Below, one piece after another: positions 1 to 64,000 of a stretch of DNA of 64,000 nucleotides; positions within the stretch are counted from its first letter, which is position 1; every line of letters begins with the position of its first letter. The stretch spans positions 62,001-126,000 of the forward strand of contig JAGVWE010000004.1 in the NCBI GenBank assembly GCA_018304425.1, written 5' to 3'. The notes under the pieces are model-generated. The model was not told the DNA's origin and did no database searches. It saw only the letters and a program-made list of their open reading frames with translations. Position numbers and translations under genes: made by a program. The stretch is from Candidatus Iainarchaeum sp. (GTDB taxonomy: Archaea; Iainarchaeota; Iainarchaeia; Iainarchaeales; UBA10219).

Positions 1-341
1 GCCGCGTGCAGCTTTCCCGCCATTTTCCCCAGCCGCTCACACCATCCCGTATTCTTTGCCGTCAACGCATCCTTCAACCGCGGCCCCTCCACGAACTCCA
101 TGAAGACGCGTTTGCCCTGCCGGTCCACCTTGAACACCAAGGGAGTGCGCACGCCGGCCAGCTTGGCGCGGTGGAGCAGAATGCATTCCTGTTTGGTGCG
201 CTCGCGCCTGATTTTTTCGTCCAATTCCTTGACGCGGTAGGTTTTCGGTTGGCGGTCTTTCACCAGGCAAGGCTGGCCGAGATACTCGTCCACGTACAAC
301 TGGGCTTCCGCTCCCTGCTTGAGCCACTTCACTTCCTGCAC
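1..341 (-). CDS. bud32: Bud32 protein kinase of KEOPS complex (3' end beyond window)
   Basis: The visible 113 codons carry the N-lobe of a Bud32-type atypical kinase: KQGAEAQLY near residue 8 (the GAEA glycine motif), CLVKDR with the likely ATP-binding lysine, then YRVKELDEKIRRERT, the LD..I...RT signature of this family. After it come LAGVRTP and FMEFVEG before the catalytic loop, which falls outside the window. Bud32 works with Kae1 in making t6A on tRNA position 37. The start is taken as GTG at 341 because it puts GAEA at the usual distance; GTG at 332 is also possible. The gene overlaps the end of the upstream lipoprotein gene by 13 bases in another frame. Kae1 is encoded separately in this window. 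Confidence 0.85.
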   Translation of the reverse strand, partial: MQEVKWLKQGAEAQLYVDEYLGQPCLVKDRQPKTYRVKELDEKIRRERTKQECILLHRAKLAGVRTPLVFKVDRQGKRVFMEFVEGPRLKDALTAKNTGWCERLGKMAGKLHA

Positions 342-883
342 CTTGACTCCAGTTGCTTGGCGGCCGCCGTGTTGGTTATCGCCAGGTAGGCAACATAGCG
401 GTCAAAGTCCGGGCCGGCCACGCCCGCAAATCTGTCCATGAAATTCGCAAAGTCTTTTTCCAGGATTTTTTTCTTTTCAAGGGCAAGCCGCGCACGGGTC
501 GCCGCTTCCTCGAATGCGGCCCTCGCCTTTCCCGCCGCGCCATCCTTCGAGCAGTCCGGCGCGATGATTCCCACCACCTTCAAGTGCTCGCGGCCCTCAA
601 ACATCTTCTTCAAGGCCGCGGCCACGTCCAACTCGATGTCCGCCGCTTTCTCCAATGCCCGGCCCTCCGCGGAGCCACTGGCGCCAGCGGCCTCCTTGAC
701 CGCCTTCATCTCGGACTCGAAGCCCAGCACGTCCACGGGATGCGCTGGCATGAAGGCATCCGCTCCCAATCCATACTTGGCCAGTACCGCCTGGTAACCG
801 GCCAACGCCTTGGCCTCGCCGCCCGGCACCACGCAACCCAGGGCCAGCAAGGACACGGCCAGCAGCAAAACAATGGTTTTCAT
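329..883 (-). CDS. Predicted secreted lipoprotein, alpha-helical
   Basis: A protein of about 184 residues that starts MKTIVLLLAVSLLALGC, a hydrophobic signal sequence ending in a lipobox-like LALGC, so it is probably exported and lipid-anchored through that Cys. The rest is alanine, lysine and glutamate rich with probable helices and a second Cys pair (PDCS and SRCR). I recognise no family. GTG at 892 is in frame, but ATG at 883 gives a normal signal peptide. A TATA-like CGTTTAAAGG lies near 910-919, at the end of valS, so it may have its own promoter. Its 3' end overlaps bud32, which suggests co-transcription. Confidence 0.7.
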   Translation of the reverse strand: MKTIVLLLAVSLLALGCVVPGGEAKALAGYQAVLAKYGLGADAFMPAHPVDVLGFESEMKAVKEAAGASGSAEGRALEKAADIELDVAAALKKMFEGREHLKVVGIIAPDCSKDGAAGKARAAFEEAATRARLALEKKKILEKDFANFMDRFAGVAGPDFDRYVAYLAITNTAAAKQLESRCRK

Positions 884-913
884 GGTTTTCACCCATTAAG
901 GGTTTACCTTCCT

Positions 914-3349
914 TTAAACGTTTACGCCTATGGCCAGGCCATCCGCCACCTGGAGGGGCTCGGCCGGCTTCTCGAATGCAAGTTCCTTGGCGCGCGCCGC
1001 CGCCTGGATGTCCCGTGCCAGGGGCTCCAGCAGCCTCCGTTCCCTGGCGTCAATCGAGAGCCGCTTGACTTCCGCGCCCAGGGAAAGGCTCTTCGAGGAC
1101 TTGAACTGCCTGACCGCTGCCACCACCAGCACGGCCAGGTCCCCGGCCTGCACGGCTTTTTCGTCGGCAAACTCCTGGAACGGTTCCGGCCACGCGCTGA
1201 CATGGATGCTCTCCGCCTTTTCCTTGCCAGCGAAGTACAGGGAATAAATCTCTTCCGTGACGTGGGGCAGGAGCGGGGCAAACAACTTGAGAATAGTCAG
1301 CAACGCCGTGTACAGCGTCCACCGCGCCGACTGCACGTCTTCAGCCGGGTACGCCTGCGCGTTGTACAACCTGTCCTTCACCATCTCCAGGTAGTTGTCG
1401 CAGAACTCCTTCCAAAAAAAGTGGTCCGCCGCCATCTTGGGCTTGTGGAACTCATAGGCTTCAAAGCCCCGGGTCGCGGCCTCCACGGCCTGGTTCAGTT
1501 TTCCCATCAGCCAGGCGTCCAGGGGCGCGAGTTTCTCCGGCTTCCCGCCCTCCAATTTATCCAGGTGGGTCAAACAAAACTTGGCCGCATTCCACAGCTT
1601 GGTCACGAGCTTCTGCCCGGTCACCAGGTCCTTTTCCTGGTAGGGAAGGTCCTCTCCCAGGGAACAACTGGCCGCCCAATACCGGAGGGCATCCGCGCCA
1701 AACCGTTCCACGACCACGTTGGGCTCGACGACGTTCCCCTTGCTCTTGCTCATCTTCTCCCCGTAGGGGTCGGTGACGTAGCCATTGATCATGACGTCCT
1801 TCCACGGCAGTTTTCCTTCATGCAGGAGGCTTTTCACCACGGTGTTGAACAACCAAAAGGTGATGATGTCGTGGCCGTTCGCGCGCAGGGACATCGGGAA
1901 CATCCGGCCAAAGAACTTCTCGTCTTCCCTCCACTTCAACGCAATCTGGGGCGTCAAACTGCTCGTTGCCCACGTGTCCATGACGTCTTTTTCCCCCACG
2001 AACTCCGTGCCCCTGCATTTCCCGCACCTTTGGCCGGCCTTTGGCTGGCTCGCCGTCGGGTCCACGGGCAACTCCGTTTCGTCCGCAAAAACGGCTTCCC
2101 CACACTTCGCGCAATACCAAATCGGGAAGGGAACCCCGAAGAACCGCTGCCGCGACACGCACCAGTCCCACTTCAAGCCCTTCACCCAATTGTCGTACCT
2201 CACCTTCATGTGCGCCGGGTGCCAATTCAGCTTCGCGCCCGCCTCCAGAAACTTCTCCTTCAAGTCCAGGTACCGGATGAACCACTGTTTGGTCGCCACG
2301 TACTCGACCTCGGTCTCGCACCGCTCGTGCACGTTCACCGCGTGCTTGATGGGCTGCTGTTTCTTCAACGCCCCGATGGCCTTCAAATCCTCCAACACCG
2401 CTTGCCGTGCCTCCTTGCTCGTCATGCCCTTATACTTCCCTGCCCGCTCGTTGTAGCGGCCGCTCACGTCCATGACCAGCACGGGCTTGACATCCGGGTG
2501 CTTGGTCAGCCAGTCAATGCAGTCCGTTCCCCCATAACTGCAATAATAGACCGCGCCCGTCCCGTATTCGGGCAGGGTTTCCTCGTCGCCTTTCACGGGC
2601 ACCCACCGGTCAATCAACGGGATTTTGACTTTCTTTCCAATCAAGTGCTTGTAGCGCTGGTCCTCGGGGTTGACCGAGAACCCCACGCAGGCCGGCAAAA
2701 CCTCTGGCCGCGTGGTCGCGAACTGGAGCTTCTCCCCGTTCTCGGCCTCGACTTCAATATAGTTGAGGAACGACTCCAGTTCCTTGTCCTTCATCTCCAC
2801 CTGCGCAATCACGGTCTGGCACTGCGGGCAGATGACAAGGGGAGCTTCCTTTCGTTCCAGCCTTCCTTTCTTGTGGAGGTCAAGCAGGCTCCGTTGACTG
2901 GTCTTCATGCTCCAGTCGTCGATCGTCCGGTACTGCAGGTTCCAGTCGCAGCTGATGCCGATGCCTTGCCAGGACTGCTTCAACTGCTTCTCGGCTTCCA
3001 CGGTTTCCCGCAGGCACAATTTCACGAAGTCGGGGCGCGGCATCCGGCTGCCCTTGACCCCGCACTTTTTCTCGACGAACCTTTCAGTGGCCAAGCCGTT
3101 GTCGTCGAAGCCGAAGGGATAGAATGGGTGCTCGCCTTTCATGCGGTGAAAGCGCATGATGAAGTCGGCCTGCGAGTAGGCCATGGCGTGGCCCATGTGC
3201 ATTTTTCCCGAAACAGTCGGGGGCGGCGTGTCACAGCTGTAAACCGGTTGCTTGGTTTTCGCATCAAACCGGTAAACGCCGAGGTCTTCCCAGGCCTTCT
3301 GCCATTTCGCTTCCGCGTCCTTGAACGAGTAGTTCTTCGGAAGTTCCAT
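914..3349 (-). CDS. valS: Valyl-tRNA synthetase
   Basis: About 811 residues of a class I aminoacyl-tRNA synthetase that charges tRNA-Val. The N-terminus has the HIGH-type motif inside TPPPTVSGKMHMGHA, followed by FYPFGFDDNGLATER, which is typical of archaeal ValRS. An editing (CP1) domain follows with TTRPEVLPACVG. Zinc-ribbon-like Cys pairs are present (CPQC and CAKC / CGKC). The KMSKS loop is EKMSKSKGNVVEP, followed by an anticodon-binding helical domain. The length suits the compact archaeal form. ATG 3349 is preferred over TTG 3352. A TATA-like element (minus CATTTAAAGC, 3401-3410) implies a leader of about 27 bases. Confidence 0.95.
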   Translation of the reverse strand: MELPKNYSFKDAEAKWQKAWEDLGVYRFDAKTKQPVYSCDTPPPTVSGKMHMGHAMAYSQADFIMRFHRMKGEHPFYPFGFDDNGLATERFVEKKCGVKGSRMPRPDFVKLCLRETVEAEKQLKQSWQGIGISCDWNLQYRTIDDWSMKTSQRSLLDLHKKGRLERKEAPLVICPQCQTVIAQVEMKDKELESFLNYIEVEAENGEKLQFATTRPEVLPACVGFSVNPEDQRYKHLIGKKVKIPLIDRWVPVKGDEETLPEYGTGAVYYCSYGGTDCIDWLTKHPDVKPVLVMDVSGRYNERAGKYKGMTSKEARQAVLEDLKAIGALKKQQPIKHAVNVHERCETEVEYVATKQWFIRYLDLKEKFLEAGAKLNWHPAHMKVRYDNWVKGLKWDWCVSRQRFFGVPFPIWYCAKCGEAVFADETELPVDPTASQPKAGQRCGKCRGTEFVGEKDVMDTWATSSLTPQIALKWREDEKFFGRMFPMSLRANGHDIITFWLFNTVVKSLLHEGKLPWKDVMINGYVTDPYGEKMSKSKGNVVEPNVVVERFGADALRYWAASCSLGEDLPYQEKDLVTGQKLVTKLWNAAKFCLTHLDKLEGGKPEKLAPLDAWLMGKLNQAVEAATRGFEAYEFHKPKMAADHFFWKEFCDNYLEMVKDRLYNAQAYPAEDVQSARWTLYTALLTILKLFAPLLPHVTEEIYSLYFAGKEKAESIHVSAWPEPFQEFADEKAVQAGDLAVLVVAAVRQFKSSKSLSLGAEVKRLSIDARERRLLEPLARDIQAAARAKELAFEKPAEPLQVADGLAIGVNV

Positions 3350-3400
3350 CAAAATCCCCGCCGCCTTTGCCGGCTAATTAAGTCCATTAAACAGAATAAG

Positions 3401-3410
3401 GCTTTAAATG
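3401..3410 (-). promoter_or_regulatory. TATA box for valS
   Basis: Minus-strand CATTTAAAGC, about 55 bases before the valS ATG. It would give a short 5' leader of about 27 bases. Confidence 0.45.
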
Positions 3411-3657
3411 AGTGGCCAGCCCCCGTGGGGGCGATTCTCACACCTGACCCATTCTAGGCCCCGACCAATTTATATTCCGGCAAGCTTCACGGTTCTCCGG
3501 CCCAACCGCCACAGCCGGTTGACGTCTGTGGACTAGTCCCGTCTTCGACGGGACGAGGCCTTCCGAAGGCCCCATAGGGCTATAGGCACTCCAGGCGTTT
3601 TCCCTTATAAAAGCCCTTGGAATTCGCTTGCCGAACTTCGATTCCCTTCGGGGAAAG
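3411..3657. other. Intergenic region between divergent valS and secreted-protein gene
   Basis: No convincing ORF lies here. It holds a GC hairpin (GCCCCCGTGGGGGC near 3420), a double hairpin at 3536-3571, a TATA-like TTATAAAAG near 3605 that could drive an untranslated plus-strand RNA, and a small stem with a TTCG loop (TTCCCTTCGGGGAA near 3641-3654). I found no tRNA or known ncRNA. Confidence 0.5.
3536..3571 (+). repeat. Double hairpin element (copy 1)
   Basis: The first stem is GTCCCGTC / GACGGGAC (8 bp) with loop TTC. Then GA, then a second stem GGCCTTC / GAAGGCC. The same plan of a 3-base-loop hairpin, then GAGGCC, then a second hairpin occurs at 11132-11173. The function is unknown. Confidence 0.5.
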
Positions 3658-3667
3658 CTATAAATAG
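3658..3667 (+). promoter_or_regulatory. TATA box for secreted protein gene
   Basis: CTATAAATAG is centred about 26 bases before ATG 3689. A leaderless or near-leaderless transcript is expected. Confidence 0.6.
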
Positions 3668-3688
3668 GGCCTACGCGTATTAGATGCC

Positions 3689-4918
3689 ATGACCCGCCAA
3701 ACGCTGGTTGTGCTGTTCCTGGCCTTGCTGCTTGCCTCGGCGGTTTCCGTGTACGCCGCGGAAGCCGACCCACCCGCCCAGCCGGCCGCGCCACTGACGA
3801 TGGGCACTGCCTTTTCGAATGCCCCCCCACTCGCCGAAGGAACGTACAAGGTCAAAACGAATGCAAAGAGCGATTGGGGGGAAGTCTGGCACTACCTGAA
3901 GTTTGACGGCCGCCCAGGATATCTCTTGAACGTGGATGTCACCGCCCAGTTCCCGGATAAATGCAGTGCTGCGTATTTGTGCGAGACAGACCATTACTTA
4001 TACTTGTATAACGCGGACCAGGAACACGTAAGCTCACTGGCTGATTCAGCAGCGTTCAAAGTCGGCAAACCGTTCCCAACGCTAAACGGCTGGTACTTCT
4101 TCTCAGCCGAGCAAGCAGGCTCCTATTATTTGGTGCTCAAAACAAGGCATTATTATGGCCCCCCCTCTAAGTCGACGGACAAAGACGCCGAATTCGAGGC
4201 AGATTTGGCTATCACTTGGCAGCTTGGTGGTGATGCAGGGTCAACCACCGATGCACCGACCGGGTTCACACAGGCCCTGCCCCTCACACCAGGAACCCAT
4301 AAAGCCTACCTTCTCATGGGCAGGCACGGTGTCGATAAGATAGACACTTATTCCATTGACCTGAAGAAATTCGAGAAGCTGTCCATCCGCATCGTCCCCG
4401 ACGAGAAGTATAAGGGCAGCTTTGGCGTGTCCTTCTACAACAGCGACCGCCAAAAGTTCGCGTTCGGGCACGCGACAGCCGCCAATGCGGGCGCCATCGT
4501 GAACGCCTCTTTGGCCGCCGCCCCCGTGGGCCAGACCGTTTACTTCCAAATCCTGAATGCGGATCCAATAGATAATCTTCTGGGTGGCACGCCGGGCGGC
4601 CCTTATTCCATTGAGGTCAAGGTCGAACCCGCCGAGTCCTGCACTTCCGAGGAAAACAGTATGCGAGGGTCTTGTACGGGGCAATGGGAGGCCTGCATCG
4701 AAGGAAAATGCGTGTCGAACAGCTACTACTATGATTACGTCAAGAAAAAGGCGCCCGTCGTCCAGAAGACCCCTAACCTACCTACGACGCCTAAAACGCC
4801 TTCGCCTTCCACACCCAAGCAGTCGCCGCCTGCTGTCCCTGCACAGGGCGATGCAATGTCCGCCTTCTTCGAGGCGCTCTACCGGTTCTTGAGCGGCTGG
4901 TTCGGCGGCAAGGGTTGA
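3689..4918 (+). CDS. Secreted protein with PPC-like beta domains and C-terminal anchor
   Basis: A 409-residue protein with a clear signal peptide (MTRQTLVVLFLALLLASA, cleavage near AEA). Two beta-rich segments follow. Each runs from a LAEGTYKVK- or LTPGTHKAYL-type opening, through D.Y.I-type strands, to a YFFSAEQAGSYYLVLK ending, which resembles bacterial pre-peptidase C-terminal (PPC) domains. A Cys-rich knot (ESCTSEENSMRGSCTG ... CIEGKC) lies near residues 310-335. A Pro/Thr/Ser/Lys-rich stalk then leads to a short hydrophobic helix (FFEALYRFLSGWFG) that could anchor it to the membrane or S-layer. It is probably a cell-surface protein. The role is unknown and the PPC likeness is an inference from pattern. 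Confidence 0.65.
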   Translation: MTRQTLVVLFLALLLASAVSVYAAEADPPAQPAAPLTMGTAFSNAPPLAEGTYKVKTNAKSDWGEVWHYLKFDGRPGYLLNVDVTAQFPDKCSAAYLCETDHYLYLYNADQEHVSSLADSAAFKVGKPFPTLNGWYFFSAEQAGSYYLVLKTRHYYGPPSKSTDKDAEFEADLAITWQLGGDAGSTTDAPTGFTQALPLTPGTHKAYLLMGRHGVDKIDTYSIDLKKFEKLSIRIVPDEKYKGSFGVSFYNSDRQKFAFGHATAANAGAIVNASLAAAPVGQTVYFQILNADPIDNLLGGTPGGPYSIEVKVEPAESCTSEENSMRGSCTGQWEACIEGKCVSNSYYYDYVKKKAPVVQKTPNLPTTPKTPSPSTPKQSPPAVPAQGDAMSAFFEALYRFLSGWFGGKG

Positions 4919-4971
4919 CGCGTTCGGTCTTAACCTGAATCCTTAAATTCTGGTTCCGCTCCTATTGGAGT

Positions 4972-6405
4972 ATGCAGCCTCGCCTTCGGTTGCCCCGCCG
5001 CCCCTGGCAGCGAACCCGACCAAAAAAGAAGTGGACAAGGGAAATCGTTTTGGTTAGGCAACGCCGGGCGGCCCGAGAAAAAGTCCTATCCGCGGTTGAG
5101 TCTCCTATGGCTCCCAGCCCTGCGAGGCTACGCGCTTTCCCAGAGGAGCGGAGGGGCCCGCACTTGGCCACCAAAACAATGGTTCACCGCTCGCTTTGGG
5201 CGGGAGTCAAGGCAGTACGAGCTGGGGGTCTGGTTGACCGCTTATCCGCTCGCTACAAGTTTTGGAGGGAAAGGTTAGGCGAGCAAACTTTTAGGAACAC
5301 CTTGACCGCCCGGAAATCAAGGAAAAAAATTTTTGCCGAGTCTATCCGGCTTCGGGACGCCCTCGCAGCCCTCGGCATCGCTCGTCGCCTCGAAGGAAAC
5401 GCGCTCACGAGACTCTCCCCTTCGCGGAAAAAAGCAATCATTGCCGCCGTTGACGTGCTGGGCTCAGTCAAGGCAGCGGCGGCCCTTTTCGGGTTGCCCG
5501 CTGCCGATGTTTCCCTTGTCTTGGGAGAAGCCGGAAAGAGCGTTGCAGCGCATCCTTTGACTCCCAAGCAACGGGAGACGCTTGCGCAACTGCAGGCCTT
5601 GGAAAGAAAGGCTCGCTTGGAAGGCATGTCCCCTGAGCAGGTTCGAGCGGGGCGGAAAGCCATCGAAGCGGCCCGCGGTTTCGACCACGTTCAATGGCTC
5701 ATGCGCGTGCACGGGCAACAGCAGGGCCTCGATTTTTTGGACTATGCAAACCTTCCGAGGCCCATTCAAAGGCGTAGGGCACCCAACGCTCTTTCGGCCG
5801 AGGAACGGGCCCAAATAGTTGTCAACAGCAAGAGGTCGCTGGAAAGCGCCGTTCGAAGCGTGCTTGGACGCAGCAAGGCCTACGCGAGCATGACGCCCGG
5901 GGAGGTCGCGGGGTGGGTGGCTTGGCTGCAGCCAAGAGTTGCTGAGGATCTGGGGTTTTCAGATGAAGCCAGGCTTCGGAAGGAGCCCGGGACCCAGGTT
6001 TATGCCAGCGCCCGAAGGCGGCTCAAAAGACAACTACGTTCTGAAAAACCGAAGAAGAGGAAACGCAAGCTGAGGGCAGGGGAGGTACCCAGAGGGAAAC
6101 GAGGCACCTTGACGACTTTGGACGCTCCGATGGGCGAGGATGCGCCGAGCAGAAAGGATGTGCTTCCGGCAAGACCCGAGGTAGACGTGACTGATGCACA
6201 CATTCATGCATTCATTGAAAAAATTGCCCCGCTTGCCAAGCTGGATGAAAGAGACCGGGTCATCTTGTTAGGCGAATTAACTGGCAAGCCCCGTTCCATA
6301 ACGGCGGCTAGCATGGGGATAACTTCGGTAGGTATCGCTGCCAGACTCAGAAGGATTCGAGGCAGATTATCCAGGGCCCAAAATGAAATCCGGGAACTCT
6401 TGTAG
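4972..6405 (+). CDS. Helix-turn-helix-rich DNA-binding protein with sigma-4-like C-terminus
   Basis: A 477-residue, very basic protein. It contains several helix-turn-helix-like segments, for example KKAIIAAVDVLGSVKAAAAL then FGLPAADVSLVLGEAG (about residues 160-190). A C-terminal region LDERDRVILLGELTGKP then SITAASMGITSVGIAARLRR resembles the region-4 HTH of sigma factors or other end-to-end HTH proteins. A Lys/Arg patch (EKPKKRKRKLR) precedes it. Composition and architecture recall the two HTH proteins at 53784-55381, though I see no shared long motif. The start at ATG 4972 lies about 27 bases after a TATA-like CCTTAAATTC, so the transcript would be leaderless. It may be a transcription regulator or nucleoid protein; its function is not known. 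Confidence 0.6.
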   Translation: MQPRLRLPRRPWQRTRPKKKWTREIVLVRQRRAAREKVLSAVESPMAPSPARLRAFPEERRGPHLATKTMVHRSLWAGVKAVRAGGLVDRLSARYKFWRERLGEQTFRNTLTARKSRKKIFAESIRLRDALAALGIARRLEGNALTRLSPSRKKAIIAAVDVLGSVKAAAALFGLPAADVSLVLGEAGKSVAAHPLTPKQRETLAQLQALERKARLEGMSPEQVRAGRKAIEAARGFDHVQWLMRVHGQQQGLDFLDYANLPRPIQRRRAPNALSAEERAQIVVNSKRSLESAVRSVLGRSKAYASMTPGEVAGWVAWLQPRVAEDLGFSDEARLRKEPGTQVYASARRRLKRQLRSEKPKKRKRKLRAGEVPRGKRGTLTTLDAPMGEDAPSRKDVLPARPEVDVTDAHIHAFIEKIAPLAKLDERDRVILLGELTGKPRSITAASMGITSVGIAARLRRIRGRLSRAQNEIRELL

Positions 6406-6410
6406 GGAAC

Positions 6411-7562
6411 TCATCCCCCGAACTTGCGCTTGAACTTTCCGAGCAGGCTGTCGTCCCGCAAATTCTTTCCATCGAGTTCGGCCAGCCTCTCCAGGAGTTC
6501 GCGTTCTTCTTTGCCGAGCTTTTCGGGCACCTTGACGAACACCTTCACGTACTCGTCTCCGAAGCGGTTCGAGTCCAGTTCCTTGACTCCCTTGCCCTTC
6601 AACCGGAACACGGTGCCGGTCTGCGTTCCGGGAGGCACCTTCAACCGGGCCCTGCCCTCCAAAGTAGGCACCTCGATTTCCGCGCCCAGCGCGGCCTCCG
6701 CGAAACCCAGGGGCACCTTGCAGTAAACGTCGGCTCCATCCCTTCTGAACACGTCATGGGGTTCGACGAACAACACGACGAACAAGTCGCCGGGCCTGCC
6801 GCCTCGCTCACCCGCGTTTCCCTCGCTGGTCAACCGCAAATGGTTTCCCGTCCACACCCCGGGAGGAACCTTGACCTGGATTTTGCGCACGGCATTGACC
6901 TTGCCGTGGCCCCGGCATTTGAGGCAAACATCTCTGGCCACCGAGCCCTTGCCCTGGCAGGCATGGCAGGGGCTGGTCGTGGAAAACAGGCCGAAAGCCG
7001 TTCGTTGCACGTGCTGGACCATGCCGCTGCCCCGGCACTTGCCGCAGGCCGTTCGCTCCCCGCCCTTGCTGCCGCTGCCCCCGCAGGCCTCACAGGCTTC
7101 ATGCCGTTCGACCTCGATTTCCTTCGTCGCCCCGAACGCGGCTTCCTCGAAGGAGAGGCTCACCTCGACCTTGATGGGGTCGCCTTGCACGGGTCCCCTG
7201 GGCCGTCTCCGGCCGCCGCCAAAGGCTTCGCCGAATAGGTCACCAAAGCCAAAGCCGCCGAGGTTGCCGAACAACGAGTCAAAGTCGAAGTCCGCTCCCT
7301 GGAAGCCACCGAACCCGGCTCCGCCGAAGCCCGCGCCGCCCGGCCCGGCAAACCCGAACCGGTCGTAGTTGGCCTTCTTTTCCGCGTCGCTCAGCACGCT
7401 GTAGGCTTCGTTGGCTTCCTTGAATTTTTCTTCGGCGTGGGGTTCCTTGCTCACGTCGGGATGGAATTTCTTGGCCAACCGCTTGTAGGCTTCCTTGAGT
7501 TCTGCCGCGGACGCGTTCTTGTTGACGCCGAGCACGTCGTAGTAGTCGCGTTTTTCGGCCAT
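6411..7562 (-). CDS. dnaJ: Chaperone DnaJ (Hsp40)
   Basis: A 383-residue type I J-protein, the co-chaperone that stimulates DnaK ATPase and delivers substrates. It has a J domain at the N-terminus with the KFHPD catalytic loop, then a Gly/Phe-rich linker (about residues 75-120). Four zinc-finger repeats follow (CEACGGSG, CGKCRGSG, CHACQGKG, CLKCRGHG), then the two beta-sandwich substrate domains. It lies 17 bases downstream of dnaK in the grpE-dnaK-dnaJ operon. This system is of bacterial type and is found in only part of the Archaea. Confidence 0.97.
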   Translation of the reverse strand: MAEKRDYYDVLGVNKNASAAELKEAYKRLAKKFHPDVSKEPHAEEKFKEANEAYSVLSDAEKKANYDRFGFAGPGGAGFGGAGFGGFQGADFDFDSLFGNLGGFGFGDLFGEAFGGGRRRPRGPVQGDPIKVEVSLSFEEAAFGATKEIEVERHEACEACGGSGSKGGERTACGKCRGSGMVQHVQRTAFGLFSTTSPCHACQGKGSVARDVCLKCRGHGKVNAVRKIQVKVPPGVWTGNHLRLTSEGNAGERGGRPGDLFVVLFVEPHDVFRRDGADVYCKVPLGFAEAALGAEIEVPTLEGRARLKVPPGTQTGTVFRLKGKGVKELDSNRFGDEYVKVFVKVPEKLGKEERELLERLAELDGKNLRDDSLLGKFKRKFGG

Positions 7563-7579
7563 CCGCTTTCAACCTTCCG

Positions 7580-9460
7580 CTACTTTTTGTCGTCGACCTT
7601 GTAGTCGGCGTCCACGACCTTGTCCCCGTCGCCGGGCTTTTCGCCGGCGCCCTGGCTTCCGGGCTGTTCCCCACCAGGGGTTTGGCCCCCTTGCGGGGAC
7701 GTTCCGCCGTGCTTCTGGTACAATTCCACGGAGGCTTCCTGCATGGCCTTGTTGACTTCGTCGAGCTTGGCCTTGATTTTGGCCGCGTCCCGCGGCTTTG
7801 CTTCGAGGAGTTTCTTCAACTCCTCGACGCCGGCCTTGATGTGGTCGACCTTGTCTTGGGCGACCTTGCCTTCCAGGTCCTTCAACAGCTTGTCCGCGCC
7901 ATAGGCCGTCGCGTCCGCCTGGTTCAGGGTCTCGGCTTCCGCCATCCGCTTCCGGTCCTGTTCTGCGAACTCCTCGGCTTCCTTCTGCATGCGCTTGACT
8001 TCGTCTTCGTTGAGCTTCTGCGAGGCCACAATGGTTATCTTCTGTTCCCTGCCTGTGCCCAGGTCCTTTGCGGACGCGTTGACGATGCCATTGGCATCAA
8101 TGTCAAACGTTACCTCCACCTGTGGCACGCCCCTCGGCGCGGGAGGAATGCCCACCAACTGGAAGCGGCCCAGCGTCTTGTTGTCGGCCGCCATCGGCCT
8201 TTCGCCTTGCAGCACGTGGATGTCCACTGCGTTCTGGTTGTCGGTTGCCGTCGTGAACACCTGGCTCTTCCGCGTTGGAATCGTGGTGTTCCGCTCGATG
8301 AGCCGGGTCATCACCCCGCCCAGGGTCTCGAGGCCCAGGCTCAACGGCGTAACATCCAGTAACAGGATGTCCTTGACTTCGCCGGACAGCACCGCGCCCT
8401 GGATGGCCGCGCCAACCGCCACGCACTCCATGGGGTCAATGCCCCGTTCAACTTTCGTGCCCAGCACCTTTTCGACGAACCGCTGCATGACCGGCATCCG
8501 GGTGGGCCCGCCCACCAGAATGACTTTCTGGATGTCCGAGGGCGTGAGCTTGGCGTCGGCCAGCGCCTGCATCAGGGGCTTCTCGCAGCGCTTGATGATG
8601 GGGTCCACGATTTCCTCGAGCTTGGCGCGGTTCAGTTTCATGGCCAGGTGTTTGGGCCCCGTGGCATCGGCCGTGATGTACGGCAGGTTGAGGTCGGTTT
8701 CAATCGCGGTGGACAACTCGATTTTGGCCTTTTCCGCGGCTTCCCGCAGCCGCTGCATGGCCACCGAGTCCCTGGACAAGTCCGTTCCCGTGGTCCGCTT
8801 GAATTCCTTGACGAGGTAATCGATCAGGGCCTTGTCCATGTCGGTGCCGCCCAGCTGGGTGTCGCCCGAGGTGGACTTGACTTCGAAGACGCCGGTGCCG
8901 AACTCCATGAGCGTAACGTCCAGGGTTCCGCCGCCGAAGTCGAACACGAGAATCTTCTGGTCGGCTCCCTTCTTGTCCAAGCCATAGGCCAGCGAGGCCG
9001 CCGTGGGCTCGTTGATGATTCGCACCACATCCAGGCCCGCGATTTTTCCCGCGTCCTTGGTTGCCTGCCGCTGGTTGTCGTCAAAGTAGGCCGGCACGGT
9101 GACGACCGCCTTCTCGACTTTTTCGCCCAAAAACTCTTCGGCGTCCTTCTTTATCTTCTGCAGGATGAAGGCCGAAATCTGCTGGGGCGTGTAGTCCTTG
9201 CCGGACACGCCGTACTTGTAATCGGTGCCCATCTTGCGTTTGGCTGCCATGATCGTTCCTTCCGGGTTGCTGACGGCTTGCCTCCGCGCCGGCTCTCCCA
9301 CCAGCACCTGCCCGTCCTTGGTGAACGCGACCACGGAGGGAAAGGCCTTGCCATAGAGCGTCATGCCTTCGGCTGAAGGGATTATCTTGGGCTTGCCGCC
9401 TTCCATGACGGCTGCCGCCGAGTTGCTGGTTCCCAAGTCGATGCCGATGATTTTCGCCAT
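7580..9460 (-). CDS. dnaK: Chaperone DnaK (Hsp70)
   Basis: A 626-residue Hsp70. The ATPase domain starts [17 protein letters not shown], the phosphate-1 loop. [15 protein letters not shown] is the phosphate-2 loop and [13 protein letters not shown] the adenosine motif. The substrate-binding beta domain ([14 protein letters not shown]) and a helical lid follow. The tail is Gly/Gln/Pro rich and ends [11 protein letters not shown], similar to bacterial DnaK ends. A good Shine-Dalgarno (AGGAGG) lies 7-8 bases before ATG 9460. It sits 16 bases after grpE. Confidence 0.98.
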
Positions 9461-9476
9461 GCCATTCCTCCTATAG

Positions 9477-9929
9477 TCAACTTAACTTATTAACCCTCAC
9501 CTTTGAGGGCCTCAACACCAAATCCCTGAGCGCATAGCCTTTCTGGAGTTCCTCCAGCACTAGTCCATCCGGTTTTCCCGCGTCCACCGCGTTCAGCATC
9601 ACTTCGTGCAGGGAGGGGTCGAATTTTTCGCCCACACACTTGATTTCCATGAAGCCGTGCCGGCCCAGGATGTCGAGGAACTGCTTGCGCAACAGCTTGA
9701 CGCCCTCCTCGTTTCCCGCCTGTTCCAGGGAGTCCACGAAGGGCAGCAGTTCCCGCACGAACGCGGCGTTCGCGTAGGCCAGGAATTCATTCCGCTCTCT
9801 TTCCATGCGCTTGGAGGCGTTCTCGAATTCCGCCTGCAACCGCTGAAGCGTTTCCGTCAGTTCCTTGACCCGGTCTTCGGCCAGGGACGCGCTGGGTTCC
9901 CCCGCCTTTCCCGGTTTGCCTTCCTTCAT
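9477..9929 (-). CDS. grpE: Nucleotide exchange factor GrpE
   Basis: About 150 residues. An N-terminal coiled coil ([20 protein letters not shown]) leads to a C-terminal beta wing containing [12 protein letters not shown], the GrpE signature, and [19 protein letters not shown]. It releases ADP from DnaK. The frame is open further upstream, but ATG 9929 is chosen because the coding pattern starts there and a minus-strand TATA (TGTTTAAATG, 9953-9962) is about 26 bases before it. It is the first gene of the chaperone operon and is divergent from a small HTH regulator. Confidence 0.92.
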
Positions 9930-9952
9930 GTACCACCCACAATTGTCTAAAA

Positions 9953-9998
9953 CATTTAAACAATAACCAAACTCTTTAATCAAAAGTCTTTTAAATAC
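9953..9998. promoter_or_regulatory. Divergent promoters of grpE operon and HTH regulator
   Basis: TATA boxes face both ways: minus TGTTTAAATG at 9953-9962 for grpE, and plus CTTTTAAATAC at 9988-9998 for the regulator. Each is about 26 bases from its start codon. The AT-rich 30 bases between them are the natural place for a shared operator. Confidence 0.6.
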
Positions 9999-10017
9999 TT
10001 GCGTGGAACCTTTTTCC

Positions 10018-10446
10018 ATGGCAGCCATCCGTAGAAGCAGTGGTTTCAGGATTATGATCAAAAAGGTTGAAAAACCTTTTTCTGACAACACTTTGGACGA
10101 ATTCAACTGGCTCTGCGAGTGCCTGGGCTTCTTCGAACCCATCGACAAGTCGAAGACCGCGGCCTCAGTCTTCAAGGAACTGGTGAACGCGACCGACAAG
10201 GGCGAGGCGCTTTCTTCGACAGCCCTCGCCGAACGCGTGGGCATGTCGAGGGGCAGCGTCATCAACCACCTGAACAACCTCTTGGAAGCCGGGCTCATCA
10301 CCAAGCGCGGCCGCTTCTACTTCGCGCGCTCGCGCTCGGTCTTCAGGACACTCAAGGAAATCGAGGAAGACATCCTCCGCGTGTTCCACGACATGGAGGA
10401 CACCGCGCGGGAAATCGACGAGCAATTCAACCGCTTCTACGATTAA
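10018..10446 (+). CDS. Winged-HTH regulator, candidate heat-shock regulator
   Basis: About 142 residues. A winged helix-turn-helix at roughly residues 60-100 (SSTALAERVGMSRGSVINHL ... LEAGLITKRGRFYFARS) is followed by a C-terminal amphipathic helix (LKEIEEDILRVFHDMEDTAR) likely used for dimerisation. ATG 10018 is chosen because it lies about 26 bases after a TATA box. GTG 10003 and ATG 10054 are in frame. Its divergent position next to grpE-dnaK-dnaJ makes it a candidate repressor of that operon, by analogy with archaeal Phr. That role is inferred from context only. Confidence 0.7.
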   Translation: MAAIRRSSGFRIMIKKVEKPFSDNTLDEFNWLCECLGFFEPIDKSKTAASVFKELVNATDKGEALSSTALAERVGMSRGSVINHLNNLLEAGLITKRGRFYFARSRSVFRTLKEIEEDILRVFHDMEDTAREIDEQFNRFYD

Positions 10447-10476
10447 CCTTATTAATGGCTTGTGCCTACTTTTTTC

Positions 10477-11121
10477 ATGGCCAAGCCCGTTTCCCTGCAT
10501 GCCTTGTTCTTTCCCGGCATCGTCTTCCACGAGTTCTCCCACTACCTTGCCTGCCTCTTGTTCGGCGTGAAAGTCAAGCGCGTGAAGTGGTTCGGCAAAG
10601 AAGACGCATACGTCGTCCACGAGACCCCGCAACCCCTGGCCTCCGTGGTCATCACCTTGGCCCCCTTCCTGCTCGGCAACTGGCTGGCTTACAATGTCTT
10701 GGAGGCCGCAACCCCCCTGCTGGGGGCAGGCGGCCTGCTTTCCCCGTCCACTCCCCTGGCGCTGTTCTACTACTGGTTTGCCTTGGCCCTCCTCTACTAC
10801 TCGTTTCCCAGCGACCAGGATGGCAGCAACGCCTTCTACAACGTTCTAGGCGCCTACCGGAAGGGTATCTTTGGTTCAACTCCGGCAGTCGTCAAACTCT
10901 TGTACCTCGTCACCTTTCCCCTTGCTTTCCTTCCCCTCGTCTTCGCGCTCGGCTTCATGATGTTGTTCAGCAACTCCGCGGGCCTCCGCATCATCTGGAC
11001 GCTTTCCATCGTCCTGCTCTCCTTTGACCCCTCTCTGGGCGCCCAGTTCGGGAACCTCTTCAACGGCTTGGCTTCCACCGTCACGAGGCTTTTCGTGGGA
11101 TTCATCCCACTTTTTCCGTAA
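10477..11121 (+). CDS. Membrane zinc metallopeptidase-like protein (M50-like)
   Basis: About 214 residues with five to six hydrophobic segments. The first contains FPGIVFHEFSHYLACLLFG, an HExxH zinc motif (HEFSH) embedded in a membrane helix as in site-2 type M50 peptidases. A second possible metal ligand lies in YYSFPSDQDGSN. ATG 10477 is used since the TATA-like CCTTATTAAT ends about 21 bases before it; a GTG at 10462 is also in frame. It may cleave membrane proteins or only resemble such enzymes; substrates are unknown. Confidence 0.65.
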   Translation: MAKPVSLHALFFPGIVFHEFSHYLACLLFGVKVKRVKWFGKEDAYVVHETPQPLASVVITLAPFLLGNWLAYNVLEAATPLLGAGGLLSPSTPLALFYYWFALALLYYSFPSDQDGSNAFYNVLGAYRKGIFGSTPAVVKLLYLVTFPLAFLPLVFALGFMMLFSNSAGLRIIWTLSIVLLSFDPSLGAQFGNLFNGLASTVTRLFVGFIPLFP

Positions 11122-11131
11122 ACGCTTCCTT

Positions 11132-11173
11132 GTCCTGCCTTGCAGGACGAGGCCCCCCAATGCAAGGCATTGG
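11132..11173 (+). repeat. Double hairpin element (copy 2)
   Basis: GTCCTGC / GCAGGAC (7 bp, loop CTT), then GAGGCC, then CCAATG / CATTGG (6 bp). It has the same arrangement as 3536-3571. It starts 11 bases after the stop of the M50-like gene and ends before the next gene's TATA box. Confidence 0.5.
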
Positions 11174-11195
11174 ATGGTTGCCCGTCGCAAAAGGG

Positions 11196-11207
11196 TTTTT
11201 ATATAAG
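11196..11207 (+). promoter_or_regulatory. TATA box for small membrane protein
   Basis: TTTTTATATAAG is centred about 26 bases before ATG 11228. Confidence 0.6.
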
Positions 11208-11227
11208 TTTTCACACAATAGTCCGTC

Positions 11228-11518
11228 ATGTCGGGCCGCATTGAAAGGTTCTTGGACCTCAACCACATGGCCTCCGAGGCCGTGAAAGCCTTCCTCGGCG
11301 AACGCGTTTCCCGCGCCAAAAAAGACCAGCGCTACCTTGCCTTGTTCGTCGTCGAACTCTTCTTGGCGCTGCTGCTCGTGGGCGCGATTTATTTTTACCT
11401 CGACCCCACTGTCAACCTCGTGCCATTTCCCTACAACTACGCGGCCTTCGCCTTTCTATTCCTGGCCGCCATGTGGATTTACCGGTACACCAAGGGGTTC
11501 CGCAAACTCAAGCTGTGA
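11228..11518 (+). CDS. Small two-helix membrane protein
   Basis: A 96-residue protein. A basic, helical N-terminus (about 40 residues) is followed by two transmembrane segments (LALFVVELFLALLLVGAIYF and FAFLFLAAMWIYRY) joined by a short loop with Pro and Asn, and a basic tail TKGFRKLKL. The topology suggests both ends in the cytoplasm. No family is recognised. The TATA spacing supports a leaderless mRNA beginning at this ATG. Confidence 0.6.
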   Translation: MSGRIERFLDLNHMASEAVKAFLGERVSRAKKDQRYLALFVVELFLALLLVGAIYFYLDPTVNLVPFPYNYAAFAFLFLAAMWIYRYTKGFRKLKL

Positions 11519-11554
11519 AATCTGCTAAGAACTGAGGGGTTGGGGCGGGTGCGC

Positions 11555-11986
11555 TTACTTTCCGTCGATGATTGCCTGGGCTTTCTGCTTGAATTCCTCG
11601 TGCAAGGCCTTCAAGGCAGCCTTTTGCTCGTCCGACAGGTTCGCCATCCGGCCCTTGAACACGCCGTGCCCTCCGAAGCCAAAGCCGTGGCCAAACCGGT
11701 TCATGGGCTTTTCCGGGAACGCCAAGCCATTGTCTTCAAAGAACTTTTGGACGGCGGCATGGATTTCTTCCCGGTCCGCGCCCTTTTCCTTCAAAGCTGT
11801 TACCTGTTCCTTCAATTGCGCGTGCTGGGCTTCCGTTAACTGGCTGCCCCACCAGCCTTTTCCATGGTGCCAACCCGTTTTGTCGGCGGCCTGGCCTGTG
11901 GCCGGCGCTGCCGTGGTCGCGGCAAACGCGACGGCCACCAAGGCCACCAATGCGATTCCAACCAATGCCAATCCCTTCTTGTTCAT
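11555..11986 (-). CDS. Secreted Spy/CpxP-like helical protein, His/Gly/Trp rich
   Basis: About 143 residues. It has a signal peptide (MNKKGLALVGIALVALVAVA) and a mature part with two helical segments, each opening with an L(T/S)xEQ-type turn (LTEAQHAQLKEQ and LSDEQKAALKALHEE). These resemble LTxxQ motifs of periplasmic Spy/CpxP chaperones. Between them lie GWHHGKGWWG and a FGHGFGFGGHG stretch, which may bind metal. ATG 11986 has a Shine-Dalgarno GGAGG about 8 bases upstream, unlike the leaderless neighbours. A minus-strand TATA-like CCTATTAAGG lies near 12035. The role in envelope stress or metal binding is inference. Confidence 0.6.
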   Translation of the reverse strand: MNKKGLALVGIALVALVAVAFAATTAAPATGQAADKTGWHHGKGWWGSQLTEAQHAQLKEQVTALKEKGADREEIHAAVQKFFEDNGLAFPEKPMNRFGHGFGFGGHGVFKGRMANLSDEQKAALKALHEEFKQKAQAIIDGK

Positions 11987-12051
11987 GCTTTTGACCTCCA
12001 ACTGGATTGAACCCCCAAGAACCTGCGCTGCAACCCTTAATAGGCGTTGCC

Positions 12052-12128
12052 TGAAACGATTTGAAACCGCGGGCAGCCAAAAACCCGGCTCGTTTCAGGG
12101 TTCCCGAAACCGGGTTGAAACCGGTTTC
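12052..12128. promoter_or_regulatory. Cluster of GAAAC motifs between divergent genes
   Basis: TGAAAC occurs at 12052 and 12062, exactly 10 bases apart. An inverted GTTTCA lies at 12092, GAAAC at 12106, and a perfect 12-base palindrome GAAACCGGTTTC at 12117-12128. The cluster sits just upstream of the TATA box for the gene at 12186 and near the promoter of the Spy-like gene, so it looks like an operator array. Confidence 0.5.
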
Positions 12129-12154
12129 CCCTGGGCCGTTCTTTTGGGCGCATC

Positions 12155-12164
12155 CTTTTATACT
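12155..12164 (+). promoter_or_regulatory. TATA box for gene at 12186
   Basis: CTTTTATACT, about 26 bases before ATG 12186. Confidence 0.55.
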
Positions 12165-12185
12165 CCAAGCCCCCCAGTTTTTTCC

Positions 12186-12767
12186 ATGACCAGTCGTAGG
12201 GCGCTCCCCCCAAGCCTGGCAGCAGCCAACCGCGTGCACTGGCAGAGTGCCCGGCGACCCGGCCTCTCCCAGGCCGAGCGCCAAGCCCTTTACGTGCAAC
12301 GCCAACGCCATTTGGAAGCCCTGGCCCGCAGCTCATTCTACCACAAGCTGCTGGACCCCGCCCGGCAGAGGTCTTTCACGGTTTCAGCCGGGGGAAGAAG
12401 CCATGCCTTCACCTTGTTGGGGCGCGGCCTGAGCATGACGCGCTTTCAGCGGCCCGTGGTGGTTGTGCTGGACTCCCTGGGCAGCGGCATCCTGTTCTAC
12501 AAGAGCACGGGCATGAACTCCGGTATGCCGGGCAAGTGGCTGCCCTTCCGCTCCATTGTGATGACGCACGTCCGCGCAGGCCACGGCGTCGAGCCCTGGT
12601 ACGAGAAATTCAGGGAACACGAGCAAGTCCGAAGCGTTCACGGCGGCTTATACGACCGGTTAAGCGATGCAATCAGGGCACGCGAGGCCGGCATCGAATT
12701 CCTGGAGACCTCGGACCTGGACCTCGTGGCCTCCATTGCCGAAAACCTGGGCGTCCCCGGCAAGTAG
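12186..12767 (+). CDS. Protein of unknown function
   Basis: A 193-residue protein with no signal peptide or membrane helix. The N-terminus is Arg/Gln rich and helical (SQAERQALYVQRQRHLEAL). The middle alternates short strands (RSFTVSAGGRSHAFTLLGRG and RPVVVVLDSLGSGILFYKS), and the C-terminus is helical. I do not recognise a family. The frame stays open far upstream, but ATG 12186 follows a TATA box at the leaderless distance. Possible control by the GAAAC motif cluster upstream is an inference from position. Confidence 0.55.
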   Translation: MTSRRALPPSLAAANRVHWQSARRPGLSQAERQALYVQRQRHLEALARSSFYHKLLDPARQRSFTVSAGGRSHAFTLLGRGLSMTRFQRPVVVVLDSLGSGILFYKSTGMNSGMPGKWLPFRSIVMTHVRAGHGVEPWYEKFREHEQVRSVHGGLYDRLSDAIRAREAGIEFLETSDLDLVASIAENLGVPGK

Positions 12768-12788
12768 CAGCCACCGGTTCAACGGGGT

Positions 12789-13157
12789 TCACGCGTCGCC
12801 CAAGGCTTTTTTCACGCGGGCCACCATCTCGGTGTTGCTGCAGGGCTTCTGGATGTAGTCCGTCAAGCCGTCCTTGATGAGGTCGGCCAGCATCTTGTCG
12901 TTGATTTTCACGACCGTCAGGAACACGACCAGCATCTTGGGCTGCTCTTTCTTGACCTTTTTGAGGACTTCCCAGCCCGACATCTTGGGCATCATGATGT
13001 CCAACAAAATAAGGTCGGCCTTCTGCTTTTTGAGGAAGGCCAGGCAGTCCACCCCGGACTCCACGCTTTCCACCTTATACCCCTCGCGTTCCATCACGAC
13101 TTTGACGAGTGCCAGGACGTCCGGTTCGTCGTCGACGTGGAGAATGGTTTTCGTCAT
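12789..13157 (-). CDS. Single-domain response regulator (CheY-like receiver)
   Basis: 122 residues forming only a receiver domain. The acidic pocket is HVDDEPD (D9, D10), the phosphorylation site is D53 in LILLDIMMP, the conserved Thr is T81 (FLTVV) and the Lys is K104 (QKP). There is no output domain, so it probably acts through protein contacts. It lies 51 bases downstream of the histidine kinase gene and has its own TATA-like GCTTATATTGG near 13190. The pair probably forms a two-component system. Confidence 0.9.
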   Translation of the reverse strand: MTKTILHVDDEPDVLALVKVVMEREGYKVESVESGVDCLAFLKKQKADLILLDIMMPKMSGWEVLKKVKKEQPKMLVVFLTVVKINDKMLADLIKDGLTDYIQKPCSNTEMVARVKKALGDA

Positions 13158-13208
13158 GCGAATTCCCAGAGTATTACGTTTAACCCCAATATAAGCTTTA
13201 TCCCGCCC

Positions 13209-14030
13209 TCACTTTCGGCTGCCGGTGTGCTTTACCGGCACCTCGAATGAGAACGTGCTGCCCGCGCCTGGCTTTGATTCCACCCATATTTTTCCGTTGT
13301 GGCGTTCCACGATGCGCTTGCAGATGTCCAAGCCCAACCCGGTTCCGCCGAACTGCCGCGTGGCCGAGGAGTCCACCTGGTAGAACTTCTGGAACAAGTG
13401 GGGCAAGTGCCTGGCCTCGATGCCGATGCCCGTGTCCACGACCTGCACCAGGGCCTTTCCCTTGCCGGCCGAGATTTTAACCGTTACCCGCCCGTTTTCG
13501 GGCGTGAACTTGACCGCGTTCTGCACCAGGTTCTCCAACACCTTCCCGGTCAATGGCGCATCCACTTCGGCTTGGGGGAGGTCGGCCGGTGCCTCCAAGC
13601 CCAACTGGATTTTCTTGCCTTCCGCCAGGGCCTTCGCGCCTTCGAAGGCCTTGCCCGCCACTTCGCGTAAGTCCGCGGCCTGGAACTCGAATTCGAGTTT
13701 GCCGGACTCGAGCTTGGAGACCAGGAGGATGTCGTCAATCAGGTTCTTGAGGCGTCGGGCATTCCTTCGCACGATTTCAAGGCTCTTTTGCTTGATTTCC
13801 GGGTCCAGGGTCTCGTCGGCCCAGATGTCGATGTAGCCCATGATGGGCACCAAGGGGGTTTTCAGTTCGTGGCTGACCACGTCCAGGAACTCGTCGCGCA
13901 ACTTGTCGGCCTGCCGGAGCCTGGCCAACTCTGCCTCGAGTGCCTTCAGCCTCGCGTGCAACCCGGTCGCAGGCCGTGCATGTAGCCCCTTTGCCTTGGC
14001 GGTTTTTCCCGGTTTTCCGGTCTTACCCAT
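13209..14030 (-). CDS. Histidine kinase without a sensor domain
   Basis: 273 residues. The N-terminus is basic with a short coiled coil (LKALEAELARLRQADKLR). Then come a HisKA domain with the phosphorylated H54 in VVSHELKTPL and a HATPase_c domain with the N box (LENLVQNAVKFTPENG), G1 (DTGIG), F box (LFQKFYQ) and G2 (GGTGLGLDI). No transmembrane, PAS or GAF segment is visible, so it must sense a cytoplasmic signal or be driven by a partner. It probably phosphorylates the receiver protein next to it. A TATA (GGCATAAATAAGG near 14070) and an SD (GGAGGTG) precede it. Confidence 0.88.
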   Translation of the reverse strand: MGKTGKPGKTAKAKGLHARPATGLHARLKALEAELARLRQADKLRDEFLDVVSHELKTPLVPIMGYIDIWADETLDPEIKQKSLEIVRRNARRLKNLIDDILLVSKLESGKLEFEFQAADLREVAGKAFEGAKALAEGKKIQLGLEAPADLPQAEVDAPLTGKVLENLVQNAVKFTPENGRVTVKISAGKGKALVQVVDTGIGIEARHLPHLFQKFYQVDSSATRQFGGTGLGLDICKRIVERHNGKIWVESKPGAGSTFSFEVPVKHTGSRK

Positions 14031-14062
14031 TCCCAGTCACCTCCAAGATTATCGAAGAACCC

Positions 14063-15073
14063 TTATTTATGCCTTTTGCCCGGCGCCTTCGGAAGCCACG
14101 TAACCTCGACGTCGTCCGCGCGTTGCCTGGGCTGGATAACGGTTTGGGCCAGGGTTTGTCTCGCGCCCGCCCGGTGTTCCAGGAGCCCCTGCCAGGCAAT
14201 CATGGCCCCATTGTCCACGCAGACTTCCACGGGCGGCACGAACATCTCGACTTCCCGTGCCCCGCACATCTCACCCAGCATCTTGCGCAAGGCTTTCGAG
14301 GCCGCGACCCCCCCGGCCAGCAGCAACTCCTTTTTCTCGGTGTGCGCCAGCGCCCTTTCCGTGACCTCGGTCAGCATCGCAAAGGCGGTGTGCATGACCG
14401 AGTAGGCCAGGTCCACGGCCTCGGCTTTTCCGACCAAGCCCTCGGCCGCGGTCTGCAACCCGGAGAAGTGGAGGTCCATGCCCTTCACCGAGTAAGGCAA
14501 TTCCACGAACCGCTTGGCCTGGAAATACATTTCATCGATTTTGGGTCCGGCCGGAAACCCCAGGCCCATGGCCCGTCCAAACCCGTCCAGCAGATTCCCC
14601 ACTCCAATGTCCAGCGTTTCCCCGTACACCCGGTAGCGGCCTGACTCGAACCCGAGAATCTGCGTGTTCGCGCCCGAAAAATAAACCATGAGGGGATTCT
14701 TGCAGCCGGTCAACGCGCGTCCGATTTCGATGTGGGCCACGCAGTGGTTGACGCCCAACAGCGGCTTCCGGTGCCTCAGCGCAAGGCCGCGCGCCGCCAC
14801 CGCGCCCACCCTCAAAGACTGGCCAATGCCCGGTCCCCGCGAGAACGCAATCAGGTCCAGTTCCCTGGGGGATAGGCCGGCTTTTTCCAGCGCGCGGTTC
14901 AAGACCTCGGGCGCGACCCGGAAGTGGTGGTCAGCCATCTCGCGGGGAATCAAGCCGCCCTCCACGGTGGTTAGGGTGTGCTTTTCGTTGGCAAGGATTT
15001 TTGCGTGTTCGTCCACGATGCCCACGCCAAAGGTGTGGGCCGTGCTTTCCATTCCCAAGCAAATCATGCGCAT
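14063..15073 (-). CDS. kae1: tRNA t6A synthesis protein Kae1 (KEOPS)
   Basis: About 336 residues of the ASKHA family, which transfers the threonylcarbamoyl group to A37 of ANN-decoding tRNAs. It opens MICLGMESTAHTFGVGIVDE. The iron-binding HxxxH is in VNHCVAHIEIG (near residue 110) and VCVDNGAMIAWQGL near the C-terminus supplies the last ligand. ATG 15073 and ATG 15067 are both possible starts. It is the last gene of the aIF2-gamma/Rpo7 superoperon, as in many archaea, and a separate TATA-like TTTTAAAAG (near 15148) precedes it. The kinase partner Bud32 is unfused and lies at the window's start. Confidence 0.95.
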   Translation of the reverse strand: MRMICLGMESTAHTFGVGIVDEHAKILANEKHTLTTVEGGLIPREMADHHFRVAPEVLNRALEKAGLSPRELDLIAFSRGPGIGQSLRVGAVAARGLALRHRKPLLGVNHCVAHIEIGRALTGCKNPLMVYFSGANTQILGFESGRYRVYGETLDIGVGNLLDGFGRAMGLGFPAGPKIDEMYFQAKRFVELPYSVKGMDLHFSGLQTAAEGLVGKAEAVDLAYSVMHTAFAMLTEVTERALAHTEKKELLLAGGVAASKALRKMLGEMCGAREVEMFVPPVEVCVDNGAMIAWQGLLEHRAGARQTLAQTVIQPRQRADDVEVTWLPKAPGKRHK

Positions 15074-15149
15074 CCCCAATTATGTAGCGGTTGGGCCGCT
15101 GGCCAGCCGAAACCCCGTAAACCAACCGTTAATGTGCTTCCAAGGGCTT

Positions 15150-15674
15150 TTAAAACCAAAACAAGGCCTTCAGGATAATCAAATTGTAGCCCACGTGTGC
15201 GAAAATATTGGGGTATAGGCTCTTGTTGGCGTCATAGGCCCTCGCGAGCACGACCCCCAAGGCAAAGGCCCCAACGACCTCGGCCAGGGAACCGTAAAAC
15301 ACGTGGGCCAAGGCAAAGACCCCACTGGAGGCCAGGGAACCGAATTTCTTGGCCAAAAAACCCCGGAAGAAGACCTCTTCGGCAACCACCCGGACGCTCA
15401 ACAAATAGTAGAGGAACCAGGGCGTTGCCCGTTCTACTCTCTCGACTTCCACGGCCACCTTGTCCAAGTCATTCAAGTGGAGGAAGGCCAGCGCCAGCGA
15501 CAAGGCCAGGGACACCAACACCAGCGCCAAAAACAGGGTCACGGTCTGTTTTGCTTTCGCGGCAAACCCCTTGGGCTCGAGGCCCAACTCCTTCAAGGGA
15601 TTCAATCCCCTGCCGGCATAATAGGCGGCGGGAAAAAACGCGAAAGAAAAATCGAGCAGGAAGCTGGAGAGAAT
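15150..15674 (-). CDS. CPBP family intramembrane metalloprotease (Abi/CAAX-like)
   Basis: About 174 residues with several membrane helices. It has the CPBP motifs in order: VVAEEVFFRGFLAK (EExxxR, motif 1), FALAHVFYGS (motif 2) and YPNIFAHVGYN (motif 3, HxxxN). Members cleave prenylated or other membrane substrates, or act in bacteriocin immunity. There is no ATG or well-placed GTG/TTG. After the rps27ae stop comes a run of G residues (SD-like) and then ATT at 15674, which I list as a tentative start. It lies between rps27ae and kae1, an unusual insertion in a translation operon. Confidence 0.7.
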   Translation of the reverse strand: MLSSFLLDFSFAFFPAAYYAGRGLNPLKELGLEPKGFAAKAKQTVTLFLALVLVSLALSLALAFLHLNDLDKVAVEVERVERATPWFLYYLLSVRVVAEEVFFRGFLAKKFGSLASSGVFALAHVFYGSLAEVVGAFALGVVLARAYDANKSLYPNIFAHVGYNLIILKALFWF

Positions 15675-15687
15675 CCGTTCCCCCCCC

Positions 15688-15885
15688 TCAGACCTTCCTG
15701 AATTCCGTGTAACTGCATTTCCCGCACGCGAACCGGTCCTTGTGCGCGGCCATGAATATGCCGCCACCGCACTTGGGGCAGCTCCTCGTCTTCCTTGAAA
15801 GGCTCTCGCCCTTCACTTCATACAATGTCGCCTTCAGCTTTTTACCCGGTTCTTCCTTTGCTTTTGCTGCTGCCTTTTCCGCCAT
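15688..15885 (-). CDS. rps27ae: Ribosomal protein S27ae (eS31)
   Basis: About 65 residues. A Lys/Ala-rich start leads to a zinc ribbon with CPKCGGG and CGKCS. It has no ubiquitin domain, as in archaea. It follows rps24e in the aIF2-gamma superoperon. Confidence 0.9.
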   Translation of the reverse strand: MAEKAAAKAKEEPGKKLKATLYEVKGESLSRKTRSCPKCGGGIFMAAHKDRFACGKCSYTEFRKV

Positions 15886-15921
15886 CCCATTCACCTTCAG
15901 TCATTCCTCGTGCTTCGGCAC

Positions 15922-16257
15922 CTATTTCTTGGCTTTCGCCTCGGCTTTCGGCGCCTCTTCTTTCTTTTCCTTGGCTTCCTTGATGCCGAGGTTCCGGTTC
16001 ACGATGTACTTCAACTCGGTCCGCTTCATTTGCTCCGCGTCCTGGTACGCGATGGCCTCGCCGCCCACTTCCTTGGAGCCGAACCGCTGCCTCACCGCGC
16101 GCACCACGACTGCGTCTTCCTTTGCGTTCAGGAGAGCGGCCAGCCTGGCCCTGAGCTCCTTCTTGGAGGGCGTGGTCTCAACGCCTTCCACCCGGAAAAC
16201 GACTTCCTCCCGCTGCAGCAAGGGGTTCTTCTCCCTGCTCACAATCTCGACTTCCAT
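15922..16257 (-). CDS. rps24e: Ribosomal protein S24e
   Basis: About 111 residues. It begins MEVEIVSREKNPLLQREEVVF, the S24e fold, and has RFGSKEVGGEAIAYQD and YIVNRNLGI, both typical of the family. A Lys/Ala/Glu tail follows. ATG 16257 is preferred over upstream in-frame codons because GAGGTGA lies 7 bases before it. Confidence 0.92.
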   Translation of the reverse strand: MEVEIVSREKNPLLQREEVVFRVEGVETTPSKKELRARLAALLNAKEDAVVVRAVRQRFGSKEVGGEAIAYQDAEQMKRTELKYIVNRNLGIKEAKEKKEEAPKAEAKAKK

Positions 16258-16301
16258 TTCATTCACCTCATGAACGCCATACAAACGCTGTTAGCCTGCC
16301 T

Positions 16302-16499
16302 TCACCGGCTCAACCGCAGGGCATGCTTGCCAATGGTGGTTAACCCCATCTTTTGGGCGATGCTCGACTGCTCCGGGTTGATGATGACGACATAGCCCCG
16401 CCAAAAAGTCGTGAAACTCGTGCTCCCACAGACCGGGCACTTGTCGCCTTCCTCGATGACTTTCCTGCACTGCCTGCACGCCTTTCCCTTGCTTGCCAT
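16302..16499 (-). CDS. spt4: Transcription elongation factor Spt4 (RpoE'')
   Basis: 65 residues. A zinc ribbon with CRQCRKV and CPVCGS is followed by the conserved FTTFWRGYVVIINPEQS and IAQKMG. It pairs with Spt5 to raise RNA polymerase processivity. Its place between rpoE1 and rps24e is the usual archaeal order. Confidence 0.93.
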   Translation of the reverse strand: MASKGKACRQCRKVIEEGDKCPVCGSTSFTTFWRGYVVIINPEQSSIAQKMGLTTIGKHALRLSR

Positions 16500-16532
16500 T
16501 CCAATCTGCTCCTTTCCTTTTTTTCCTGCCGC

Positions 16533-17132
16533 TTACGCGGCCTTCTCCTTCGCCTTTTCTTCTTTCCTTGTCTCCTTGGTCTCCCGCTTCTTGGTGGGCC
16601 CAGCCTTGACCCATTCCTCTTTTCCCAGGCCGTCCTGCCGCATCGTCAAACCGATTTTCGACGCGGAAAGCGAGCCCTTCAAGCTCACCGTGACAATCCG
16701 CGCCGTGACGTTGTCGCCCTTCAACAGCTTCCGAGCCGACTCCTTTCCAACGAAGCCCGGGAGCTTCGCGTCATAATTGATGTAGTCATCCATGATCTGG
16801 CTGACGTGAATCAGCCCCTCGATGGGGCCAATCCGCGCAAACGCACCGAACTCCGTCACTTCCGTGACATAGCCGTCCACGACCTCGTGGACTTCCGGCT
16901 TGTACACCAGCAACTTCATGACCGCCGTATAATAGGCCGCGCCATCCCCTGGCACGACCCTTCCCTCTCCCGTGCTCTCGATTTCCGGGACCACGACCAC
17001 CAAGCCAAGATCCTCGTCCATCAAGCCCTCATACTCCTTTTGAACGAGCTTCAAAACCGTTTTCTTGAGGTCCGCCCCGAACTCCGCCGGAGGCACCCTA
17101 ACCGTGTCCGTGACCGTATACATCGAGTACAT
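16533..17132 (-). CDS. rpoE1: RNA polymerase subunit Rpo7 (RpoE')
   Basis: 199 residues. The N-terminal RNP-like domain starts MYSMYTVTDTVRVPPAEFG, which matches the family start. An S1/OB domain follows (VVDGYVTEVTEFGAFARIGP ... GLIHVSQIMDDYI). A Lys/Glu-rich tail of about 25 residues ends the protein. With Rpo4 it forms the polymerase stalk that binds nascent RNA. The rpo4 gene is not in this window. Confidence 0.95.
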   Translation of the reverse strand: MYSMYTVTDTVRVPPAEFGADLKKTVLKLVQKEYEGLMDEDLGLVVVVPEIESTGEGRVVPGDGAAYYTAVMKLLVYKPEVHEVVDGYVTEVTEFGAFARIGPIEGLIHVSQIMDDYINYDAKLPGFVGKESARKLLKGDNVTARIVTVSLKGSLSASKIGLTMRQDGLGKEEWVKAGPTKKRETKETRKEEKAKEKAA

Positions 17133-17135
17133 TCG

Positions 17136-17519
17136 TTACACCCCTTCACCAATGGCTTCCACCAATTTGTTTTGCCTAATGAATATAATCCTTTCCTTGA
17201 GCCTCGCCTTCAAGGCCCGGTCATTGGTCGCCACCCAGCAGCCATCCAACGCCAGCCCAACCAGGGCATCGTCGGCGTTTGCCGCGTTGACCCCAATAAC
17301 CTTGACCTCATTCGCCTTCAACTCCATTTCCGCGAGGTTCACGAGTTTTTCCATGGTTTTCCCCTTTCTCCGGAGCAATCCAAGCTCCCGTTCCACCTGC
17401 GCGGGAACAACGAACTCCACCCGGCCCAACAGCCGGCGGATTTCCCTGCAGGCGTTTACCTTCTGTTTCACCGTCCACACCAGGAAATTGGTGTCCAGCG
17501 CCACCCTCACCGTTTTCAC
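17136..17519 (-). CDS. PIN domain protein (Fcf1/Utp24-like)
   Basis: About 127 residues. It is a PIN nuclease fold with acidic residues in VALDTNFLVW (first Asp), VERELGLL, NADDALVGLA (middle acidic pair) and WVATNDRALKARL (last). The gene between aIF2-gamma and rpoE1 in archaea is usually this Fcf1-like PIN protein, probably an rRNA-processing nuclease. The start is GTG 17519, overlapping the preceding stop region by no more than a few bases; GTG 17510 is also possible. Confidence 0.85.
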   Translation of the reverse strand: MKTVRVALDTNFLVWTVKQKVNACREIRRLLGRVEFVVPAQVERELGLLRRKGKTMEKLVNLAEMELKANEVKVIGVNAANADDALVGLALDGCWVATNDRALKARLKERIIFIRQNKLVEAIGEGV

Positions 17520-17523
17520 GGTT

Positions 17524-18816
17524 TCATTGGGCGACGCCGTAGGCGACCAACCTCCACCGCTGCTGCTCCATCTTGCTGATGGCGACCTTCTGCCCCTTTT
17601 CCACGACAATCGGCATCTTCAACGCCAATTCCACCAGGTTCTTGTGCTTTTTCGCGACGTTCCCCACCATGGTCATCGTTCCAACCGTTATCACGAGCAA
17701 CTCGTTCGGCAGGATGTCGGTTGTCTTCTCGCCCACCAGCCGCTGCAACAAATGCACGTCCAGTTTCACGCTGTTCACGGGCGCGGGAAGCGTTCCAGGC
17801 TTTGCGATGACCTGGCCCCGCATCTGGTCGCTCCGCGTCAGGCCGGGGTCCAGGTTCGTGCCCAAGGCAATCAAGCCGCCCGGCCGCGCGGATTCCAGCA
17901 AGCCGTTCGCGACATCGATTTCTATTACCTTCGTCACGATGCTCTTCCCGTTGATGCCCGGGCTAATCTCAATCGAGTCGCCTTTCTTCACGGTTCCCTG
18001 CACGATGGAGCCGCCCAGCACGCCGCCCTTCATTTCCTCCGGGGAAATCCCCGGCTTGTTGACGTCGAAACTCCGCGCCGCGTACATCTTCAAGTCGAGT
18101 TTTTCGTCGAACTTCGGCGAAGGAATGTGTTCCTCGATGGCCTCAATCAGCAAGTCGATGTTGGTGTTGAAGTGAGCCGCCGTCGGAATGATGGGCGCGT
18201 TCTCGTAGCCGAACTCCTTCAAGAACTTCCTTATCTGGGCCTGGTTCTCCAACGCCTTTTCCTTGTCCACCAGGTCAATCTTGTTCTGCGCGACGACCAC
18301 GTTCTTCGTGCCCGACACGCTCAACGCCATCAGATGTTCCGCGGTCCGCGGCTGCGGCACGAACTCGTTGGCCGCGATGACCAGGATCGCGCCATGCATC
18401 AGCGCGGCGCCGCTCAACATGGTGGTCATCAGGGTTTCATGGCCCGGCGCGTCGATGAAGCTCACTTTCCGCAGCACCTTCGTCTTCCCCCCGCACACCC
18501 CACACGTTGCCTGCGTGGCATAGGCTTCCGAGCCCTTGCATTTCTCGCACTTCCGGAAAACCGCGTCCGCGTACCCCAACCGGATGGAGATGCCCTTCTT
18601 GAGCTCCTCGGAGTGGGTGTCCGTCCACTTCCCGGTCAAGGCCTTGGTCAAGGAGGTCTTGCCGTGGTCCACGTGCCCAATGAGGCCGAGGTTCACCTCG
18701 GCCTGTGTCTCGGCTCTTGCCTCGACCCCCGCCTCCGGCTCGCGCTTGTGGGCGGCCTCGTCCTTTGGCTTCGGCGACTCAGCCCTTGCCTTCTTCGCGG
18801 TTTCGGTTTTCTTCAT
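17524..18816 (-). CDS. eif2g: Translation initiation factor aIF2 gamma
   Basis: 430 residues. It is the GTPase that carries Met-tRNAi to the small subunit. The G1 motif is GHVDHGKT, followed by a zinc knuckle (CEKCKG ... CGVCGG), G3 DAPGHE, G4 NKID and the domain II/III beta barrels. An N-terminal extension of about 40 charged residues (Lys/Glu/Ala) comes before the G domain and is unlike typical short starts. The alpha and beta subunits are not in the window. Confidence 0.97.
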   Translation of the reverse strand: MKKTETAKKARAESPKPKDEAAHKREPEAGVEARAETQAEVNLGLIGHVDHGKTSLTKALTGKWTDTHSEELKKGISIRLGYADAVFRKCEKCKGSEAYATQATCGVCGGKTKVLRKVSFIDAPGHETLMTTMLSGAALMHGAILVIAANEFVPQPRTAEHLMALSVSGTKNVVVAQNKIDLVDKEKALENQAQIRKFLKEFGYENAPIIPTAAHFNTNIDLLIEAIEEHIPSPKFDEKLDLKMYAARSFDVNKPGISPEEMKGGVLGGSIVQGTVKKGDSIEISPGINGKSIVTKVIEIDVANGLLESARPGGLIALGTNLDPGLTRSDQMRGQVIAKPGTLPAPVNSVKLDVHLLQRLVGEKTTDILPNELLVITVGTMTMVGNVAKKHKNLVELALKMPIVVEKGQKVAISKMEQQRWRLVAYGVAQ

Positions 18817-18848
18817 CTGATTCCTTTCCCTGTTCCGTTCGCCTTTGC

Positions 18849-19343
18849 TCAGTGCTTGGGTTTCTTGATGCCGCCCTCGCCGGCCTCCCGCTCCTTCAGC
18901 ACCTCTTCCTTTGACCGCTCCACGTTCGCCATGGACTTGGCGATGAGTTCTTCCTTGGCCGACAACGCCTTTTCCTCGACCTTCACCTTGGGCATGAACT
19001 CCTCGAACGGCTTTGAACCGTGCTTCTTGACGGCCAGGTTCACCTGGGACGTTTCATTCGTGATGAGGTTGCCCCGGAACGCAATGCGCTGCCTCAACCC
19101 CTTCTTCTTGTCCAGCGTAACGAAAATCCTTCGCCTCGCCGCACCCTCCAGGTCCGGCTTGATGGGAAAGCCTTCCTTGTCGCTTCCCCCGGTGATGACC
19201 GCCGTATAGCCTTCGAAGCCCAGCGAGTCGAGGCTCACCTCTTCGCCGACCTTGTGGTTCAAGAAAAGGGCCGCGTCCTCCGCCTTGTGCGAAAACGCTT
19301 TCCCCGACTTTGGATCCGATATCACGATATTCAACTCATTCAC
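18849..19343 (-). CDS. rps6e: Ribosomal protein S6e
   Basis: 164 residues. It begins MNELNIVISDPKSGKAFSHK, with the typical GFPIKPDLEGAARRRIFVT segment. The C-terminus is extended with charged helix (SKEEVLKEREAGEGG). It is cotranscribed with infB upstream and aIF2-gamma downstream, the usual archaeal order. Confidence 0.95.
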   Translation of the reverse strand: MNELNIVISDPKSGKAFSHKAEDAALFLNHKVGEEVSLDSLGFEGYTAVITGGSDKEGFPIKPDLEGAARRRIFVTLDKKKGLRQRIAFRGNLITNETSQVNLAVKKHGSKPFEEFMPKVKVEEKALSAKEELIAKSMANVERSKEEVLKEREAGEGGIKKPKH

Positions 19344-19367
19344 CTCGCATTAAACGCTCCTAAACCC

Positions 19368-21125
19368 TTACGCTTCTTCCTTGCCCTCCAACCCCATGAT
19401 TTCCGATACGAGTTCCAGCTCGGGCTGGCTCAAGACGGAACCCAGTTCAAGCAGTTCATGGAACTGCTTCCTCGGAATAACCGTGAACAACTCGTCTTTC
19501 TCGGAGAGGTTCCTGCCCATGGTGGCGCCCTCAATCGAGACCGCGACCTCCATGCCCTCCCGGGCCTCGCTCAAGGGCTTGCCCTCCAACTGGATGGCCG
19601 CGATTCGCCCAATCCGCTCCCCTTTCCCGTTCATGACGTCCACGTTGGCCCGGAGCCTGCCCGCCAACACCCTCACTCCCACCACTGCCGGCTTCGCGTT
19701 CCGGAACACGTGGTCGGGTAACAGCTTGACGCGGGCCGGCAAGACCAGGCGCTCCAGCTTTTCCTCGAGTGACTTGTTCTTCTGCTCGGCCTGCCACCTG
19801 TCATAGTCTTCCAGCAGCCGGTACACGACGTCGCCCTGGAAAATGGTCACGCCGCGCTTCCCGGCTTCTTCGAGGGCATCGGGCTTGGCCCCGGTGTGGA
19901 ACGCGAAAATCACGCCCTTCAAGGGCTCCTTTTCCTTGATGCCTTCCATCTCAATCACGTCGCGGCGCGAAATCTCGCCCACGTCGGCCTTCCGGATGCG
20001 GATGCCCTTGTCCTGCAACAACTTGATCAACGCCTCCAATGCGCCCAGGGTGTCGGCGCGTGCAATGGGCCCCAGGGAATCCGACTCGATCTTGACGTGC
20101 TGGATTTCGTCGGCCACTTCCTTCTCCTCGCGGCCATCCGTCTTCACGCGCAACGGCGAACCCGCCAAGGCCAGGTCCAGGCCCGGTGCCGCGATTTTCA
20201 CTCCCGCCGCGGCGTGCACGAAGGCAACGCTCTTGAACTTCTCTTGGGGCGCCCTTATTTCGTCCAAGGGCTTGGGCTCGAGCAGGGCCCGCACCTTGGC
20301 GGTAATCACGCCCTCCTTGCCGCCCAACACGATTTCATCGCCCACCCTAATCGTTCCATCGTAGAGGATGACGTCCACGGTCTTGCCCAGGCCCCGCTCC
20401 TCCTTGACTTCGAGGATGGTGCCCTTGCCCGGGCCCTCCACGTGGATGCTGAGCTCGTTTTCCATGAACTTCTGGCTCAACCCGGCCAGGAACATCAGCA
20501 CCTCGGGGAGGCCCTCGCCGCTCTTCGCGCACACCGGGACAATCGGCACTTCCTTGGTGAACTCGCGGATGCGGTCAAAGCGCTCGCTGCGGAAGCCGTG
20601 CGCGTGCAGTTGCCCGACGATCTCGTACACCTTGCGGTCCAATTCCTCGACGACGTCCGCACTCTGCTCCTTCACGTTGTTCGAAAACGATTCCCGCTTC
20701 GTCTGCCAGCCCCGGATGGCGTCAATCTTGTTGGCCACGCAGACAAAGGGAACCTTGAACGAGCGCAGGATGTCAATCGCTTCCACCGTCTGCTTTTCCA
20801 GGCCCCGGTTGACGTCAATGACCACCACGGCAAGGTCCGCGATGCTGCCCCCGCGCTTCCGCAGGTTGCTGAAAGCCTCATGCCCCGGCGTGTCAATGAA
20901 CAACAGGCCCGGCAACGTGATGTGGAACCCATATCTTTCCAGGAGGCCGCCCGCGATTCTCCGCACGACTTCAATCGGTACTTCCGTGGCCCCGATGTGC
21001 TGGGTGATGCCGCCAGCCTCTTTTTCCGCGATGGCCGTTCCCCTGATCGTGTCCAGCAACTTGGTCTTGCCCGCGTCCACGTGGCCCAACACCGTGATAA
21101 TGGGTTTACGGATTTGTTTTTCCAT
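19368..21125 (-). CDS. infB: Translation initiation factor aIF5B (IF-2 homolog)
   Basis: About 585 residues. It is a GTPase that promotes subunit joining. The G1 motif is VLGHVDAGKTKLLD, G3 is DTPGHEAFSNLRKRG and G4 is ANKID. Four domains are present and end in the short C-terminal tail with the conserved RKQFHELLELGSVLSQPE-like helix. There is no long eukaryotic N-terminal extension. ATG 21125 gives the family start MEKQIRKPI. It lies 39 bases downstream of dut. Confidence 0.96.
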   Translation of the reverse strand: MEKQIRKPIITVLGHVDAGKTKLLDTIRGTAIAEKEAGGITQHIGATEVPIEVVRRIAGGLLERYGFHITLPGLLFIDTPGHEAFSNLRKRGGSIADLAVVVIDVNRGLEKQTVEAIDILRSFKVPFVCVANKIDAIRGWQTKRESFSNNVKEQSADVVEELDRKVYEIVGQLHAHGFRSERFDRIREFTKEVPIVPVCAKSGEGLPEVLMFLAGLSQKFMENELSIHVEGPGKGTILEVKEERGLGKTVDVILYDGTIRVGDEIVLGGKEGVITAKVRALLEPKPLDEIRAPQEKFKSVAFVHAAAGVKIAAPGLDLALAGSPLRVKTDGREEKEVADEIQHVKIESDSLGPIARADTLGALEALIKLLQDKGIRIRKADVGEISRRDVIEMEGIKEKEPLKGVIFAFHTGAKPDALEEAGKRGVTIFQGDVVYRLLEDYDRWQAEQKNKSLEEKLERLVLPARVKLLPDHVFRNAKPAVVGVRVLAGRLRANVDVMNGKGERIGRIAAIQLEGKPLSEAREGMEVAVSIEGATMGRNLSEKDELFTVIPRKQFHELLELGSVLSQPELELVSEIMGLEGKEEA

Positions 21126-21164
21126 TGCCACCACAACCGTTGCCTGCACGCCCAGCAAACCCCC

Positions 21165-21602
21165 TCAATGCAATCCCGTGGAACCGAAACCCGACTCGTT
21201 GCGCGTCGTGGCCTCCAGTTCGCTTACTTCGGTTACCTCGGCTTGTTCCACGCGCGCCAGCACGAGTTGCGCGATTTTCTTCCCCTTTTCGGCCTTGAAC
21301 GGGCGCTCCCCGTGGTTGATGACAATGACCCCTATCTCGCCGCGGTAGCCCGCGTCAATCGTGCCCGGCGCGTTCAACACCGTGATGCCTTCCTTCAAGG
21401 CCAGGCCGCTCTTCGGCCGCACCTGGGCCTCGAAGCCCTTTGGCACCGCAATCTTCAAGCCGGTGGGCACGAGCCTGCGCTGGCCCGGCTTTATTTCACA
21501 GGACTCCGTGGCATACAAGTCCAGGCCGGAATCGCCTTCGTGCTCGTAGGCAGGCAGCCTTGCGTCCGCGGAAACCCTTTTCACGAGCAGTTTGATTCCC
21601 AT
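21165..21602 (-). CDS. dut: Deoxyuridine 5'-triphosphate nucleotidohydrolase
   Basis: 145 residues. It is a trimeric dUTPase that hydrolyses dUTP to dUMP. The motifs in order are GDSGLDLYA (motif 1), VRPKSGLALKEGI (motif 2), NAPGTIDAGYRGEIGVIVIN (motif 3), KIAQLVLARV (motif 4) and the C-terminal arm ESGFGSTG (motif 5). It sits between ndk and infB, so two nucleotide-pool enzymes are embedded in a translation operon. Confidence 0.95.
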   Translation of the reverse strand: MGIKLLVKRVSADARLPAYEHEGDSGLDLYATESCEIKPGQRRLVPTGLKIAVPKGFEAQVRPKSGLALKEGITVLNAPGTIDAGYRGEIGVIVINHGERPFKAEKGKKIAQLVLARVEQAEVTEVSELEATTRNESGFGSTGLH

Positions 21603-21618
21603 CGCCTTCCAGTAGCCT

Positions 21619-22086
21619 TCACGCCTTCTTCTCTTCTTCCGAGTACAACCAGTCCAGGCTCATCAACGGATAGGCATGCAACTCGCTTTCCTTGAAGAAC
21701 CGCTTGATTTCCTTTTCGGCTTCTTCCTTGGACCCCGAGGCATGGATGAGGTTCTGCTGGTGGCTCATCGAAAAATCCCCTCGAATGCTGCCCATGTCCG
21801 CCTTTCTCCCCGAGGTAGCGCCCACCATCTTGCGCACGACTTCCACGGCCTCCACCCCTTCCAAGGCGATGACCACGCAGGGAATCGAGGCCATGTATTT
21901 CACGAGGCCCTGGAAGAACGGCTTGTCCTTGTGGTGCGCGTAGTGCTCTTCCAGTTTGGTGGGCGCCAGGCGCTCCATCTTGAGGCCAATGACCCTGAAC
22001 CCCTTGTTCTCAAAGCGCTTGAGGATTTCCCCCATGAGGCCGCGGTTGACGGCATCCGGCTTCAGGATGACACAGGTCCGTTCCAT
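21619..22086 (-). CDS. ndk: Nucleoside diphosphate kinase
   Basis: About 155 residues. It starts MERTCVILKPDAVNRGLMGEI. The catalytic His is in NLIHASGS, and the site for nucleotide contact is GATSGRKADMGSIRGDFS. It uses ATP to phosphorylate NDPs. ATG 22086 overlaps the rpl24e stop. The order rpl7ae-rps28e-rpl24e-ndk is common in archaea. Confidence 0.97.
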   Translation of the reverse strand: MERTCVILKPDAVNRGLMGEILKRFENKGFRVIGLKMERLAPTKLEEHYAHHKDKPFFQGLVKYMASIPCVVIALEGVEAVEVVRKMVGATSGRKADMGSIRGDFSMSHQQNLIHASGSKEEAEKEIKRFFKESELHAYPLMSLDWLYSEEEKKA

Positions 22087-22346
22087 CACGCCTCGACCTC
22101 CTTCGCCTTCTTCTCCTCTTTCAGGACGTCCCGGTCGGCTCCCTTCAAGGCCTTGCCCCGGTCGTGGGACACCTTGATCTGGTGGTATCTACTCGTCCAC
22201 TTGGTCTTGCGCCGGCTCCGGCCCAGCTTCAACGCGTTTTTCTCGCATTTCTTGGCGCAGAAGTGGAACACCGTGGCATCCTTTTTCACGTACATGAAGC
22301 CGGTGCCCTTCTGAATTTCCCTTCCACAAAACGAACACGTCGACAT
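22086..22346 (-). CDS. rpl24e: Ribosomal protein L24e
   Basis: 86 residues. A TRASH-type zinc knuckle is formed by CSFCGREI and FHFCAKKCEKN, followed by RKTKWTSRYHQI-like basic segments. The C-terminal tail is Lys/Glu rich. Confidence 0.95.
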   Translation of the reverse strand: MSTCSFCGREIQKGTGFMYVKKDATVFHFCAKKCEKNALKLGRSRRKTKWTSRYHQIKVSHDRGKALKGADRDVLKEEKKAKEVEA

Positions 22347-22362
22347 TTTTTCACCCGTGCAC

Positions 22363-22575
22363 TTACCTTGCCCTGATTTCCTTGGCCTCGCGCTCGGTGT
22401 TCAAGAGGATCACGACATCGCCTTTCTTGATGTTTCCCTTGACGTTCCGCCGCTTGACCCGGCCCTTTTCCGGGCCGTCCAGAATCTTGCACAGCACCTG
22501 GATGATTTCGCCGTAGACTCCCGTGCGCTGCACGATTTCCACGACTTCCGCGGGGGTTCCCCTTTCAGTTGCCAT
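22363..22575 (-). CDS. rps28e: Ribosomal protein S28e
   Basis: 70 residues. It is an OB-fold protein with [17 protein letters not shown] and the hallmark [18 protein letters not shown]. It ends ...[11 protein letters not shown], the usual Arg-rich tail. Confidence 0.96.
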
Positions 22576-22585
22576 GTGCCTTCAC

Positions 22586-22951
22586 CTACTTCCTCAACTC
22601 GCTGAGTTTCTTGACGACGTCATCCAATTCCTTCTTGGCGTCGCCTTCCTCGGCGATTGCAACGGCCGTGGTCGAGACGCCGATGCCGGACTTCTCGCCG
22701 AGCTCCTTGCGCGTCGGCACAAAGCCGAACGGCACGTTTTTCTCCGCGCACAACAACGGCAAATGCATCATGATTTCAGGGGGAGAAACGTCTTCCGCCA
22801 TCACCACGAGCTTGGCCTTCTGGCGCTCAATGGCCTTCGTGACCTCGTTGCTGCCAATCCGGAGCTTGCCGCCCTTCCTCGCCTTTTCCACGAGGCCGAG
22901 GCAACGCTCTGCCAGTTCCTTTGGAACGCTGAACTTAACGTATTCTGCCAT
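22586..22951 (-). CDS. rpl7ae: Ribosomal protein L7Ae
   Basis: About 121 residues. It is a kink-turn RNA-binding protein of the large subunit, of C/D and H/ACA guide RNPs and of RNase P in archaea. The GSNEVTKAIERQKAKLVVMAEDVSPPEI segment is the signature, and the loop GIGVSTTAVAI contacts RNA. ATG 22951 follows an SD (GGAGGTG). It heads the 8-kb translation superoperon and has an unusually structured leader with two tandem-GA hairpins (22993-23036). Confidence 0.96.
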   Translation of the reverse strand: MAEYVKFSVPKELAERCLGLVEKARKGGKLRIGSNEVTKAIERQKAKLVVMAEDVSPPEIMMHLPLLCAEKNVPFGFVPTRKELGEKSGIGVSTTAVAIAEEGDAKKELDDVVKKLSELRK

Positions 22952-22992
22952 CAACGCACACCTCCAGTTTCACAGCCCATTCAGGCAAGCAC

Positions 22993-23036
22993 TCCCTCGC
23001 CCTTTCAAGGGCTCGGGACTCGCCCTGCTGGGCTCG
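22993..23036 (-). promoter_or_regulatory. Two tandem-GA hairpins in rpl7ae leader (copies 4 and 5)
   Basis: Read on the minus strand. The hairpin at 23036-23019 is C-GA-GCCC-AGCA-GGGC-GA-G. The one at 23018-22993 is UCCC-GA-GCCCU-UGAA-AGGGC-GA-GGGA. Both keep the symmetric GA/GA internal loop and a GCCC/GGGC inner stem seen in the three copies at 29990, 45519 and 46949. They lie 42-85 bases before the rpl7ae start codon, within its predicted leader. Confidence 0.6.
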
Positions 23037-23076
23037 CTGTCATAGGCAAAATAGAGCGCCCACCTTTCAGCCGAAC

Positions 23077-23133
23077 GCTTAAAAAACTATTTTGGGTGGG
23101 TTGCCCAAAAGGGCCAAAACCACATAGTATAAC
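23077..23133 (-). promoter_or_regulatory. Promoter of the rpl7ae superoperon
   Basis: Two minus-strand TATA-like boxes occur: GTTATACTATG at 23123-23133 and one in GTTTTTTAAGCG near 23077-23088. They would give leaders of about 150 or about 105 bases, far longer than the leaderless norm in this window. Confidence 0.5.
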
Positions 23134-23213
23134 CCCCACGGCAAGGCTTTTAAAGGTCTCGGTGAAGCCTTTCAAACCCCTCTGGGCCTTCGGCCAAAAG
23201 GACGGGCAAAAGC

Positions 23214-23223
23214 CATTTATAGG
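23214..23223 (+). promoter_or_regulatory. TATA box for gene at 23245
   Basis: CATTTATAGG, about 26 bases before ATG 23245. Confidence 0.55.
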
Positions 23224-23244
23224 TCTGCGCCCCTATTCTATTGC

Positions 23245-23778
23245 ATGCTTAAAGCGATTCGAAGGGCTGGACAAACCCTTTGGTCTGCCGGGAAGCGGGT
23301 GGCCTGGAAAGCCTACACCGGCCTCGGTGGAAGGGACCGGCGGAAGCACTTGGAGGTCCGCCGCACCAATTTCCATCCCATGGAAGAATCAGGCCAACAT
23401 GGCCGCCTCATGCCAGGGCAGGTTGTTGCCCTGGAAGCAGGCCCGAAACGTTATGCCTTGCAGCAATCCTATCCAAGGGCTTTCCTTGCTTCCAAGCCAA
23501 GCAAGGACCCCAACCTCGAACTGATTGGCGTGGCCACCATTCCACGAAAAATAAGGAAAAGCGGTTCCCGGGCCGCTGAGGAGCCATTTCCGCCTTCCAG
23601 GGAACTAACCGAATGGGACGTGCCCGAAGAATTCCGGGAATTGTTTCGCGCGTTTGCCACCGAATTGGGTGGCTTGGCGCAAATCCAGGCCTTTGGCCCG
23701 GCAAGTTCTTTCCGCATGCCGCAAGTAAAAGGGCCCGTGCGAAGGATTTACTACTACGTTGACCGCCGCCGTGACTAG
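23245..23778 (+). CDS. Protein of unknown function
   Basis: A 177-residue basic protein. The N-terminus is amphipathic (MLKAIRRAGQTLWSAGKRVAW). A VALEAGPKRYALQQSYP segment and a helical part (EEFRELFRAFATELGGLAQI) follow, and it ends in a basic strand RRIYYYVDRRRD. No motif is recognised. The TATA box spacing supports this start and real expression. Confidence 0.5.
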   Translation: MLKAIRRAGQTLWSAGKRVAWKAYTGLGGRDRRKHLEVRRTNFHPMEESGQHGRLMPGQVVALEAGPKRYALQQSYPRAFLASKPSKDPNLELIGVATIPRKIRKSGSRAAEEPFPPSRELTEWDVPEEFRELFRAFATELGGLAQIQAFGPASSFRMPQVKGPVRRIYYYVDRRRD

Positions 23779-23806
23779 AAAAACGGGAAAACCCCCAGAC
23801 CCGCAA

Positions 23807-23816
23807 CCTTTTTAAG
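23807..23816 (+). promoter_or_regulatory. TATA box for RHH protein
   Basis: CCTTTTTAAG, about 27 bases before ATG 23841. Confidence 0.5.
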
Positions 23817-23840
23817 AAGCACCTGGTATTACTTAGTGAT

Positions 23841-24134
23841 ATGGAGCACGTGAGCATTAAACTGGATTCGGCCATCGCCAGGCAGATTGAGCGGGCTCTG
23901 GGCGAATTCAATTATACCACGAAAACGGAGTTCATCCGGGACGCCATCCGGGGCAAGCTGAAGGAATTGGACGGGGAGCGCCGGAAGGCGAAGGCCGAGC
24001 GGGCCCTGTTGGCCGCCTACGGCTCGCTGAAGGGCCAGAGCAAGGCGAAGACGGACGAGGAATGGCGCGCGCTGAAGCTTAAGGCATGGGATGAGTTCAA
24101 TCGGAGGCGGGAACAACAAACTAATCGAAAATGA
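23841..24134 (+). CDS. Ribbon-helix-helix antitoxin-like protein
   Basis: 97 residues. The first 45 form a CopG/MetJ-type ribbon-helix-helix: strand EHVSIKLD, helix AIARQIERALGEF, turn NYTTKTEFIRDAIRGKLKEL. A charged helical C-terminus (Lys/Arg/Glu) follows, which in antitoxins wraps the toxin. Its 3' end overlaps by 14 bases with a PIN-domain gene on the opposite strand. This looks like a VapBC-type pair in tail-to-tail layout, which is unusual since such pairs are normally one operon. Confidence 0.75.
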   Translation: MEHVSIKLDSAIARQIERALGEFNYTTKTEFIRDAIRGKLKELDGERRKAKAERALLAAYGSLKGQSKAKTDEEWRALKLKAWDEFNRRREQQTNRK

Positions 24135-24543
24135 TTTCCTCCGGTTTCCTGACTTCCACCACGTCCCGCAGGCATTCAAAGCCGTGGTCTCTCGCCACCA
24201 GCACCGCACCGTTGTCCCGCGCGACGATGGCGTGCGTGAGGTCGGATTCATGGGATTCTGTCCGCGTCTGCGCCAGCTCTCTTGCTTCGGCCCGTTGCTC
24301 GTCCGAAATCTCGACTCGAATCAGCGCTTCTTCGAAGGCGGAAAACGCTTGCTGGATTCGTTCCATGGAATAACCTTGCCGTAATTCGTCTACGGTTAGA
24401 TCGGAATAAAGGATTTTATGTCCTCGTGCCAGGCAGGCCTGGATAAAGCTGAACGCCAATTCCCCCAGTGGCCGGATATTGTCCCTTCGGTCGCCAAGGT
24501 AATCCCACCAGATGGAAGTATCCAAGTAAAACCGTTTCGCCAC
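24121..24543 (-). CDS. PIN domain ribonuclease, VapC-like toxin
   Basis: About 140 residues. It has PIN motifs: RFYLDTSIWWDYLGD (first Asp), TVDELRQG (Glu), ESHESDLTHAIVARD (acidic middle residues) and VARDHGFECL (final Asp). It probably cleaves tRNA or other RNA. GTG 24543 is chosen because it puts VAKRFYLDTS at the N-terminus and lies about 26 bases after a weak TATA-like TTAGTTAAGG; TTG 24561 is also open. The partner is probably the convergent RHH gene. Confidence 0.8.
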   Translation of the reverse strand: MAKRFYLDTSIWWDYLGDRRDNIRPLGELAFSFIQACLARGHKILYSDLTVDELRQGYSMERIQQAFSAFEEALIRVEISDEQRAEARELAQTRTESHESDLTHAIVARDNGAVLVARDHGFECLRDVVEVRKPEEIIFD

Positions 24544-24608
24544 GCCTAAACAAGCACCCAAAAGCCTTAACTAATTTTCGTCGATTGACGAATATTCTGG
24601 TATCGGGC

Positions 24609-26276
24609 TCACTCGTGCGTGAACCAAACATTAGTCAGGCTCTTTCCCTGTTCGTCCACGCGGACGAAACCGAACTTGTCAAAGTAGGCGCGCTCGCCGG
24701 GCTTCTTCCAGGCCAGCCGCGATTCTGCGACGCCGTGCCTGACCGAGGCATCGGCCATCTTGACCGCGACGGCCGTGGCCCCGCCGTCCACTAGCCAGTT
24801 CAAGCCCACGATTTTCGGGTCCACGCCGCCGGCCACGGCTTCGCCTGCCGCTTTTTTTCCGTCAAACGAGGCCAGTTTGACGTTGAACGCGTTCTTGAGC
24901 CTGAATACCGCGCCGGGCTTGAGTTTGCCCAGGGGCTTTCCCGCCACCCAGAACTTCTGCGCCCCTGCGGCCAGCGTCGCTTTTTCGGCCCCGCCCACAG
25001 GCGCGTTCTTCACGGTCAACTCCACGGGCTCCGCAACGAACGTCATCCGCTCGCTTTCCGCTTCGATGTACTTCTTGTTGTAGTCGATGAGCTTGCTCAT
25101 GGAAATCGTGGCGTCGTTGGGGGCCACGCCCACTTCCATCAGCACGTCCTTCAACGCGCGCGCGTCGAACCCGCGCCGCCGCAGGGCGCGGATGGTGCCC
25201 AGGCGCGGATCCTCCCATCCCTCAAACCTTCCCTCCTCGATGCCCTTCTTGATGTCGCTCTTGGACAGGATGATGCCCTCGAGCTTGAGCCGGCCCGTGT
25301 GAAAGGCGTGGGGGAACCTCCACCCAAAGTAATCGTAGAGGAACCGCTGTTTGGTCACGTTCTGGGAGTGCTCCTGGCCCCGGATAATCAGCGTTACCCC
25401 CATTTCGTGGTCGTCCACGCTGTTCTGGAACATGAAGCTCGGCCACACGTGCACCTTCTTCTTCATCCGGTTGTGCTCGGGTTCGTCCACGCACCGGGCC
25501 AGCCACCAGTCGCGCACGCTGGGGTCCGGGTGGTTGAGGTCGGTCTTCAACCGCAAAACGTACTCGCCTTCCTTGGCCTCGTTGGACACCATTTTCTCGA
25601 ATATCCGCAGGGTTTCCGCCGGCTTTTGCGCCCGGCACGGGCACGCCGTCTTCTCCTCAATCAGCTTCCGCCAGGCCCCGCTCTCGCAGTTGCAGGCATA
25701 GGCTTTTCCCCTGTCGATGAGCTTTCGCAGGTAATCATAGTACAAGTCGAACCGTTGGCTGGCCCAGAAGACTTCGTCGGGCACGCATTCCAGCCACTTC
25801 AAGTCCTCCAGGAAAAGCCGTTCCGCGTTCTCGATGGGTTTCTTGATTTTCGCGTCGGTGTCCTCGAACCGCAAAATGAATCGGCCGCCGTATTTCTTGG
25901 CGTAGGCGTAGGACATGTAGGCTGCCCGCAGGTTTCCCAGGTGGAAGGGCCCGTTGGGGTTCGGCGCGAACCGGGTCACCACGGACTCCGCGTTCGGGCC
26001 CTCTGCCCACTCGAGGCTGAGCAGCCCGATTTCCTTCTGCTTGGGCCTGAGCTCCCATCCTTCTTGGTCGAACCGGTCGAACTCGGCTTTCAGCTTGGCC
26101 GCCGGCAAGGCGTTTGCTTCCTTGACCGCGGCCTGGACGTCTTTCACGAGGTCCTTAACGTCCTTGTCCGGGTAGAGGGCCTTGGCCTTCCCGATGACGG
26201 CCCCCGCATCCGCTTTTCCGCCGTGCTGGAACGCGTTCTTGACCGCGTACCGGTAGGCATCCTCTCGTACGCCCAT
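24609..26276 (-). CDS. gltX: Glutamyl-tRNA synthetase
   Basis: About 555 residues of the archaeal/eukaryal-type class I GlxRS. The N-terminal helical region is followed by the catalytic domain with RFAPNPNGPFHLGNLRAAY (HIGH equivalent is HLGN) and RFEDTDAKIKK. The KMSKS equivalent is ILSKSDIKKGI. An all-beta anticodon-binding domain follows, as in GlnRS-like enzymes. ATG 26276 follows a TATA box at about 26 bases. The archaeal enzyme often charges both tRNA-Glu and tRNA-Gln; that is family knowledge, not shown here. Confidence 0.95.
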   Translation of the reverse strand: MGVREDAYRYAVKNAFQHGGKADAGAVIGKAKALYPDKDVKDLVKDVQAAVKEANALPAAKLKAEFDRFDQEGWELRPKQKEIGLLSLEWAEGPNAESVVTRFAPNPNGPFHLGNLRAAYMSYAYAKKYGGRFILRFEDTDAKIKKPIENAERLFLEDLKWLECVPDEVFWASQRFDLYYDYLRKLIDRGKAYACNCESGAWRKLIEEKTACPCRAQKPAETLRIFEKMVSNEAKEGEYVLRLKTDLNHPDPSVRDWWLARCVDEPEHNRMKKKVHVWPSFMFQNSVDDHEMGVTLIIRGQEHSQNVTKQRFLYDYFGWRFPHAFHTGRLKLEGIILSKSDIKKGIEEGRFEGWEDPRLGTIRALRRRGFDARALKDVLMEVGVAPNDATISMSKLIDYNKKYIEAESERMTFVAEPVELTVKNAPVGGAEKATLAAGAQKFWVAGKPLGKLKPGAVFRLKNAFNVKLASFDGKKAAGEAVAGGVDPKIVGLNWLVDGGATAVAVKMADASVRHGVAESRLAWKKPGERAYFDKFGFVRVDEQGKSLTNVWFTHE

Positions 26277-26297
26277 GAAATAGAAGGGGCTACTAGG

Positions 26298-26307
26298 GTT
26301 TTTAAAG
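26298..26307 (-). promoter_or_regulatory. TATA box for gltX
   Basis: Minus CTTTAAAAAC, about 26 bases before ATG 26276, inside the gap after the TrmB-type gene. Confidence 0.55.
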
Positions 26308-26353
26308 GGTTTTAGCCCCTGAACCGGGGTTAGGGGTTTCACGCCCGAAATCG

Positions 26354-27121
26354 TCAGTGCTTGGGCTGTGTGGCCTTGCTCCAGCACGCGTCAAAGTAGT
26401 GGTTCAAGGCGGTTGCCATGGGCTTGTTGTTGTTCCAAATCGTGAAATGGTATTCCGGCCGGTCCTGGGCGAAGTCCGAGAGGGCGAGGATGACCTTTTT
26501 CCCGTCAATCAGGTAAGCGTGCATGCCGTGCTCGAGTTCCCGCAGGTCGACTCCTGCTTCCGAGTACTCCTTGGCCAGCTTCCGCACTTCGTTCGGGATT
26601 TTGCTGATGAGCTTCACTTTCACGTTCTTCTTGGCCGCGTTCTTGATGGCATCGCGCAGGTGCGCGTGCTCCCGGTCCAGGCCCGTGAACGCGACCACTT
26701 GTTCCTTGGCCTGGTCGATTTCCTGGGCAAGAATCCGCATGAAGTCAAACTTGTCCTTGACCTTCATGACTCTCTCGCTTGCCTCGTCCCCTCCATTGGT
26801 GATGGAGAGCAGTTCCTTGACCTGGTTGGCTTTTTGCTCGAGTTCGCTGATTTCAGACTTTTTCTGGGAGATTAGTTCGCCGAACACGGTTTCCGCGTCC
26901 ACGACGCGGTACTTCTTCGGCCGCCCATAGATTTCAATCACGAGCTTCCGCTTGGTCAGCCGGTCCAGCACGTCGTAGACCCTGGTCTTCGGCACTTGTG
27001 CAATCCGCGAGACTTCGGGTGCCTCGCTTTCGCGGAGCTTGAATAGCGCGGTCAAGGTCTTGGCCTCGTATTCCGTGAGCCCAAGCTGTTCCAGCAATGC
27101 GTTTACCTCGGCTTCATTCAT
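26354..27121 (-). CDS. TrmB-family transcription regulator
   Basis: 255 residues. A winged HTH spans residues 5-75 (LEQLGLTEYEAKTLTALFKL ... VPKTRVYDVLDRLTKRKLV), then a coiled coil (ISQKKSEISELEQKANQVK). A C-terminal phospholipase-D-like effector domain follows (VVAFTGLDREHAHLRDAIKNAA ... VKVKLISKIP). TrmB proteins often sense sugars and control transport or glycolysis, but several archaeal ones have other targets. Its promoter contains a GGGCCC dyad flanked by TATATA tracts, a possible autoregulatory site. Confidence 0.88.
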   Translation of the reverse strand: MNEAEVNALLEQLGLTEYEAKTLTALFKLRESEAPEVSRIAQVPKTRVYDVLDRLTKRKLVIEIYGRPKKYRVVDAETVFGELISQKKSEISELEQKANQVKELLSITNGGDEASERVMKVKDKFDFMRILAQEIDQAKEQVVAFTGLDREHAHLRDAIKNAAKKNVKVKLISKIPNEVRKLAKEYSEAGVDLRELEHGMHAYLIDGKKVILALSDFAQDRPEYHFTIWNNNKPMATALNHYFDACWSKATQPKH

Positions 27122-27148
27122 GCAACCCCAACCTTTGGCGAGGAACCA

Positions 27149-27184
27149 ATAATATATATAGGGCCCTAGGATATATATAAATTT
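27149..27184 (-). promoter_or_regulatory. TrmB-gene promoter with dyad operator
   Basis: Two TATATATA tracts flank the palindrome TAGGGCCCTA. The tract nearer the gene acts as a TATA box about 26 bases before a start site close to ATG 27121. A dimeric regulator bound to the dyad would block TBP, so this may be an autoregulatory operator. Confidence 0.5.
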
Positions 27185-27280
27185 ACTGCTTCGAGTGAAT
27201 AAATAAGCCCATTTTTAGCCTTTCTGGGCCTCTTTTAAGCCATTTAATGGCAGAACAAGCTAGGAGGCCCTTTATTTAAC

Positions 27281-27292
27281 CAAAAAAAGTTA
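27281..27292 (-). terminator. T-tract terminator after rps2
   Basis: About 45 bases after the rps2 stop, the minus strand reads AACTTTTTTTGG. T-tracts of this kind end transcription in archaea. Confidence 0.4.
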
Positions 27293-27336
27293 ATTGGGGG
27301 GGTTTAAGCCAATGGCAGGCAATTCCGGGGCTGGCC

Positions 27337-28119
27337 TCATCTTTCCATGCTGAACCGGGGCCTGAACTCTCTCGGACCCCGTCGCTCCCTGGGGCCCCCG
27401 CGGCCAAGCCTTCCGCCTCGCCCGCGGCCGCCCTTTCCCCCGCCCAAGCCATAGTCTTCTTCTTCGACTTCGCCTTCCTTCATCTTGTACTCGAAGTCTT
27501 CCACGCTCTTCGTGAACTCGGCGTCCGAGGAAATGGAGCCATTCGCCTTCAAGAACTCGCGGGCCAGCAACCAATAAGCCAGGGCCAGGGATTTCCTGCC
27601 CTTGTTATTGATCGGGATGACCAGGTCCACGTTCTTCGTCGAATTATTCGTCGAACACAAGGCAAGGACCGGAATCCGCACGACCTTCGCTTCCGCAATG
27701 GCCTGGTAATCCGGCTCGGGCTCGGTGACGATTACGGCCTTAGCCTCCACGAACCGCTTCGCTGCCGGGTTCGTGAGGGTGCCGGGCACAAACCTTCCGA
27801 CAATGCAGGTGCCGCCAATGGCTTCCGCGAACGCCTTGGCCGGAGTCTGCCCATACAATTTCCGCGATACCGCGACCACGTTCTTCGCGGGAAACTGCGC
27901 CAAGAACCTGGCCGCAATGGCCAGCCGCTGGTCCAGGGTCTCGATGTTCAGCACTTTCAAGCCGTCCTTCCGCACCTTGTAAATGTATTTCCGCATCTCG
28001 CCGGACTTGAACTTGGTGCCAATGTGCGCGCCCGTCTTCAAGTACTTTTCCTGCTCCAAGAGCACGGTATTCGAGCCGCTTTCCTGTTCCTCTGCCGCCG
28101 TTTCCGTGACTTCAGCCAT
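27337..28119 (-). CDS. rps2: Ribosomal protein S2 with RGG-like tail
   Basis: About 260 residues. The archaeal uS2 core has YLKTGAHIGTKFKSGEM, LNIETLDQRLAIAARFLA and VIPINNKGRKSLALAYWLLAREFL. After an acidic linker (EGEVEEEDYG) the C-terminus becomes Gly/Arg rich (GGGKGGRGRGGRLGRGG, then PRERRGPREFRPRFSMER). This RGG-like tail is not normal for archaeal uS2. ATG 28119 is chosen. It is the last gene of the S13-S2 part of the ribosomal superoperon, and rpoK, often found beside it, is absent here. Confidence 0.93.
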   Translation of the reverse strand: MAEVTETAAEEQESGSNTVLLEQEKYLKTGAHIGTKFKSGEMRKYIYKVRKDGLKVLNIETLDQRLAIAARFLAQFPAKNVVAVSRKLYGQTPAKAFAEAIGGTCIVGRFVPGTLTNPAAKRFVEAKAVIVTEPEPDYQAIAEAKVVRIPVLALCSTNNSTKNVDLVIPINNKGRKSLALAYWLLAREFLKANGSISSDAEFTKSVEDFEYKMKEGEVEEEDYGLGGGKGGRGRGGRLGRGGPRERRGPREFRPRFSMER

Positions 28120-28138
28120 TCCTTCACCAATCCATTGC

Positions 28139-28333
28139 TTACGCGTTAAACCGCATGATGTCGTCAATCAATTCCACGTGGGAGAAGAGGGTGCGCCTGC
28201 AGCAATACCTTTCCACGCCCAACTCGGTCAAGGCCTTCTCGGGGTTCTCCTTCTTCTCCACCCGCTTCATGAACTCCTCGTACTGCGAGCCAATGACTTT
28301 CCCGCAACTGAAACACCTTACCGGTACAATCAT
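28139..28333 (-). CDS. rpoN: RNA polymerase subunit Rpo10 (RpoN)
   Basis: 64 residues. It has the zinc motif CFSCGKV near the start and the CC pair in [16 protein letters not shown]. It starts MIVPVRC as in all archaeal Rpo10 proteins. It lies between rps9 and rps2. Confidence 0.97.
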
Positions 28334-28347
28334 GCATTACACCTCGC

Positions 28348-28902
28348 TTATCTCTTGCTCTTCTGCTTCTTTCTCCTGGCCTTGGGGCCCAACGGCTTCT
28401 TGGGTTCCACCCTCCGGGTGTCGTCCACCAGCAGCATCCGGTCATACTTCAGGAAAGCGTTCTTCAACTTGTCGTTCTGCGTGTACTCGACGAGCGCCTT
28501 CGCGATGGCCGCACGCGCCGACACCGCCTGGCTCATGAAGCCCCCGCCATGCACGTTGACCTCAATGTCGACCTCGGCGGCCATGGGCCCGGCCAAAACC
28601 ACGGGCTCCTTTACGAGGCGCTTGACCAGCAATGGCTCAATGAGCTCGGCGTTCCGCTTGTTGATGCGGATGACCCCGGAACCCTTCCGGATGGTGGCCC
28701 GCGCAACCGCCTCCTTCTTCTTGGCCTTCACCAGGATGCCCTTCCGCTTGGCCCGCTTCTTCTTCGGCTTGACCTGAACTGCCGGCGAAACCACCTGCGG
28801 CTGGGGCCTCGCCTCCACGGGCTTGGCTTCAACCGTTTCCGGCTTCTCCGCCACGGTTTCCTGCTTGACTTCCGCTACCTGCACAACCGTTTCGTCCGCC
28901 AT
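28348..28902 (-). CDS. rps9: Ribosomal protein S9
   Basis: 184 residues. The uS9 core spans about residues 55-184, from KKEAVARATIRKGSGVIRIN to the Lys/Arg tail that reaches the P-site tRNA (PKKPLGPKARRKKQKSKR). An N-terminal extension of about 50 residues, rich in Val, Glu, Pro and Lys, is unusual. It is not fused to another protein. Confidence 0.94.
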   Translation of the reverse strand: MADETVVQVAEVKQETVAEKPETVEAKPVEARPQPQVVSPAVQVKPKKKRAKRKGILVKAKKKEAVARATIRKGSGVIRINKRNAELIEPLLVKRLVKEPVVLAGPMAAEVDIEVNVHGGGFMSQAVSARAAIAKALVEYTQNDKLKNAFLKYDRMLLVDDTRRVEPKKPLGPKARRKKQKSKR

Positions 28903-28904
28903 TC

Positions 28905-29354
28905 TTACACCCCGTTCCCGTCGGCCTTCTGCAGGGAGCCAGTAGCCTTCACTCCATACGTCGCGCTAATGTCTTCCACCAGCACGAACTTCGCCGACCG
29001 GTTCTTCGCAACCGCGAGGGCCTCGGCCTTCGCGTTGTCCGGGTTCCCCACGAAAACCTTCAACTTCTTGAACGCCTGCTTCCCCGTATCCCGTTTGTAG
29101 GGCAGCATGCCCCGCACGGCAAACGAGACAATCCGGTCCGCGTGCCGCTGGAACTTGGGCCCCTTCTTGTAGGGGTTCGCCTTGATGTTGGCGTGGTATC
29201 GCCGGAAATACTTTTCCAGGATTTGCACCCGGTTGCCGGTAATCACGGCCTTCTCCGCGTTCACGATTTCAATCAACTCGCCCTTGAGCAGCCGCTGCGC
29301 CACTGCGGAAGCCATCCGCCCCAACACCAAGCCGCTCGCGTCAATGACCGTCAT
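28905..29354 (-). CDS. rpl13: Ribosomal protein L13
   Basis: About 149 residues. uL13 features are IDASGLVLGRMASAVAQRLL at the start, then ADRIVSFAVRGMLPYKRDTG. It lies 6 bases from rpl18e. Confidence 0.95.
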   Translation of the reverse strand: MTVIDASGLVLGRMASAVAQRLLKGELIEIVNAEKAVITGNRVQILEKYFRRYHANIKANPYKKGPKFQRHADRIVSFAVRGMLPYKRDTGKQAFKKLKVFVGNPDNAKAEALAVAKNRSAKFVLVEDISATYGVKATGSLQKADGNGV

Positions 29355-29366
29355 AACCATCCAACC

Positions 29367-29735
29367 CTATCCCACAATCACGCACTCCGATGCCTTGGGC
29401 TTTGCCTCCAGCAACTCATTCAAGGACATGGCCCTGCCCTTGGCCGCCCGGATCTTCTCCAAGGCATTCCCCGAAAACGCGAAAGCCGCGACCTCCAGCT
29501 TGCCGTCCACCTCTCCCGCCGACAACACCTTGCCAGGCACCACCAGCACCGCGTTCTTGTGCTTCTGCCCCAGCTTCGAGAGCTTCCACAGGTTGACCTG
29601 CTTGGCCATGCGCCGCGGCTTGGCCAGCGTCTCCGCTAAGTCAAACCAAAGCCCCTGCTTGGACTTCTTGCCCATCTTCTCCAAGGCCACAATCAATTTC
29701 CTCGTTGCATCCTTGGTTGGACCCGTTGCTTTCAT
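29367..29735 (-). CDS. rpl18e: Ribosomal protein L18e
   Basis: 122 residues. It has the eL18/uL15-like core with VNLWKLSKLGQ and VVPGKVLSAGEVDGKLEVAAF, and it ends in SECVIVG. It lies downstream of the tRNA-Leu gene rather than directly after rpoD, so the usual rpoD-rpl18e link is broken by about 360 bases. Confidence 0.94.
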   Translation of the reverse strand: MKATGPTKDATRKLIVALEKMGKKSKQGLWFDLAETLAKPRRMAKQVNLWKLSKLGQKHKNAVLVVPGKVLSAGEVDGKLEVAAFAFSGNALEKIRAAKGRAMSLNELLEAKPKASECVIVG

Positions 29736-29823
29736 TGTTTTATCACCGTTATTTTTGAGTCCCGGTGGGACATTTTTTCACCATCATTTCCGTATTCTTT
29801 TTCCACGCCGACTCCTCGCTTAA

Positions 29824-29955
<132 letters not shown>

Positions 29956-29989
29956 AACTGCCGAAGCGTCAGTTGACACCGCATACGTC

Positions 29990-30020
29990 GTCCCGTTTCG
30001 CCTGAGAGGCTCAACGGGAC
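29990..30020 (-). promoter_or_regulatory. Tandem-GA hairpin before tRNA-Leu (copy 3)
   Basis: The minus strand reads GUCCCGUU-GA-GCC-UCUCA-GGC-GA-AACGGGAC. The outer stem is 8 bp, the internal loop is GA/GA, and the inner stem is 3-4 bp. It lies 34 bases before tRNA-Leu and is followed by GACGUAUGCG, close to the ACGUACGCG that follows copies 1 and 2. Confidence 0.65.
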
Positions 30021-30091
30021 ATAAATATGCCGTCAACCGTTCCCGCCGCATTACCATTGCATGAAAGGGCTTTAATTGCTTGCCATTCCTC
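30021..30091 (-). promoter_or_regulatory. Spacer between rpoD and tRNA-Leu with TATA-like boxes
   Basis: It contains minus GGCATATTTAT (30021-30031) and CAATTAAAGCC (near 30068-30078). Either could start a transcript through the hairpin and tRNA. No ORF is present. Confidence 0.4.
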
Positions 30092-30847
30092 CTATAACTC
30101 CTTCACCTGCTTCTTGAACTCCTTGGTCTTCTCCGCCAAGGCATCCAGGGCGGCTTCCACTATTTCCTTGGCTTCCAGGCCGCCAAACGACTCCAGGTTC
30201 AACACGTAAGCGTTCTCGTCGTACTCGATTTCCACCGCGCCCGGGGGGGCGATGTCCCTCGCCTTGGACACCAGGTCCAGGTTGAGGCTCGAGGAATCCT
30301 TGACGGTAAGCTTTCCCGCCTTCAACTCGAACTGGCCCGGAGCCGCGTCCAACAACTTGTTCGGGTTGTCGATGTGCTTCATGTCAAACGAGACCTTGGC
30401 CAGTTGCGAGTAACCAACGATGCCGGGCTGCCACTTGACGTGTTCCTTCCCGAACCCCATGACGGCATCCATTTCAATCTTGACCTTCTGGCCCTTCGCC
30501 AGCTTCACCAACGGGATGTGCTTGTCCACGACTTCCACCTTCGGGTCGGTGGACTGCACGTCCCTCGAATAAACGGTGGCCGGGCCCTCCTTTTCAAGCA
30601 TCATGATCACTTTTTCGCCGGCCTTGTACGCCTTGAGGTCCGTCTTCAACGGCAGCATGCCCAGCCTATGCGCCAGCATCTCGTCAAACATGACCGAAGA
30701 ATTCTCGTAAATCCGCACGTCCTCCACCGCGAACACCGGCACGGAGTTCATGATGGCCCGCCGCACGCCGTTCATGAAAGTGGCATCCACGCCCTTCACC
30801 AGCAACTGCACGGAATTCCCCTTTTCAGCCAGCTTCTTGACATCCAT
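30092..30847 (-). CDS. rpoD: RNA polymerase subunit Rpo3 (RpoD)
   Basis: About 251 residues, the archaeal alpha-like assembly subunit. The N-terminal dimerisation domain has VDATFMNGVRRAIMNSVPVFAVEDV and LAHRLGMLPL. The central insert carries no obvious Cys cluster, so it probably lacks an iron-sulphur site. Its C-terminus has a coiled helix. ATG 30847 is used; the longer frame overlaps the end of rps11. Confidence 0.95.
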   Translation of the reverse strand: MDVKKLAEKGNSVQLLVKGVDATFMNGVRRAIMNSVPVFAVEDVRIYENSSVMFDEMLAHRLGMLPLKTDLKAYKAGEKVIMMLEKEGPATVYSRDVQSTDPKVEVVDKHIPLVKLAKGQKVKIEMDAVMGFGKEHVKWQPGIVGYSQLAKVSFDMKHIDNPNKLLDAAPGQFELKAGKLTVKDSSSLNLDLVSKARDIAPPGAVEIEYDENAYVLNLESFGGLEAKEIVEAALDALAEKTKEFKKQVKEL

Positions 30848-30866
30848 GTTCACACGCTCCAAGGCC

Positions 30867-31247
30867 TCACTTCTTGCTCCGGTGCTTCTTTTTCTTCCTG
30901 CAACCATCATGCGGCAACGGCGTCACGTTCTCAATGGACCGGATCCTCAACCCGTTCCTCGTCAGCGAGCGGATGGCGGCCTCGGCTCCCGCGCCCGGCG
31001 CCTTGGGCTTGATGCCGCCCTGGCCCCGCACCCGCACATGGACATCCGTTATGTCCTTTTCCCGGGCCTTGCCCGCCACTACCTCCGCGACCTTCATGGC
31101 CGCGTAAGGCGTTCCCTCCTTGTGCTGGGCCTGCACGACGATGCCGCCCGAGCACTTGGCGATGGTCTCCGAACCCGTTATGTCCGTAAGCAAAATAATG
31201 GTGTTGTTGTGCGATGCAAAAATGTGGACTACGCCGGTCTTTCCCAT
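30867..31247 (-). CDS. rps11: Ribosomal protein S11
   Basis: About 126 residues of uS11, with HIFASHNNTIILLTDITG, VRVRGQGG and the C-terminal PHDGCRKKKKHRSKK. Its ATG overlaps the rps4 stop codon (TGATG). Confidence 0.97.
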   Translation of the reverse strand: MGKTGVVHIFASHNNTIILLTDITGSETIAKCSGGIVVQAQHKEGTPYAAMKVAEVVAGKAREKDITDVHVRVRGQGGIKPKAPGAGAEAAIRSLTRNGLRIRSIENVTPLPHDGCRKKKKHRSKK

Positions 31248-31924
31248 CACTGCTCACCCTCCGCCTTTTCCGGGGCCTTCCCGGCATCGGCTTCCGCCAG
31301 TTGTTCCTTGACCCGGGCTTCCCGGGCCTTCAAGAACCCGGCACCGCTCTCGCCGGCGGCAACCGCTTCCCCGCCTCCAAGGCCGGCAGCGGCCTCGAAT
31401 TCCGCTTTCAAGCTGCCCTTCTTCTCGGGCTTCGGGGGCTCGAGTTCAGGGGGTTCGCCGTAATACCCCAGGTGAGCTTCCTCGTCCCTGGACACCAGGT
31501 AACCCGGAATGTTGACCCGCTTTCCCTTCACCGCAATGTGGCCGTGCACGATGAACTGCCTGGCCTGATTAATGGTCTTGGCCAGGTTCTTCCGCCACAC
31601 CATGGACTGCAGCCTTCGCTCCAGGATTTCCTCCAACGAAAGCCCCAGGATGTCATCCACCGTGCCCTCGCTCTTCAACAAACCCATCCGCGCGATGCTG
31701 GCCAGCAACTCCTTTTCCCGCACGGCCCGGGTCTCCAACGGCATGCCGAGCAGGGCCCGGGCGTTCTTACGCTTGTCCCTCAAAATCCGCTCCAGCATCC
31801 GGATTTCCCGCTTGTTCTTCAACCCATACAGGCTGAGAATCTTGCGTTCCCGCTCCAGCATGCCCTTGTCCCACGGTCTCCGCGGACTGTCATACTGCTT
31901 CCTTGACTTCTTTGGGTCACCCAT
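31247..31924 (-). CDS. rps4: Ribosomal protein S4
   Basis: 225 residues of uS4. The start MGDPKKSRKQYDSPRRPWDK is typical of archaea. An S4 RNA-binding domain (RLQSMVWRKNLAKTINQARQ ... GHIAVKGKRVNIPGYLVS) follows. The C-terminus has an Ala/Glu-rich extension of about 45 residues. Confidence 0.96.
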   Translation of the reverse strand: MGDPKKSRKQYDSPRRPWDKGMLERERKILSLYGLKNKREIRMLERILRDKRKNARALLGMPLETRAVREKELLASIARMGLLKSEGTVDDILGLSLEEILERRLQSMVWRKNLAKTINQARQFIVHGHIAVKGKRVNIPGYLVSRDEEAHLGYYGEPPELEPPKPEKKGSLKAEFEAAAGLGGGEAVAAGESGAGFLKAREARVKEQLAEADAGKAPEKAEGEQ

Positions 31925-31941
31925 TCAAAACACCGCGCACC

Positions 31942-32619
31942 CTACTTTTTCTTCTCCTCTTTCTTTGCCACCGGCGTGCCCGCTGCCGTTGCAGGCCCTG
32001 CCTTGGCCGGCGCCGCGGCCGCCTTGGCGTCCTTCTTCAGCACGCCGACCACCGGGCCCTTGCCCCTATGCGTGGACCGCGTCCGCTGGCCGCGCACCGG
32101 CAGGCCCCACACGTGCCTCAAGCCCTTGTAAGACTTTATTTCGCTCATGAGCTGCAGGTCCTTCCTCAGCGTGAACTCCAGGTCCGTCATCACAATGTGG
32201 GAGTCCTTCCCAGTAAACAAATCCTTTCGCCGGTTGAACGCCCACACGGGCACGCCGTGATTCTGGGGATGCAACACAATGTCTTCCAGCATGGCGTCCT
32301 TGTCTTCCGGCATCTTTCCAAGCAGAACCGAGGCGTTTACGCCCGAAACAGCGTGGAACTTGTCAGCCATCATTTTCGCCATCCGAATGCCAATGCCCCG
32401 GATGCCCTGCAAGGCCCGTTCCACGGGCAGGCTGCCATCCAAGTCCTTTGCCGCAATCCGGACAATGTACCGGATGTCCGCGTGCCCCTCCTTTTCATCG
32501 TGAATCTTTGGGCCAGCGGCCTTGGCCGCTTTATGACCGTCCACGTGCTTGGCGCCTTCCTTTCCGTGGCCTTCCCTTGCCTGTTCCTTGTCCGCGTGCT
32601 TTTCCTTTTCTTTCGCCAT
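31942..32619 (-). CDS. rps13: Ribosomal protein S13 with low-complexity ends
   Basis: 225 residues, long for uS13 (about 150). The core (IRYIVRIAAKDLDGSLPVER, GIRGIGIRMAK, RHVWGLPVRGQRTRSTHRG) spans about residues 49-190. An N-terminal tail of about 45 residues rich in His, Lys, Glu and Ala, and an Ala/Lys C-terminal tail, flank it. Confidence 0.95.
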   Translation of the reverse strand: MAKEKEKHADKEQAREGHGKEGAKHVDGHKAAKAAGPKIHDEKEGHADIRYIVRIAAKDLDGSLPVERALQGIRGIGIRMAKMMADKFHAVSGVNASVLLGKMPEDKDAMLEDIVLHPQNHGVPVWAFNRRKDLFTGKDSHIVMTDLEFTLRKDLQLMSEIKSYKGLRHVWGLPVRGQRTRSTHRGKGPVVGVLKKDAKAAAAPAKAGPATAAGTPVAKKEEKKK

Positions 32620-32622
32620 GCT

Positions 32623-32859
32623 TCATCCCTTTTTCGGTTTTGGTTTCTTTTCCACTTTCGCTTTTCCCTTGAAGGCGAACTCGCTTGCCTTCGCCTTTTC
32701 CGGGGTAAGCAACAAATGCAGGGGGTTCACTTTCCTCCTTCGGACATGCGGGCCCTCAATGACCACGCCGCCCTTGCCGGCCTCGACGATGACCGCCTTT
32801 CGCCCGGCCTCCCGGCCCCGCAGCTTAACGCAAACCCTTCCAGTTTCCAGTGCCGGCAT
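32623..32859 (-). CDS. rpl14e: Ribosomal protein L14e
   Basis: 78 residues. It is an SH3-like KOW protein with ETGRVCVKLRGREAGRKAVI, PHVRRRKVNPLHLL and a Lys tail. It lies between rpl34e and rps13. Archaeal cmk, often near here, is missing. Confidence 0.9.
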   Translation of the reverse strand: MPALETGRVCVKLRGREAGRKAVIVEAGKGGVVIEGPHVRRRKVNPLHLLLTPEKAKASEFAFKGKAKVEKKPKPKKG

Positions 32860-32870
32860 GTTTTATCCCT

Positions 32871-33212
32871 TCACTCCACCCTTGCCATGGCTTCCAACAC
32901 GAAGGGCTTCAAAGACAATTCAACCGCTTCCGCGGCCTTGAACCCCGACTTCACTTTCGCGGCCTCTTCGACCGCCGTGGCCCTGCACCGGGTGCACAGC
33001 TTGCCAGCGAACAAAGCGCTCGGCCTCCGCTGGCTCCTGCTCAACGCCCGCGTGCCCGCAACGCCCTTCGAGTGCGGCACGCCATGCAGCAACCCGCCGC
33101 AGTACGCGCAATGATGCCGGCCGGACTTGCCCCTGATATACGTTACGCGGGCCGCCCCGCCCGGGCTCCGGTAAAACTTTTTCTTCGACGTCCTTTCATG
33201 TGGCACCGGCAT
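32871..33212 (-). CDS. rpl34e: Ribosomal protein L34e
   Basis: About 113 residues. It starts MPVPHERTSKKKFYRSPGG, carries a zinc ribbon (CAYCGG and CTRCR), and has LHGVPHSKGVAGTRALSRSQ, typical of the family. ATG 33212 is chosen over 33221. Confidence 0.94.
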   Translation of the reverse strand: MPVPHERTSKKKFYRSPGGAARVTYIRGKSGRHHCAYCGGLLHGVPHSKGVAGTRALSRSQRRPSALFAGKLCTRCRATAVEEAAKVKSGFKAAEAVELSLKPFVLEAMARVE

Positions 33213-33225
33213 AAACTTCACACCA

Positions 33226-33717
33226 TCATTTTTTCTTCAACACTTTTTCGCGCAAGCCCAGGGCCGCGTTCAACGCCAGGCTTGTGACCAGCGAGCACAG
33301 CACGTACCAGCCAATCCAGTTGGTTTCCGAGTAAAGCTTCACCGACCAGTTTTCCCCAAACCACGGAATGGGGAACGGCAACTGGATGACGGCCGCCTTG
33401 TAGGCTTCCCCAAGGAACCAAAACAAGGGAATAATGAACAGCATCGAGAACATCATCATCCTCGTGGAACCCTTCATCATCTTTCCCATTTCCTCCATCA
33501 ACTCTTTTTCAAGCGCCTCCAACTCATTCTTCGACTTTGCATCGCTCTTGTTCGCCAATTCCTTCATTCTTTCCTGGTGTTTCTTGATTTTTTCCTGCCG
33601 CTGCTTGGTTTCCTCCTTCGGCATCACCTTCCGCTGCACGAAGTTGGACGCGAGGGAAACACCCACCGCAGCCAAGGCAAGGTCCACCTGGGGATCAAAC
33701 ACCCTGAAAACCCCCAA
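33226..33717 (-). CDS. EMC3/DUF106 membrane insertase (YidC/Oxa1-like)
   Basis: 163 residues. An N-terminal helix, a basic coiled coil (QRQEKIKKHQERMKELANKS) and three membrane segments (MMMFSMLFIIPLFWFLG, a region with WFGENW, and GWYVLCSLVTSLALNAALG) match the archaeal Oxa1-superfamily insertase placed next to secY. It helps insert proteins into the membrane. The start is TTG 33717 or GTG 33702, after a TATA-like GCTTTAAGC near 33736. The adk gene that usually lies here is absent. Confidence 0.85.
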   Translation of the reverse strand: MGVFRVFDPQVDLALAAVGVSLASNFVQRKVMPKEETKQRQEKIKKHQERMKELANKSDAKSKNELEALEKELMEEMGKMMKGSTRMMMFSMLFIIPLFWFLGEAYKAAVIQLPFPIPWFGENWSVKLYSETNWIGWYVLCSLVTSLALNAALGLREKVLKKK

Positions 33718-33827
33718 AAACCGGCCAAACGGCGCTTAAAGCAGGGAATCCTGTAGTATACTGCCATGGCAACCTATTTAAACCATTCCTCGTCGCCTTC
33801 CAAACCGCCTTGTATTGCTTCATACCC

Positions 33828-35234
33828 TCAACCCTGTCCAAACAGTTTTCCCAGCAGGGGATGCATTTCCATCAACTGCAGCCGAGCCAGTTCCTCGTAC
33901 AGCCGGTACACGATTCCCACCGTCAACAATATCCCGGTGCCCGACCCCAGTGCCCCGGTCAAGTCAGCGAAACCCGACAACAAGCCCACGAACGCCGAGC
34001 CCAGGATGCTGATGGGCGGAATATACCGTTCCAGCACCCTCCGGATGACCCTTGGATCGCGCCTGAAACCCGGAATCATCATGCCTGCCTTGTCCAACTG
34101 CTGGGACACGGCTTCCGGCCCCTGGTTGGCCATGTCAATCCAGAACCGGCCGAACAACACGCACACCACCGTCAACACGACAATGTACAGGAGGGCATGC
34201 AATACCAGGCCCCCGCTGCCAACAAATTGCAGGCGCACCACGCTTTGAGCGATTTCGTTGAACACGGACAGCCCCGCGCCCTGCAGGAACAGCCGCTCGA
34301 TGAAGCCATTGGGTGGCTGGACGACGGCCGCAACCCCGCTCAAGGCCATGCCCAGCACCGGCGTGTTCTTGGCCAGTTCGGCCCACAACCGGACGTTGGC
34401 AAACAACGCCACTGCCAGGATGACCGGCATGTTCGAAACGTACAAGAACTTTACGGGAAACCTTCCACCCGTGCCCTTCCGGCCCATCGTAATCGGGATG
34501 TTGACGTGGATGCCTTCCGCAAACGTAACCACGAAGAACACGATCAGCGTGAAGAGCAAAGGCATGATGGAAATCAGGGCCGCACCGAAGTCGCCCGCAC
34601 CCAGGTAGTCAATGAAGACGAACAACAGGCCCTTGAGCAAGCCGCCCCGGGTCGGCGGCAGGAACACCCGCCACACGATGTCGGCCGCGACCCCCGCCGC
34701 GATGAACAAGCTGATGCCGGAGCCGATCCCGTACTTGGACACCACTTCGTCCAAGTACATCAGCAAAATCGAGCCAAAGGCAATCTGTGCCACGACCAGG
34801 GGAAACATGCCCTCCAAGGGGTAAACCAGGCCGGAAAACACGTAGACCCCGGCCTCGAAGAACGACAATACCAGGGTGAGCAGCTTCTGCATGCCCGTGA
34901 ACTTGGCCTTGTCCTCTTTTTGCGTGACATCCAGTTCAATGATTTTCGCGCCGACCAGCAACTGCAGGATGATGGAGGCCAGGACAATGGGCCCGATTCC
35001 AACGGTTATCAGGGAGCCCACGCTGCTCGCCAAAATCACCTGCAACTGCTCCAGCTGCCCGCCAGCGGACTTGGCCACGTCAATGCCTATCACGTTGATG
35101 TTGCCCATGACGTAGAAGAGGCCCAGCACAACCGCGGTCCACATGAGCTTGGTCTTCAGCGGCGGCTGCACTTCCGGGTGCCGCACCTCTGGCAGCAAAC
35201 TGTAAATTGGCACGAAAAAATCGATTGCGCCCAT
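33828..35234 (-). CDS. secY: Preprotein translocase subunit SecY
   Basis: 468 residues with ten predicted membrane helices, the channel of the Sec translocon. Seen in order are the plug/TM2 region (GIGPIVLASIILQLL), the cytosolic loop segments NIPITMGRKGTGGRFPVKFL and MIPGFRRDPRVIRRVLERYI, and the C-terminal RLQLMEMHPLLGKLFG. Its ATG overlaps the rpl15 stop (TAATG). Confidence 0.97.
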   Translation of the reverse strand: MGAIDFFVPIYSLLPEVRHPEVQPPLKTKLMWTAVVLGLFYVMGNINVIGIDVAKSAGGQLEQLQVILASSVGSLITVGIGPIVLASIILQLLVGAKIIELDVTQKEDKAKFTGMQKLLTLVLSFFEAGVYVFSGLVYPLEGMFPLVVAQIAFGSILLMYLDEVVSKYGIGSGISLFIAAGVAADIVWRVFLPPTRGGLLKGLLFVFIDYLGAGDFGAALISIMPLLFTLIVFFVVTFAEGIHVNIPITMGRKGTGGRFPVKFLYVSNMPVILAVALFANVRLWAELAKNTPVLGMALSGVAAVVQPPNGFIERLFLQGAGLSVFNEIAQSVVRLQFVGSGGLVLHALLYIVVLTVVCVLFGRFWIDMANQGPEAVSQQLDKAGMMIPGFRRDPRVIRRVLERYIPPISILGSAFVGLLSGFADLTGALGSGTGILLTVGIVYRLYEELARLQLMEMHPLLGKLFGQG

Positions 35235-35725
35235 TACTTGGCTCCCTCCGCTTCTTCCGCACCCTCTTCCTCGGCCTCGAATTCCTCGTCCTCTTCAGAG
35301 GAAGCGGCTTCTCCGCCGACGCTGCCACCGGCTTCCACGATTTTTTCCTTCGCGCCTTCGCTGACCGCAATGTTTGAAAGCACAAGTTTTTCCGCCACAG
35401 CGCCCCGGCCGAGGATTTTTCCTATGCCGACCTTTTTGCCATCCACCAGCACCTGGCCGCCCCTGCGCTCGGCCCGCTTTTCCGCAATCCATTTTGGCAG
35501 CAACCGGACGAAGTCCGCGAGGTTCAAGGCCTTCGGCTTGGGTTTCGGCTTCAACGTCACCTTCACTCCGAACGTCATCCAATAGCTCGTGAACTTGTGC
35601 TTGTGGCTTCCCGCCCGGCCCATTCCGCCACGTGCTCCCTTTCCGCGTGCGTTCTTGGTGTTTCCGTGGCCGTGGAACCGCTTGCCCCTCAACTTGTTGA
35701 CCCTGCGCCTTCTCCTGACCGTCAT
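35234..35725 (-). CDS. rpl15: Ribosomal protein L15
   Basis: About 163 residues of uL15: basic start RRRRRVNKLRGKRFHGHGNT, GARGGMGRAGSHKHK, then the globular part. It ends in a highly acidic tail of about 25 residues (Glu/Asp), which is unusual for this protein. The start overlaps the rpl30 stop (TGATG). Confidence 0.94.
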   Translation of the reverse strand: MTVRRRRRVNKLRGKRFHGHGNTKNARGKGARGGMGRAGSHKHKFTSYWMTFGVKVTLKPKPKPKALNLADFVRLLPKWIAEKRAERRGGQVLVDGKKVGIGKILGRGAVAEKLVLSNIAVSEGAKEKIVEAGGSVGGEAASSEEDEEFEAEEEGAEEAEGAK

Positions 35726-36192
35726 CACATCATCCTCTCAACGAGTTCATTGATTTCCTTGCCCCGGTAGCCGAGGGCGCCGCCCAGGTTATAGGCCTTC
35801 TTGATGCCGCCCCGCTCAAAGCCCTTGGACGGGGGGTTCAAGCGGAAAACCCCTTTCACGCCGAAGTCTTCCACGCGCTTCTTCCCGGCCAAAACGGTTT
35901 CAGCCAACTCTTTGAAGTCCTTCAGCTTGTGCTGCTTGAGGAACTCGGCAGTCAACCGCTTGTTTCCAAGCAGCCGCCCCCGCTTTTCCAGCAACCCAGC
36001 CAGGGCTCCGGCCGAAACCTCTCCAAACGTCACATAGGATTCCACCTTATTCACCATGGCCCTCGAAGCCGGGTCTTCCCGCACCAGCACCAGGTGGTTG
36101 TCCCGGTCCAGCCTCAGCAACTCCAGCGTCCGCCGGTGCTCCGGCCTGACTTTCACGTTTCCCCTGACCCTTACAACGGCATACATGACCAT
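35725..36192 (-). CDS. rpl30: Ribosomal protein L30
   Basis: About 155 residues of archaeal-type uL30. MYAVVRVRGNVKVRPEHRRTLELLRL is the family start, and FRLNPPSKGFERGGIKKAYNLGG the C-terminal signature. It overlaps the rps5 stop (TGATG); ATG 36186 is an alternative start. Confidence 0.94.
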   Translation of the reverse strand: MVMYAVVRVRGNVKVRPEHRRTLELLRLDRDNHLVLVREDPASRAMVNKVESYVTFGEVSAGALAGLLEKRGRLLGNKRLTAEFLKQHKLKDFKELAETVLAGKKRVEDFGVKGVFRLNPPSKGFERGGIKKAYNLGGALGYRGKEINELVERMM

Positions 36193-36923
36193 CACTTCTC
36201 GCCCTTGGACCTGAGGTCCTCCGAAATACGCATCCGCGTGACCCGGTTCAACGCATCAATGGTTGCCAACACGAAGTTGAGCTTGGTGCCCGTGCTGCCC
36301 CGGGTCTTGCACCAGGTGTCCTTCACGCCCGCAAACCGCAGCACGTCCTTGATGTTCTCGCCGGCCACGAGCCCGGTTCCCTTTGGCGCGGGAATCAAGG
36401 TGACACGCACCGAACCAGACTTCCCGGTAATCTTCACCGGAACCGAGTGATTGGTTCCGCACATGCACTCCCACGAGCCACACCCCTTCCTGACCCGAAA
36501 GAGGTTGAGTTTCGCGTCCCTCGTGGCCTTCCGCACTGCCGGCCAGCGCTCCCGGTCCTTCGAAACACCCAAGCCCACGAAACTCGTCTTATCGCCTATG
36601 AGCATGGCAACGCGGAATGCGAACTGCCTTCCAGCCATCCGCACCCTGGCCGTCTTCTTGAAGTCCACCATTTTTACCTCGAGCTCGGGAACCAGGGTAT
36701 CAACGATTTCCGGCTCCATGATGGCCAAACCCCGGTCCAGCACCATGTCCAGCGACGTTATCTCCTGGTTCCTGACCAGCCTACCCGTCTCGGTCTTGGG
36801 CACCCAGTTGGCCAGCCGCTTTTCCTTGTCGGCCGCGCGGTTCAACGCTTCCTCCACCAGTTGCCTTTCCTCTCTTGAAGCCTTCGGATTTCTGCCGGTT
36901 CTCTTTTTTTCAACCATGTTCAT
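36192..36923 (-). CDS. rps5: Ribosomal protein S5
   Basis: 243 residues of uS5: the double-stranded-RNA-like domain (MVDFKKTARVRMAGRQFAFR, VGLGVSKDRERWPAVRKA) and a C-terminal S5 fold (LIPAPKGTGLVAGENIKDVL). ATGA overlap with the rpl18 stop. Confidence 0.95.
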   Translation of the reverse strand: MNMVEKKRTGRNPKASREERQLVEEALNRAADKEKRLANWVPKTETGRLVRNQEITSLDMVLDRGLAIMEPEIVDTLVPELEVKMVDFKKTARVRMAGRQFAFRVAMLIGDKTSFVGLGVSKDRERWPAVRKATRDAKLNLFRVRKGCGSWECMCGTNHSVPVKITGKSGSVRVTLIPAPKGTGLVAGENIKDVLRFAGVKDTWCKTRGSTGTKLNFVLATIDALNRVTRMRISEDLRSKGEK

Positions 36924-37405
36924 CCACCATACTTCGCGTCAATCTCTTTCTTGACCAGTTCAAACAATTGCGTCGCGTCCCCGCCCAAGTGCTTTCCCGT
37001 GGCCCTCTCATCGGAAGGAAAAACCTCTTTGTCGCATGCCACGCCCACGCCGCTGTCCACGACGCCCCGCAACACGGCAAAAATTGTCGAGCCATGCACC
37101 GGCGTAAGCAAGCCAATGTCCAGCACCGCTTCCAGGAGGCTCTGTTTCTTGGCCTTCTTACCGCACAAGTAACCGGTCAAATAGGCGGCCGGCAGGTTGC
37201 CCGTGTGCCGGGTCCAACCCAGTTTTCTGAGTTCACTGGACTGCGCCATGACCAGGCACTCATCCCCCACCTGGGAGTTGTTGTTGGTTTTCCTCACCCC
37301 CAACCGCAGCTTCCCCGACTTGAGCAAAGCCAACCGCTTCTTATAGTTCGTGCGCTCCTCGCGCCTCCGCCGGAACGGCATCGCATACGTGTTGATCTCG
37401 GTCAT
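36920..37405 (-). CDS. rpl18: Ribosomal protein L18
   Basis: About 161 residues of uL18, which binds 5S rRNA: FRRRREERTNYKKRLALLKS, AAYLTGYLCGKKAK and VHGSTIFAVLRGVVDSGV. ATG 37405 (MTEINTYAMPF) is chosen; the longer frame has no family match. Confidence 0.94.
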   Translation of the reverse strand: MTEINTYAMPFRRRREERTNYKKRLALLKSGKLRLGVRKTNNNSQVGDECLVMAQSSELRKLGWTRHTGNLPAAYLTGYLCGKKAKKQSLLEAVLDIGLLTPVHGSTIFAVLRGVVDSGVGVACDKEVFPSDERATGKHLGGDATQLFELVKKEIDAKYGG

Positions 37406-37476
37406 TCCGAACCACCCTTTATGCCACTTGGTTCGGAATATTTCGAACCAATCCTGCATTCATTGTTCGAAATCAT

Positions 37477-37920
37477 TTATTTACCGCCACCCGTCGCCAG
37501 TTGCTCCAACTGCTTTTTTCCCTTGAAATAACCGCCTTTAACCATGTTATACAGTTTCGCGTACGTGAACTCGCCCTTCAGCTGGTCCTCCGCCCGCAGC
37601 TTCCGCAGGACGGCCCTTTGCGCGCGCACGTTCGCAATCCACCGAAGCCGCTGCTTGACCCGCGCCTTCTTGGTGCCCGAGCGCTTGCCTTCCCCGGACT
37701 TCCGGCCCTTCCGCTTCTTGGCCTGCAACACCCGGGCCCTGCCGCGGCTGTGCCCTGACTCCTTCTTCCACCGGATGACGCCGTCCTTGATGAGCAGCCG
37801 CACGTCTTCCTTGGTCATGGCTTCCTTCAAGCGGTCCAAGGCATCCGGGCTGATCCAAATCTTGGACTTCCCGCACTTCAAAACCGATGCCGCCAGTCTC
37901 CTGAGCTTGTTTGCCTGCAT
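37477..37920 (-). CDS. rpl19e: Ribosomal protein L19e
   Basis: About 147 residues: QANKLRRLAASVLKCGKSKIW, VRLLIKDGVI and GRARVLQAKKRKGRKSGEGKR, all typical of eL19. The basic helical C-terminus ends near QLEQLATGGGK. Confidence 0.95.
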   Translation of the reverse strand: MQANKLRRLAASVLKCGKSKIWISPDALDRLKEAMTKEDVRLLIKDGVIRWKKESGHSRGRARVLQAKKRKGRKSGEGKRSGTKKARVKQRLRWIANVRAQRAVLRKLRAEDQLKGEFTYAKLYNMVKGGYFKGKKQLEQLATGGGK

Positions 37921-37930
37921 ACCCATCCAC

Positions 37931-38467
37931 CTAGTTGACTACCCTCAATCCCAACTCCAACGCTTTTTCCCTGATGGCAATCCGCTTCTTTCGTCCCACG
38001 TTGCCGTCAATCCGTATTACCCGGTCCTTGACGCCCGCCAACTGCGCCGGGTTCGCCACCAACGCCTCAAGCAAGCCCTGGGGGTGCAGGTTCCTGAATG
38101 CCTTCGGCGTGCGGTAGCCAATCTTCACCCAGGCCCCGTCATCGCGCTTGAACAGGGTGTCCATGCCCCGCGGCTTCCGCCACTTAGCCCACTTCTCCAA
38201 CGAAATCCGGCGCTTGTATTTCTCGCCAAACCGTCCCCTGAACGTCGGGTGCCGCCTGAGGTGGGCCAACACCGCCTGCAATTTCCGCAGTTCCTTGGAA
38301 AGCTTCAGCTTCACCTTCTTATGCCGGTGCTCGGCCCGCTTCTGCCTGCGCTTGCCTGCTTCCCGTGGCTTTTTGTCGGCCTTTGGCTTGGCCGTTGCAT
38401 GCGTTGCCGCCATGGGCTTCTTCCCATGCGCCTTGCCCTTGTCCTTCGTTGCTTTCGCCATAACCAT
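37931..38467 (-). CDS. rpl32e: Ribosomal protein L32e
   Basis: 178 residues. The core (RHPTFRGRFGEKYKRRISLE, WAKWRKPRGMD, VKIGYRTPKAFRNLHPQG) follows a long Lys/Ala-rich N-terminal tail of about 60 residues. Confidence 0.94.
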   Translation of the reverse strand: MVMAKATKDKGKAHGKKPMAATHATAKPKADKKPREAGKRRQKRAEHRHKKVKLKLSKELRKLQAVLAHLRRHPTFRGRFGEKYKRRISLEKWAKWRKPRGMDTLFKRDDGAWVKIGYRTPKAFRNLHPQGLLEALVANPAQLAGVKDRVIRIDGNVGRKKRIAIREKALELGLRVVN

Positions 38468-38471
38468 TCCC

Positions 38472-39014
38472 CTACTTCTTCACTCCCTTGTACGCAATGT
38501 AAATGCCGTCCTGGAACACCCGGATGTCCTTGCCCTTGATGCGCGTGGCCCGCTCCATGTTGGCAGCCGTCTGCCCAACGGCTTCCCGGTCCACGCCGCG
38601 CACCAGGATGTCCTTTCCCTTGATTTCGACCCTGGTGTCCTTGCCCACGATAGGCGATTTCACCGGGTGCTTGGCCCCGCCCACGTTCACGATTTCAACG
38701 GCATTCCCCGTAACCTTCACCGAAATCGGGAAGTGCGAGTACACGATTTCCAGCCGGTACTCGTAACCCTGCTTCAAGCCCGCCACCATGTTCTCGATAT
38801 GCGAAGCCACGGAACGCAGGATGGCACGCTTCTTCTTCTTGTCCTGGTCCATTTTGACCATGACGCTGTTCTCCCGCTTCTCCAGCGACAGGCCAGGCCC
38901 CTTGAATACGCGCACCACTTCCTTGCCGCCGGCCCGCACCTTCAAGGTGTTGCCGGTCAGCTCGGCCTGGACATCCTGGGGCAATGCCACGATTATCTCC
39001 GTTCCACTCGCCAT
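38472..39014 (-). CDS. rpl6: Ribosomal protein L6
   Basis: 180 residues of uL6, two repeats of the same fold: LTGNTLKVRAGGKEVVRVF and YSHFPISVKVTGNAVEIVNV. ATG 39014 (MASGTEIIVALP) is used, as the longer frame runs into rps8. Confidence 0.95.
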   Translation of the reverse strand: MASGTEIIVALPQDVQAELTGNTLKVRAGGKEVVRVFKGPGLSLEKRENSVMVKMDQDKKKKRAILRSVASHIENMVAGLKQGYEYRLEIVYSHFPISVKVTGNAVEIVNVGGAKHPVKSPIVGKDTRVEIKGKDILVRGVDREAVGQTAANMERATRIKGKDIRVFQDGIYIAYKGVKK

Positions 39015-39024
39015 AAACATCCCC

Positions 39025-39417
39025 TTAGTATACGTAGGCCAGCAGCCTCCCACCAATGCCGCGCTTCTTGGCATCGGCATGCGTGAAAACCCCTTGGGGC
39101 GTGGAAACAATGATGGTTCCGATGTCCACGCTCGGCAGATACCGTTTCTCGAACTTCTCAAACTCGTCCTTCGCGACGGCATACCGGGGCTTGATGGCCT
39201 TGCACTCGTTTATCTTGCCCAACAAGGTAATCTTGTAGAGGCCTTCCCTTCCGTCATCCACCAACTCGTACGTGGAAATATAGCGTTTCTCCTGCATGAC
39301 CCGCAGGATTTCGCCCAGCAACCGGGAAGCCGGTCTTACCATGCACAACCGCTTGGACACCCCCTCATGGTTCTTGATGTTGATGAGGGCATCCGCCAAT
39401 GGGTCCGTTCTCGTCAT
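39025..39417 (-). CDS. rps8: Ribosomal protein S8
   Basis: 130 residues of uS8: MTRTDPLADALINIKNHEGV at the start and VSTPQGVFTHADAKKRGIGG near the end. Confidence 0.95.
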   Translation of the reverse strand: MTRTDPLADALINIKNHEGVSKRLCMVRPASRLLGEILRVMQEKRYISTYELVDDGREGLYKITLLGKINECKAIKPRYAVAKDEFEKFEKRYLPSVDIGTIIVSTPQGVFTHADAKKRGIGGRLLAYVY

Positions 39418-39438
39418 GTTCCATTCCACCTTTACGCA

Positions 39439-39630
39439 TTAATCATACTTCTGGAAACCAATCTGCAACGCGAAGTCCTTGAAGCAACGCCGGCACAAGC
39501 CAATGCGGTACTTGCTGATCAAACCCTTCGAGTTACCGCACCGCCGGCAAGCCTTTTCCTTGCCCTTTCCCTTGCGGGGTTTCGTCCGGTTCAAGGGCTT
39601 CTGCTTCTGGATGATTTCCCGTTGCATCAT
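39439..39630 (-). CDS. rps14: Ribosomal protein S14, zinc type
   Basis: 63 residues. It has two Cys pairs (CRRCGNSKGL and GLCRRCFKDFA) binding zinc. It ends IGFQKYD, as usual in archaea. Confidence 0.96.
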   Translation of the reverse strand: MMQREIIQKQKPLNRTKPRKGKGKEKACRRCGNSKGLISKYRIGLCRRCFKDFALQIGFQKYD

Positions 39631-40182
39631 TTATTTCACTTCCACTCCAAACCTCGTTGAAACAAACTCCACTGCCTCGGCCTTCGAAACCGCGTGATGC
39701 CTTGGAATGCGCTTCTTGGCCAGCTTCCTGCGCTTGACGCGGTAACCCGGCCTTTCCAGGGCAATCAGCACGTCAAAGCCCCGGATGCCAAGCTTCGGGT
39801 CATACTTGGTCCCGGGCAGGTCAATGTACTCCTTGATCCCGAAACCGAAGTTGCCGTGCAAGTCAAAGTTCTTCGCCGCCAACTTGTTTTCCCTGGCCTG
39901 CAACGCGCGCTTCAGGAACTCGATGGCCCGTTCATCCCGTAAGGTGACCTTGCACCCAATCGTCAAGCCCGGTCGGATCTCCCAGGTCGGGTTTTTGACC
40001 TTGCACACCGTCAGCAAGGGCTTCATGTTGGTGAGCCGCTGCATGATGGTCTCGGCCTTCTTAAGCTCTTCCCCCGTCTGCCCAACCCCCATGTTCACGG
40101 TGACCTTCGCTATCCGGATCTCCCGCATCGGGTTGCCCGCAATGGGCGCCTGCCGCTGTTCCACCATCGCTTCCATGTCCAT
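39631..40182 (-). CDS. rpl5: Ribosomal protein L5
   Basis: About 183 residues of uL5: MREIRIAKVTVNMGVGQTGE, IRPGLTIGCKVTLRDERAIE and IALERPGYRVKRRKLAKKRI. It contacts 5S rRNA. The start overlaps the rps4e stop. Confidence 0.95.
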   Translation of the reverse strand: MDMEAMVEQRQAPIAGNPMREIRIAKVTVNMGVGQTGEELKKAETIMQRLTNMKPLLTVCKVKNPTWEIRPGLTIGCKVTLRDERAIEFLKRALQARENKLAAKNFDLHGNFGFGIKEYIDLPGTKYDPKLGIRGFDVLIALERPGYRVKRRKLAKKRIPRHHAVSKAEAVEFVSTRFGVEVK

Positions 40183-40901
40183 CACTCGATTTCTACCTCG
40201 GGCTTCTTCGAGCCCACTACCAACACGTTCCGTTCAACGGTCTGGAATTCCTCACTACCCGCCTGCAAGCCAATCAGCTTGGGCCTGGACATGGTTCCTT
40301 CCACGACCTCCTTCACTTCGGCCACGGTTCCCACGTGGGTTCCCTGAATGAGGTACACCACGTGGCCCTTCTTCAATTCAAGCACGCCGGCAATCTTCCG
40401 CGCCGGCAACTCGAGTTTCAACGTCGAACCCACGCGGACGGCATTCTTTTCATCCATTAAGGTCGTGCCATCGTCCAAGGTAAGCTGCTGCTTTCCACCG
40501 GGCAGGGTGTGCTTGCGCAGCACCTTGCAGAGCTTGAAAGAAGCCTCCTTGCCGTCCAATTCCCTGAACCGGAGCCTCCCCTTGTTGTCCAGCAATGCGC
40601 GGTACTTTTTCTTGGCCTGCACGACGTCAAGCACGTCAAACAACCCCACCGGGAACCGCAGTTCCTTTCGCCGGACGCCGTTCACCTTGACTTCCGAGTT
40701 GTTCAACACCAGCCGTGCTTCCTTCTCGTTGTCCACCACTTGGAGGAGGTTCCTCAACGCGAACACGAGCGGCACGGAACGACTGCGGTTATGCGGCCCC
40801 GGAATCGTCTTCGTCGTCCAAGCCGTTTCCTTCCGGTTGAAATGCCTAACGACTGGCACGGAAAGTGCCTTCTGCGCCTTTGACTCACCTTTCTTCGCCA
40901 T
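40182..40901 (-). CDS. rps4e: Ribosomal protein S4e
   Basis: 239 residues: an S4 domain (LRNLLQVVDNEKEARLVLNN, VNGVRRKELRFPVGLFDVL) and a C-terminal KOW motif (IQGTHVGTVAEVKEVVEG). Confidence 0.95.
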   Translation of the reverse strand: MAKKGESKAQKALSVPVVRHFNRKETAWTTKTIPGPHNRSRSVPLVFALRNLLQVVDNEKEARLVLNNSEVKVNGVRRKELRFPVGLFDVLDVVQAKKKYRALLDNKGRLRFRELDGKEASFKLCKVLRKHTLPGGKQQLTLDDGTTLMDEKNAVRVGSTLKLELPARKIAGVLELKKGHVVYLIQGTHVGTVAEVKEVVEGTMSRPKLIGLQAGSEEFQTVERNVLVVGSKKPEVEIE

Positions 40902-40904
40902 GCT

Positions 40905-41294
40905 TTATCCCTTTCTTTCCTTTCCCTTCTTGGCCGCCTTACCCCCCAACCGGAGGGCGTCAGCGGATTCTATCTCTTCAATCACCAAGTTACTGGGCCG
41001 CACCGGCACCAAAATCTCCTTTCCATCGGCTTTCCTGCGCTTCAAGCCCTCGATGAACACGAAGCCCTTGGTCCGGTCCACCCGCGAAATCTTCCCCGAA
41101 AAGCCCGCCCGGCCGCCCCGCACCAGCTTCACCTTGTCACCCTTCCGCACCGGCACAGCGCGCTTGCCCAGGCTCTTCCTCAGCTCCCCACTCAAGTGAG
41201 CCGACACCAGGACCTTCCGCTTGTGCAGGGGAAGGTTATACCAGGCCTTCCGCTGTTTTCCAGGCTTACTGCTTTCCGTCAACGCAACACCCAT
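40905..41294 (-). CDS. rpl24: Ribosomal protein L24
   Basis: 129 residues of uL24: WYNLPLHKRKVLVSAHLS and a KOW domain (KGDKVKLVRGGRAGFSGKIS), then EGLKRRKADGKEILVPVRPS. It starts mature large-subunit assembly. Confidence 0.95.
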   Translation of the reverse strand: MGVALTESSKPGKQRKAWYNLPLHKRKVLVSAHLSGELRKSLGKRAVPVRKGDKVKLVRGGRAGFSGKISRVDRTKGFVFIEGLKRRKADGKEILVPVRPSNLVIEEIESADALRLGGKAAKKGKERKG

Positions 41295-41303
41295 GCTTTC
41301 ACC

Positions 41304-41702
41304 TTACACGATGGCCGGCGCCAGGCCCGCGACCTTCGGCCAGCGCTCACCCACTTCCTTTGCCACTACTCCCTTGATCTCGGAGCCCTTCGGCAGGCCC
41401 TTGTCATCCACCAACACCACGGCATTGTCCTCGAACTTCACGCGCACGCCGTCCACCCGCCGGTACTCCTTCCTCACGCGCACAATCACGGCGCGCTCCA
41501 CTTTCTTCCGGATTTCGGGTTTCCCCTTCTTCACGACCACGTTCACGAGGTCAGCGATGCCGGCCTGCGGCTGCTGCCGCTTCTTTCCCTTGAACCCGAA
41601 GACGCTGATGATCTCGCAGATCTTCGCGCCCGAGTTGTCCGCGCACGTGCACCACGACTTCTTGGTCAACCCCTTGGTCGGCGTTGCGTTAATGGCTTTC
41701 AT
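41304..41702 (-). CDS. rpl14: Ribosomal protein L14
   Basis: 132 residues of uL14: CTCADNSGAKICEIISVFGF, GIADLVNVVVKKGKPEIRKK and DNAVVLVDDKGLPKGSEIKG. ATG 41702 is used as the family start; the longer frame runs into rps17. Confidence 0.96.
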   Translation of the reverse strand: MKAINATPTKGLTKKSWCTCADNSGAKICEIISVFGFKGKKRQQPQAGIADLVNVVVKKGKPEIRKKVERAVIVRVRKEYRRVDGVRVKFEDNAVVLVDDKGLPKGSEIKGVVAKEVGERWPKVAGLAPAIV

Positions 41703-41713
41703 AATCGCACCTT

Positions 41714-42127
41714 TTACTCCTTGCCCTCTTCCTTTACCGGGGCCTTGCCCTTGGGCCCCTTCTTTTCCTTGAACGCCTTGCCCACGTCCTCGTGGGAAAC
41801 GGCCTTCGCGTGGCCCTCCACGCTCAAAATCGTGAACGCCTTGGTCTTGCTGAGCTTCCGGGTTTCCCCAATCCGGACGACGTCCTGTTCTTTCGCGCCA
41901 ATGCACCGGGGATTGTGCGCGACCAGCCTGCTCCGCACGTTCTTATACCGCTCGTACTTGTGCACGTAATGGGTGAGGGTCCGCTCAACGATGGCCGTCT
42001 TGTCGGCCTTCGCGCTCACCACGCGGCCCGTGAAAATGTTTCCACGCACCTTAACCCCTCCGTGAACCGCGCACTTGCCGTCATTGCACACGCCAACTTC
42101 CCTTGCCATGGGTTCAGCCATAATCAT
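41714..42127 (-). CDS. rps17: Ribosomal protein S17
   Basis: About 137 residues of uS17: RGNIFTGRVVSAKADKTAIV, LTHYVHKYERYKNVRSRLVA, GAKEQDVVRIGETRKLSKTK. ATG 42127 overlaps the rnp1 stop; ATG 42121 is an alternative. Lys/Glu tail. Confidence 0.94.
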   Translation of the reverse strand: MIMAEPMAREVGVCNDGKCAVHGGVKVRGNIFTGRVVSAKADKTAIVERTLTHYVHKYERYKNVRSRLVAHNPRCIGAKEQDVVRIGETRKLSKTKAFTILSVEGHAKAVSHEDVGKAFKEKKGPKGKAPVKEEGKE

Positions 42128-42459
42128 CCCATCCCCTTTTCCCGGAATTCCTTCTTCCGAAATTCTTTCTTCCGAAAGAACAGCTTGACGCGGTCCTCGG
42201 GCCTCGCCACCAGCCGCTTCCCATCCACTTCCACTGCTTCGCCGCCCACCTCGACCAGGAACAGGGCCTCGTTCTTCGGCACCCGCTTCTCCCGGCCCCT
42301 GGACTCCAATACCAGCACGTTCCGGGTCTCGTCCACGATTCTTCCCCCGAAACCCGCCCGGCCGCGGTCCGAGGAAGCCAGTACCCTGGCCTCCAAGCCG
42401 ATGAGCTCGTGGCCCAAGAGGTTTTCCGCTGAAATGCAATAATGCCCGGTCTTAATCAT
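42124..42459 (-). CDS. rnp1: Ribonuclease P protein component 1 (Rpp29/Pop4)
   Basis: About 111 residues. It has the Sm-like barrel of Rpp29: LLGHELIGLEARVLASSDRG, GFGGRIVDETRNVLVLESRG and PEDRVKLFFRKKEFRKKEFR. It helps RNase P bind and cleave pre-tRNA. Placement between rps17 and sui1 is the usual archaeal order. Confidence 0.93.
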   Translation of the reverse strand: MIKTGHYCISAENLLGHELIGLEARVLASSDRGRAGFGGRIVDETRNVLVLESRGREKRVPKNEALFLVEVGGEAVEVDGKRLVARPEDRVKLFFRKKEFRKKEFREKGMG

Positions 42460-42479
42460 TTTTCCACCTTTAATGCAAC

Positions 42480-42782
42480 TCACGAATCAATCAATTCCTG
42501 TTTATAGCCTTCCTGGAGCAGGATTTCCTTGGCCCGCTTCCGGTGCTCTCCCTGCAATTCAATCACGGTTCCCCGCAAGGTGCCACCACACGCGAGCTTG
42601 CTCTTCAGCGTCTTCGCCAACTCCTTGGCGATTTTCGCGTCCTCCACGCCCGAGATGATGGTCACAATCTTGCCAAACCTCCGCCGCAACGTCCCAATCC
42701 GGACTTTCTGGCTCTCCTTCGCGATTTCCTTGCAGACGCAGAGGTTCGTTGGCAAACCACAGGTAACGCACACCGTGTCCAT
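42480..42782 (-). CDS. sui1: Translation initiation factor aIF1 (SUI1)
   Basis: 100 residues. A short zinc knuckle-like start (CVTCGLPTNLCVC) precedes the SUI1 fold (RRRFGKIVTIISGVEDAKI, LKSKLACGGTLRGTVIELQG). It guides start-codon selection. Confidence 0.94.
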   Translation of the reverse strand: MDTVCVTCGLPTNLCVCKEIAKESQKVRIGTLRRRFGKIVTIISGVEDAKIAKELAKTLKSKLACGGTLRGTVIELQGEHRKRAKEILLQEGYKQELIDS

Positions 42783-43007
42783 TTACTTGGCCTCACCCCT
42801 TGCATCCACTTGCTTGGCTTCCGCCTTCTGACCCATAATCGTCAACACCCGCGCAATGCCCCGCCGCAGGTTCCTGATTTTCGCCGGCTTCTCGGCCCTC
42901 GACCCCGAAGCCACTGAAGCCCGTTCCTTGGTCAGGTCCGTGCGCAACTGCACGAGCCGCTCCTCGAGCTCCACCACGCTGAGCTCCCGCAATTCACTGG
43001 CCCGCAA
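42783..43007 (-). CDS. rpl29: Ribosomal protein L29
   Basis: 74 residues of uL29, a two-helix protein (RASELRELSVVELEERLVQL, RNLRRGIARVLTIMGQK). It starts at TTG 43007, overlapping the rps3 end by 14 bases. A short C-terminal extension is present. Confidence 0.92.
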   Translation of the reverse strand: MRASELRELSVVELEERLVQLRTDLTKERASVASGSRAEKPAKIRNLRRGIARVLTIMGQKAEAKQVDARGEAK

Positions 43008-43869
43008 CGGTCTCGCCTCCCTCTGTGGCTGCCGTAGGTGCAGCGGCTTCCACGGCCTTCGGCTCCTTCTTCGCTTCGCCCGACACAGGTTCCACTGGCT
43101 TTGCCTCCGCGGCTGCCTTCTTCCCTTCCACGGTTCCGGCCTTTGCCTCGGCTTTTGCCTCGGCCTTCGGCACCTCGGCCACGGCCTCGGCCGGCGCCGC
43201 CGGCGAAACCGCCACCGGTGCCACCGGCGCAGCCGGCTCGCTTTTCCCGGCCTCGCCCGCCGCCTTCTTCTTGAGTATCTCGGAAATGCTGACCTTGTCC
43301 GGGAACACGGTGTCCGGGTGCACGATCCGCACCTTTATCCCAATGGCCCCCACCTTCGGGTAGGCCGCGGCCTTGGCGTAGTCCACGAGCTTGACCTGGT
43401 CGCCCACCTTCTTCATGTAGCCTTCCGCGATCCGCTGCTGCTTCTTCCGGCCGCCCTTGCCAGTAATCTTCCCAGAAACAATGATTTCAACGCCTTGCGC
43501 GCTGGCTTCCATGATGTCCCGCAACGTGCGGTAGGCCACGCTCCGCCACGAATACCCGCGTTCAATCAAGGACTTGATCTTGTCCGCCATGGCCTGCGCG
43601 TCCAACGCCGGCTGCGTAATCTCCTTTATCTCCAACTGCGGGTTCTCGATGCCGAACCGCTTGCCCAGCGTCTCCGTCAGGGTCCGGATGTTGGCGCCGG
43701 ACTTTCCAATGGCCAGCCCCGGCCGCGTGACATTGACCACGATTCTCGTCACCAGGGGCGTCTTCAAGACCTCGGCCTTGGTGAAGCCTGCCTTGTCCAG
43801 CTCCTTCTTCAGGTACTGCTCCAGCTCCATGCGCTTGATGCCCTGCTCCACGAAAATCCTCTCGATCAT
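42994..43869 (-). CDS. rps3: Ribosomal protein S3 with Ala/Glu-rich tail
   Basis: 291 residues. A KH domain (VNVTRPGLAIGKSGANIRTL) and the C-terminal S3 domain (GVEIIVSGKITGKGGRKKQQ) are followed by a tail of about 90 residues rich in Ala, Glu, Val and Lys. The tail makes it longer than usual uS3. Confidence 0.96.
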   Translation of the reverse strand: MIERIFVEQGIKRMELEQYLKKELDKAGFTKAEVLKTPLVTRIVVNVTRPGLAIGKSGANIRTLTETLGKRFGIENPQLEIKEITQPALDAQAMADKIKSLIERGYSWRSVAYRTLRDIMEASAQGVEIIVSGKITGKGGRKKQQRIAEGYMKKVGDQVKLVDYAKAAAYPKVGAIGIKVRIVHPDTVFPDKVSISEILKKKAAGEAGKSEPAAPVAPVAVSPAAPAEAVAEVPKAEAKAEAKAGTVEGKKAAAEAKPVEPVSGEAKKEPKAVEAAAPTAATEGGETVAGQ

Positions 43870-44339
43870 CGCGCTTCCCTCACAACCACTTCAATGTGGG
43901 CCGACTTCGCCTGCCGCATCTTCCCCGAAATCTTTCCCTTGGCCTGGTGGCTCACGCGCCTGAACCCAATGGAGGCAAACGAGTGCCAAATGACCAGGTT
44001 CTCCGAGTCCAGGCCCTTCACGTCCGCGTTGGCCTTCACCGCGTGCAACAACTTCAAAAACACTTTCACGGTCTTGTCCGCGTACCGGCCGGCCTTGCCA
44101 AAGCTCTTCGCCCGCCCCTTCCGGTGCGGCACCTTCTTGTGGTAGACCCGCAGGGGAATGAAGTCCTCGTGCGCGAGCACGCGGTTCAGCCACTGGATGC
44201 TCGAGTCCAGGCGCTGGCCCTTGACTTCCCGCGCGATTTCCGTGGCAAACTTGACGGAAGCGTTGGCGTTGGCGTGCACGGCCTTCGCAATCTTGGCCTG
44301 GTTTTCCCCCAAATCCACCTGATAGTTTTCCTTCACCAT
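43866..44339 (-). CDS. rpl22: Ribosomal protein L22
   Basis: 157 residues of uL22: QWLNRVLAHEDFIPLRVYHK, KSFGKAGRYADKTVKVFLKL and the C-terminal RRVSHQAKGKISGKMRQAKS hook region that lines the exit tunnel. Confidence 0.95.
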   Translation of the reverse strand: MVKENYQVDLGENQAKIAKAVHANANASVKFATEIAREVKGQRLDSSIQWLNRVLAHEDFIPLRVYHKKVPHRKGRAKSFGKAGRYADKTVKVFLKLLHAVKANADVKGLDSENLVIWHSFASIGFRRVSHQAKGKISGKMRQAKSAHIEVVVREAR

Positions 44340-44348
44340 GTCTATCCC

Positions 44349-44750
44349 TTATCCTCTCGCCGTAATGGCCGTGCTCGACTTGGTCGCGCCGATTCCGGCC
44401 TTTCCGTGCGAGAGCCTCTTCCGCGTAAGCGCAAACTCCCCCAAGTAATGGCCAATCATTTTCTCGACGATGTCCACCTGGCCCCAGTCCTTCCCCTTGT
44501 ACACGAGGAACCGCAACCCCACCATCTTGGGCAAAATCATGGCATCCCGCTTGTGCGTGCGGATGGGCTTCGGCTCCTTGCCGTGCTTCTTCGCTTCAAG
44601 GGCCCGGTCCACGGTCTTCAACAAGGCCTTGTCCTGGCCCCGCCGCAGGTTCCGCCGTCCCCTGGAAGTCATCAACCGCCCCAACTGGGTCTCATCCATT
44701 TCCTGCAACTGATCCAATGCAATGCCCCTGAAATTGAAGTCCTTCGCCAT
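44349..44750 (-). CDS. rps19: Ribosomal protein S19
   Basis: 133 residues of uS19: FNFRGIALDQLQEMDETQLG, TRHKRDAMILPKMVGLRFLV-like core and the end FALTRKRLSHGKAGIGATKS. Confidence 0.96.
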   Translation of the reverse strand: MAKDFNFRGIALDQLQEMDETQLGRLMTSRGRRNLRRGQDKALLKTVDRALEAKKHGKEPKPIRTHKRDAMILPKMVGLRFLVYKGKDWGQVDIVEKMIGHYLGEFALTRKRLSHGKAGIGATKSSTAITARG

Positions 44751-44762
44751 GCGTTTTCACCC

Positions 44763-45485
44763 TTACTTCTTCTTCCTGCCCGTCCTGCTCGAGGCAATGG
44801 CCCCGACCTTTCTCCCCGGAGGCGCGTGCCTGGACGTGGACTTCGACTTTCCAGCGTGGTGCTGGCTGCCGCCGAACGGGTGGTCCAAGGGGTTCATCGC
44901 AACGCCCCTCACCAAAGGATACTTGTGGTGCGAGGCATGCATCTTGTGGAACATGGAACCAGCCTTCAGCAACGGCTTTTCAACCCTTCCCCCGCCAGCC
45001 GACAAGCCAATCGTGGCACGGCACAGGGGATTCAACTGCGTGGTCTTGCCGGACGGCAGCTTCACGTAAACATACTTCTTGTCCTTCGTCACAATCAAGC
45101 CATACAAGCCCGAGCTCTTGACCAGCCGGCCGCCATCCCCTGGATTCAACTCGATGTTGAACACCGGGCAGCCTTCCACGATTTCCCCCAACGGCAACAC
45201 GTTCCCAACGTCCAACGCGGCCTTCTTCCCATACTGGAGGTTTTGCCCCACCGAAATGCCTTCCGGCGCGACCTGGAAGCCCCTCCGGTTGTCTTCAAAC
45301 AACAATTCCGCGACGATGCCGGTTCGGCCGGCATCCGTGACCAGGTCCATTACCTCGGCCCGGAACACGCCTTCCTTCTGCGGCTCGTTATAGTCCACGT
45401 ACTTCACGTCGGCAACGCCCCGGCCCGAAGCCCGGTACGTGGGGCTGCCCTTTCCAGCCCGCTGCGTTCGAGTCCTTTTACCCAT
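44763..45485 (-). CDS. rpl2: Ribosomal protein L2
   Basis: 240 residues of uL2: MGKRTRTQRAGKGSPTYRAS, VEGCPVFNIELNPGDGGRLV, and the peptidyl-transferase-proximal MNPLDHPFGGSQHHAGKSKS. It has a repeat leader (copy 1 of a hairpin element) between rpl23 and its ATG. Confidence 0.97.
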   Translation of the reverse strand: MGKRTRTQRAGKGSPTYRASGRGVADVKYVDYNEPQKEGVFRAEVMDLVTDAGRTGIVAELLFEDNRRGFQVAPEGISVGQNLQYGKKAALDVGNVLPLGEIVEGCPVFNIELNPGDGGRLVKSSGLYGLIVTKDKKYVYVKLPSGKTTQLNPLCRATIGLSAGGGRVEKPLLKAGSMFHKMHASHHKYPLVRGVAMNPLDHPFGGSQHHAGKSKSTSRHAPPGRKVGAIASSRTGRKKK

Positions 45486-45518
45486 CAGCGGTCACGCCCC
45501 CCTGGGAAGCGCGTACGT
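45486..45518 (-). repeat. 33-base leader repeat before rpl2, copy 1
   Basis: This block is identical, base for base, with 46916-46948 before rpl4. It follows the hairpin and contains a G-run usable as a ribosome-binding site. Its last base touches the rpl2 ATG. Confidence 0.85.
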
Positions 45519-45551
45519 GCCCTGTTTCGCCCTGCGGGGGCTCAACAGGGC
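45519..45551 (-). promoter_or_regulatory. Tandem-GA hairpin before rpl2 (copy 1)
   Basis: The minus strand reads GCCCUGUU-GA-GCCC...GGGC-GA-AACAGGGC. The 8-bp outer stem differs from the rpl4 copy (GUCCCAUC/GAUGGGAC), with pairing kept at every changed position. It sits between rpl23 and rpl2. Confidence 0.7.
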
Positions 45552-45592
45552 GGTAGTAATTCCCGCCTTCCGGTCGATTTGTTCCATAAACA

Positions 45593-46084
45593 TTACAATA
45601 CACCCAGTTTCGTCGCCAATTCATCCGCCTTAAACGCCTTGTTGATTTTCACGAACGCCTTCTTCCGGGCCTTCATGTCCCGGCAAACGTTCACGCGGTC
45701 AACCTTGACATTGTACATGGTTTCAACCGCCTTCCGCACATCCGCCTTCGTGGCCTTCCGGTTCACGACGAACACGATCTTGTTCTCGCCGTCAATCATG
45801 TTCACGGCCTTCTCGGAAACCAGGGGATACTCCAGCACCTCATACACCTTCAAGGCACCGGTCTGCTCCAGTTGCCGCTCGTCGAACTTGACCGCGCTCT
45901 CCTTGCCCATTGCCTTTCCGGCATCCTTTTTTCCGGCGTGCGCCCCTTCCTTGGCAGCGTGGGCCTGCTGCGCGTGCTTGGGGTGCACCTTGCCCGCCAT
46001 GCGTTCCCGGGATGCGGTAACCTTGCGGTTGGCCTTGGAGGGCTTCCTGCCCATTGACTTTCCCTTGGGGTTCGGTCGTTCCAT
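45593..46084 (-). CDS. rpl23: Ribosomal protein L23 with N-terminal extension
   Basis: 163 residues. The uL23 core is the last 90 (EYPLVSEKAVNMIDGENKIV, TMYNVKVDRVNVCRDMKARK). A basic, His/Ala/Lys-rich tail of about 70 residues precedes it. uL23 lies at the exit tunnel and docks SRP and chaperones. Confidence 0.93.
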   Translation of the reverse strand: MERPNPKGKSMGRKPSKANRKVTASRERMAGKVHPKHAQQAHAAKEGAHAGKKDAGKAMGKESAVKFDERQLEQTGALKVYEVLEYPLVSEKAVNMIDGENKIVFVVNRKATKADVRKAVETMYNVKVDRVNVCRDMKARKKAFVKINKAFKADELATKLGVL

Positions 46085-46085
46085 G

Positions 46086-46916
46086 TCAGTTCACCAGGTA
46101 CTTGGCCAATGCATTCAAGGCCCCTTCCGTCCACAACGTCAACCGGCCCGGCAGGGTTCCAGGCGCCAGCAATTCCGCGTTGAGGTTCCGCACCTCAACG
46201 ACATCCACGCCCTCGAGGTTCCTCGCCGCCTTGTAAACCTTGGCCGGCTTTTCCGTGACAATCAACAAGCTCTTGGCCCGCTTGTACTTCCTTCCCCGCG
46301 TCTTCCCGCGGCCCGGGCGCACCTTTTTGCGGGCCTTGGCCTTTTCAACGTCGCCATACACGTTCAAGGCAGTCAACACGGCCGCCACTTCCCTGGCCTT
46401 CACGAGCTCCTCGAACCGGGCTTCCACGACCAGGGGAAGGCGCTTGGCCTCGAACCGGTGTCCCCGGGCCCTCACCAACGCCACATCCGCGGTCGCGGCA
46501 ATCGCGGCCGCCACGGCCTTCCTCCGCTCCTTGTCATTGATTCTTTCCACGATGACGCGGTCCTTGTTCAACCGGTGCACCCTGGGACCGCCCACGGCGT
46601 GCGGCACTCCCGCCACCCTTCCCTGCAACAAATACCTTCTGTTCCTGAGCCTGGGCAGCCTCGCGTGCTCCACGTTAATCGTGCGGTACATGGCCGGCTT
46701 TTGCCTGGAGCCAATGTATTGCGCGGTCATGTCCCTTCCCGCCCTCGTGCTCGGGCCCTTGGGCTGGATTCTCCCGGTTTGCACGGCGATGACCGCCCGC
46801 TTGATCAAGCCCAGGTCCACTTCGGACTCGAACACCCGGGGCAACCCGATTTCGCGGAGTTTCTTGCCCTCCAAGGAAAGCACTTCCGCCTTCGTTTCAG
46901 CTTTCGCATCCACCAC
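46086..46916 (-). CDS. rpl4: Ribosomal protein L4
   Basis: About 276 residues of uL4: KAEVLSLEGKKLREIGLPRV, QPKGPSTRAGRDMTAQYIGS and GGPRVHRLNKDRV. The frame is open to ATG 46955, but the first 39 bases of that version lie inside a leader repeat also found before rpl2. I therefore prefer GTG 46916 or 46913, which sit at the repeat's end as the rpl2 ATG does. Confidence 0.92.
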   Translation of the reverse strand: MVDAKAETKAEVLSLEGKKLREIGLPRVFESEVDLGLIKRAVIAVQTGRIQPKGPSTRAGRDMTAQYIGSRQKPAMYRTINVEHARLPRLRNRRYLLQGRVAGVPHAVGGPRVHRLNKDRVIVERINDKERRKAVAAAIAATADVALVRARGHRFEAKRLPLVVEARFEELVKAREVAAVLTALNVYGDVEKAKARKKVRPGRGKTRGRKYKRAKSLLIVTEKPAKVYKAARNLEGVDVVEVRNLNAELLAPGTLPGRLTLWTEGALNALAKYLVN

Positions 46917-46948
46917 AGCGGTCACGCCCCCCTGGGAAGCGCGTACGT
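46916..46948 (-). repeat. 33-base leader repeat before rpl4, copy 2
   Basis: It is identical to 45486-45518 and ends at the proposed rpl4 start. Confidence 0.85.
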
Positions 46949-46981
46949 GTCCCATCTCGCCCCGAAGGGGCTCGATGGGAC
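46949..46981 (-). promoter_or_regulatory. Tandem-GA hairpin before rpl4 (copy 2)
   Basis: The minus strand reads GUCCCAUC-GA-GCCCC-UUC-GGGGC-GA-GAUGGGAC, with a C(UUCG)G apex. Upstream UACUACCG is shared with copy 1. Confidence 0.7.
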
Positions 46982-47030
46982 GGTAGTACTGCCGACGTTC
47001 CAGTTAAATTCATTCACCATAAAAATCAAC

Positions 47031-48194
47031 CTACTTCTTCTTCCCTTCCAGGCCTTCCTTGATGAGGTCGGCAGCCGACTTCTTGGCTTCCTTCTTTTCT
47101 TCTTCGACCCTCACCTTGTGCGCGGCCTTTTCCTCGAGTTCCACGACCGCGACCTTGTCATCCGCGTGGACCTTCCGCCTCTTCGGCGAAATGACTTTCA
47201 CGTTCGACAAAAAATACCGGTTGTCCGGCGTCGGCCGCGAAGCAAACCGCAGGGCCACCGCCCGCTTCTCAGGGCCCGGAATAGAGCCCCCCAACAACAG
47301 GTAATCGTTCTTGACCACGCCGTAATTCGGGAAACCCGCGGGCGGGTTCACTTCCCCGAGGTCATCGCTGATGCGCACGATGCGCTTGTTGAACTCGGTC
47401 CGGTTATGGTACCCCATCTGGCCCGCGCGCGCAACCGTCCACATGACCGTTGCAGGGTGCCAGGGACCGATGGAACCCACCACGTTCTGGGTCTTGGCCT
47501 TCGGCCGGTGGCTTTTCACGCCAAACCGCTTGACCACGCCCGTGAACCCGTGCCCAACCGTAACCGCTTTAACGTCCACGAACTGCCTTTCCTTGAACAC
47601 TTCCTGGACCGTCAACTCGTTGCCCAGCTTTTGCCCGGCATACGCGAACTGCTCGTCCAACGAACCCGAAAGCTTGACCTCGGAAACGTCCGCCACCTTC
47701 TTCCCCGACTGGGTGAGGCTCGGCTGCGAGTGCACCAGCAACCGCAGTTCATCCACCTGGGACTTGAGCTTCTCCAGGTCCGCTAGCGTCTTGTGCGCGG
47801 GCCGGTCCTTTTTCTTCTTCGACTTGCGCCGCTTGAACCAGTCTCCCACGCGTTCCCGGAAAAACTTGTCCGGCTTTTCCACGGTCGCCTCTCCAACGGT
47901 CTTCAAACCATTCACGGAATGCTTGTACGCGCGCACGCCGTACACGCGCAGGGGCGGCGCTTCGACAACCGTCAAGGGCACACTGACTTCCAAGCCGAAC
48001 GAAGTCGTCTTCGGGGCCTCGTTCCGGCCCATGCCGTGCACCATGCCGGCCTTGTACGCCAAAAAATTCAGGGGCGACGCGCCCTTGACATCAGCGGGAG
48101 CCGGAAACGAGCTAAAGCTCGGCGTCTCCTTGCGGGCGCGCACGCGCGGATAAAAGGCCTTTGACCCCGAGTGGGGCTTGTGAATTCTCACCAT
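47031..48194 (-). CDS. rpl3: Ribosomal protein L3
   Basis: 387 residues of archaeal uL3: PHSGSKAFYPRVRARKETPS, VGHGFTGVVKRFGVKSHRPK and GSIGPWHPATVMWTVARAGQ. It is the first gene of the S10/spc/alpha-type superoperon. The C-terminus has a Lys/Glu-rich helix. Confidence 0.97.
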   Translation of the reverse strand: MVRIHKPHSGSKAFYPRVRARKETPSFSSFPAPADVKGASPLNFLAYKAGMVHGMGRNEAPKTTSFGLEVSVPLTVVEAPPLRVYGVRAYKHSVNGLKTVGEATVEKPDKFFRERVGDWFKRRKSKKKKDRPAHKTLADLEKLKSQVDELRLLVHSQPSLTQSGKKVADVSEVKLSGSLDEQFAYAGQKLGNELTVQEVFKERQFVDVKAVTVGHGFTGVVKRFGVKSHRPKAKTQNVVGSIGPWHPATVMWTVARAGQMGYHNRTEFNKRIVRISDDLGEVNPPAGFPNYGVVKNDYLLLGGSIPGPEKRAVALRFASRPTPDNRYFLSNVKVISPKRRKVHADDKVAVVELEEKAAHKVRVEEEKKEAKKSAADLIKEGLEGKKK

Positions 48195-48439
48195 GGGTTG
48201 CCACCTTGGCTCCCAAAATTAGTACTTTGCCCGGTGGATGGGGGACCCTCAACAGGCAACTGCGCTTAAAACCCAAAAAAAGGCCTAAAACAGGCATTTT
48301 CTCAGTATTTACATCCCATGCGGCTTGCAAGGGAAGCAGTGTACTAATTACTACAATGAATTACCCTGGAAGGCTTTAAAAAGCTTGGCTCGCCGGGTTC
48401 CAAACCCATCCACCCACCCGATTTTATGTATAAGGAAAC
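48195..48439 (-). promoter_or_regulatory. Promoter region of the rpl3 superoperon
   Basis: No ORF is present. Minus GGTTTTAAGC at 48264-48273 is the best TATA box, giving a leader of about 45 bases. Others occur near 48372 (TTTTTAAAG). The region holds nothing else I can name. Confidence 0.5.
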
Positions 48440-48497
48440 AGGGAGGGGAAAGAAAAAGGAGAAAAGGAAAAAGAAAAAGAAAGAGGGAAAAAGAAAG
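48440..48497 (-). terminator. 58-base polypyrimidine tract after secreted-protein gene
   Basis: Directly after the TGA stop (48498-48500) the minus strand is pure C/T for 58 bases, with several runs of 4-5 T. Archaeal polymerases stop at T-rich tracts, so this is a strong terminator candidate isolating the following rpl3 operon. Confidence 0.7.
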
Positions 48498-50030
48498 TCA
48501 GCGGTTTGAAGGAGGCGAGTAGCTCATCCAAACCTGTTCTTGTGCGCTGGGCGCCTCGACCTGGAGCCGGTCCTTTAACAGGAGCACGGCCGCCACAATC
48601 AGGAGGACTAACAAGCCGACGGCCCAGGCATTCGAGCCCAGGGACGCCAAAGCCGTTACCCCGTCCTTGACGAGTGCTTCGGCCGCGCCTGGCAGGGTGC
48701 CGGTCAGGACCGGTTTTTCAACCTGGAAGGCAACCGGGTTCCGCGTGGACACGCCGTCCACGGAAACCACTAATGCGGCGTTGAAGACGCCTTCCCCTTT
48801 ACCCAATGGCAGCGCTTCCAATGAAAGGGTCTTCGTTTCCCCGGCCGCGAGTTCAACGTCCCTGCCTCTCACGTCCACCTGGTCGGAGGGAACGTCGACG
48901 AACACTTTCTTGGCCGAGGCCGCGTTGTTCTTCAAGGTAACCTTGACTTCTGCCTGGTCGATGACGCGCACGGCCTCCGTGTAATTCAGTACTTCGACGT
49001 CCGATGCAACCACGGGCCGTGCTTCAACTGCTTCCACGGGCAGTGCGGCTGCAGGCCTGGGCTCTGCTGTCCTCGCGGGCCTGGCCTCTTCGGCTTTCGC
49101 TGGCAACACTGGAGGCAATGGCTTTGCTTCTTCGGCCGCGTTCACGTACACGAGGAACGCCTTGGGCCCCACTGCCTGGGGTTGGAGGCTCGGATAGTGC
49201 CCCATCACCGTGAAACTGGCTTCCACGACCTCATCCGCTTCCACGGAAAGGCCTTCCAGGACCAGTTTAACGCTTCCCTGGGTGCCGGGCAAGACCACGG
49301 ACAGGGAGCCAAGGACTTGCACGTTCACGGCCTGGCTTCCCTCGTTTACCTGGACTTCGTCCACGTAAAAGGGTTCCAGGCTCTCGTTCTTGATGAAAAC
49401 GTTCTTGAACATGGTTTCGCCTTCCTGCACGGTGAAACCCTGGCCCTTCTCGTACAACACCAGGCCGATCTCCGAGTACAACGGCGCGCTGAACACGCGG
49501 TTGTTGTAGCTTTGCTCGGGCAAATTGATTTTTCCGCCCGCGTTGTAGGCCCTTGAAACGTATCCGTTGCCCAGCGACTCGATGGTGCGGTCCCTGGGAT
49601 AATAGTCCATCGAATCCATCGCGTCCGGCGCGTACCCGTAACCATAACCGTCAACGGGTTGCCCGTAGGCTGGTTGCCCGTAGGCTTCGCCCCCATAAGG
49701 CGGGAACGCGTAATCATCGTAAGCATAATTGCCGTAAGCATAATCGTCGTACGCGTAGCGGTTGCCGAACCCGGCTTCCGGGTTCCCGTAGCCGACGCCG
49801 GCTCCGACCAAGAGTTCTTCGGGGAACTCGGCGTCCACGACATAGCTGTTCCGGATGGTGTACTCCGCGCCCTGTTCGAAGGGACTGGAGTTCACCGAGG
49901 GAAACGCCCAGCTTCCGCCGTTGGAGTACAAACCGTACTGCCCATAGGGAGCAGTCTGTCCATAGCCTTCGGCGAACGCTCCGCCGAGCAAGGCCAGGAA
50001 GGCAATCAAAACGGTGAATAGCTTGTTCAT
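48498..50030 (-). CDS. Secreted Tyr/Gly-rich protein with C-terminal membrane anchor
   Basis: 510 residues. Signal peptide MNKLFTVLIAFLALLGGAFA. Then comes a region of about 130 residues rich in Tyr, Gly, Asp and Ala with loose repeats (YAYDDY, YGNYAYDDYAF, YGQPAYGQP). Two Ig/beta-sandwich-like parts follow (VNVQVLGSLSVVLPGTQGSV; AEVKVTLKNNAASAKKVFVD), separated by a Pro/Ala/Glu-rich hinge. A C-terminal helix (WAVGLLVLLIVAAVLLL) anchors it. It is probably a surface protein. SD GGAGG lies 12 bases after the stop of the gene upstream. Confidence 0.65.
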   Translation of the reverse strand: MNKLFTVLIAFLALLGGAFAEGYGQTAPYGQYGLYSNGGSWAFPSVNSSPFEQGAEYTIRNSYVVDAEFPEELLVGAGVGYGNPEAGFGNRYAYDDYAYGNYAYDDYAFPPYGGEAYGQPAYGQPVDGYGYGYAPDAMDSMDYYPRDRTIESLGNGYVSRAYNAGGKINLPEQSYNNRVFSAPLYSEIGLVLYEKGQGFTVQEGETMFKNVFIKNESLEPFYVDEVQVNEGSQAVNVQVLGSLSVVLPGTQGSVKLVLEGLSVEADEVVEASFTVMGHYPSLQPQAVGPKAFLVYVNAAEEAKPLPPVLPAKAEEARPARTAEPRPAAALPVEAVEARPVVASDVEVLNYTEAVRVIDQAEVKVTLKNNAASAKKVFVDVPSDQVDVRGRDVELAAGETKTLSLEALPLGKGEGVFNAALVVSVDGVSTRNPVAFQVEKPVLTGTLPGAAEALVKDGVTALASLGSNAWAVGLLVLLIVAAVLLLKDRLQVEAPSAQEQVWMSYSPPSNR

Positions 50031-50042
50031 TGGTTTTCCTCC

Positions 50043-50813
50043 TTAGGGGTCCGGGTTCTTTGCCACGTCTCTGGAAGTGCTGTAAGCGGTGTCGTAATCC
50101 CGGTTATTGGGGTAAACGATGGTCCTCCGGTCGTAGCTGCCGAAGCTCCCGTCTCCCGTCAGCGTGGCCTTGACGGTGCCGCTGACCGTGCAGGGCTTGC
50201 CGGTAACGCTTTGCCCGATGACCCGCACGTTCAAGGCCGACAAATTTTCCTGGGCGTCGAACGCTGCGCTGACCGGGATGCTGATGCTTCCCCTTTTCCC
50301 GTTTCCAATCGTTGACCTGGACTGGACGGCTTTTCCGGCCCGCGTGTTAAGCGTGTCCCGGACCTGGACGTCGTTGACTTGGAAGCTCGTGCCGCTCCGG
50401 TTTCTCAGGGTGAGCGTGGCTTCCGATGCCGAGCCCCGGGGCACGACGATTTCCGCGTCGCTGAGCGAGAGGTTTCCGCAGTTGGTCCGGGGCGTTGAAA
50501 CCGTCCGGCTGCCGTAGGAGCCGAACTCGTAGCCGTAGCCCGGCACTCCCACGAGGTAAGCGGCGTTGGCGGGGTACCCATCGTAAGTGAAGGGAGTGGG
50601 TGCGTAGACGTCGTAAGCAGCAGTCGAAGCGTAGTTGGCTGGGTAACCATAATCGTAGTAGGCTGGGTAGGCGGCCGGGTAGGCATAGCCCTCGTACCCA
50701 TAACTGATGCCGATGGCGCGGTGCTTGTCCGCGTAGAAGACGCTGTAACTGGCGCTGACACTGGCGGCCAATCCAATCAAAACCAATACCATCAAGGCAT
50801 GCAGCTTGTTCAT
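50043..50813 (-). CDS. Secreted Tyr-rich protein, partner of the next gene
   Basis: 256 residues. Signal peptide MNKLHALMVLVLIGLAASVSA. A Tyr/Ala/Pro-rich segment of about 80 residues with repeats such as YPAAYPAYYDYGYPANY precedes a beta-sandwich-like domain (SLSDAEIVVPRGSASEATLT, FQVNDVQVRDTL). A Cys pair (TNCGNL, KPCTVS) may form a disulphide. There is no membrane anchor. With the 510-residue protein it forms an operon of related surface proteins. Confidence 0.65.
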   Translation of the reverse strand: MNKLHALMVLVLIGLAASVSASYSVFYADKHRAIGISYGYEGYAYPAAYPAYYDYGYPANYASTAAYDVYAPTPFTYDGYPANAAYLVGVPGYGYEFGSYGSRTVSTPRTNCGNLSLSDAEIVVPRGSASEATLTLRNRSGTSFQVNDVQVRDTLNTRAGKAVQSRSTIGNGKRGSISIPVSAAFDAQENLSALNVRVIGQSVTGKPCTVSGTVKATLTGDGSFGSYDRRTIVYPNNRDYDTAYSTSRDVAKNPDP

Positions 50814-50834
50814 CAAGGACCTCCCTTGTTTTTA

Positions 50835-50883
50835 CCACTCGAGAGTGGCATACTAACTATGCAGCCGAAGAGGTATTTAAAGC
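50835..50883 (-). promoter_or_regulatory. Promoter with hairpin for Tyr-rich protein operon
   Basis: TATA minus AGCTTTAAATACC (50871-50883). About 26 bases downstream, near the start site, lies CCACTC-TC-GAGTGG (50835-50848), a 6-bp dyad. An operator or leader hairpin is possible. Confidence 0.5.
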
Positions 50884-50952
50884 TATGCCCAAGAGTAACG
50901 TGAATTAGTGACAAATTGGGTGTTTGGTGGGCTTTGCCCGTTTGCAGCTATT

Positions 50953-51819
50953 TTAAGCCTCTTCCACGGCTAGTTCGAATCGCTTTTTTACCCGAATCCG
51001 TGGCCTTTCCCCTGGCTTTGCCTTGGCCGCCCAAAGCGCGAAGTAACCCGCGCCCTGCATCGGGCGGTGCTTCTCCCGGACCCGGATGACCGCCGCGTCC
51101 ACCTGGAACCCCCTTCGCGCCAGCTTCTGAGCCAGGGATTCCATGGAAACAAGCATGGGCGAGGCCTTGGATGAAACGGTTGCCCCCGGCACAATCCTTG
51201 CAAGCCCCCGCTCAGTCTGCTTCGTGCGTGCGCGCACAAGCTCCGGCAGGTAGATGGGGAGGGGCACGACGCGCTTGGCTCCCGTCGGATAGTGTTCGGT
51301 CAACCCAAACCGGTAATCATGGGAGTGGTCAATCAACAGTAACCGGTTGAACCGGGCCGCAAGCCGTTCGAGTGCGGGCCCCCTTTCCTGCGGCCGCAAG
51401 TGCGTGAAAACCTCGTTCAGGATGAGGAGGTTGTTCCCATCCACGCGGACATCCAAATTCCGGACATCGGCTTGGACGAATTCCATTCCCGGCCCTGCCC
51501 TTCCCATGCTTGCCTGCAATTGCTTCAACAAAGCAGGAGACGAATCCACGAACACCACGCGCTTGAATCCAAACTGGTTTGCCAGCGGAGCGTTTCCTGC
51601 GCCCACCTCGACCGCTGTGACGTTTTTCGCTTCGGGGCCGAGCTTTCGTTCGACGAACCCGATGAGCTTGCCATGCAAGAGGTTGGCAATCGTCCTATCC
51701 GGTGCGGCTCGCCCCATCGCATCATAGGCCTGCGTTGCCTCCCACCATGCCCGCCTTTCCCCTCGCCTTTCCTCGGCCCTCTGGCGGGCCTGCCTGCGCG
51801 GATTGCTTCTTTTAGGCAT
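50953..51819 (-). CDS. Predicted SAM-dependent methyltransferase
   Basis: 288 residues. A very basic start (MPKRSNPRRQARQRAEERRG) precedes a class I Rossmann fold: VTAVEVGAGNAPLANQF (SAM-binding loop I), VVFVDSSPALLKQL (acidic strand end, II), EFVQADVRNL (III) and LLILNEVFTHL (IV). The C-terminus is basic. The substrate is unknown; the basic tails suggest RNA or ribosomal protein, which is inference. Confidence 0.65.
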   Translation of the reverse strand: MPKRSNPRRQARQRAEERRGERRAWWEATQAYDAMGRAAPDRTIANLLHGKLIGFVERKLGPEAKNVTAVEVGAGNAPLANQFGFKRVVFVDSSPALLKQLQASMGRAGPGMEFVQADVRNLDVRVDGNNLLILNEVFTHLRPQERGPALERLAARFNRLLLIDHSHDYRFGLTEHYPTGAKRVVPLPIYLPELVRARTKQTERGLARIVPGATVSSKASPMLVSMESLAQKLARRGFQVDAAVIRVREKHRPMQGAGYFALWAAKAKPGERPRIRVKKRFELAVEEA

Positions 51820-51861
51820 TACAGAATAAGCGGATACCCAAAATATAAGGGTTGGCTTCCA

Positions 51862-53316
51862 CTAGCCCTTCACGCAAATCAGGGGCCTCACCCTAGCCAC
51901 CTTCGAACTAATCCCCGCATGGTGCACCACGTCAATGACCTGGTCAATGTCCTTGTAAGCCCCCGGAGCCTCTTCCGCGATGCCCTTCAAGCCATGGCCC
52001 TTGATGATGATTCCGCGCCTGGCCAACTCGTCCACGACCCCCTTTCCCGTCCACTGCTTCAACGCCCCCACCCTGGACATGGTCCTTCCAGCCCCATGCA
52101 CGGTGCTGCCAAAGGTTTCCTCCATCGCGGTCCGCGTGCCCTTCAAGATGTAACTCGCCGTGCCCATCGTGCCCCCAATGATGACCGGTTGCCCGACTTT
52201 GCGGTACTTTTCGGGAACCTCTTCGCGTCCCGGGCCAAAACTCCGCGTCGCGCCCTTCCGCTGCACCAGCAACTCTTTTTCCCTTCCATCCACCCGGTGC
52301 CGCTCGAGTTTGGCCGTGTTGTGCGCGACCCCGTAGAGCATGGGCATTTCCTCGGCCTTCAACTCGAACGTTTTCTCGAAGCACGTTCTCGCCAGATGCG
52401 TCAACACCTCGCGGTTGGCGAACGCGCAGTTGATGCCTGCATACACCGCGGACAAATACCGTTGCCCTTCCTCGGACTGGATGGGCGCGCACGCCAGTTC
52501 CCTATCCGGCACCGTCAACCCGTACCCGGGCATGGCCTTCTCCAGCACTTTCAGGTAATCCGAGCCCACCTGGTGGCCCAGCCCCCTTGAACCACAGTGA
52601 ATGCTGACAATCAACTGGTCGCGGAACAAGCCGAAGGCCTTCGCGGCCTCCTCGTCATAAATTTGTTCCACGTACTGGACCTCGCAGTAGTGGTTGCCGC
52701 TGCCCAGGGTGCCCAACTGCTTCTCGAATCGCGCCTTGGCCTCCGGGCTCACGTTCGCGGCGTTCGCGCCCCGAATGCACCCCTTTTCCTCCATCAACTC
52801 CAGGTCTTCCTTCAAGCCCAACCCGTTTTCCACGGCATAGTGGGCCCCCCTTTCCAGGACCTCGTCCACCCGGTCCTTGTCCAGCCGCACCTTGCCGCCA
52901 ATGCCGAGGCCCGCCGGAACCACGCGGTAAAGCTCTTCCGCCAGCCGCTCTTCCTTGCCCTTGACGTCCTTCCGCGTCAAGGGAGTGACAAACGTCTGCA
53001 AGCCACAGTTGATGTCATAGCCCACCAAACCGAACACGATGACCCCTTCTTGGAGGTCCATGGCGCCGACGCTGCCAATGCAGGCCCCGTAGCCCACGTG
53101 CAGGTCCGGCAACGCCAACGCGTACTTTTGCAGCCCCGGCAGGCAGGCCACGTTCTTCAACTGGGTGAGGGGGTTCCACTCCCCCTTCTTGACCTCGTCC
53201 AAGACGTGCCCGACAATGTAGGGGTTCGCGTACACCCTTCCAGGAACCCTCATCTGCCCGCTCATGGGCAGCTCCCAAACCCATTCACTGGCCTGCCGCA
53301 ACTCGCTCCTACTCAT
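51862..53316 (-). CDS. rtcB: tRNA-splicing ligase RtcB
   Basis: 484 residues. It joins 2',3'-cyclic phosphate and 5'-OH RNA ends. Manganese and GTP site motifs: DLHVGYGACIGS, YDINCGLQTF (metal Cys), LGSGNHYCEVQYVE, SIHCGSRGLGHQ; the guanylylated His is in STVHGAGRTMS. No intein is present, though rtcB often carries one. The ATG overlaps the archease stop (ATGA), so the two are translationally coupled. Confidence 0.96.
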   Translation of the reverse strand: MSRSELRQASEWVWELPMSGQMRVPGRVYANPYIVGHVLDEVKKGEWNPLTQLKNVACLPGLQKYALALPDLHVGYGACIGSVGAMDLQEGVIVFGLVGYDINCGLQTFVTPLTRKDVKGKEERLAEELYRVVPAGLGIGGKVRLDKDRVDEVLERGAHYAVENGLGLKEDLELMEEKGCIRGANAANVSPEAKARFEKQLGTLGSGNHYCEVQYVEQIYDEEAAKAFGLFRDQLIVSIHCGSRGLGHQVGSDYLKVLEKAMPGYGLTVPDRELACAPIQSEEGQRYLSAVYAGINCAFANREVLTHLARTCFEKTFELKAEEMPMLYGVAHNTAKLERHRVDGREKELLVQRKGATRSFGPGREEVPEKYRKVGQPVIIGGTMGTASYILKGTRTAMEETFGSTVHGAGRTMSRVGALKQWTGKGVVDELARRGIIIKGHGLKGIAEEAPGAYKDIDQVIDVVHHAGISSKVARVRPLICVKG

Positions 53317-53750
53317 ACATCCACCACACATTCCGCGACAAACCCCTGCGGCGTTTTCCTGACCGACAACTGGTAGAAGGTCGCGGCCTTGACCTCGGTC
53401 TTGGGCTCGTGCCGGTTGGGGTCGAACTTTTCGCCCCATGCGCTGGCCTTCAGTCCCCACTGTCCGGGCCCCTGCCGGAGGTCCTTGACCTCGAACCGCG
53501 AGAACACCATGCCCTGCACGTCCCGTACGTACAACAGGTTGTTGAGGAACTCGGGCAGCAAGGCCTCCAAGTCGGAGGCGTGCGCGTCAAACTGCACCTT
53601 CTTCTTGGGCGCCACCCGTTCAACGTCCACCATGGCCGAGAACATGGCCTTCGCGCATTCCTCGAACGCCTGCTCGCAGGTCTTGCCCTTTCCCCTCACT
53701 CCGATGTCGGCGCGGTGCTCGAACAACTCGTAGGACATAACAACTCCCAT
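53313..53750 (-). CDS. Archease
   Basis: 145 residues. It activates RtcB for multiple turnover. YELFEHRADIGVRGKG holds the metal-binding Asp/His, followed by AFEECAKAMFSAM and the C-terminal VDV. ATG 53750 is about 26 bases after a TATA (CCTATAAACG), so a leaderless start is plausible; ATG 53738 also fits. Confidence 0.92.
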   Translation of the reverse strand: MGVVMSYELFEHRADIGVRGKGKTCEQAFEECAKAMFSAMVDVERVAPKKKVQFDAHASDLEALLPEFLNNLLYVRDVQGMVFSRFEVKDLRQGPGQWGLKASAWGEKFDPNRHEPKTEVKAATFYQLSVRKTPQGFVAECVVDV

Positions 53751-53768
53751 GACCCTTTGCAGGGAAAC

Positions 53769-53778
53769 GTTTATAGGC
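53769..53778 (-). promoter_or_regulatory. TATA box for archease-rtcB operon
   Basis: Minus GCCTATAAAC, about 26 bases before ATG 53750, inside the 3' end of the upstream HTH gene. Confidence 0.5.
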
Positions 53779-53783
53779 TCTGC

Positions 53784-54557
53784 TTATTCGTGGCCCCTTT
53801 GTAATTCGGAAAACCGCCCTCTTGCTTCCCTTAGCCGCCTGTTGAGCCGGTATTTTTCCCCCACATCCTTCACATATTCGTCCCACAATCGTTGCAGGAT
53901 GAGCACTTCACGCAGTGCTTTCCTTTCGGGCCACGGAAGCGTATAATACAACTGATAAGTCTTGTTATCCGGGAACAATTCCCGCTTAGGCTGGCGGGCG
54001 CTCCACCGCAGGCGCAGCCATTCCTCGTAACGCTCGTGCCTGAAGAGCATTGCTTCAACTCTGGCCTTGTAGTGATAAAGCGTCTGCACGCTGACCTTCA
54101 ATTCCTTGGCCATTTCCGCCGTCGGCCGTTCTCCCGCCATAAGCCGCGTTACCAATTCACGTTGCACCCTTTTCGGCAACCTGCGCGGGTTCTCGATGCC
54201 GTGCTTCTTCGCCAACTCACTGATTTCACTCATGCCCTTGCCAGTCTTTTCAGCCACCCGCTTGAACTCGCGCCCCCCCTGCAGCAAGCGGAGCGCCCGC
54301 TGGGTCCGGTGCGTTCTCCATGACTGCAGTCCGGCGGCTCGCATGACTTGTTCCACGAAGGGCTTTGAAACGCTTTCCAGTTTTGCCACTTCAGCCGGAA
54401 ACAATTTATGGTATTTGAGCGCGTCAATGATTCGCCGAATCGACAACTCCCGTTCTTTGGGCGAACGCCATCTTTTCAGCGACTTGTGGGCAAACTTCCG
54501 GCCCCGCTCCTGGAACCGTTTGAACTCGGCCTCGATGTTGACGCGCGGCGCAGGCAT
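53784..54557 (-). CDS. HTH-repeat protein, paralogue A
   Basis: 257 residues, strongly basic. It contains several helix-turn-helix-like segments: a first near FPAEVAKLESVSKPFVEQVM, one at MSEISELAKKHGIENPRRLP and one at RPTAEMAKELKVSVQTLYHY. The last resembles resolvase/transposase-type HTHs. After them comes HERYEEWLRLRW, shared in form with HAERFEDWVHLRW of the gene just upstream. Its ATG lies 2 bases after that gene's stop, so the two are coupled. There is no catalytic motif. Confidence 0.6.
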   Translation of the reverse strand: MPAPRVNIEAEFKRFQERGRKFAHKSLKRWRSPKERELSIRRIIDALKYHKLFPAEVAKLESVSKPFVEQVMRAAGLQSWRTHRTQRALRLLQGGREFKRVAEKTGKGMSEISELAKKHGIENPRRLPKRVQRELVTRLMAGERPTAEMAKELKVSVQTLYHYKARVEAMLFRHERYEEWLRLRWSARQPKRELFPDNKTYQLYYTLPWPERKALREVLILQRLWDEYVKDVGEKYRLNRRLREARGRFSELQRGHE

Positions 54558-54559
54558 GC

Positions 54560-55381
54560 TTATTTCCCCCCAATCAGGTTCCGCCAGGCCTGCGCGTGGC
54601 GCTCCGCCTGTCGGTTGAACCAGTCTGGAATCCGCAAACCTGAGGTCTCCGCATATTCAACGAATTGTGCCTCCATTTCCAACAGCTGAAGCAGCAAGTC
54701 TTTTCGCTTGGCGTGGGTGCCCTGCTCTGCCCTTTCGTAGAGGCTCTGCCGGCTGAGGACTTCCTTGAGAATGCGTTTGCCTTCCTCCCGCAATTTGGGC
54801 CACCTCAGGTGCACCCAGTCTTCAAATCTCTCGGCGTGGTAAAGAGCCTGCAACCGCAAAGCTTCTGACCTCCATTTATTCCGTTCCCGCTGGGCCGTGG
54901 AAAGCGTTACCCCTGCATTTCGGGCGGCAGCAGTGACCCCGCCGGAATCGAGTTCTGCCCTTAACCGGGCACGCTCTTCCGGCGACAGCCTACGGCCGTG
55001 CGTGGCTTCGAACCGGGACCGTTGGCCGCGCGCGGTCGCAATCCGCTTTGCCTGCTGGGTTGACAAACCCGTGGCCGTTCCCGCTGCCTGGTAGGAAACC
55101 CCTTGTCCGACCATGGCGGCCACGCGTTGTCGGCGCACCTCGCGCCCCGGGACGGGGACGAAGAACCCCTCCACCGCTTGGACAAACTTTCGGTTCACGC
55201 CGTGGCGTCTTGCTATTTTCAGTTGGGTGAGCGGCCTCCTCGAATTGGCGAGGTCGCCGACGATGCGCCAAATCGCTTGCACCCGCGCCTCCGGCGTCCC
55301 CCACTTGGCCTTGGCGCCGGAACCGAAAGAGGCCAGGAACGCTGCCTGGGTCGAAGGCCGTTTCCGTGCAAGCATACCCAT
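54560..55381 (-). CDS. HTH-repeat protein, paralogue B
   Basis: 273 residues, basic. HTH-like segments: LTQLKIARRHGVNRKFVQAV, VSYQAAGTATGLSTQQAKRI and VTAAARNAGVTLSTAQRERN, then the shared ERFEDWVHLRW motif and a helical tail. Its start ATG 55381 follows a TATA-like GCTATTTATTC, as for leaderless mRNAs. It is probably DNA binding, with a role unknown. The relation to 4972-6405 is suggested by composition and HTH number only. Confidence 0.6.
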   Translation of the reverse strand: MGMLARKRPSTQAAFLASFGSGAKAKWGTPEARVQAIWRIVGDLANSRRPLTQLKIARRHGVNRKFVQAVEGFFVPVPGREVRRQRVAAMVGQGVSYQAAGTATGLSTQQAKRIATARGQRSRFEATHGRRLSPEERARLRAELDSGGVTAAARNAGVTLSTAQRERNKWRSEALRLQALYHAERFEDWVHLRWPKLREEGKRILKEVLSRQSLYERAEQGTHAKRKDLLLQLLEMEAQFVEYAETSGLRIPDWFNRQAERHAQAWRNLIGGK

Positions 55382-55396
55382 ATGGGGTGCGACCCC

Positions 55397-55407
55397 GAAT
55401 AAATAGC
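55397..55407 (-). promoter_or_regulatory. TATA box for HTH pair
   Basis: Minus GCTATTTATTC, 16-26 bases before ATG 55381. Confidence 0.45.
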
Positions 55408-55465
55408 TTTGGCCAGCCTTCCGGCAAGGCCTTAAAAGCTTTCAACGACAAACAGCGGAGGAATT

Positions 55466-55774
55466 TCACTCTTTCAATTCGATTTCCATGTGGACGTTTT
55501 CCGGGATTTCCACGCGCATGATGCGGCGCAAAGTCCTTTCGTCGGATTCAATGTCGATGAGTCGCTTGTGGATGCGCATCTGCCAGTGCTCATAGCTTTC
55601 AGTGCCGCCTCCACAGGGGCTCTTCCGGGTGGGGATGACGAGCTTCTTGGTGGGCAGGGGAATGCTGCCCGAGTGCTTGACGCCCGTGCGTTCCGCGACG
55701 TCCAGGATTCTCACGCAAATGTCTGTCAACTTGGCGTAGTCCGCTGAACTCAGTTTTATCCTGGCTTTCTGCAT
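55466..55774 (-). CDS. rps10: Ribosomal protein S10
   Basis: 102 residues of uS10: ARIKLSSADYAKLTDICVRI, PLPTKKLVIPTRKSPCGGGT and HKRLIDIESDERTLRRIMRV. It follows tuf, as usual in archaea. Confidence 0.97.
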   Translation of the reverse strand: MQKARIKLSSADYAKLTDICVRILDVAERTGVKHSGSIPLPTKKLVIPTRKSPCGGGTESYEHWQMRIHKRLIDIESDERTLRRIMRVEIPENVHMEIELKE

Positions 55775-55834
55775 TCCGATGCCTTTCCCGAATAAAAATA
55801 TGGATGGGCCGGCCGCAAGGCCGGTTCCCTGCCA

Positions 55835-57103
55835 TTACTTGCGTTGGTTGATGCTCACGACCATGCCGGCTGCCACGGTCTGGCCCATGTCCCGGATGGC
55901 GAACCTGCCCAGTTGCGGGAACTTCTTGAATTCTTCCACGCACACGGGCTTCAACGGCTTTACCTTGACTATTGCCGCGTCGCCGGTCTTCAAGAACTTG
56001 GGGTTCTCTTCCTTGGTGGCCCCGGTCTTGGGGTCGAGTTTCTTCTGCAATTCCACCAGGGAACAACTCAACTGTGCGGTGTGAATGTGGAACACCGGCG
56101 TGTAGTTGACCGGAATAGCGGTGGGGTGGTTCAAGACCACGATTTGGGCCGTGAAGTCGGTGGCCACTGTCGGCGGGTCGTTGGGGTGTCCAACCACGTC
56201 GCCTCTCGCGCAGTCGGTCTTTTCCAGGCCGCGCACGTTGAACCCGATGTTGTCCCCGGGCAGGGCCTGCGTCAACTGCTCGTGGTGCATTTCCACGGTC
56301 TTGACTTCGCAGACCTTTCCCGTGGGGTTGAAGATGACCTTGTCACCGGGCTTCAGGATGCCGGTTTCGACCCTGCCAACTGGCACGGTGCCAACACCCT
56401 TGATGTTGTACACGTCCTGGATGGGCAGCCTCAAAGGCTTGTCGGTCGGGGGCGTCGGAGCGACCAAGGCGTCCAAGGTGTCAACCAAGGAAATGCCCTT
56501 GTACCAGGCCATCTTGGGGGAAACCTTTGCCACGTTGTCGCCTTCCCAGGCCGAAATGGGCACGTACTTGACCTGGTCAGCCTTGTAACCGATGCCGGTC
56601 AAGAGCTTGGACACGTCGTCCTTCATGGCGGTGAACTTCTTTTCCTCGTAGCCGACCTCGTCCATCTTGTTGATGGCAACGACCAATTGCTTCAAGCCCA
56701 TGACCTGCGCGAGGAACGCGTGTTCCTTGGTCTGGGCCTGGACGCCGTCCTTGCATGACACGACCAGCACGGCCGCGTCGGCCTGGCTGGTTCCCGTGAT
56801 CATGTTCTTGACGAAGTCCCGGTGTCCAGGAGCGTCAATGATGGTGAAGTCGTTCTTCTTGGCCTTGAACTTCCGGTAGGAAACGTCGATGGTGACACCG
56901 CGTTCCCTTTCCTCCTTCAATTGGTCCATTACGTAAGCGAATACAAAGGTTCCCTTTCCCTGGGCCTCGGCTTCCGCTTTCAGTTTGCGGTAGTCTTGTT
57001 CGCTCAAAGCCCCGGTATCGTAGAGCAGTCTCCCGACTGTGGTCGACTTTCCGTGGTCGACGTGGCCGATGAAGACCAGGTTCATGTGATTTCTTTCTGC
57101 CAT
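55835..57103 (-). CDS. tuf: Translation elongation factor 1-alpha
   Basis: About 422 residues. It brings aminoacyl-tRNA to the A site. G1 [10 protein letters not shown]2 region [19 protein letters not shown]3 [12 protein letters not shown]4 NKMDE, then barrels II and III. SD GGAGGTG lies just before ATG 57103. No intein is present. Confidence 0.98.
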
Positions 57104-57307
57104 TAATGCACACCTCCAAACTTGCCGGATACGCCGGCCCTCACAAGTCAGAAGTTGCCGAAAAATCGTGCAACCCACAAATCTTGTTAGCCCCGCCCGG
57201 AGACTTGCCCCGTGGGGTTATAAGCCCCCTACAAGGGGGTTTACCATAAATCCTCTGCCTCAAGAAGGTTTAAAAAGCCATCCTCCGGCTTTTGCCGTAA
57301 AAGGCTA
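57104..57307 (-). promoter_or_regulatory. Leader and promoter of tuf
   Basis: A TATA box, minus GCTTATAACC (57216-57225), gives a leader of about 90 bases containing the stem GCCGG/CCGGC (near 57123-57137). Upstream, after fusA, CCCCCTTGTAGGGGG (57225-57239) and a TTTTTA stretch could act as terminator. Confidence 0.5.
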
Positions 57308-60300
57308 TTAGTCCATGAAAAAAGAGGCGGGCTTTGGCTCGGGTTCCATGCCCTTCCGCGTCCGGACCTCGCGAATGGTTTTGATTTGGAGTTCCTTGGG
57401 AAGCGGGTCATAGCCGGCGTACTCGGCCTGCCAGACAGCCCTTCCCTGGGTTGCCCCCCTAATCGAGGAACTGAACCCAATGAGTTCTTTCACGGGCGCA
57501 ATCCCGATGATGATGGTGGTGTCGCCCTCGGTCCGCATGTCCGTTATTTGCGTGCGCCTGGAGCCCAGCTCCCTTGAAACGGCCCCCATATAGGTTTCGG
57601 GAACCGTGATGTTGAGTTTTTGCTTGGGTTCAAGCATGATGGCGTTGCCTGAAAGCATGGCCGCATAACAGCCGCGCGTCACGCAGGGCAGCATCTGGGC
57701 CGGGCCCCTGTGAATGGAGTCCTCGTGCAAGGTCGCGTCATCCAAGATGATTTTCACGCCCTGCACTTTTTCCTTGGCCAGCGGCCCCTCATTCATCGCG
57801 TCCTGGAACCCCTGGATGACGAGTTCCTTGGCCTCGTGCAAGGCCACGATTCCCCGGGTCGCGTCGACCAGCATGTTGTGGCCATGAATGCACCAGGTCT
57901 TCTTGGCTTCGTCGCGGTCAAAGCCCATGTCAATGAGTTTCTGCACGATGACCGTGTCCTTCAGCCGTATCTTGGCGTTAATCCTTGATTCCACGAGCTT
58001 TTCAAACAACTCCGGGGGAATGGGTTCGGCCCAGATTTTGAGTTTGTTGTGCTTGTTCGGGCTCTTGGCTTCGATGACCGGGGATTCTTTCGTAATCGTT
58101 TCATGGTAGACGACGATGGGGTCGGAAGTCGTGATCTCGACACCGTGGGTCTTCTCAATCCGGTACTTGTTGATGTCCAAATGCAATTCGCCCATGCCCG
58201 ACAACAGGTGTTCCCCGGTTTCCTGGTTGAGAGTAGCTCTCAGGTTCGGGTCCTCCTTGCACAACTGCCGGATGACCTCGATGAGCTTGGGCAGGTTCTT
58301 GGTCTGCTTGGCTTCGATGGCAATGGTTATGACGGGCTCGGCCGTTGACATGAACGACTCGAATTCCTTCATGGCCACCTCGGAAAGGGTTTCCCCGGCA
58401 TAGATTTCCTTGATGCCTACCAGGGCCGCGATGTTCCCGGCCGGGATCTCGGATACCTCGACGTAGTCCGCGCCCATGAACACGCCGACCTTCTGGATGA
58501 TGACCTCTTTTTGGGCTCCGATGAGCTTCAACCGCGTGCCCTTGCGGATGCTTCCACTATACACCCTTCCCGTCGCGATGTCTCCCGCGTGGGGGTCCAC
58601 CGATACGTCCGTGCACATCATGGAGAACGGGCCCTTCTCGTCGCAGGCCAGCATGGCCTTGCCAATCTCGCTGTCCAGCTCTTCCTTGCCCCAAATCCTT
58701 GGGATACGGTATTTCTGGGCTTCCAGGGGGTTCGGCAAGTGGAGGATCACCATTTCCAGGATGGCCTCGTGCAACTGGGACTTCTGCGCCAGCTCTTTCT
58801 GGTTTTCCTTGGCACAGTAATTGTAGACGTCCTTGAAGGTTATCCCCGTGCGCTGCATGTGGGGCACGGAAATCGCCCAGTGGTTGTAAGCGGAGCCAAA
58901 GCACACCGAGCCGTTCTGGACCTTCACCTGCCAGTCGTTTTCCTTGCCTGGCGGCGCATTCTTGGCGATCAGGTTGTTGACTTGCCCGATGATTTTCACG
59001 AACTTTTCCTGCATCTGCTTTTCGTCAATCTTGAGCTCGTTCACGAGCCGGTCCACCTTGTTGATGAACAACACGGGCTTCACGTACTCCTTGAGGGACT
59101 GCCGGCAAACGGTTTCCGTCTGCGGCATGACTCCCTCCACCGCGTCCACCACGAGGATTACGCCGTCAACTGCCCTCATGGCCCGGATGACTTCGCCGGT
59201 GAAGTCAATGTGCCCCGGGGTGTCGATGAGGTTAATCAGGTGGTTCTGTCCCTTGTGCGAGTGCACCAGGGAAACGTTGGCCGCGTTGATGGTTATGCCG
59301 CGTTCCTGTTCCTGGTCCTCGTAGTCCATGAACTGCTGTTTCCCGGCCAGGTCAGGGCTTATCAGCCCGACCGAGGCAACCAGGTTGTCCGAGAGGGTGG
59401 TGTTGTGGATGATGAATCCATTGCCGATGAAGTTATGCGTTTCTTCAACCGAGAAATCGTAAACGAATTCTTCGCCTTCAACCACTTCCTTTTTCGTGAC
59501 CATCGGCGTGAAGCAGTCGAAAAAGGTTTTTTCAAGGCCCTGGATTTCTTCCCAGGCTTCTGCGTCCTTGATTTCGGGATTTCCAATGAATGAATAGACT
59601 TTTTCAAAGAAAACGTTTAGATTGGTTTGATAGACCGGCTGTTTTCTGAACTCGATGGCTTCAAAGCTCTTGGGCAGCGCCTTTAATTGGAGGCCCATTC
59701 TTTGCCGGAGCCCCCTCAGGAAATCCTGCGCAATAGGCGTTAAGTCGGTGTTCCTGTTCGGGCTATCGGATATTGCCACAAACCCGAGCAGCTTTTGGTT
59801 TTTTCTATTCAATCGGAAGCCGATTTTTTCAGCGAAAACCTTCATGTTGGCGCCTGAAATGTAAAGATTGCTCTTCTTTTCATTGAACGTTGAAAGGCAG
59901 CCAAATCGCAGCAACAGCAAGCCGGTGTCAAGCAGCATACCCTTGGATTTGCTGGAAAGACTTGCCGCCCGCCTGCTTCCCTCCACCGTTCCATCCGTGT
60001 CAAAATACCCCTGCAGGAATGCCTTAACAACCCCATTTGGCGCACTTTTAATGGGTTCAGGCACTTGAATGCTTTCCGCCTTCCTTTTTTTGGGCAACCC
60101 GAAAAAGCCGGTTAGTATTTTGTAAAATGTCAAGCCACCGCCCAAATCGATTCTGGTGGCTTTTCCGGCATACTTGCGGGTTTTCGCCTGCACGCCGAAG
60201 ATTTTTTCCATGATTTGTTCAATTGCCCGAATAATCGGCTTGTCTTCGTTGGTTATCCTTATTTCTTTCCCGCGGCTTCCGCCATCCCCCCAGATTAAGC

Positions 60301-61156
60301 CCAAGAGGTAGGCAACTTCACTGAAGTCGGCCTCGGTTTTCGGCAGTTTCACGCCCACTGAGGACTTGCCCGCCTTCCGGATGCTTTCCCTGAAGTTGAT
60401 CCGGTCAATGGAGTCATAGGTCTGGGTGTATCCAAGGGTCTGGCATAGGCCGAGATAATCCGCCAACCGGTACCGGCCATTGTAAACACAATGATAAAAG
60501 GTTTTGTCGCCCAACCGGGTGTTTACGATTTTCCCGAGTTTTTGCAAGCCGAACTCGAGCGCTTTTCGCTTGATTTCCTGCGCCGCTCTTTCCTCCACCC
60601 AGACAAAAAAACCACAGTCTTTCGCAAGACAGTTCAGCAACCGTGTTTTAAGCGCTTCAAGCGATTCCGGGGCTACATTCACTATCCTCGGCGCCAAAAC
60701 AAACTCGTTTTTATCAATGTCAACGGCCTGTCTTTCCAGTATTCTTCCTTCACCGTCCATGCAAAGGAACCGGTGCTCAGGCGTCGTTTCCACTTTCAAG
60801 CCGTTTGAAAATAGGAGTCTGACCAGTTTCCCGCCGTTTTTCAGCTTCCATGCATGCGTTATGTTTTTTGCGCACGATTGTTTTCCCTGTGTGTCGAATG
60901 AAGCGGCTTTCAGGCCCAAGCCGTCGACATTATAGATTAGTTCTTTCTTGGTTTCCTTGACAAGCTTGCCTTGCCTGGCAGCCCGCTCAAAAAGTTCTTG
61001 GGCGGTTGGAAAGGAACCATTCGCCAAGTAAACTTTAGTGGCGCCTGACACACACTTGCCGTGGTCGATGTGGGCCACAATGCCCATGTTCCGGATGTTG
61101 GGTCGGTTCGCCATCCGGGTCTGGACGTCCCGCACTACATCTTCTTTCTTGGCCAT
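57308..61156 (-). CDS. fusA: Elongation factor 2 precursor containing an intein
   Basis: 1282 codons. The mature protein would be about 731 residues, normal for aEF-2. After MAKKEDVVRDV comes the P-loop AHIDHGK, which is cut after K34 by a 551-residue intein and resumes TTLSDNLVASVG. G3 (DTPGHIDFTGEV), G4 (NKVD) and the domain IV diphthamide loop (DSIHRGPAQM) are intact. Splicing is essential, since the uncut protein has no working GTP site. Confidence 0.97.
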   Translation of the reverse strand: MAKKEDVVRDVQTRMANRPNIRNMGIVAHIDHGKCVSGATKVYLANGSFPTAQELFERAARQGKLVKETKKELIYNVDGLGLKAASFDTQGKQSCAKNITHAWKLKNGGKLVRLLFSNGLKVETTPEHRFLCMDGEGRILERQAVDIDKNEFVLAPRIVNVAPESLEALKTRLLNCLAKDCGFFVWVEERAAQEIKRKALEFGLQKLGKIVNTRLGDKTFYHCVYNGRYRLADYLGLCQTLGYTQTYDSIDRINFRESIRKAGKSSVGVKLPKTEADFSEVAYLLGLIWGDGGSRGKEIRITNEDKPIIRAIEQIMEKIFGVQAKTRKYAGKATRIDLGGGLTFYKILTGFFGLPKKRKAESIQVPEPIKSAPNGVVKAFLQGYFDTDGTVEGSRRAASLSSKSKGMLLDTGLLLLRFGCLSTFNEKKSNLYISGANMKVFAEKIGFRLNRKNQKLLGFVAISDSPNRNTDLTPIAQDFLRGLRQRMGLQLKALPKSFEAIEFRKQPVYQTNLNVFFEKVYSFIGNPEIKDAEAWEEIQGLEKTFFDCFTPMVTKKEVVEGEEFVYDFSVEETHNFIGNGFIIHNTTLSDNLVASVGLISPDLAGKQQFMDYEDQEQERGITINAANVSLVHSHKGQNHLINLIDTPGHIDFTGEVIRAMRAVDGVILVVDAVEGVMPQTETVCRQSLKEYVKPVLFINKVDRLVNELKIDEKQMQEKFVKIIGQVNNLIAKNAPPGKENDWQVKVQNGSVCFGSAYNHWAISVPHMQRTGITFKDVYNYCAKENQKELAQKSQLHEAILEMVILHLPNPLEAQKYRIPRIWGKEELDSEIGKAMLACDEKGPFSMMCTDVSVDPHAGDIATGRVYSGSIRKGTRLKLIGAQKEVIIQKVGVFMGADYVEVSEIPAGNIAALVGIKEIYAGETLSEVAMKEFESFMSTAEPVITIAIEAKQTKNLPKLIEVIRQLCKEDPNLRATLNQETGEHLLSGMGELHLDINKYRIEKTHGVEITTSDPIVVYHETITKESPVIEAKSPNKHNKLKIWAEPIPPELFEKLVESRINAKIRLKDTVIVQKLIDMGFDRDEAKKTWCIHGHNMLVDATRGIVALHEAKELVIQGFQDAMNEGPLAKEKVQGVKIILDDATLHEDSIHRGPAQMLPCVTRGCYAAMLSGNAIMLEPKQKLNITVPETYMGAVSRELGSRRTQITDMRTEGDTTIIIGIAPVKELIGFSSSIRGATQGRAVWQAEYAGYDPLPKELQIKTIREVRTRKGMEPEPKPASFFMD
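59402..61054 (-). mobile_element. EF-2 intein with LAGLIDADG homing endonuclease
   Basis: 551 residues (35-585 of the precursor). Block A starts with Cys35 (CVSGATKVYLANG). Block B is near ETTPEHRFL. Two LAGLIDADG motifs, YLLGLIWGDGG (about 283-293) and FLQGYFDTDGTV (about 380-391), keep their acidic residues. Block F/G is FVYDFSVEETHNF then IGNGFIIHN, with penultimate His and terminal Asn. The +1 residue is Thr586. It is a class 1 intein and looks functional, and perhaps mobile. Confidence 0.95.
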
Positions 61157-61161
61157 GGCGA

Positions 61162-61764
61162 TTACCTGGAACTCAACGCGATTCTTTCGACCTCGTCGCG
61201 TCGCTTGATGGAGAAGCTGGTGTTATCCCCTTTGGCGGCCAGGATCAGTTCCTTGGCGAGGGCCTGCTCCGCCGAGGTCTTGCTGTTGAACGACTGCGCG
61301 AAGGCCGCCAAGGCAATGTTCTTCAGCGCCTCGTCCACCCGCTTCATGGGCGCGATGTCGACCGCGACCGTGTAAGAGATGCCGCCCCGCTTGATTCGCG
61401 TGATGTCCTCCCTCGGAGCAGAGTTCTCGATGGCCTGCACGAGCACCTGCACGGGGTTTTGCTTGGTTTCCCTTTCAGCAATGGCAAAAGCCTTTTCCAC
61501 GATTTTCAGGGCCTGGATCTTCTTCCCGCAGCTGCCCCGGCCCCGGATGTACTTCCCGGACAGCTTTCGCTTGCCCTGGCCCGAGCGCATGACCTTGTTG
61601 ACCAGCCTTTCCACGACGCTCATGCGGGCCTTCTGGAAGGGGTATTCCTGCATTTTGCCGAACGTGTGGGGAACCATCTTGGTCGCCAGGTCCAGGTAAT
61701 TGGCGAGGCTCACATCGCTTATCTTCACGTCCGTGGTCTCCCAGTGGTCAAAAACCTTTCCCAT
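61162..61764 (-). CDS. rps7: Ribosomal protein S7
   Basis: 200 residues of uS7: HTFGKMQEYPFQKARMSVVE, NPVQVLVQAIENSAPREDIT and RIKRGGISYTVAVDIAPMKR. Confidence 0.97.
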   Translation of the reverse strand: MGKVFDHWETTDVKISDVSLANYLDLATKMVPHTFGKMQEYPFQKARMSVVERLVNKVMRSGQGKRKLSGKYIRGRGSCGKKIQALKIVEKAFAIAERETKQNPVQVLVQAIENSAPREDITRIKRGGISYTVAVDIAPMKRVDEALKNIALAAFAQSFNSKTSAEQALAKELILAAKGDNTSFSIKRRDEVERIALSSR

Positions 61765-61774
61765 ATCAATCCCT

Positions 61775-62197
61775 TTACCGCTTTACCTTCTCCTTTCTGC
61801 CGGTGCGAAGCATTTCCAGGGCCTGCCCGTTCACGTGCGTGACCTTGTATTTCACGCCCCACAAGTCCCCCACCGGGCCATGCTTCCTTCCCCCGATGCC
61901 CGAAATGATGACTTCATCGTGTTCGTCAATGTACTTGATGGCGCCATCCTTGGGCGCCAAGGCCGTTACTTCCACGCCGTTCTTGATGATTTGCACGCGC
62001 ACGCATTTCCGTATCCCGGAATTCGGTTGCCTCGCCGTAACCCCGCGCTTCTCGAGGACGATGCCCCTTGCCTGGGGCGCGCCCTCCAAGGGGTCGACCT
62101 TTTCCTTGAGGAGCCTCCGCTTGAAGGAGGCTTTCTTCTTCCGCCACTTCTTCCGGTTGTCCTCAAGACTCGCCGCTGCAAATTCTCCTTTCGCCAT
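61775..62197 (-). CDS. rps12: Ribosomal protein S12
   Basis: 140 residues of uS12: [40 protein letters not shown], and [23 protein letters not shown] 62197 (MAKGEF) is chosen. Confidence 0.97.
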
Positions 62198-62202
62198 AAA
62201 CA

Positions 62203-62616
62203 TCATCTGATAATCAAATCAGCTACCCCGTAATTTCTTTTCAATATTTCCTTTATCTTCCTCAGCTTGCCCAGGCTTTGCAGGGCCTTCTTCTTGTGCT
62301 CCGCTTCAAACGAGGCAATCAGCACCTTCCGCCCCTGCCGCTCCGAGAACGCGGTTTCCTTGATGGGAACCTTGTAAAACGCTTTCCTCACAAAGTCCAC
62401 AGCACTTTCCGCGTACTCGAACAACTCAATGCTCTTTCCAATCCTCTCCCTGACCTTCGCAATGGTCTGGCCGTTCTTGCCGATTGCCAGCCCCATTTGC
62501 TTGCCGTTGACCAGGAAAATGATTTCATCCTCCTTGGCCAGGCAGTCCCTCGCCGAAACCCCGGCAAGGTCCTCCAACGCGTTGATGTAATGGATCTCTG
62601 TCTTGCCCAACTTCAT
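62203..62616 (-). CDS. nusA: NusA-like KH protein
   Basis: About 137 residues. The short archaeal NusA has only KH domains: [20 protein letters not shown] is the KH GxxG loop, then a second KH part ([20 protein letters not shown]). It has a likely role in termination or antitermination. ATG 62616 avoids overlap with rpl30e. Confidence 0.92.
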
Positions 62617-62632
62617 TCTTCCACGTCCAAGG

Positions 62633-62950
62633 TCAGGCCTTGGCCTCGCCACCCAGGCTCAGCACGTTGCTCTTGCCCGGCTTGACAACCACCATGGAGA
62701 GAATGCTGAATGGCTTCCCGCAAACAGAGCCAAGCTCCAAACCCGTTCCCATGAACTCATAAACGGGTACACCGGCAACGCTTGCCTGTGCCTGGAGCTT
62801 TTCCTTTACAAGCTTCGGGATGTTCCCGCTAATTATTAGTAGTTGTCCGTCTCCCTTTAAAATACTTTTCTCGGACTCCCTGCGCCCGAAAAACACTTCC
62901 CCGGAGTCAACCGCCCTCCGGATTTCCTTGCCCGCATCCACTGCCGCCAT
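62633..62950 (-). CDS. rpl30e: Ribosomal protein L30e
   Basis: 105 residues of the L7Ae/L30e fold: AGKEIRRAVDSGEVFFGRRE, GQLLIISGNIPKLVKEKLQA and FMGTGLELGSVCGKPFSILS. It binds RNA in the large subunit. Confidence 0.94.
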   Translation of the reverse strand: MAAVDAGKEIRRAVDSGEVFFGRRESEKSILKGDGQLLIISGNIPKLVKEKLQAQASVAGVPVYEFMGTGLELGSVCGKPFSILSMVVVKPGKSNVLSLGGEAKA

Positions 62951-62952
62951 AC

Positions 62953-64000
<1,048 letters not shown>

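Follow-up and report, generated by a model that had tools for sequence, protein, structure and literature searches.

Hairpin blocks before rpl2 and rpl4 in Candidatus Iainarchaeum sp. are probably copies of a small palindromic mobile element of Diapherotrites

The blocks that precede rpl2 and rpl4 in Candidatus Iainarchaeum sp. are probably copies of a small, non-autonomous, palindromic mobile element that has spread in Diapherotrites. We put this reading at roughly two in three. The blocks are located in a 64-kb window (the whole stretch of DNA that was analyzed), for which a first-pass annotation had proposed a leader dedicated to ribosomal proteins L2 and L4. The element family is spread through Diapherotrites and is apparently undescribed; searches of open-access papers on archaeal ribosomal leaders and on pseudoknotted or tRNA-linked small archaeal mobile elements returned no description of it. 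To our knowledge, small mobile elements have been little studied in DPANN archaea. Genomes and element copies are denoted below by working numbers (G and L, respectively), G000 being the genome that contains the window.

The paired blocks and further copies in the window

The genes rpl3 (47031..48194, PF00297), rpl4 (46086..46916, PF00573), rpl23 (45593..46084, PF00276) and rpl2 (44763..45485, PF03947) are all encoded on the minus strand, as are the four element copies in the window. The copy before rpl2 (45486..45558; 45.2 bits, E 2.6e-8 with covariance model R2, see below) consists of a 3-bp helix (UAC/GUA), a UACC internal loop, the hairpin P1 (45551-45519) and a 33-nt 3' part (45518-45486). 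Its P1 reads GCCCTGTT-GA-GCCC-CCGCA-GGGC-GA-AACAGGGC. In the copy before rpl4 (46916..46988; 48.0 bits, E 6e-9), P1 (46981-46949) reads GTCCCATC-GA-GCCCC-TTC-GGGGC-GA-GATGGGAC and is followed by the corresponding 33 nt (46948-46916). TACTACC precedes the hairpin in both blocks. The 3' part, ACGTACGCGCTTCCCAGGGGGGCGTGACCGCTG, is identical in the two, which bears out the first-pass annotation, and the hairpin that it had described (8-bp outer stem, GA/GA loop, inner stem) is present in both. It had also claimed that stem differences are compensated; this is the case, as four of the eight outer-stem pairs differ and pairing is kept in all. The blocks fold better than dinucleotide shuffles, with z = -3.1 (rpl2) and -4.1 (rpl4). 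This pattern of constant flanks and a changed P1 can be explained by copy replacement or by selection in place.

The 3' part of these two copies is modified, and a single longer hairpin (CGCGCUUCC/GGGGGGCGU) has the lowest predicted energy there. According to this predicted fold, the hairpin would mask the G-rich ribosome-binding region. The annotated end of the blocks at a start codon is correct for rpl2 (ATG, 45485), while the rpl4 block ends at GTG GTG. The start codon of rpl4 is probably the GTG at 46916 or that at 46913; its reading frame stays open upstream to an ATG at 46955, within the element copy. A small open frame is predicted across each copy on the minus strand. One (45492..45593, MFMEQIDRKAGITTALLSPRRAKQGTYALPRGA) starts at an ATG overlapping the rpl23 stop codon (TAATG) and ends 6 nt before rpl2; the other (46922..47020, MVNEFNWNVGSTTVPSSPFGARWDTYALPRGA) ends just 5' of the rpl4 start. 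Flanking duplications are not significant at either copy. Rfam has no family that reaches a gathering cut-off at the blocks; the searches matched only tRNA.

Five copies had been counted in the window; the significant copies number four. The third (29958..30027; 53.8 bits) stops 2 nt short of a tRNA gene (29955-29824). The fourth (3503..3559; 50.4 bits) has a P1 devoid of a tip and a pseudoknot formed by a CACAG linker and a CTGTG loop. The tRNA gene directly behind the third copy (29824-29955) has an intron; it is found by Rfam but missed by ARAGORN with default settings.

Architecture of the element

The block noticed at first is real but incomplete, because the conserved unit extends beyond it, to a helix of 3 bp and another hairpin. 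A unit has about 57-75 nt and occurs singly or as an inverted pair. Read from 5' to 3', it starts with three bases whose pairing partners, of the GTA type, follow P1; next come an internal loop of 4 nt (UACC-like or UUAU-like), hairpin P1 with 8 bp, a short linker, and hairpin P2 with 6 bp. P1 is closed either by a GAA triloop or by the GA/GA loop with its inner stem. The latter, although real in both ribosomal blocks, is thus optional, and many relatives have only the GAA loop.

In the alignment, 94% of the cells are paired, and two-sided changes are seen at 13 of the 17 pairs. The covariation score is 0.56, compared to 0.21 for shuffled data, and structures that are slid or shuffled perform far more poorly. 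In addition, the linker pairs with the P2 loop, forming an H-type pseudoknot that also covaries. Selection on structure, as suggested by the first-pass annotation, is thereby confirmed. The longest Watson-Crick run between linker and P2 loop has a mean of 3.56, compared to 2.63 +/- 0.085 when the loops are redealt, and none of 1000 shuffles reaches 3.56, although this overstates the significance somewhat because the copies are mutually related. The variety of linker/loop pair types (among them TGCG/CGCA, TGGC/GCCA, GGAT/ATCC, AGGT/ACCT, TTTCG/CGAAA, CACAG/CTGTG and GAGCG/CGCTC) is hard to explain without a pseudoknot. Among the element pairs, G-U (102) outnumbers A-C (36), which favors the sense single strand as the folding strand; in P1 alone, the two are about equal. 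Two sense frames are open in 115-120 of 145 copies, compared to about 70 expected from shuffles. As a sign of a conserved peptide, this excess is weak because the copies are related and rich in motifs.

Several known RNA structures were considered and rejected. A kink-turn has a bulge of three nucleotides next to sheared GA pairs in tandem. The GA/GA loop is a symmetric 2x2 loop and is missing in many copies, so that a kink-turn or L7Ae target does not apply. Bases reminiscent of a hammerhead core (CUGUUGA...GAAAC) vary together with their stem partners. A guide pocket as in H/ACA RNAs was not seen.

Distribution

Related hairpins were initially detected, by a DNA search of the genome itself and a hairpin scan, in the vicinity of tRNA genes and in the spaces that separate other genes. 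A first covariance model from seven copies detected about 22 strong copies in this 1.48-Mb genome, plus copies in relatives. The second model, R2, was built from 24 copies from several genomes. With R2, there are about 28 matches in G000, 69 in G059, 55 in G033, 25 in G026 and 14 in G013; each of 11 further genomes has one or two. No match came from the other 59 genomes of the order or from 12 that belong to the class but not to the order. The search of related genomes proposed in the first-pass annotation thus recovered copies in Diapherotrites relatives. Their number, and their frequent location at tRNA genes and at non-ribosomal operon junctions, do not support a leader dedicated to L2 and L4. 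The element is patchy between close relatives. When 84,980 species genomes were scanned with a tight pattern, five loci matched, three of them in Candidatus Diapherotrites records; one of the five is on the complete chromosome of archaeon GW2011_AR10 (1,241,428 bp), and the other hosts are also archaea.

Other repeats occur close to the copies. The sequence TTTTTTATTGTAATCCAAAATTATATGCA precedes many copies and follows some (L126, L127 and L128 in G059; L056, L061, L070 and L071 in G033). The copies with TTTTTTATTGTAATCCAAAATTATATGCA have a TATA-like stretch about 25 nt upstream of the element and a T-run 3' of P2; they are possibly free-standing small RNA genes. A second repeated hairpin (GCCTTTTTGCC/GGCAAAAAGGC) is found near tRNA genes and element copies in G000 (L004, L006, L028). 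In GW2011_AR10, copies (L110-L116) are often accompanied by a second module, GTGCCATTGAAGATGGCAC followed by TTGTAAACGGAG, and base pairing is possible between the end of this module and the P2 arm of the element proper.

Placement at tRNA genes, RNase P RNA and coding genes

Among 148 distinct copies, 22 end within 4 nt of the end of a tRNA gene, and the P2 end faces the tRNA in all 22, which include a few orthologous pairs from sister species, so that the independent events are somewhat fewer. Eleven are at 5' ends, all on the same strand as the tRNA, and eleven at 3' ends, all on the opposite strand. Another 11 copies are inside intron-bearing tRNA genes, 10 of them antisense. In nine of these ten, no more than 2 nt separate the P2 end from the predicted 5' splice site; in the tenth, the distance is 6 nt. 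The only sense copy in an intron (L037) seems, on visual inspection, to lie directly against the 3' exon, at its 5' end. A degenerate tRNA duplicate, suspected by eye beside tRNA-linked copies, was supported (p<0.05) at only 3 of the 22 sites.

The RNase P RNA of G033 and G059 carries an inverted pair of units in the loop of one helix (L201, 626-745, and L123, 974-1086), which lengthens this RNA to 425-477 nt. The same helix is a short hairpin devoid of the element in the sister species G026, and also in G000 and G013. Copies also occur within coding genes. In G000, one (L020, 1485-1543) is read in frame in the linker of a dihydrolipoamide acyltransferase, and in G033, another (L065) is in frame within the N-terminus of S9. 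Others are located at operon junctions between genes.

Signs of movement and of selection in place

The RNase P RNA helix and the rpl23-rpl2 junction provide filled and empty sites. At several copies next to protein-coding genes, flanking duplications of 27-70 nt were detected; 27 of 112 non-tRNA sites have p<0.05, where about 6 are expected. In G072, a 53-nt duplication reaches exactly to both borders of the element (L090). Others have 46 nt (L040 in G034), 47 nt (L049/L068, an orthologous pair in G026 and G033) or about 50 nt (L064), and a long one is found at L012 in the genome under study. The duplicated stretch is typically the end of one gene plus the start of the next, so that both genes remain intact. 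Most tRNA sites lack a clear flanking duplication. The family is thus dispersed and multicopy, is too short to encode a transposase, and has filled and empty sites as well as target duplications (unusually long, 27-70 nt) at several sites, as is characteristic of miniature inverted-repeat transposable elements (MITEs) and other small palindromic mobile elements.

Two orthologous sites bear on what happens after insertion. At L064/L069, both partners of three pairs have changed in a stretch of 58 nt whose flanks are 87-90% alike. This sequence comparison suggests that some copies are selected where they are located and are not mere mobile debris. At L182/L077, in the same tRNA intron of sister species, nearly all stem sequences differ between flanks that are about 90% identical, which looks like replacement by another copy.

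We infer that an enzyme or an RNA-level process recognizes the folded single strand and acts from the P2 end. Stems would be free to vary provided that pairing holds, and one copy could overwrite another. After insertion between the coupled genes of an operon, a copy would persist only if both genes can still be translated, and an open frame would often cross the element. The copies before rpl2 and rpl4 would be two of these survivors, recently related either mutually or via one source.

Neither TnpB nor a reverse transcriptase (RVT_1) was found in four element-rich f14 genomes, one of which is complete; a Y1 transposase was represented by one fragment in one of the four. A TnpB omega RNA and a retroelement with a known reverse transcriptase were thus rejected, because f14 carriers lack TnpB and RVT_1, respectively. 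An archaeal SINE-like retroelement, in which reverse transcription would start from the 3' terminus (P2) of the element RNA, is a version of the mechanism that we regard as unlikely. The 3' end of an RNA (a mature tRNA, or a 5' exon cut by the splicing enzyme) would act as primer, leaving an antisense copy behind it, and a polymerase running off the 5' end of a tRNA would jump to the 3' end of the element, leaving a sense copy in front. As no known reverse transcriptase was found, this would need an unrecognized polymerase. The strand rule fits copying from the element 3' end at RNA ends, and a rule at the DNA level, with the P2 end always towards the gene, fits the counts equally well.

Alternative explanations

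The reading closest to the first-pass annotation is that the copies, or one subgroup among them, act as a ribosomal-protein leader, in which the pseudoknot hides the ribosome-binding site and is stabilized by a ribosomal protein. In its favor are the 33 nt identical in both window copies and the 3' end CGCGGAGGTGNCCGCGTAATG, which occurs five times in the order, each time before a ribosomal gene (rpl2 and L24e in G061; rpl2, rps3 and L24e in G064; L215-L219), although the search pattern was itself derived from ribosomal copies. In these f16 leaders, the P2 loop AGGTG is a Shine-Dalgarno sequence, and three of the five have the complementary linker CACCTC. Ribosomal genes with an insert before or within them include rpl2 and rpl4 in the genome under study, rps3, rps9 and rps10 in G033, P1 in G059 and S15 in G064. 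The set refuting observation, relatives lacking the hairpin, was nevertheless made: among 29 relatives, only the f16 genomes G061 and G064 have an insert at the rpl2 locus, and the other 27 have no leader there. In nearly all relatives, the rpl23 stop codon abuts or nearly abuts the rpl2 ATG. Leaders of ribosomal protein genes in Rfam are likewise structured and upstream of ribosomal genes, but the element is neither conserved before the same gene nor confined to ribosomal genes. tRNA genes and non-ribosomal genes account for the majority of copies, and half of those abutting tRNAs are antisense. A group-wide ribosomal regulon was rejected, as a rough estimate for G000 and G033 puts the ribosomal share close to that of random gene placement. 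We therefore consider the leader reading quite improbable. The element may have some role at certain ribosomal genes, and the f16 subgroup, in which the pseudoknot loop contains the ribosome-binding site, is a candidate for domestication. Small frames through the f16 leaders end with AEVTA or AEVSA at a TAATG overlap.

The element might instead be an RNA processing signal, maintained for the host as a cut site or as a folding insulator by which tRNAs and the genes of operons are kept apart in long transcripts. Copies abut mature tRNA 5' and 3' ends and intron edges, two are located between tandem tRNA-Gly and tRNA-Val genes (L184, L203), and the compensatory change in place at L064/L069 would be expected. 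The copies on the 3' side of tRNAs are antisense, however, so that the transcript would hold the reverse complement; moreover, only a minority of tRNAs carry a copy, and occurrence is patchy among close relatives. A role as RNase P substitute was rejected, since the element-rich genomes have an RNase P RNA. We hold it to be rather improbable that processing explains the family. Still less probable is a recombination site that is read as folded single-stranded DNA by a recombinase or an HUH enzyme, as are attC sites and REP hairpins. The conserved hairpin feet, the same end always pointing towards the gene, the inverted pairs and the replacement of whole stems at L182/L077 would agree with it, but the G-U bias and the pseudoknot indicate RNA, Y1 enzymes are lacking in G013, G026 and G059, and duplications of 27-70 nt are unusual for such enzymes. 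The core sites of integron attC are RYYYAAC and GTTRRRY. These were not seen: inspected by eye, L011, L012 and L040 have AAC/GTT in P2, with surroundings that do not match the core.

Relation to known systems and significance

As a mobile element, the family resembles prokaryotic MITEs, including the archaeal ones, in being non-autonomous and multicopy, with inverted pairs and target duplications. It differs in that the duplications are not short and fixed, inverted repeats are found only in paired copies, and scans for TnpB, RVT_1 and Y1 revealed no parent transposon. REP/RAYT and IS200/IS605 hairpins share the short conserved foot and the dispersal between genes; here, most carriers lack a Y1 enzyme, and the pseudoknot and the duplications are additional differences. 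STRR repeats are inserted in a peripheral helix of cyanobacterial RNase P RNA, a parallel to the copies described above, although sequence, host and structure are unrelated as far as known. Prokaryotic MITEs, with archaeal examples, and the Rickettsia palindromic elements (RPEs), which are inserted in frame, are covered in a review (PMC10969869). Like RPEs, the present element is a small palindromic multicopy repeat that is found in frame in protein-coding genes (here, the acyltransferase and S9). RPEs are bacterial and about 150 bp long, and the likeness is one of description. They are not known to have a covarying pseudoknot or a strand rule at tRNA ends, both of which the present element has.

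Ribosomal neighbors and covariation are insufficient for calling a ribosomal leader, as this case cautions. The covarying pseudoknot, the entry into tRNA introns and RNase P RNA, and the perfect strand rule at the ends of processed RNAs make a specific mechanism testable. The element is also a natural case of essential RNA genes and coupled ribosomal operons that accommodate a structured insertion.
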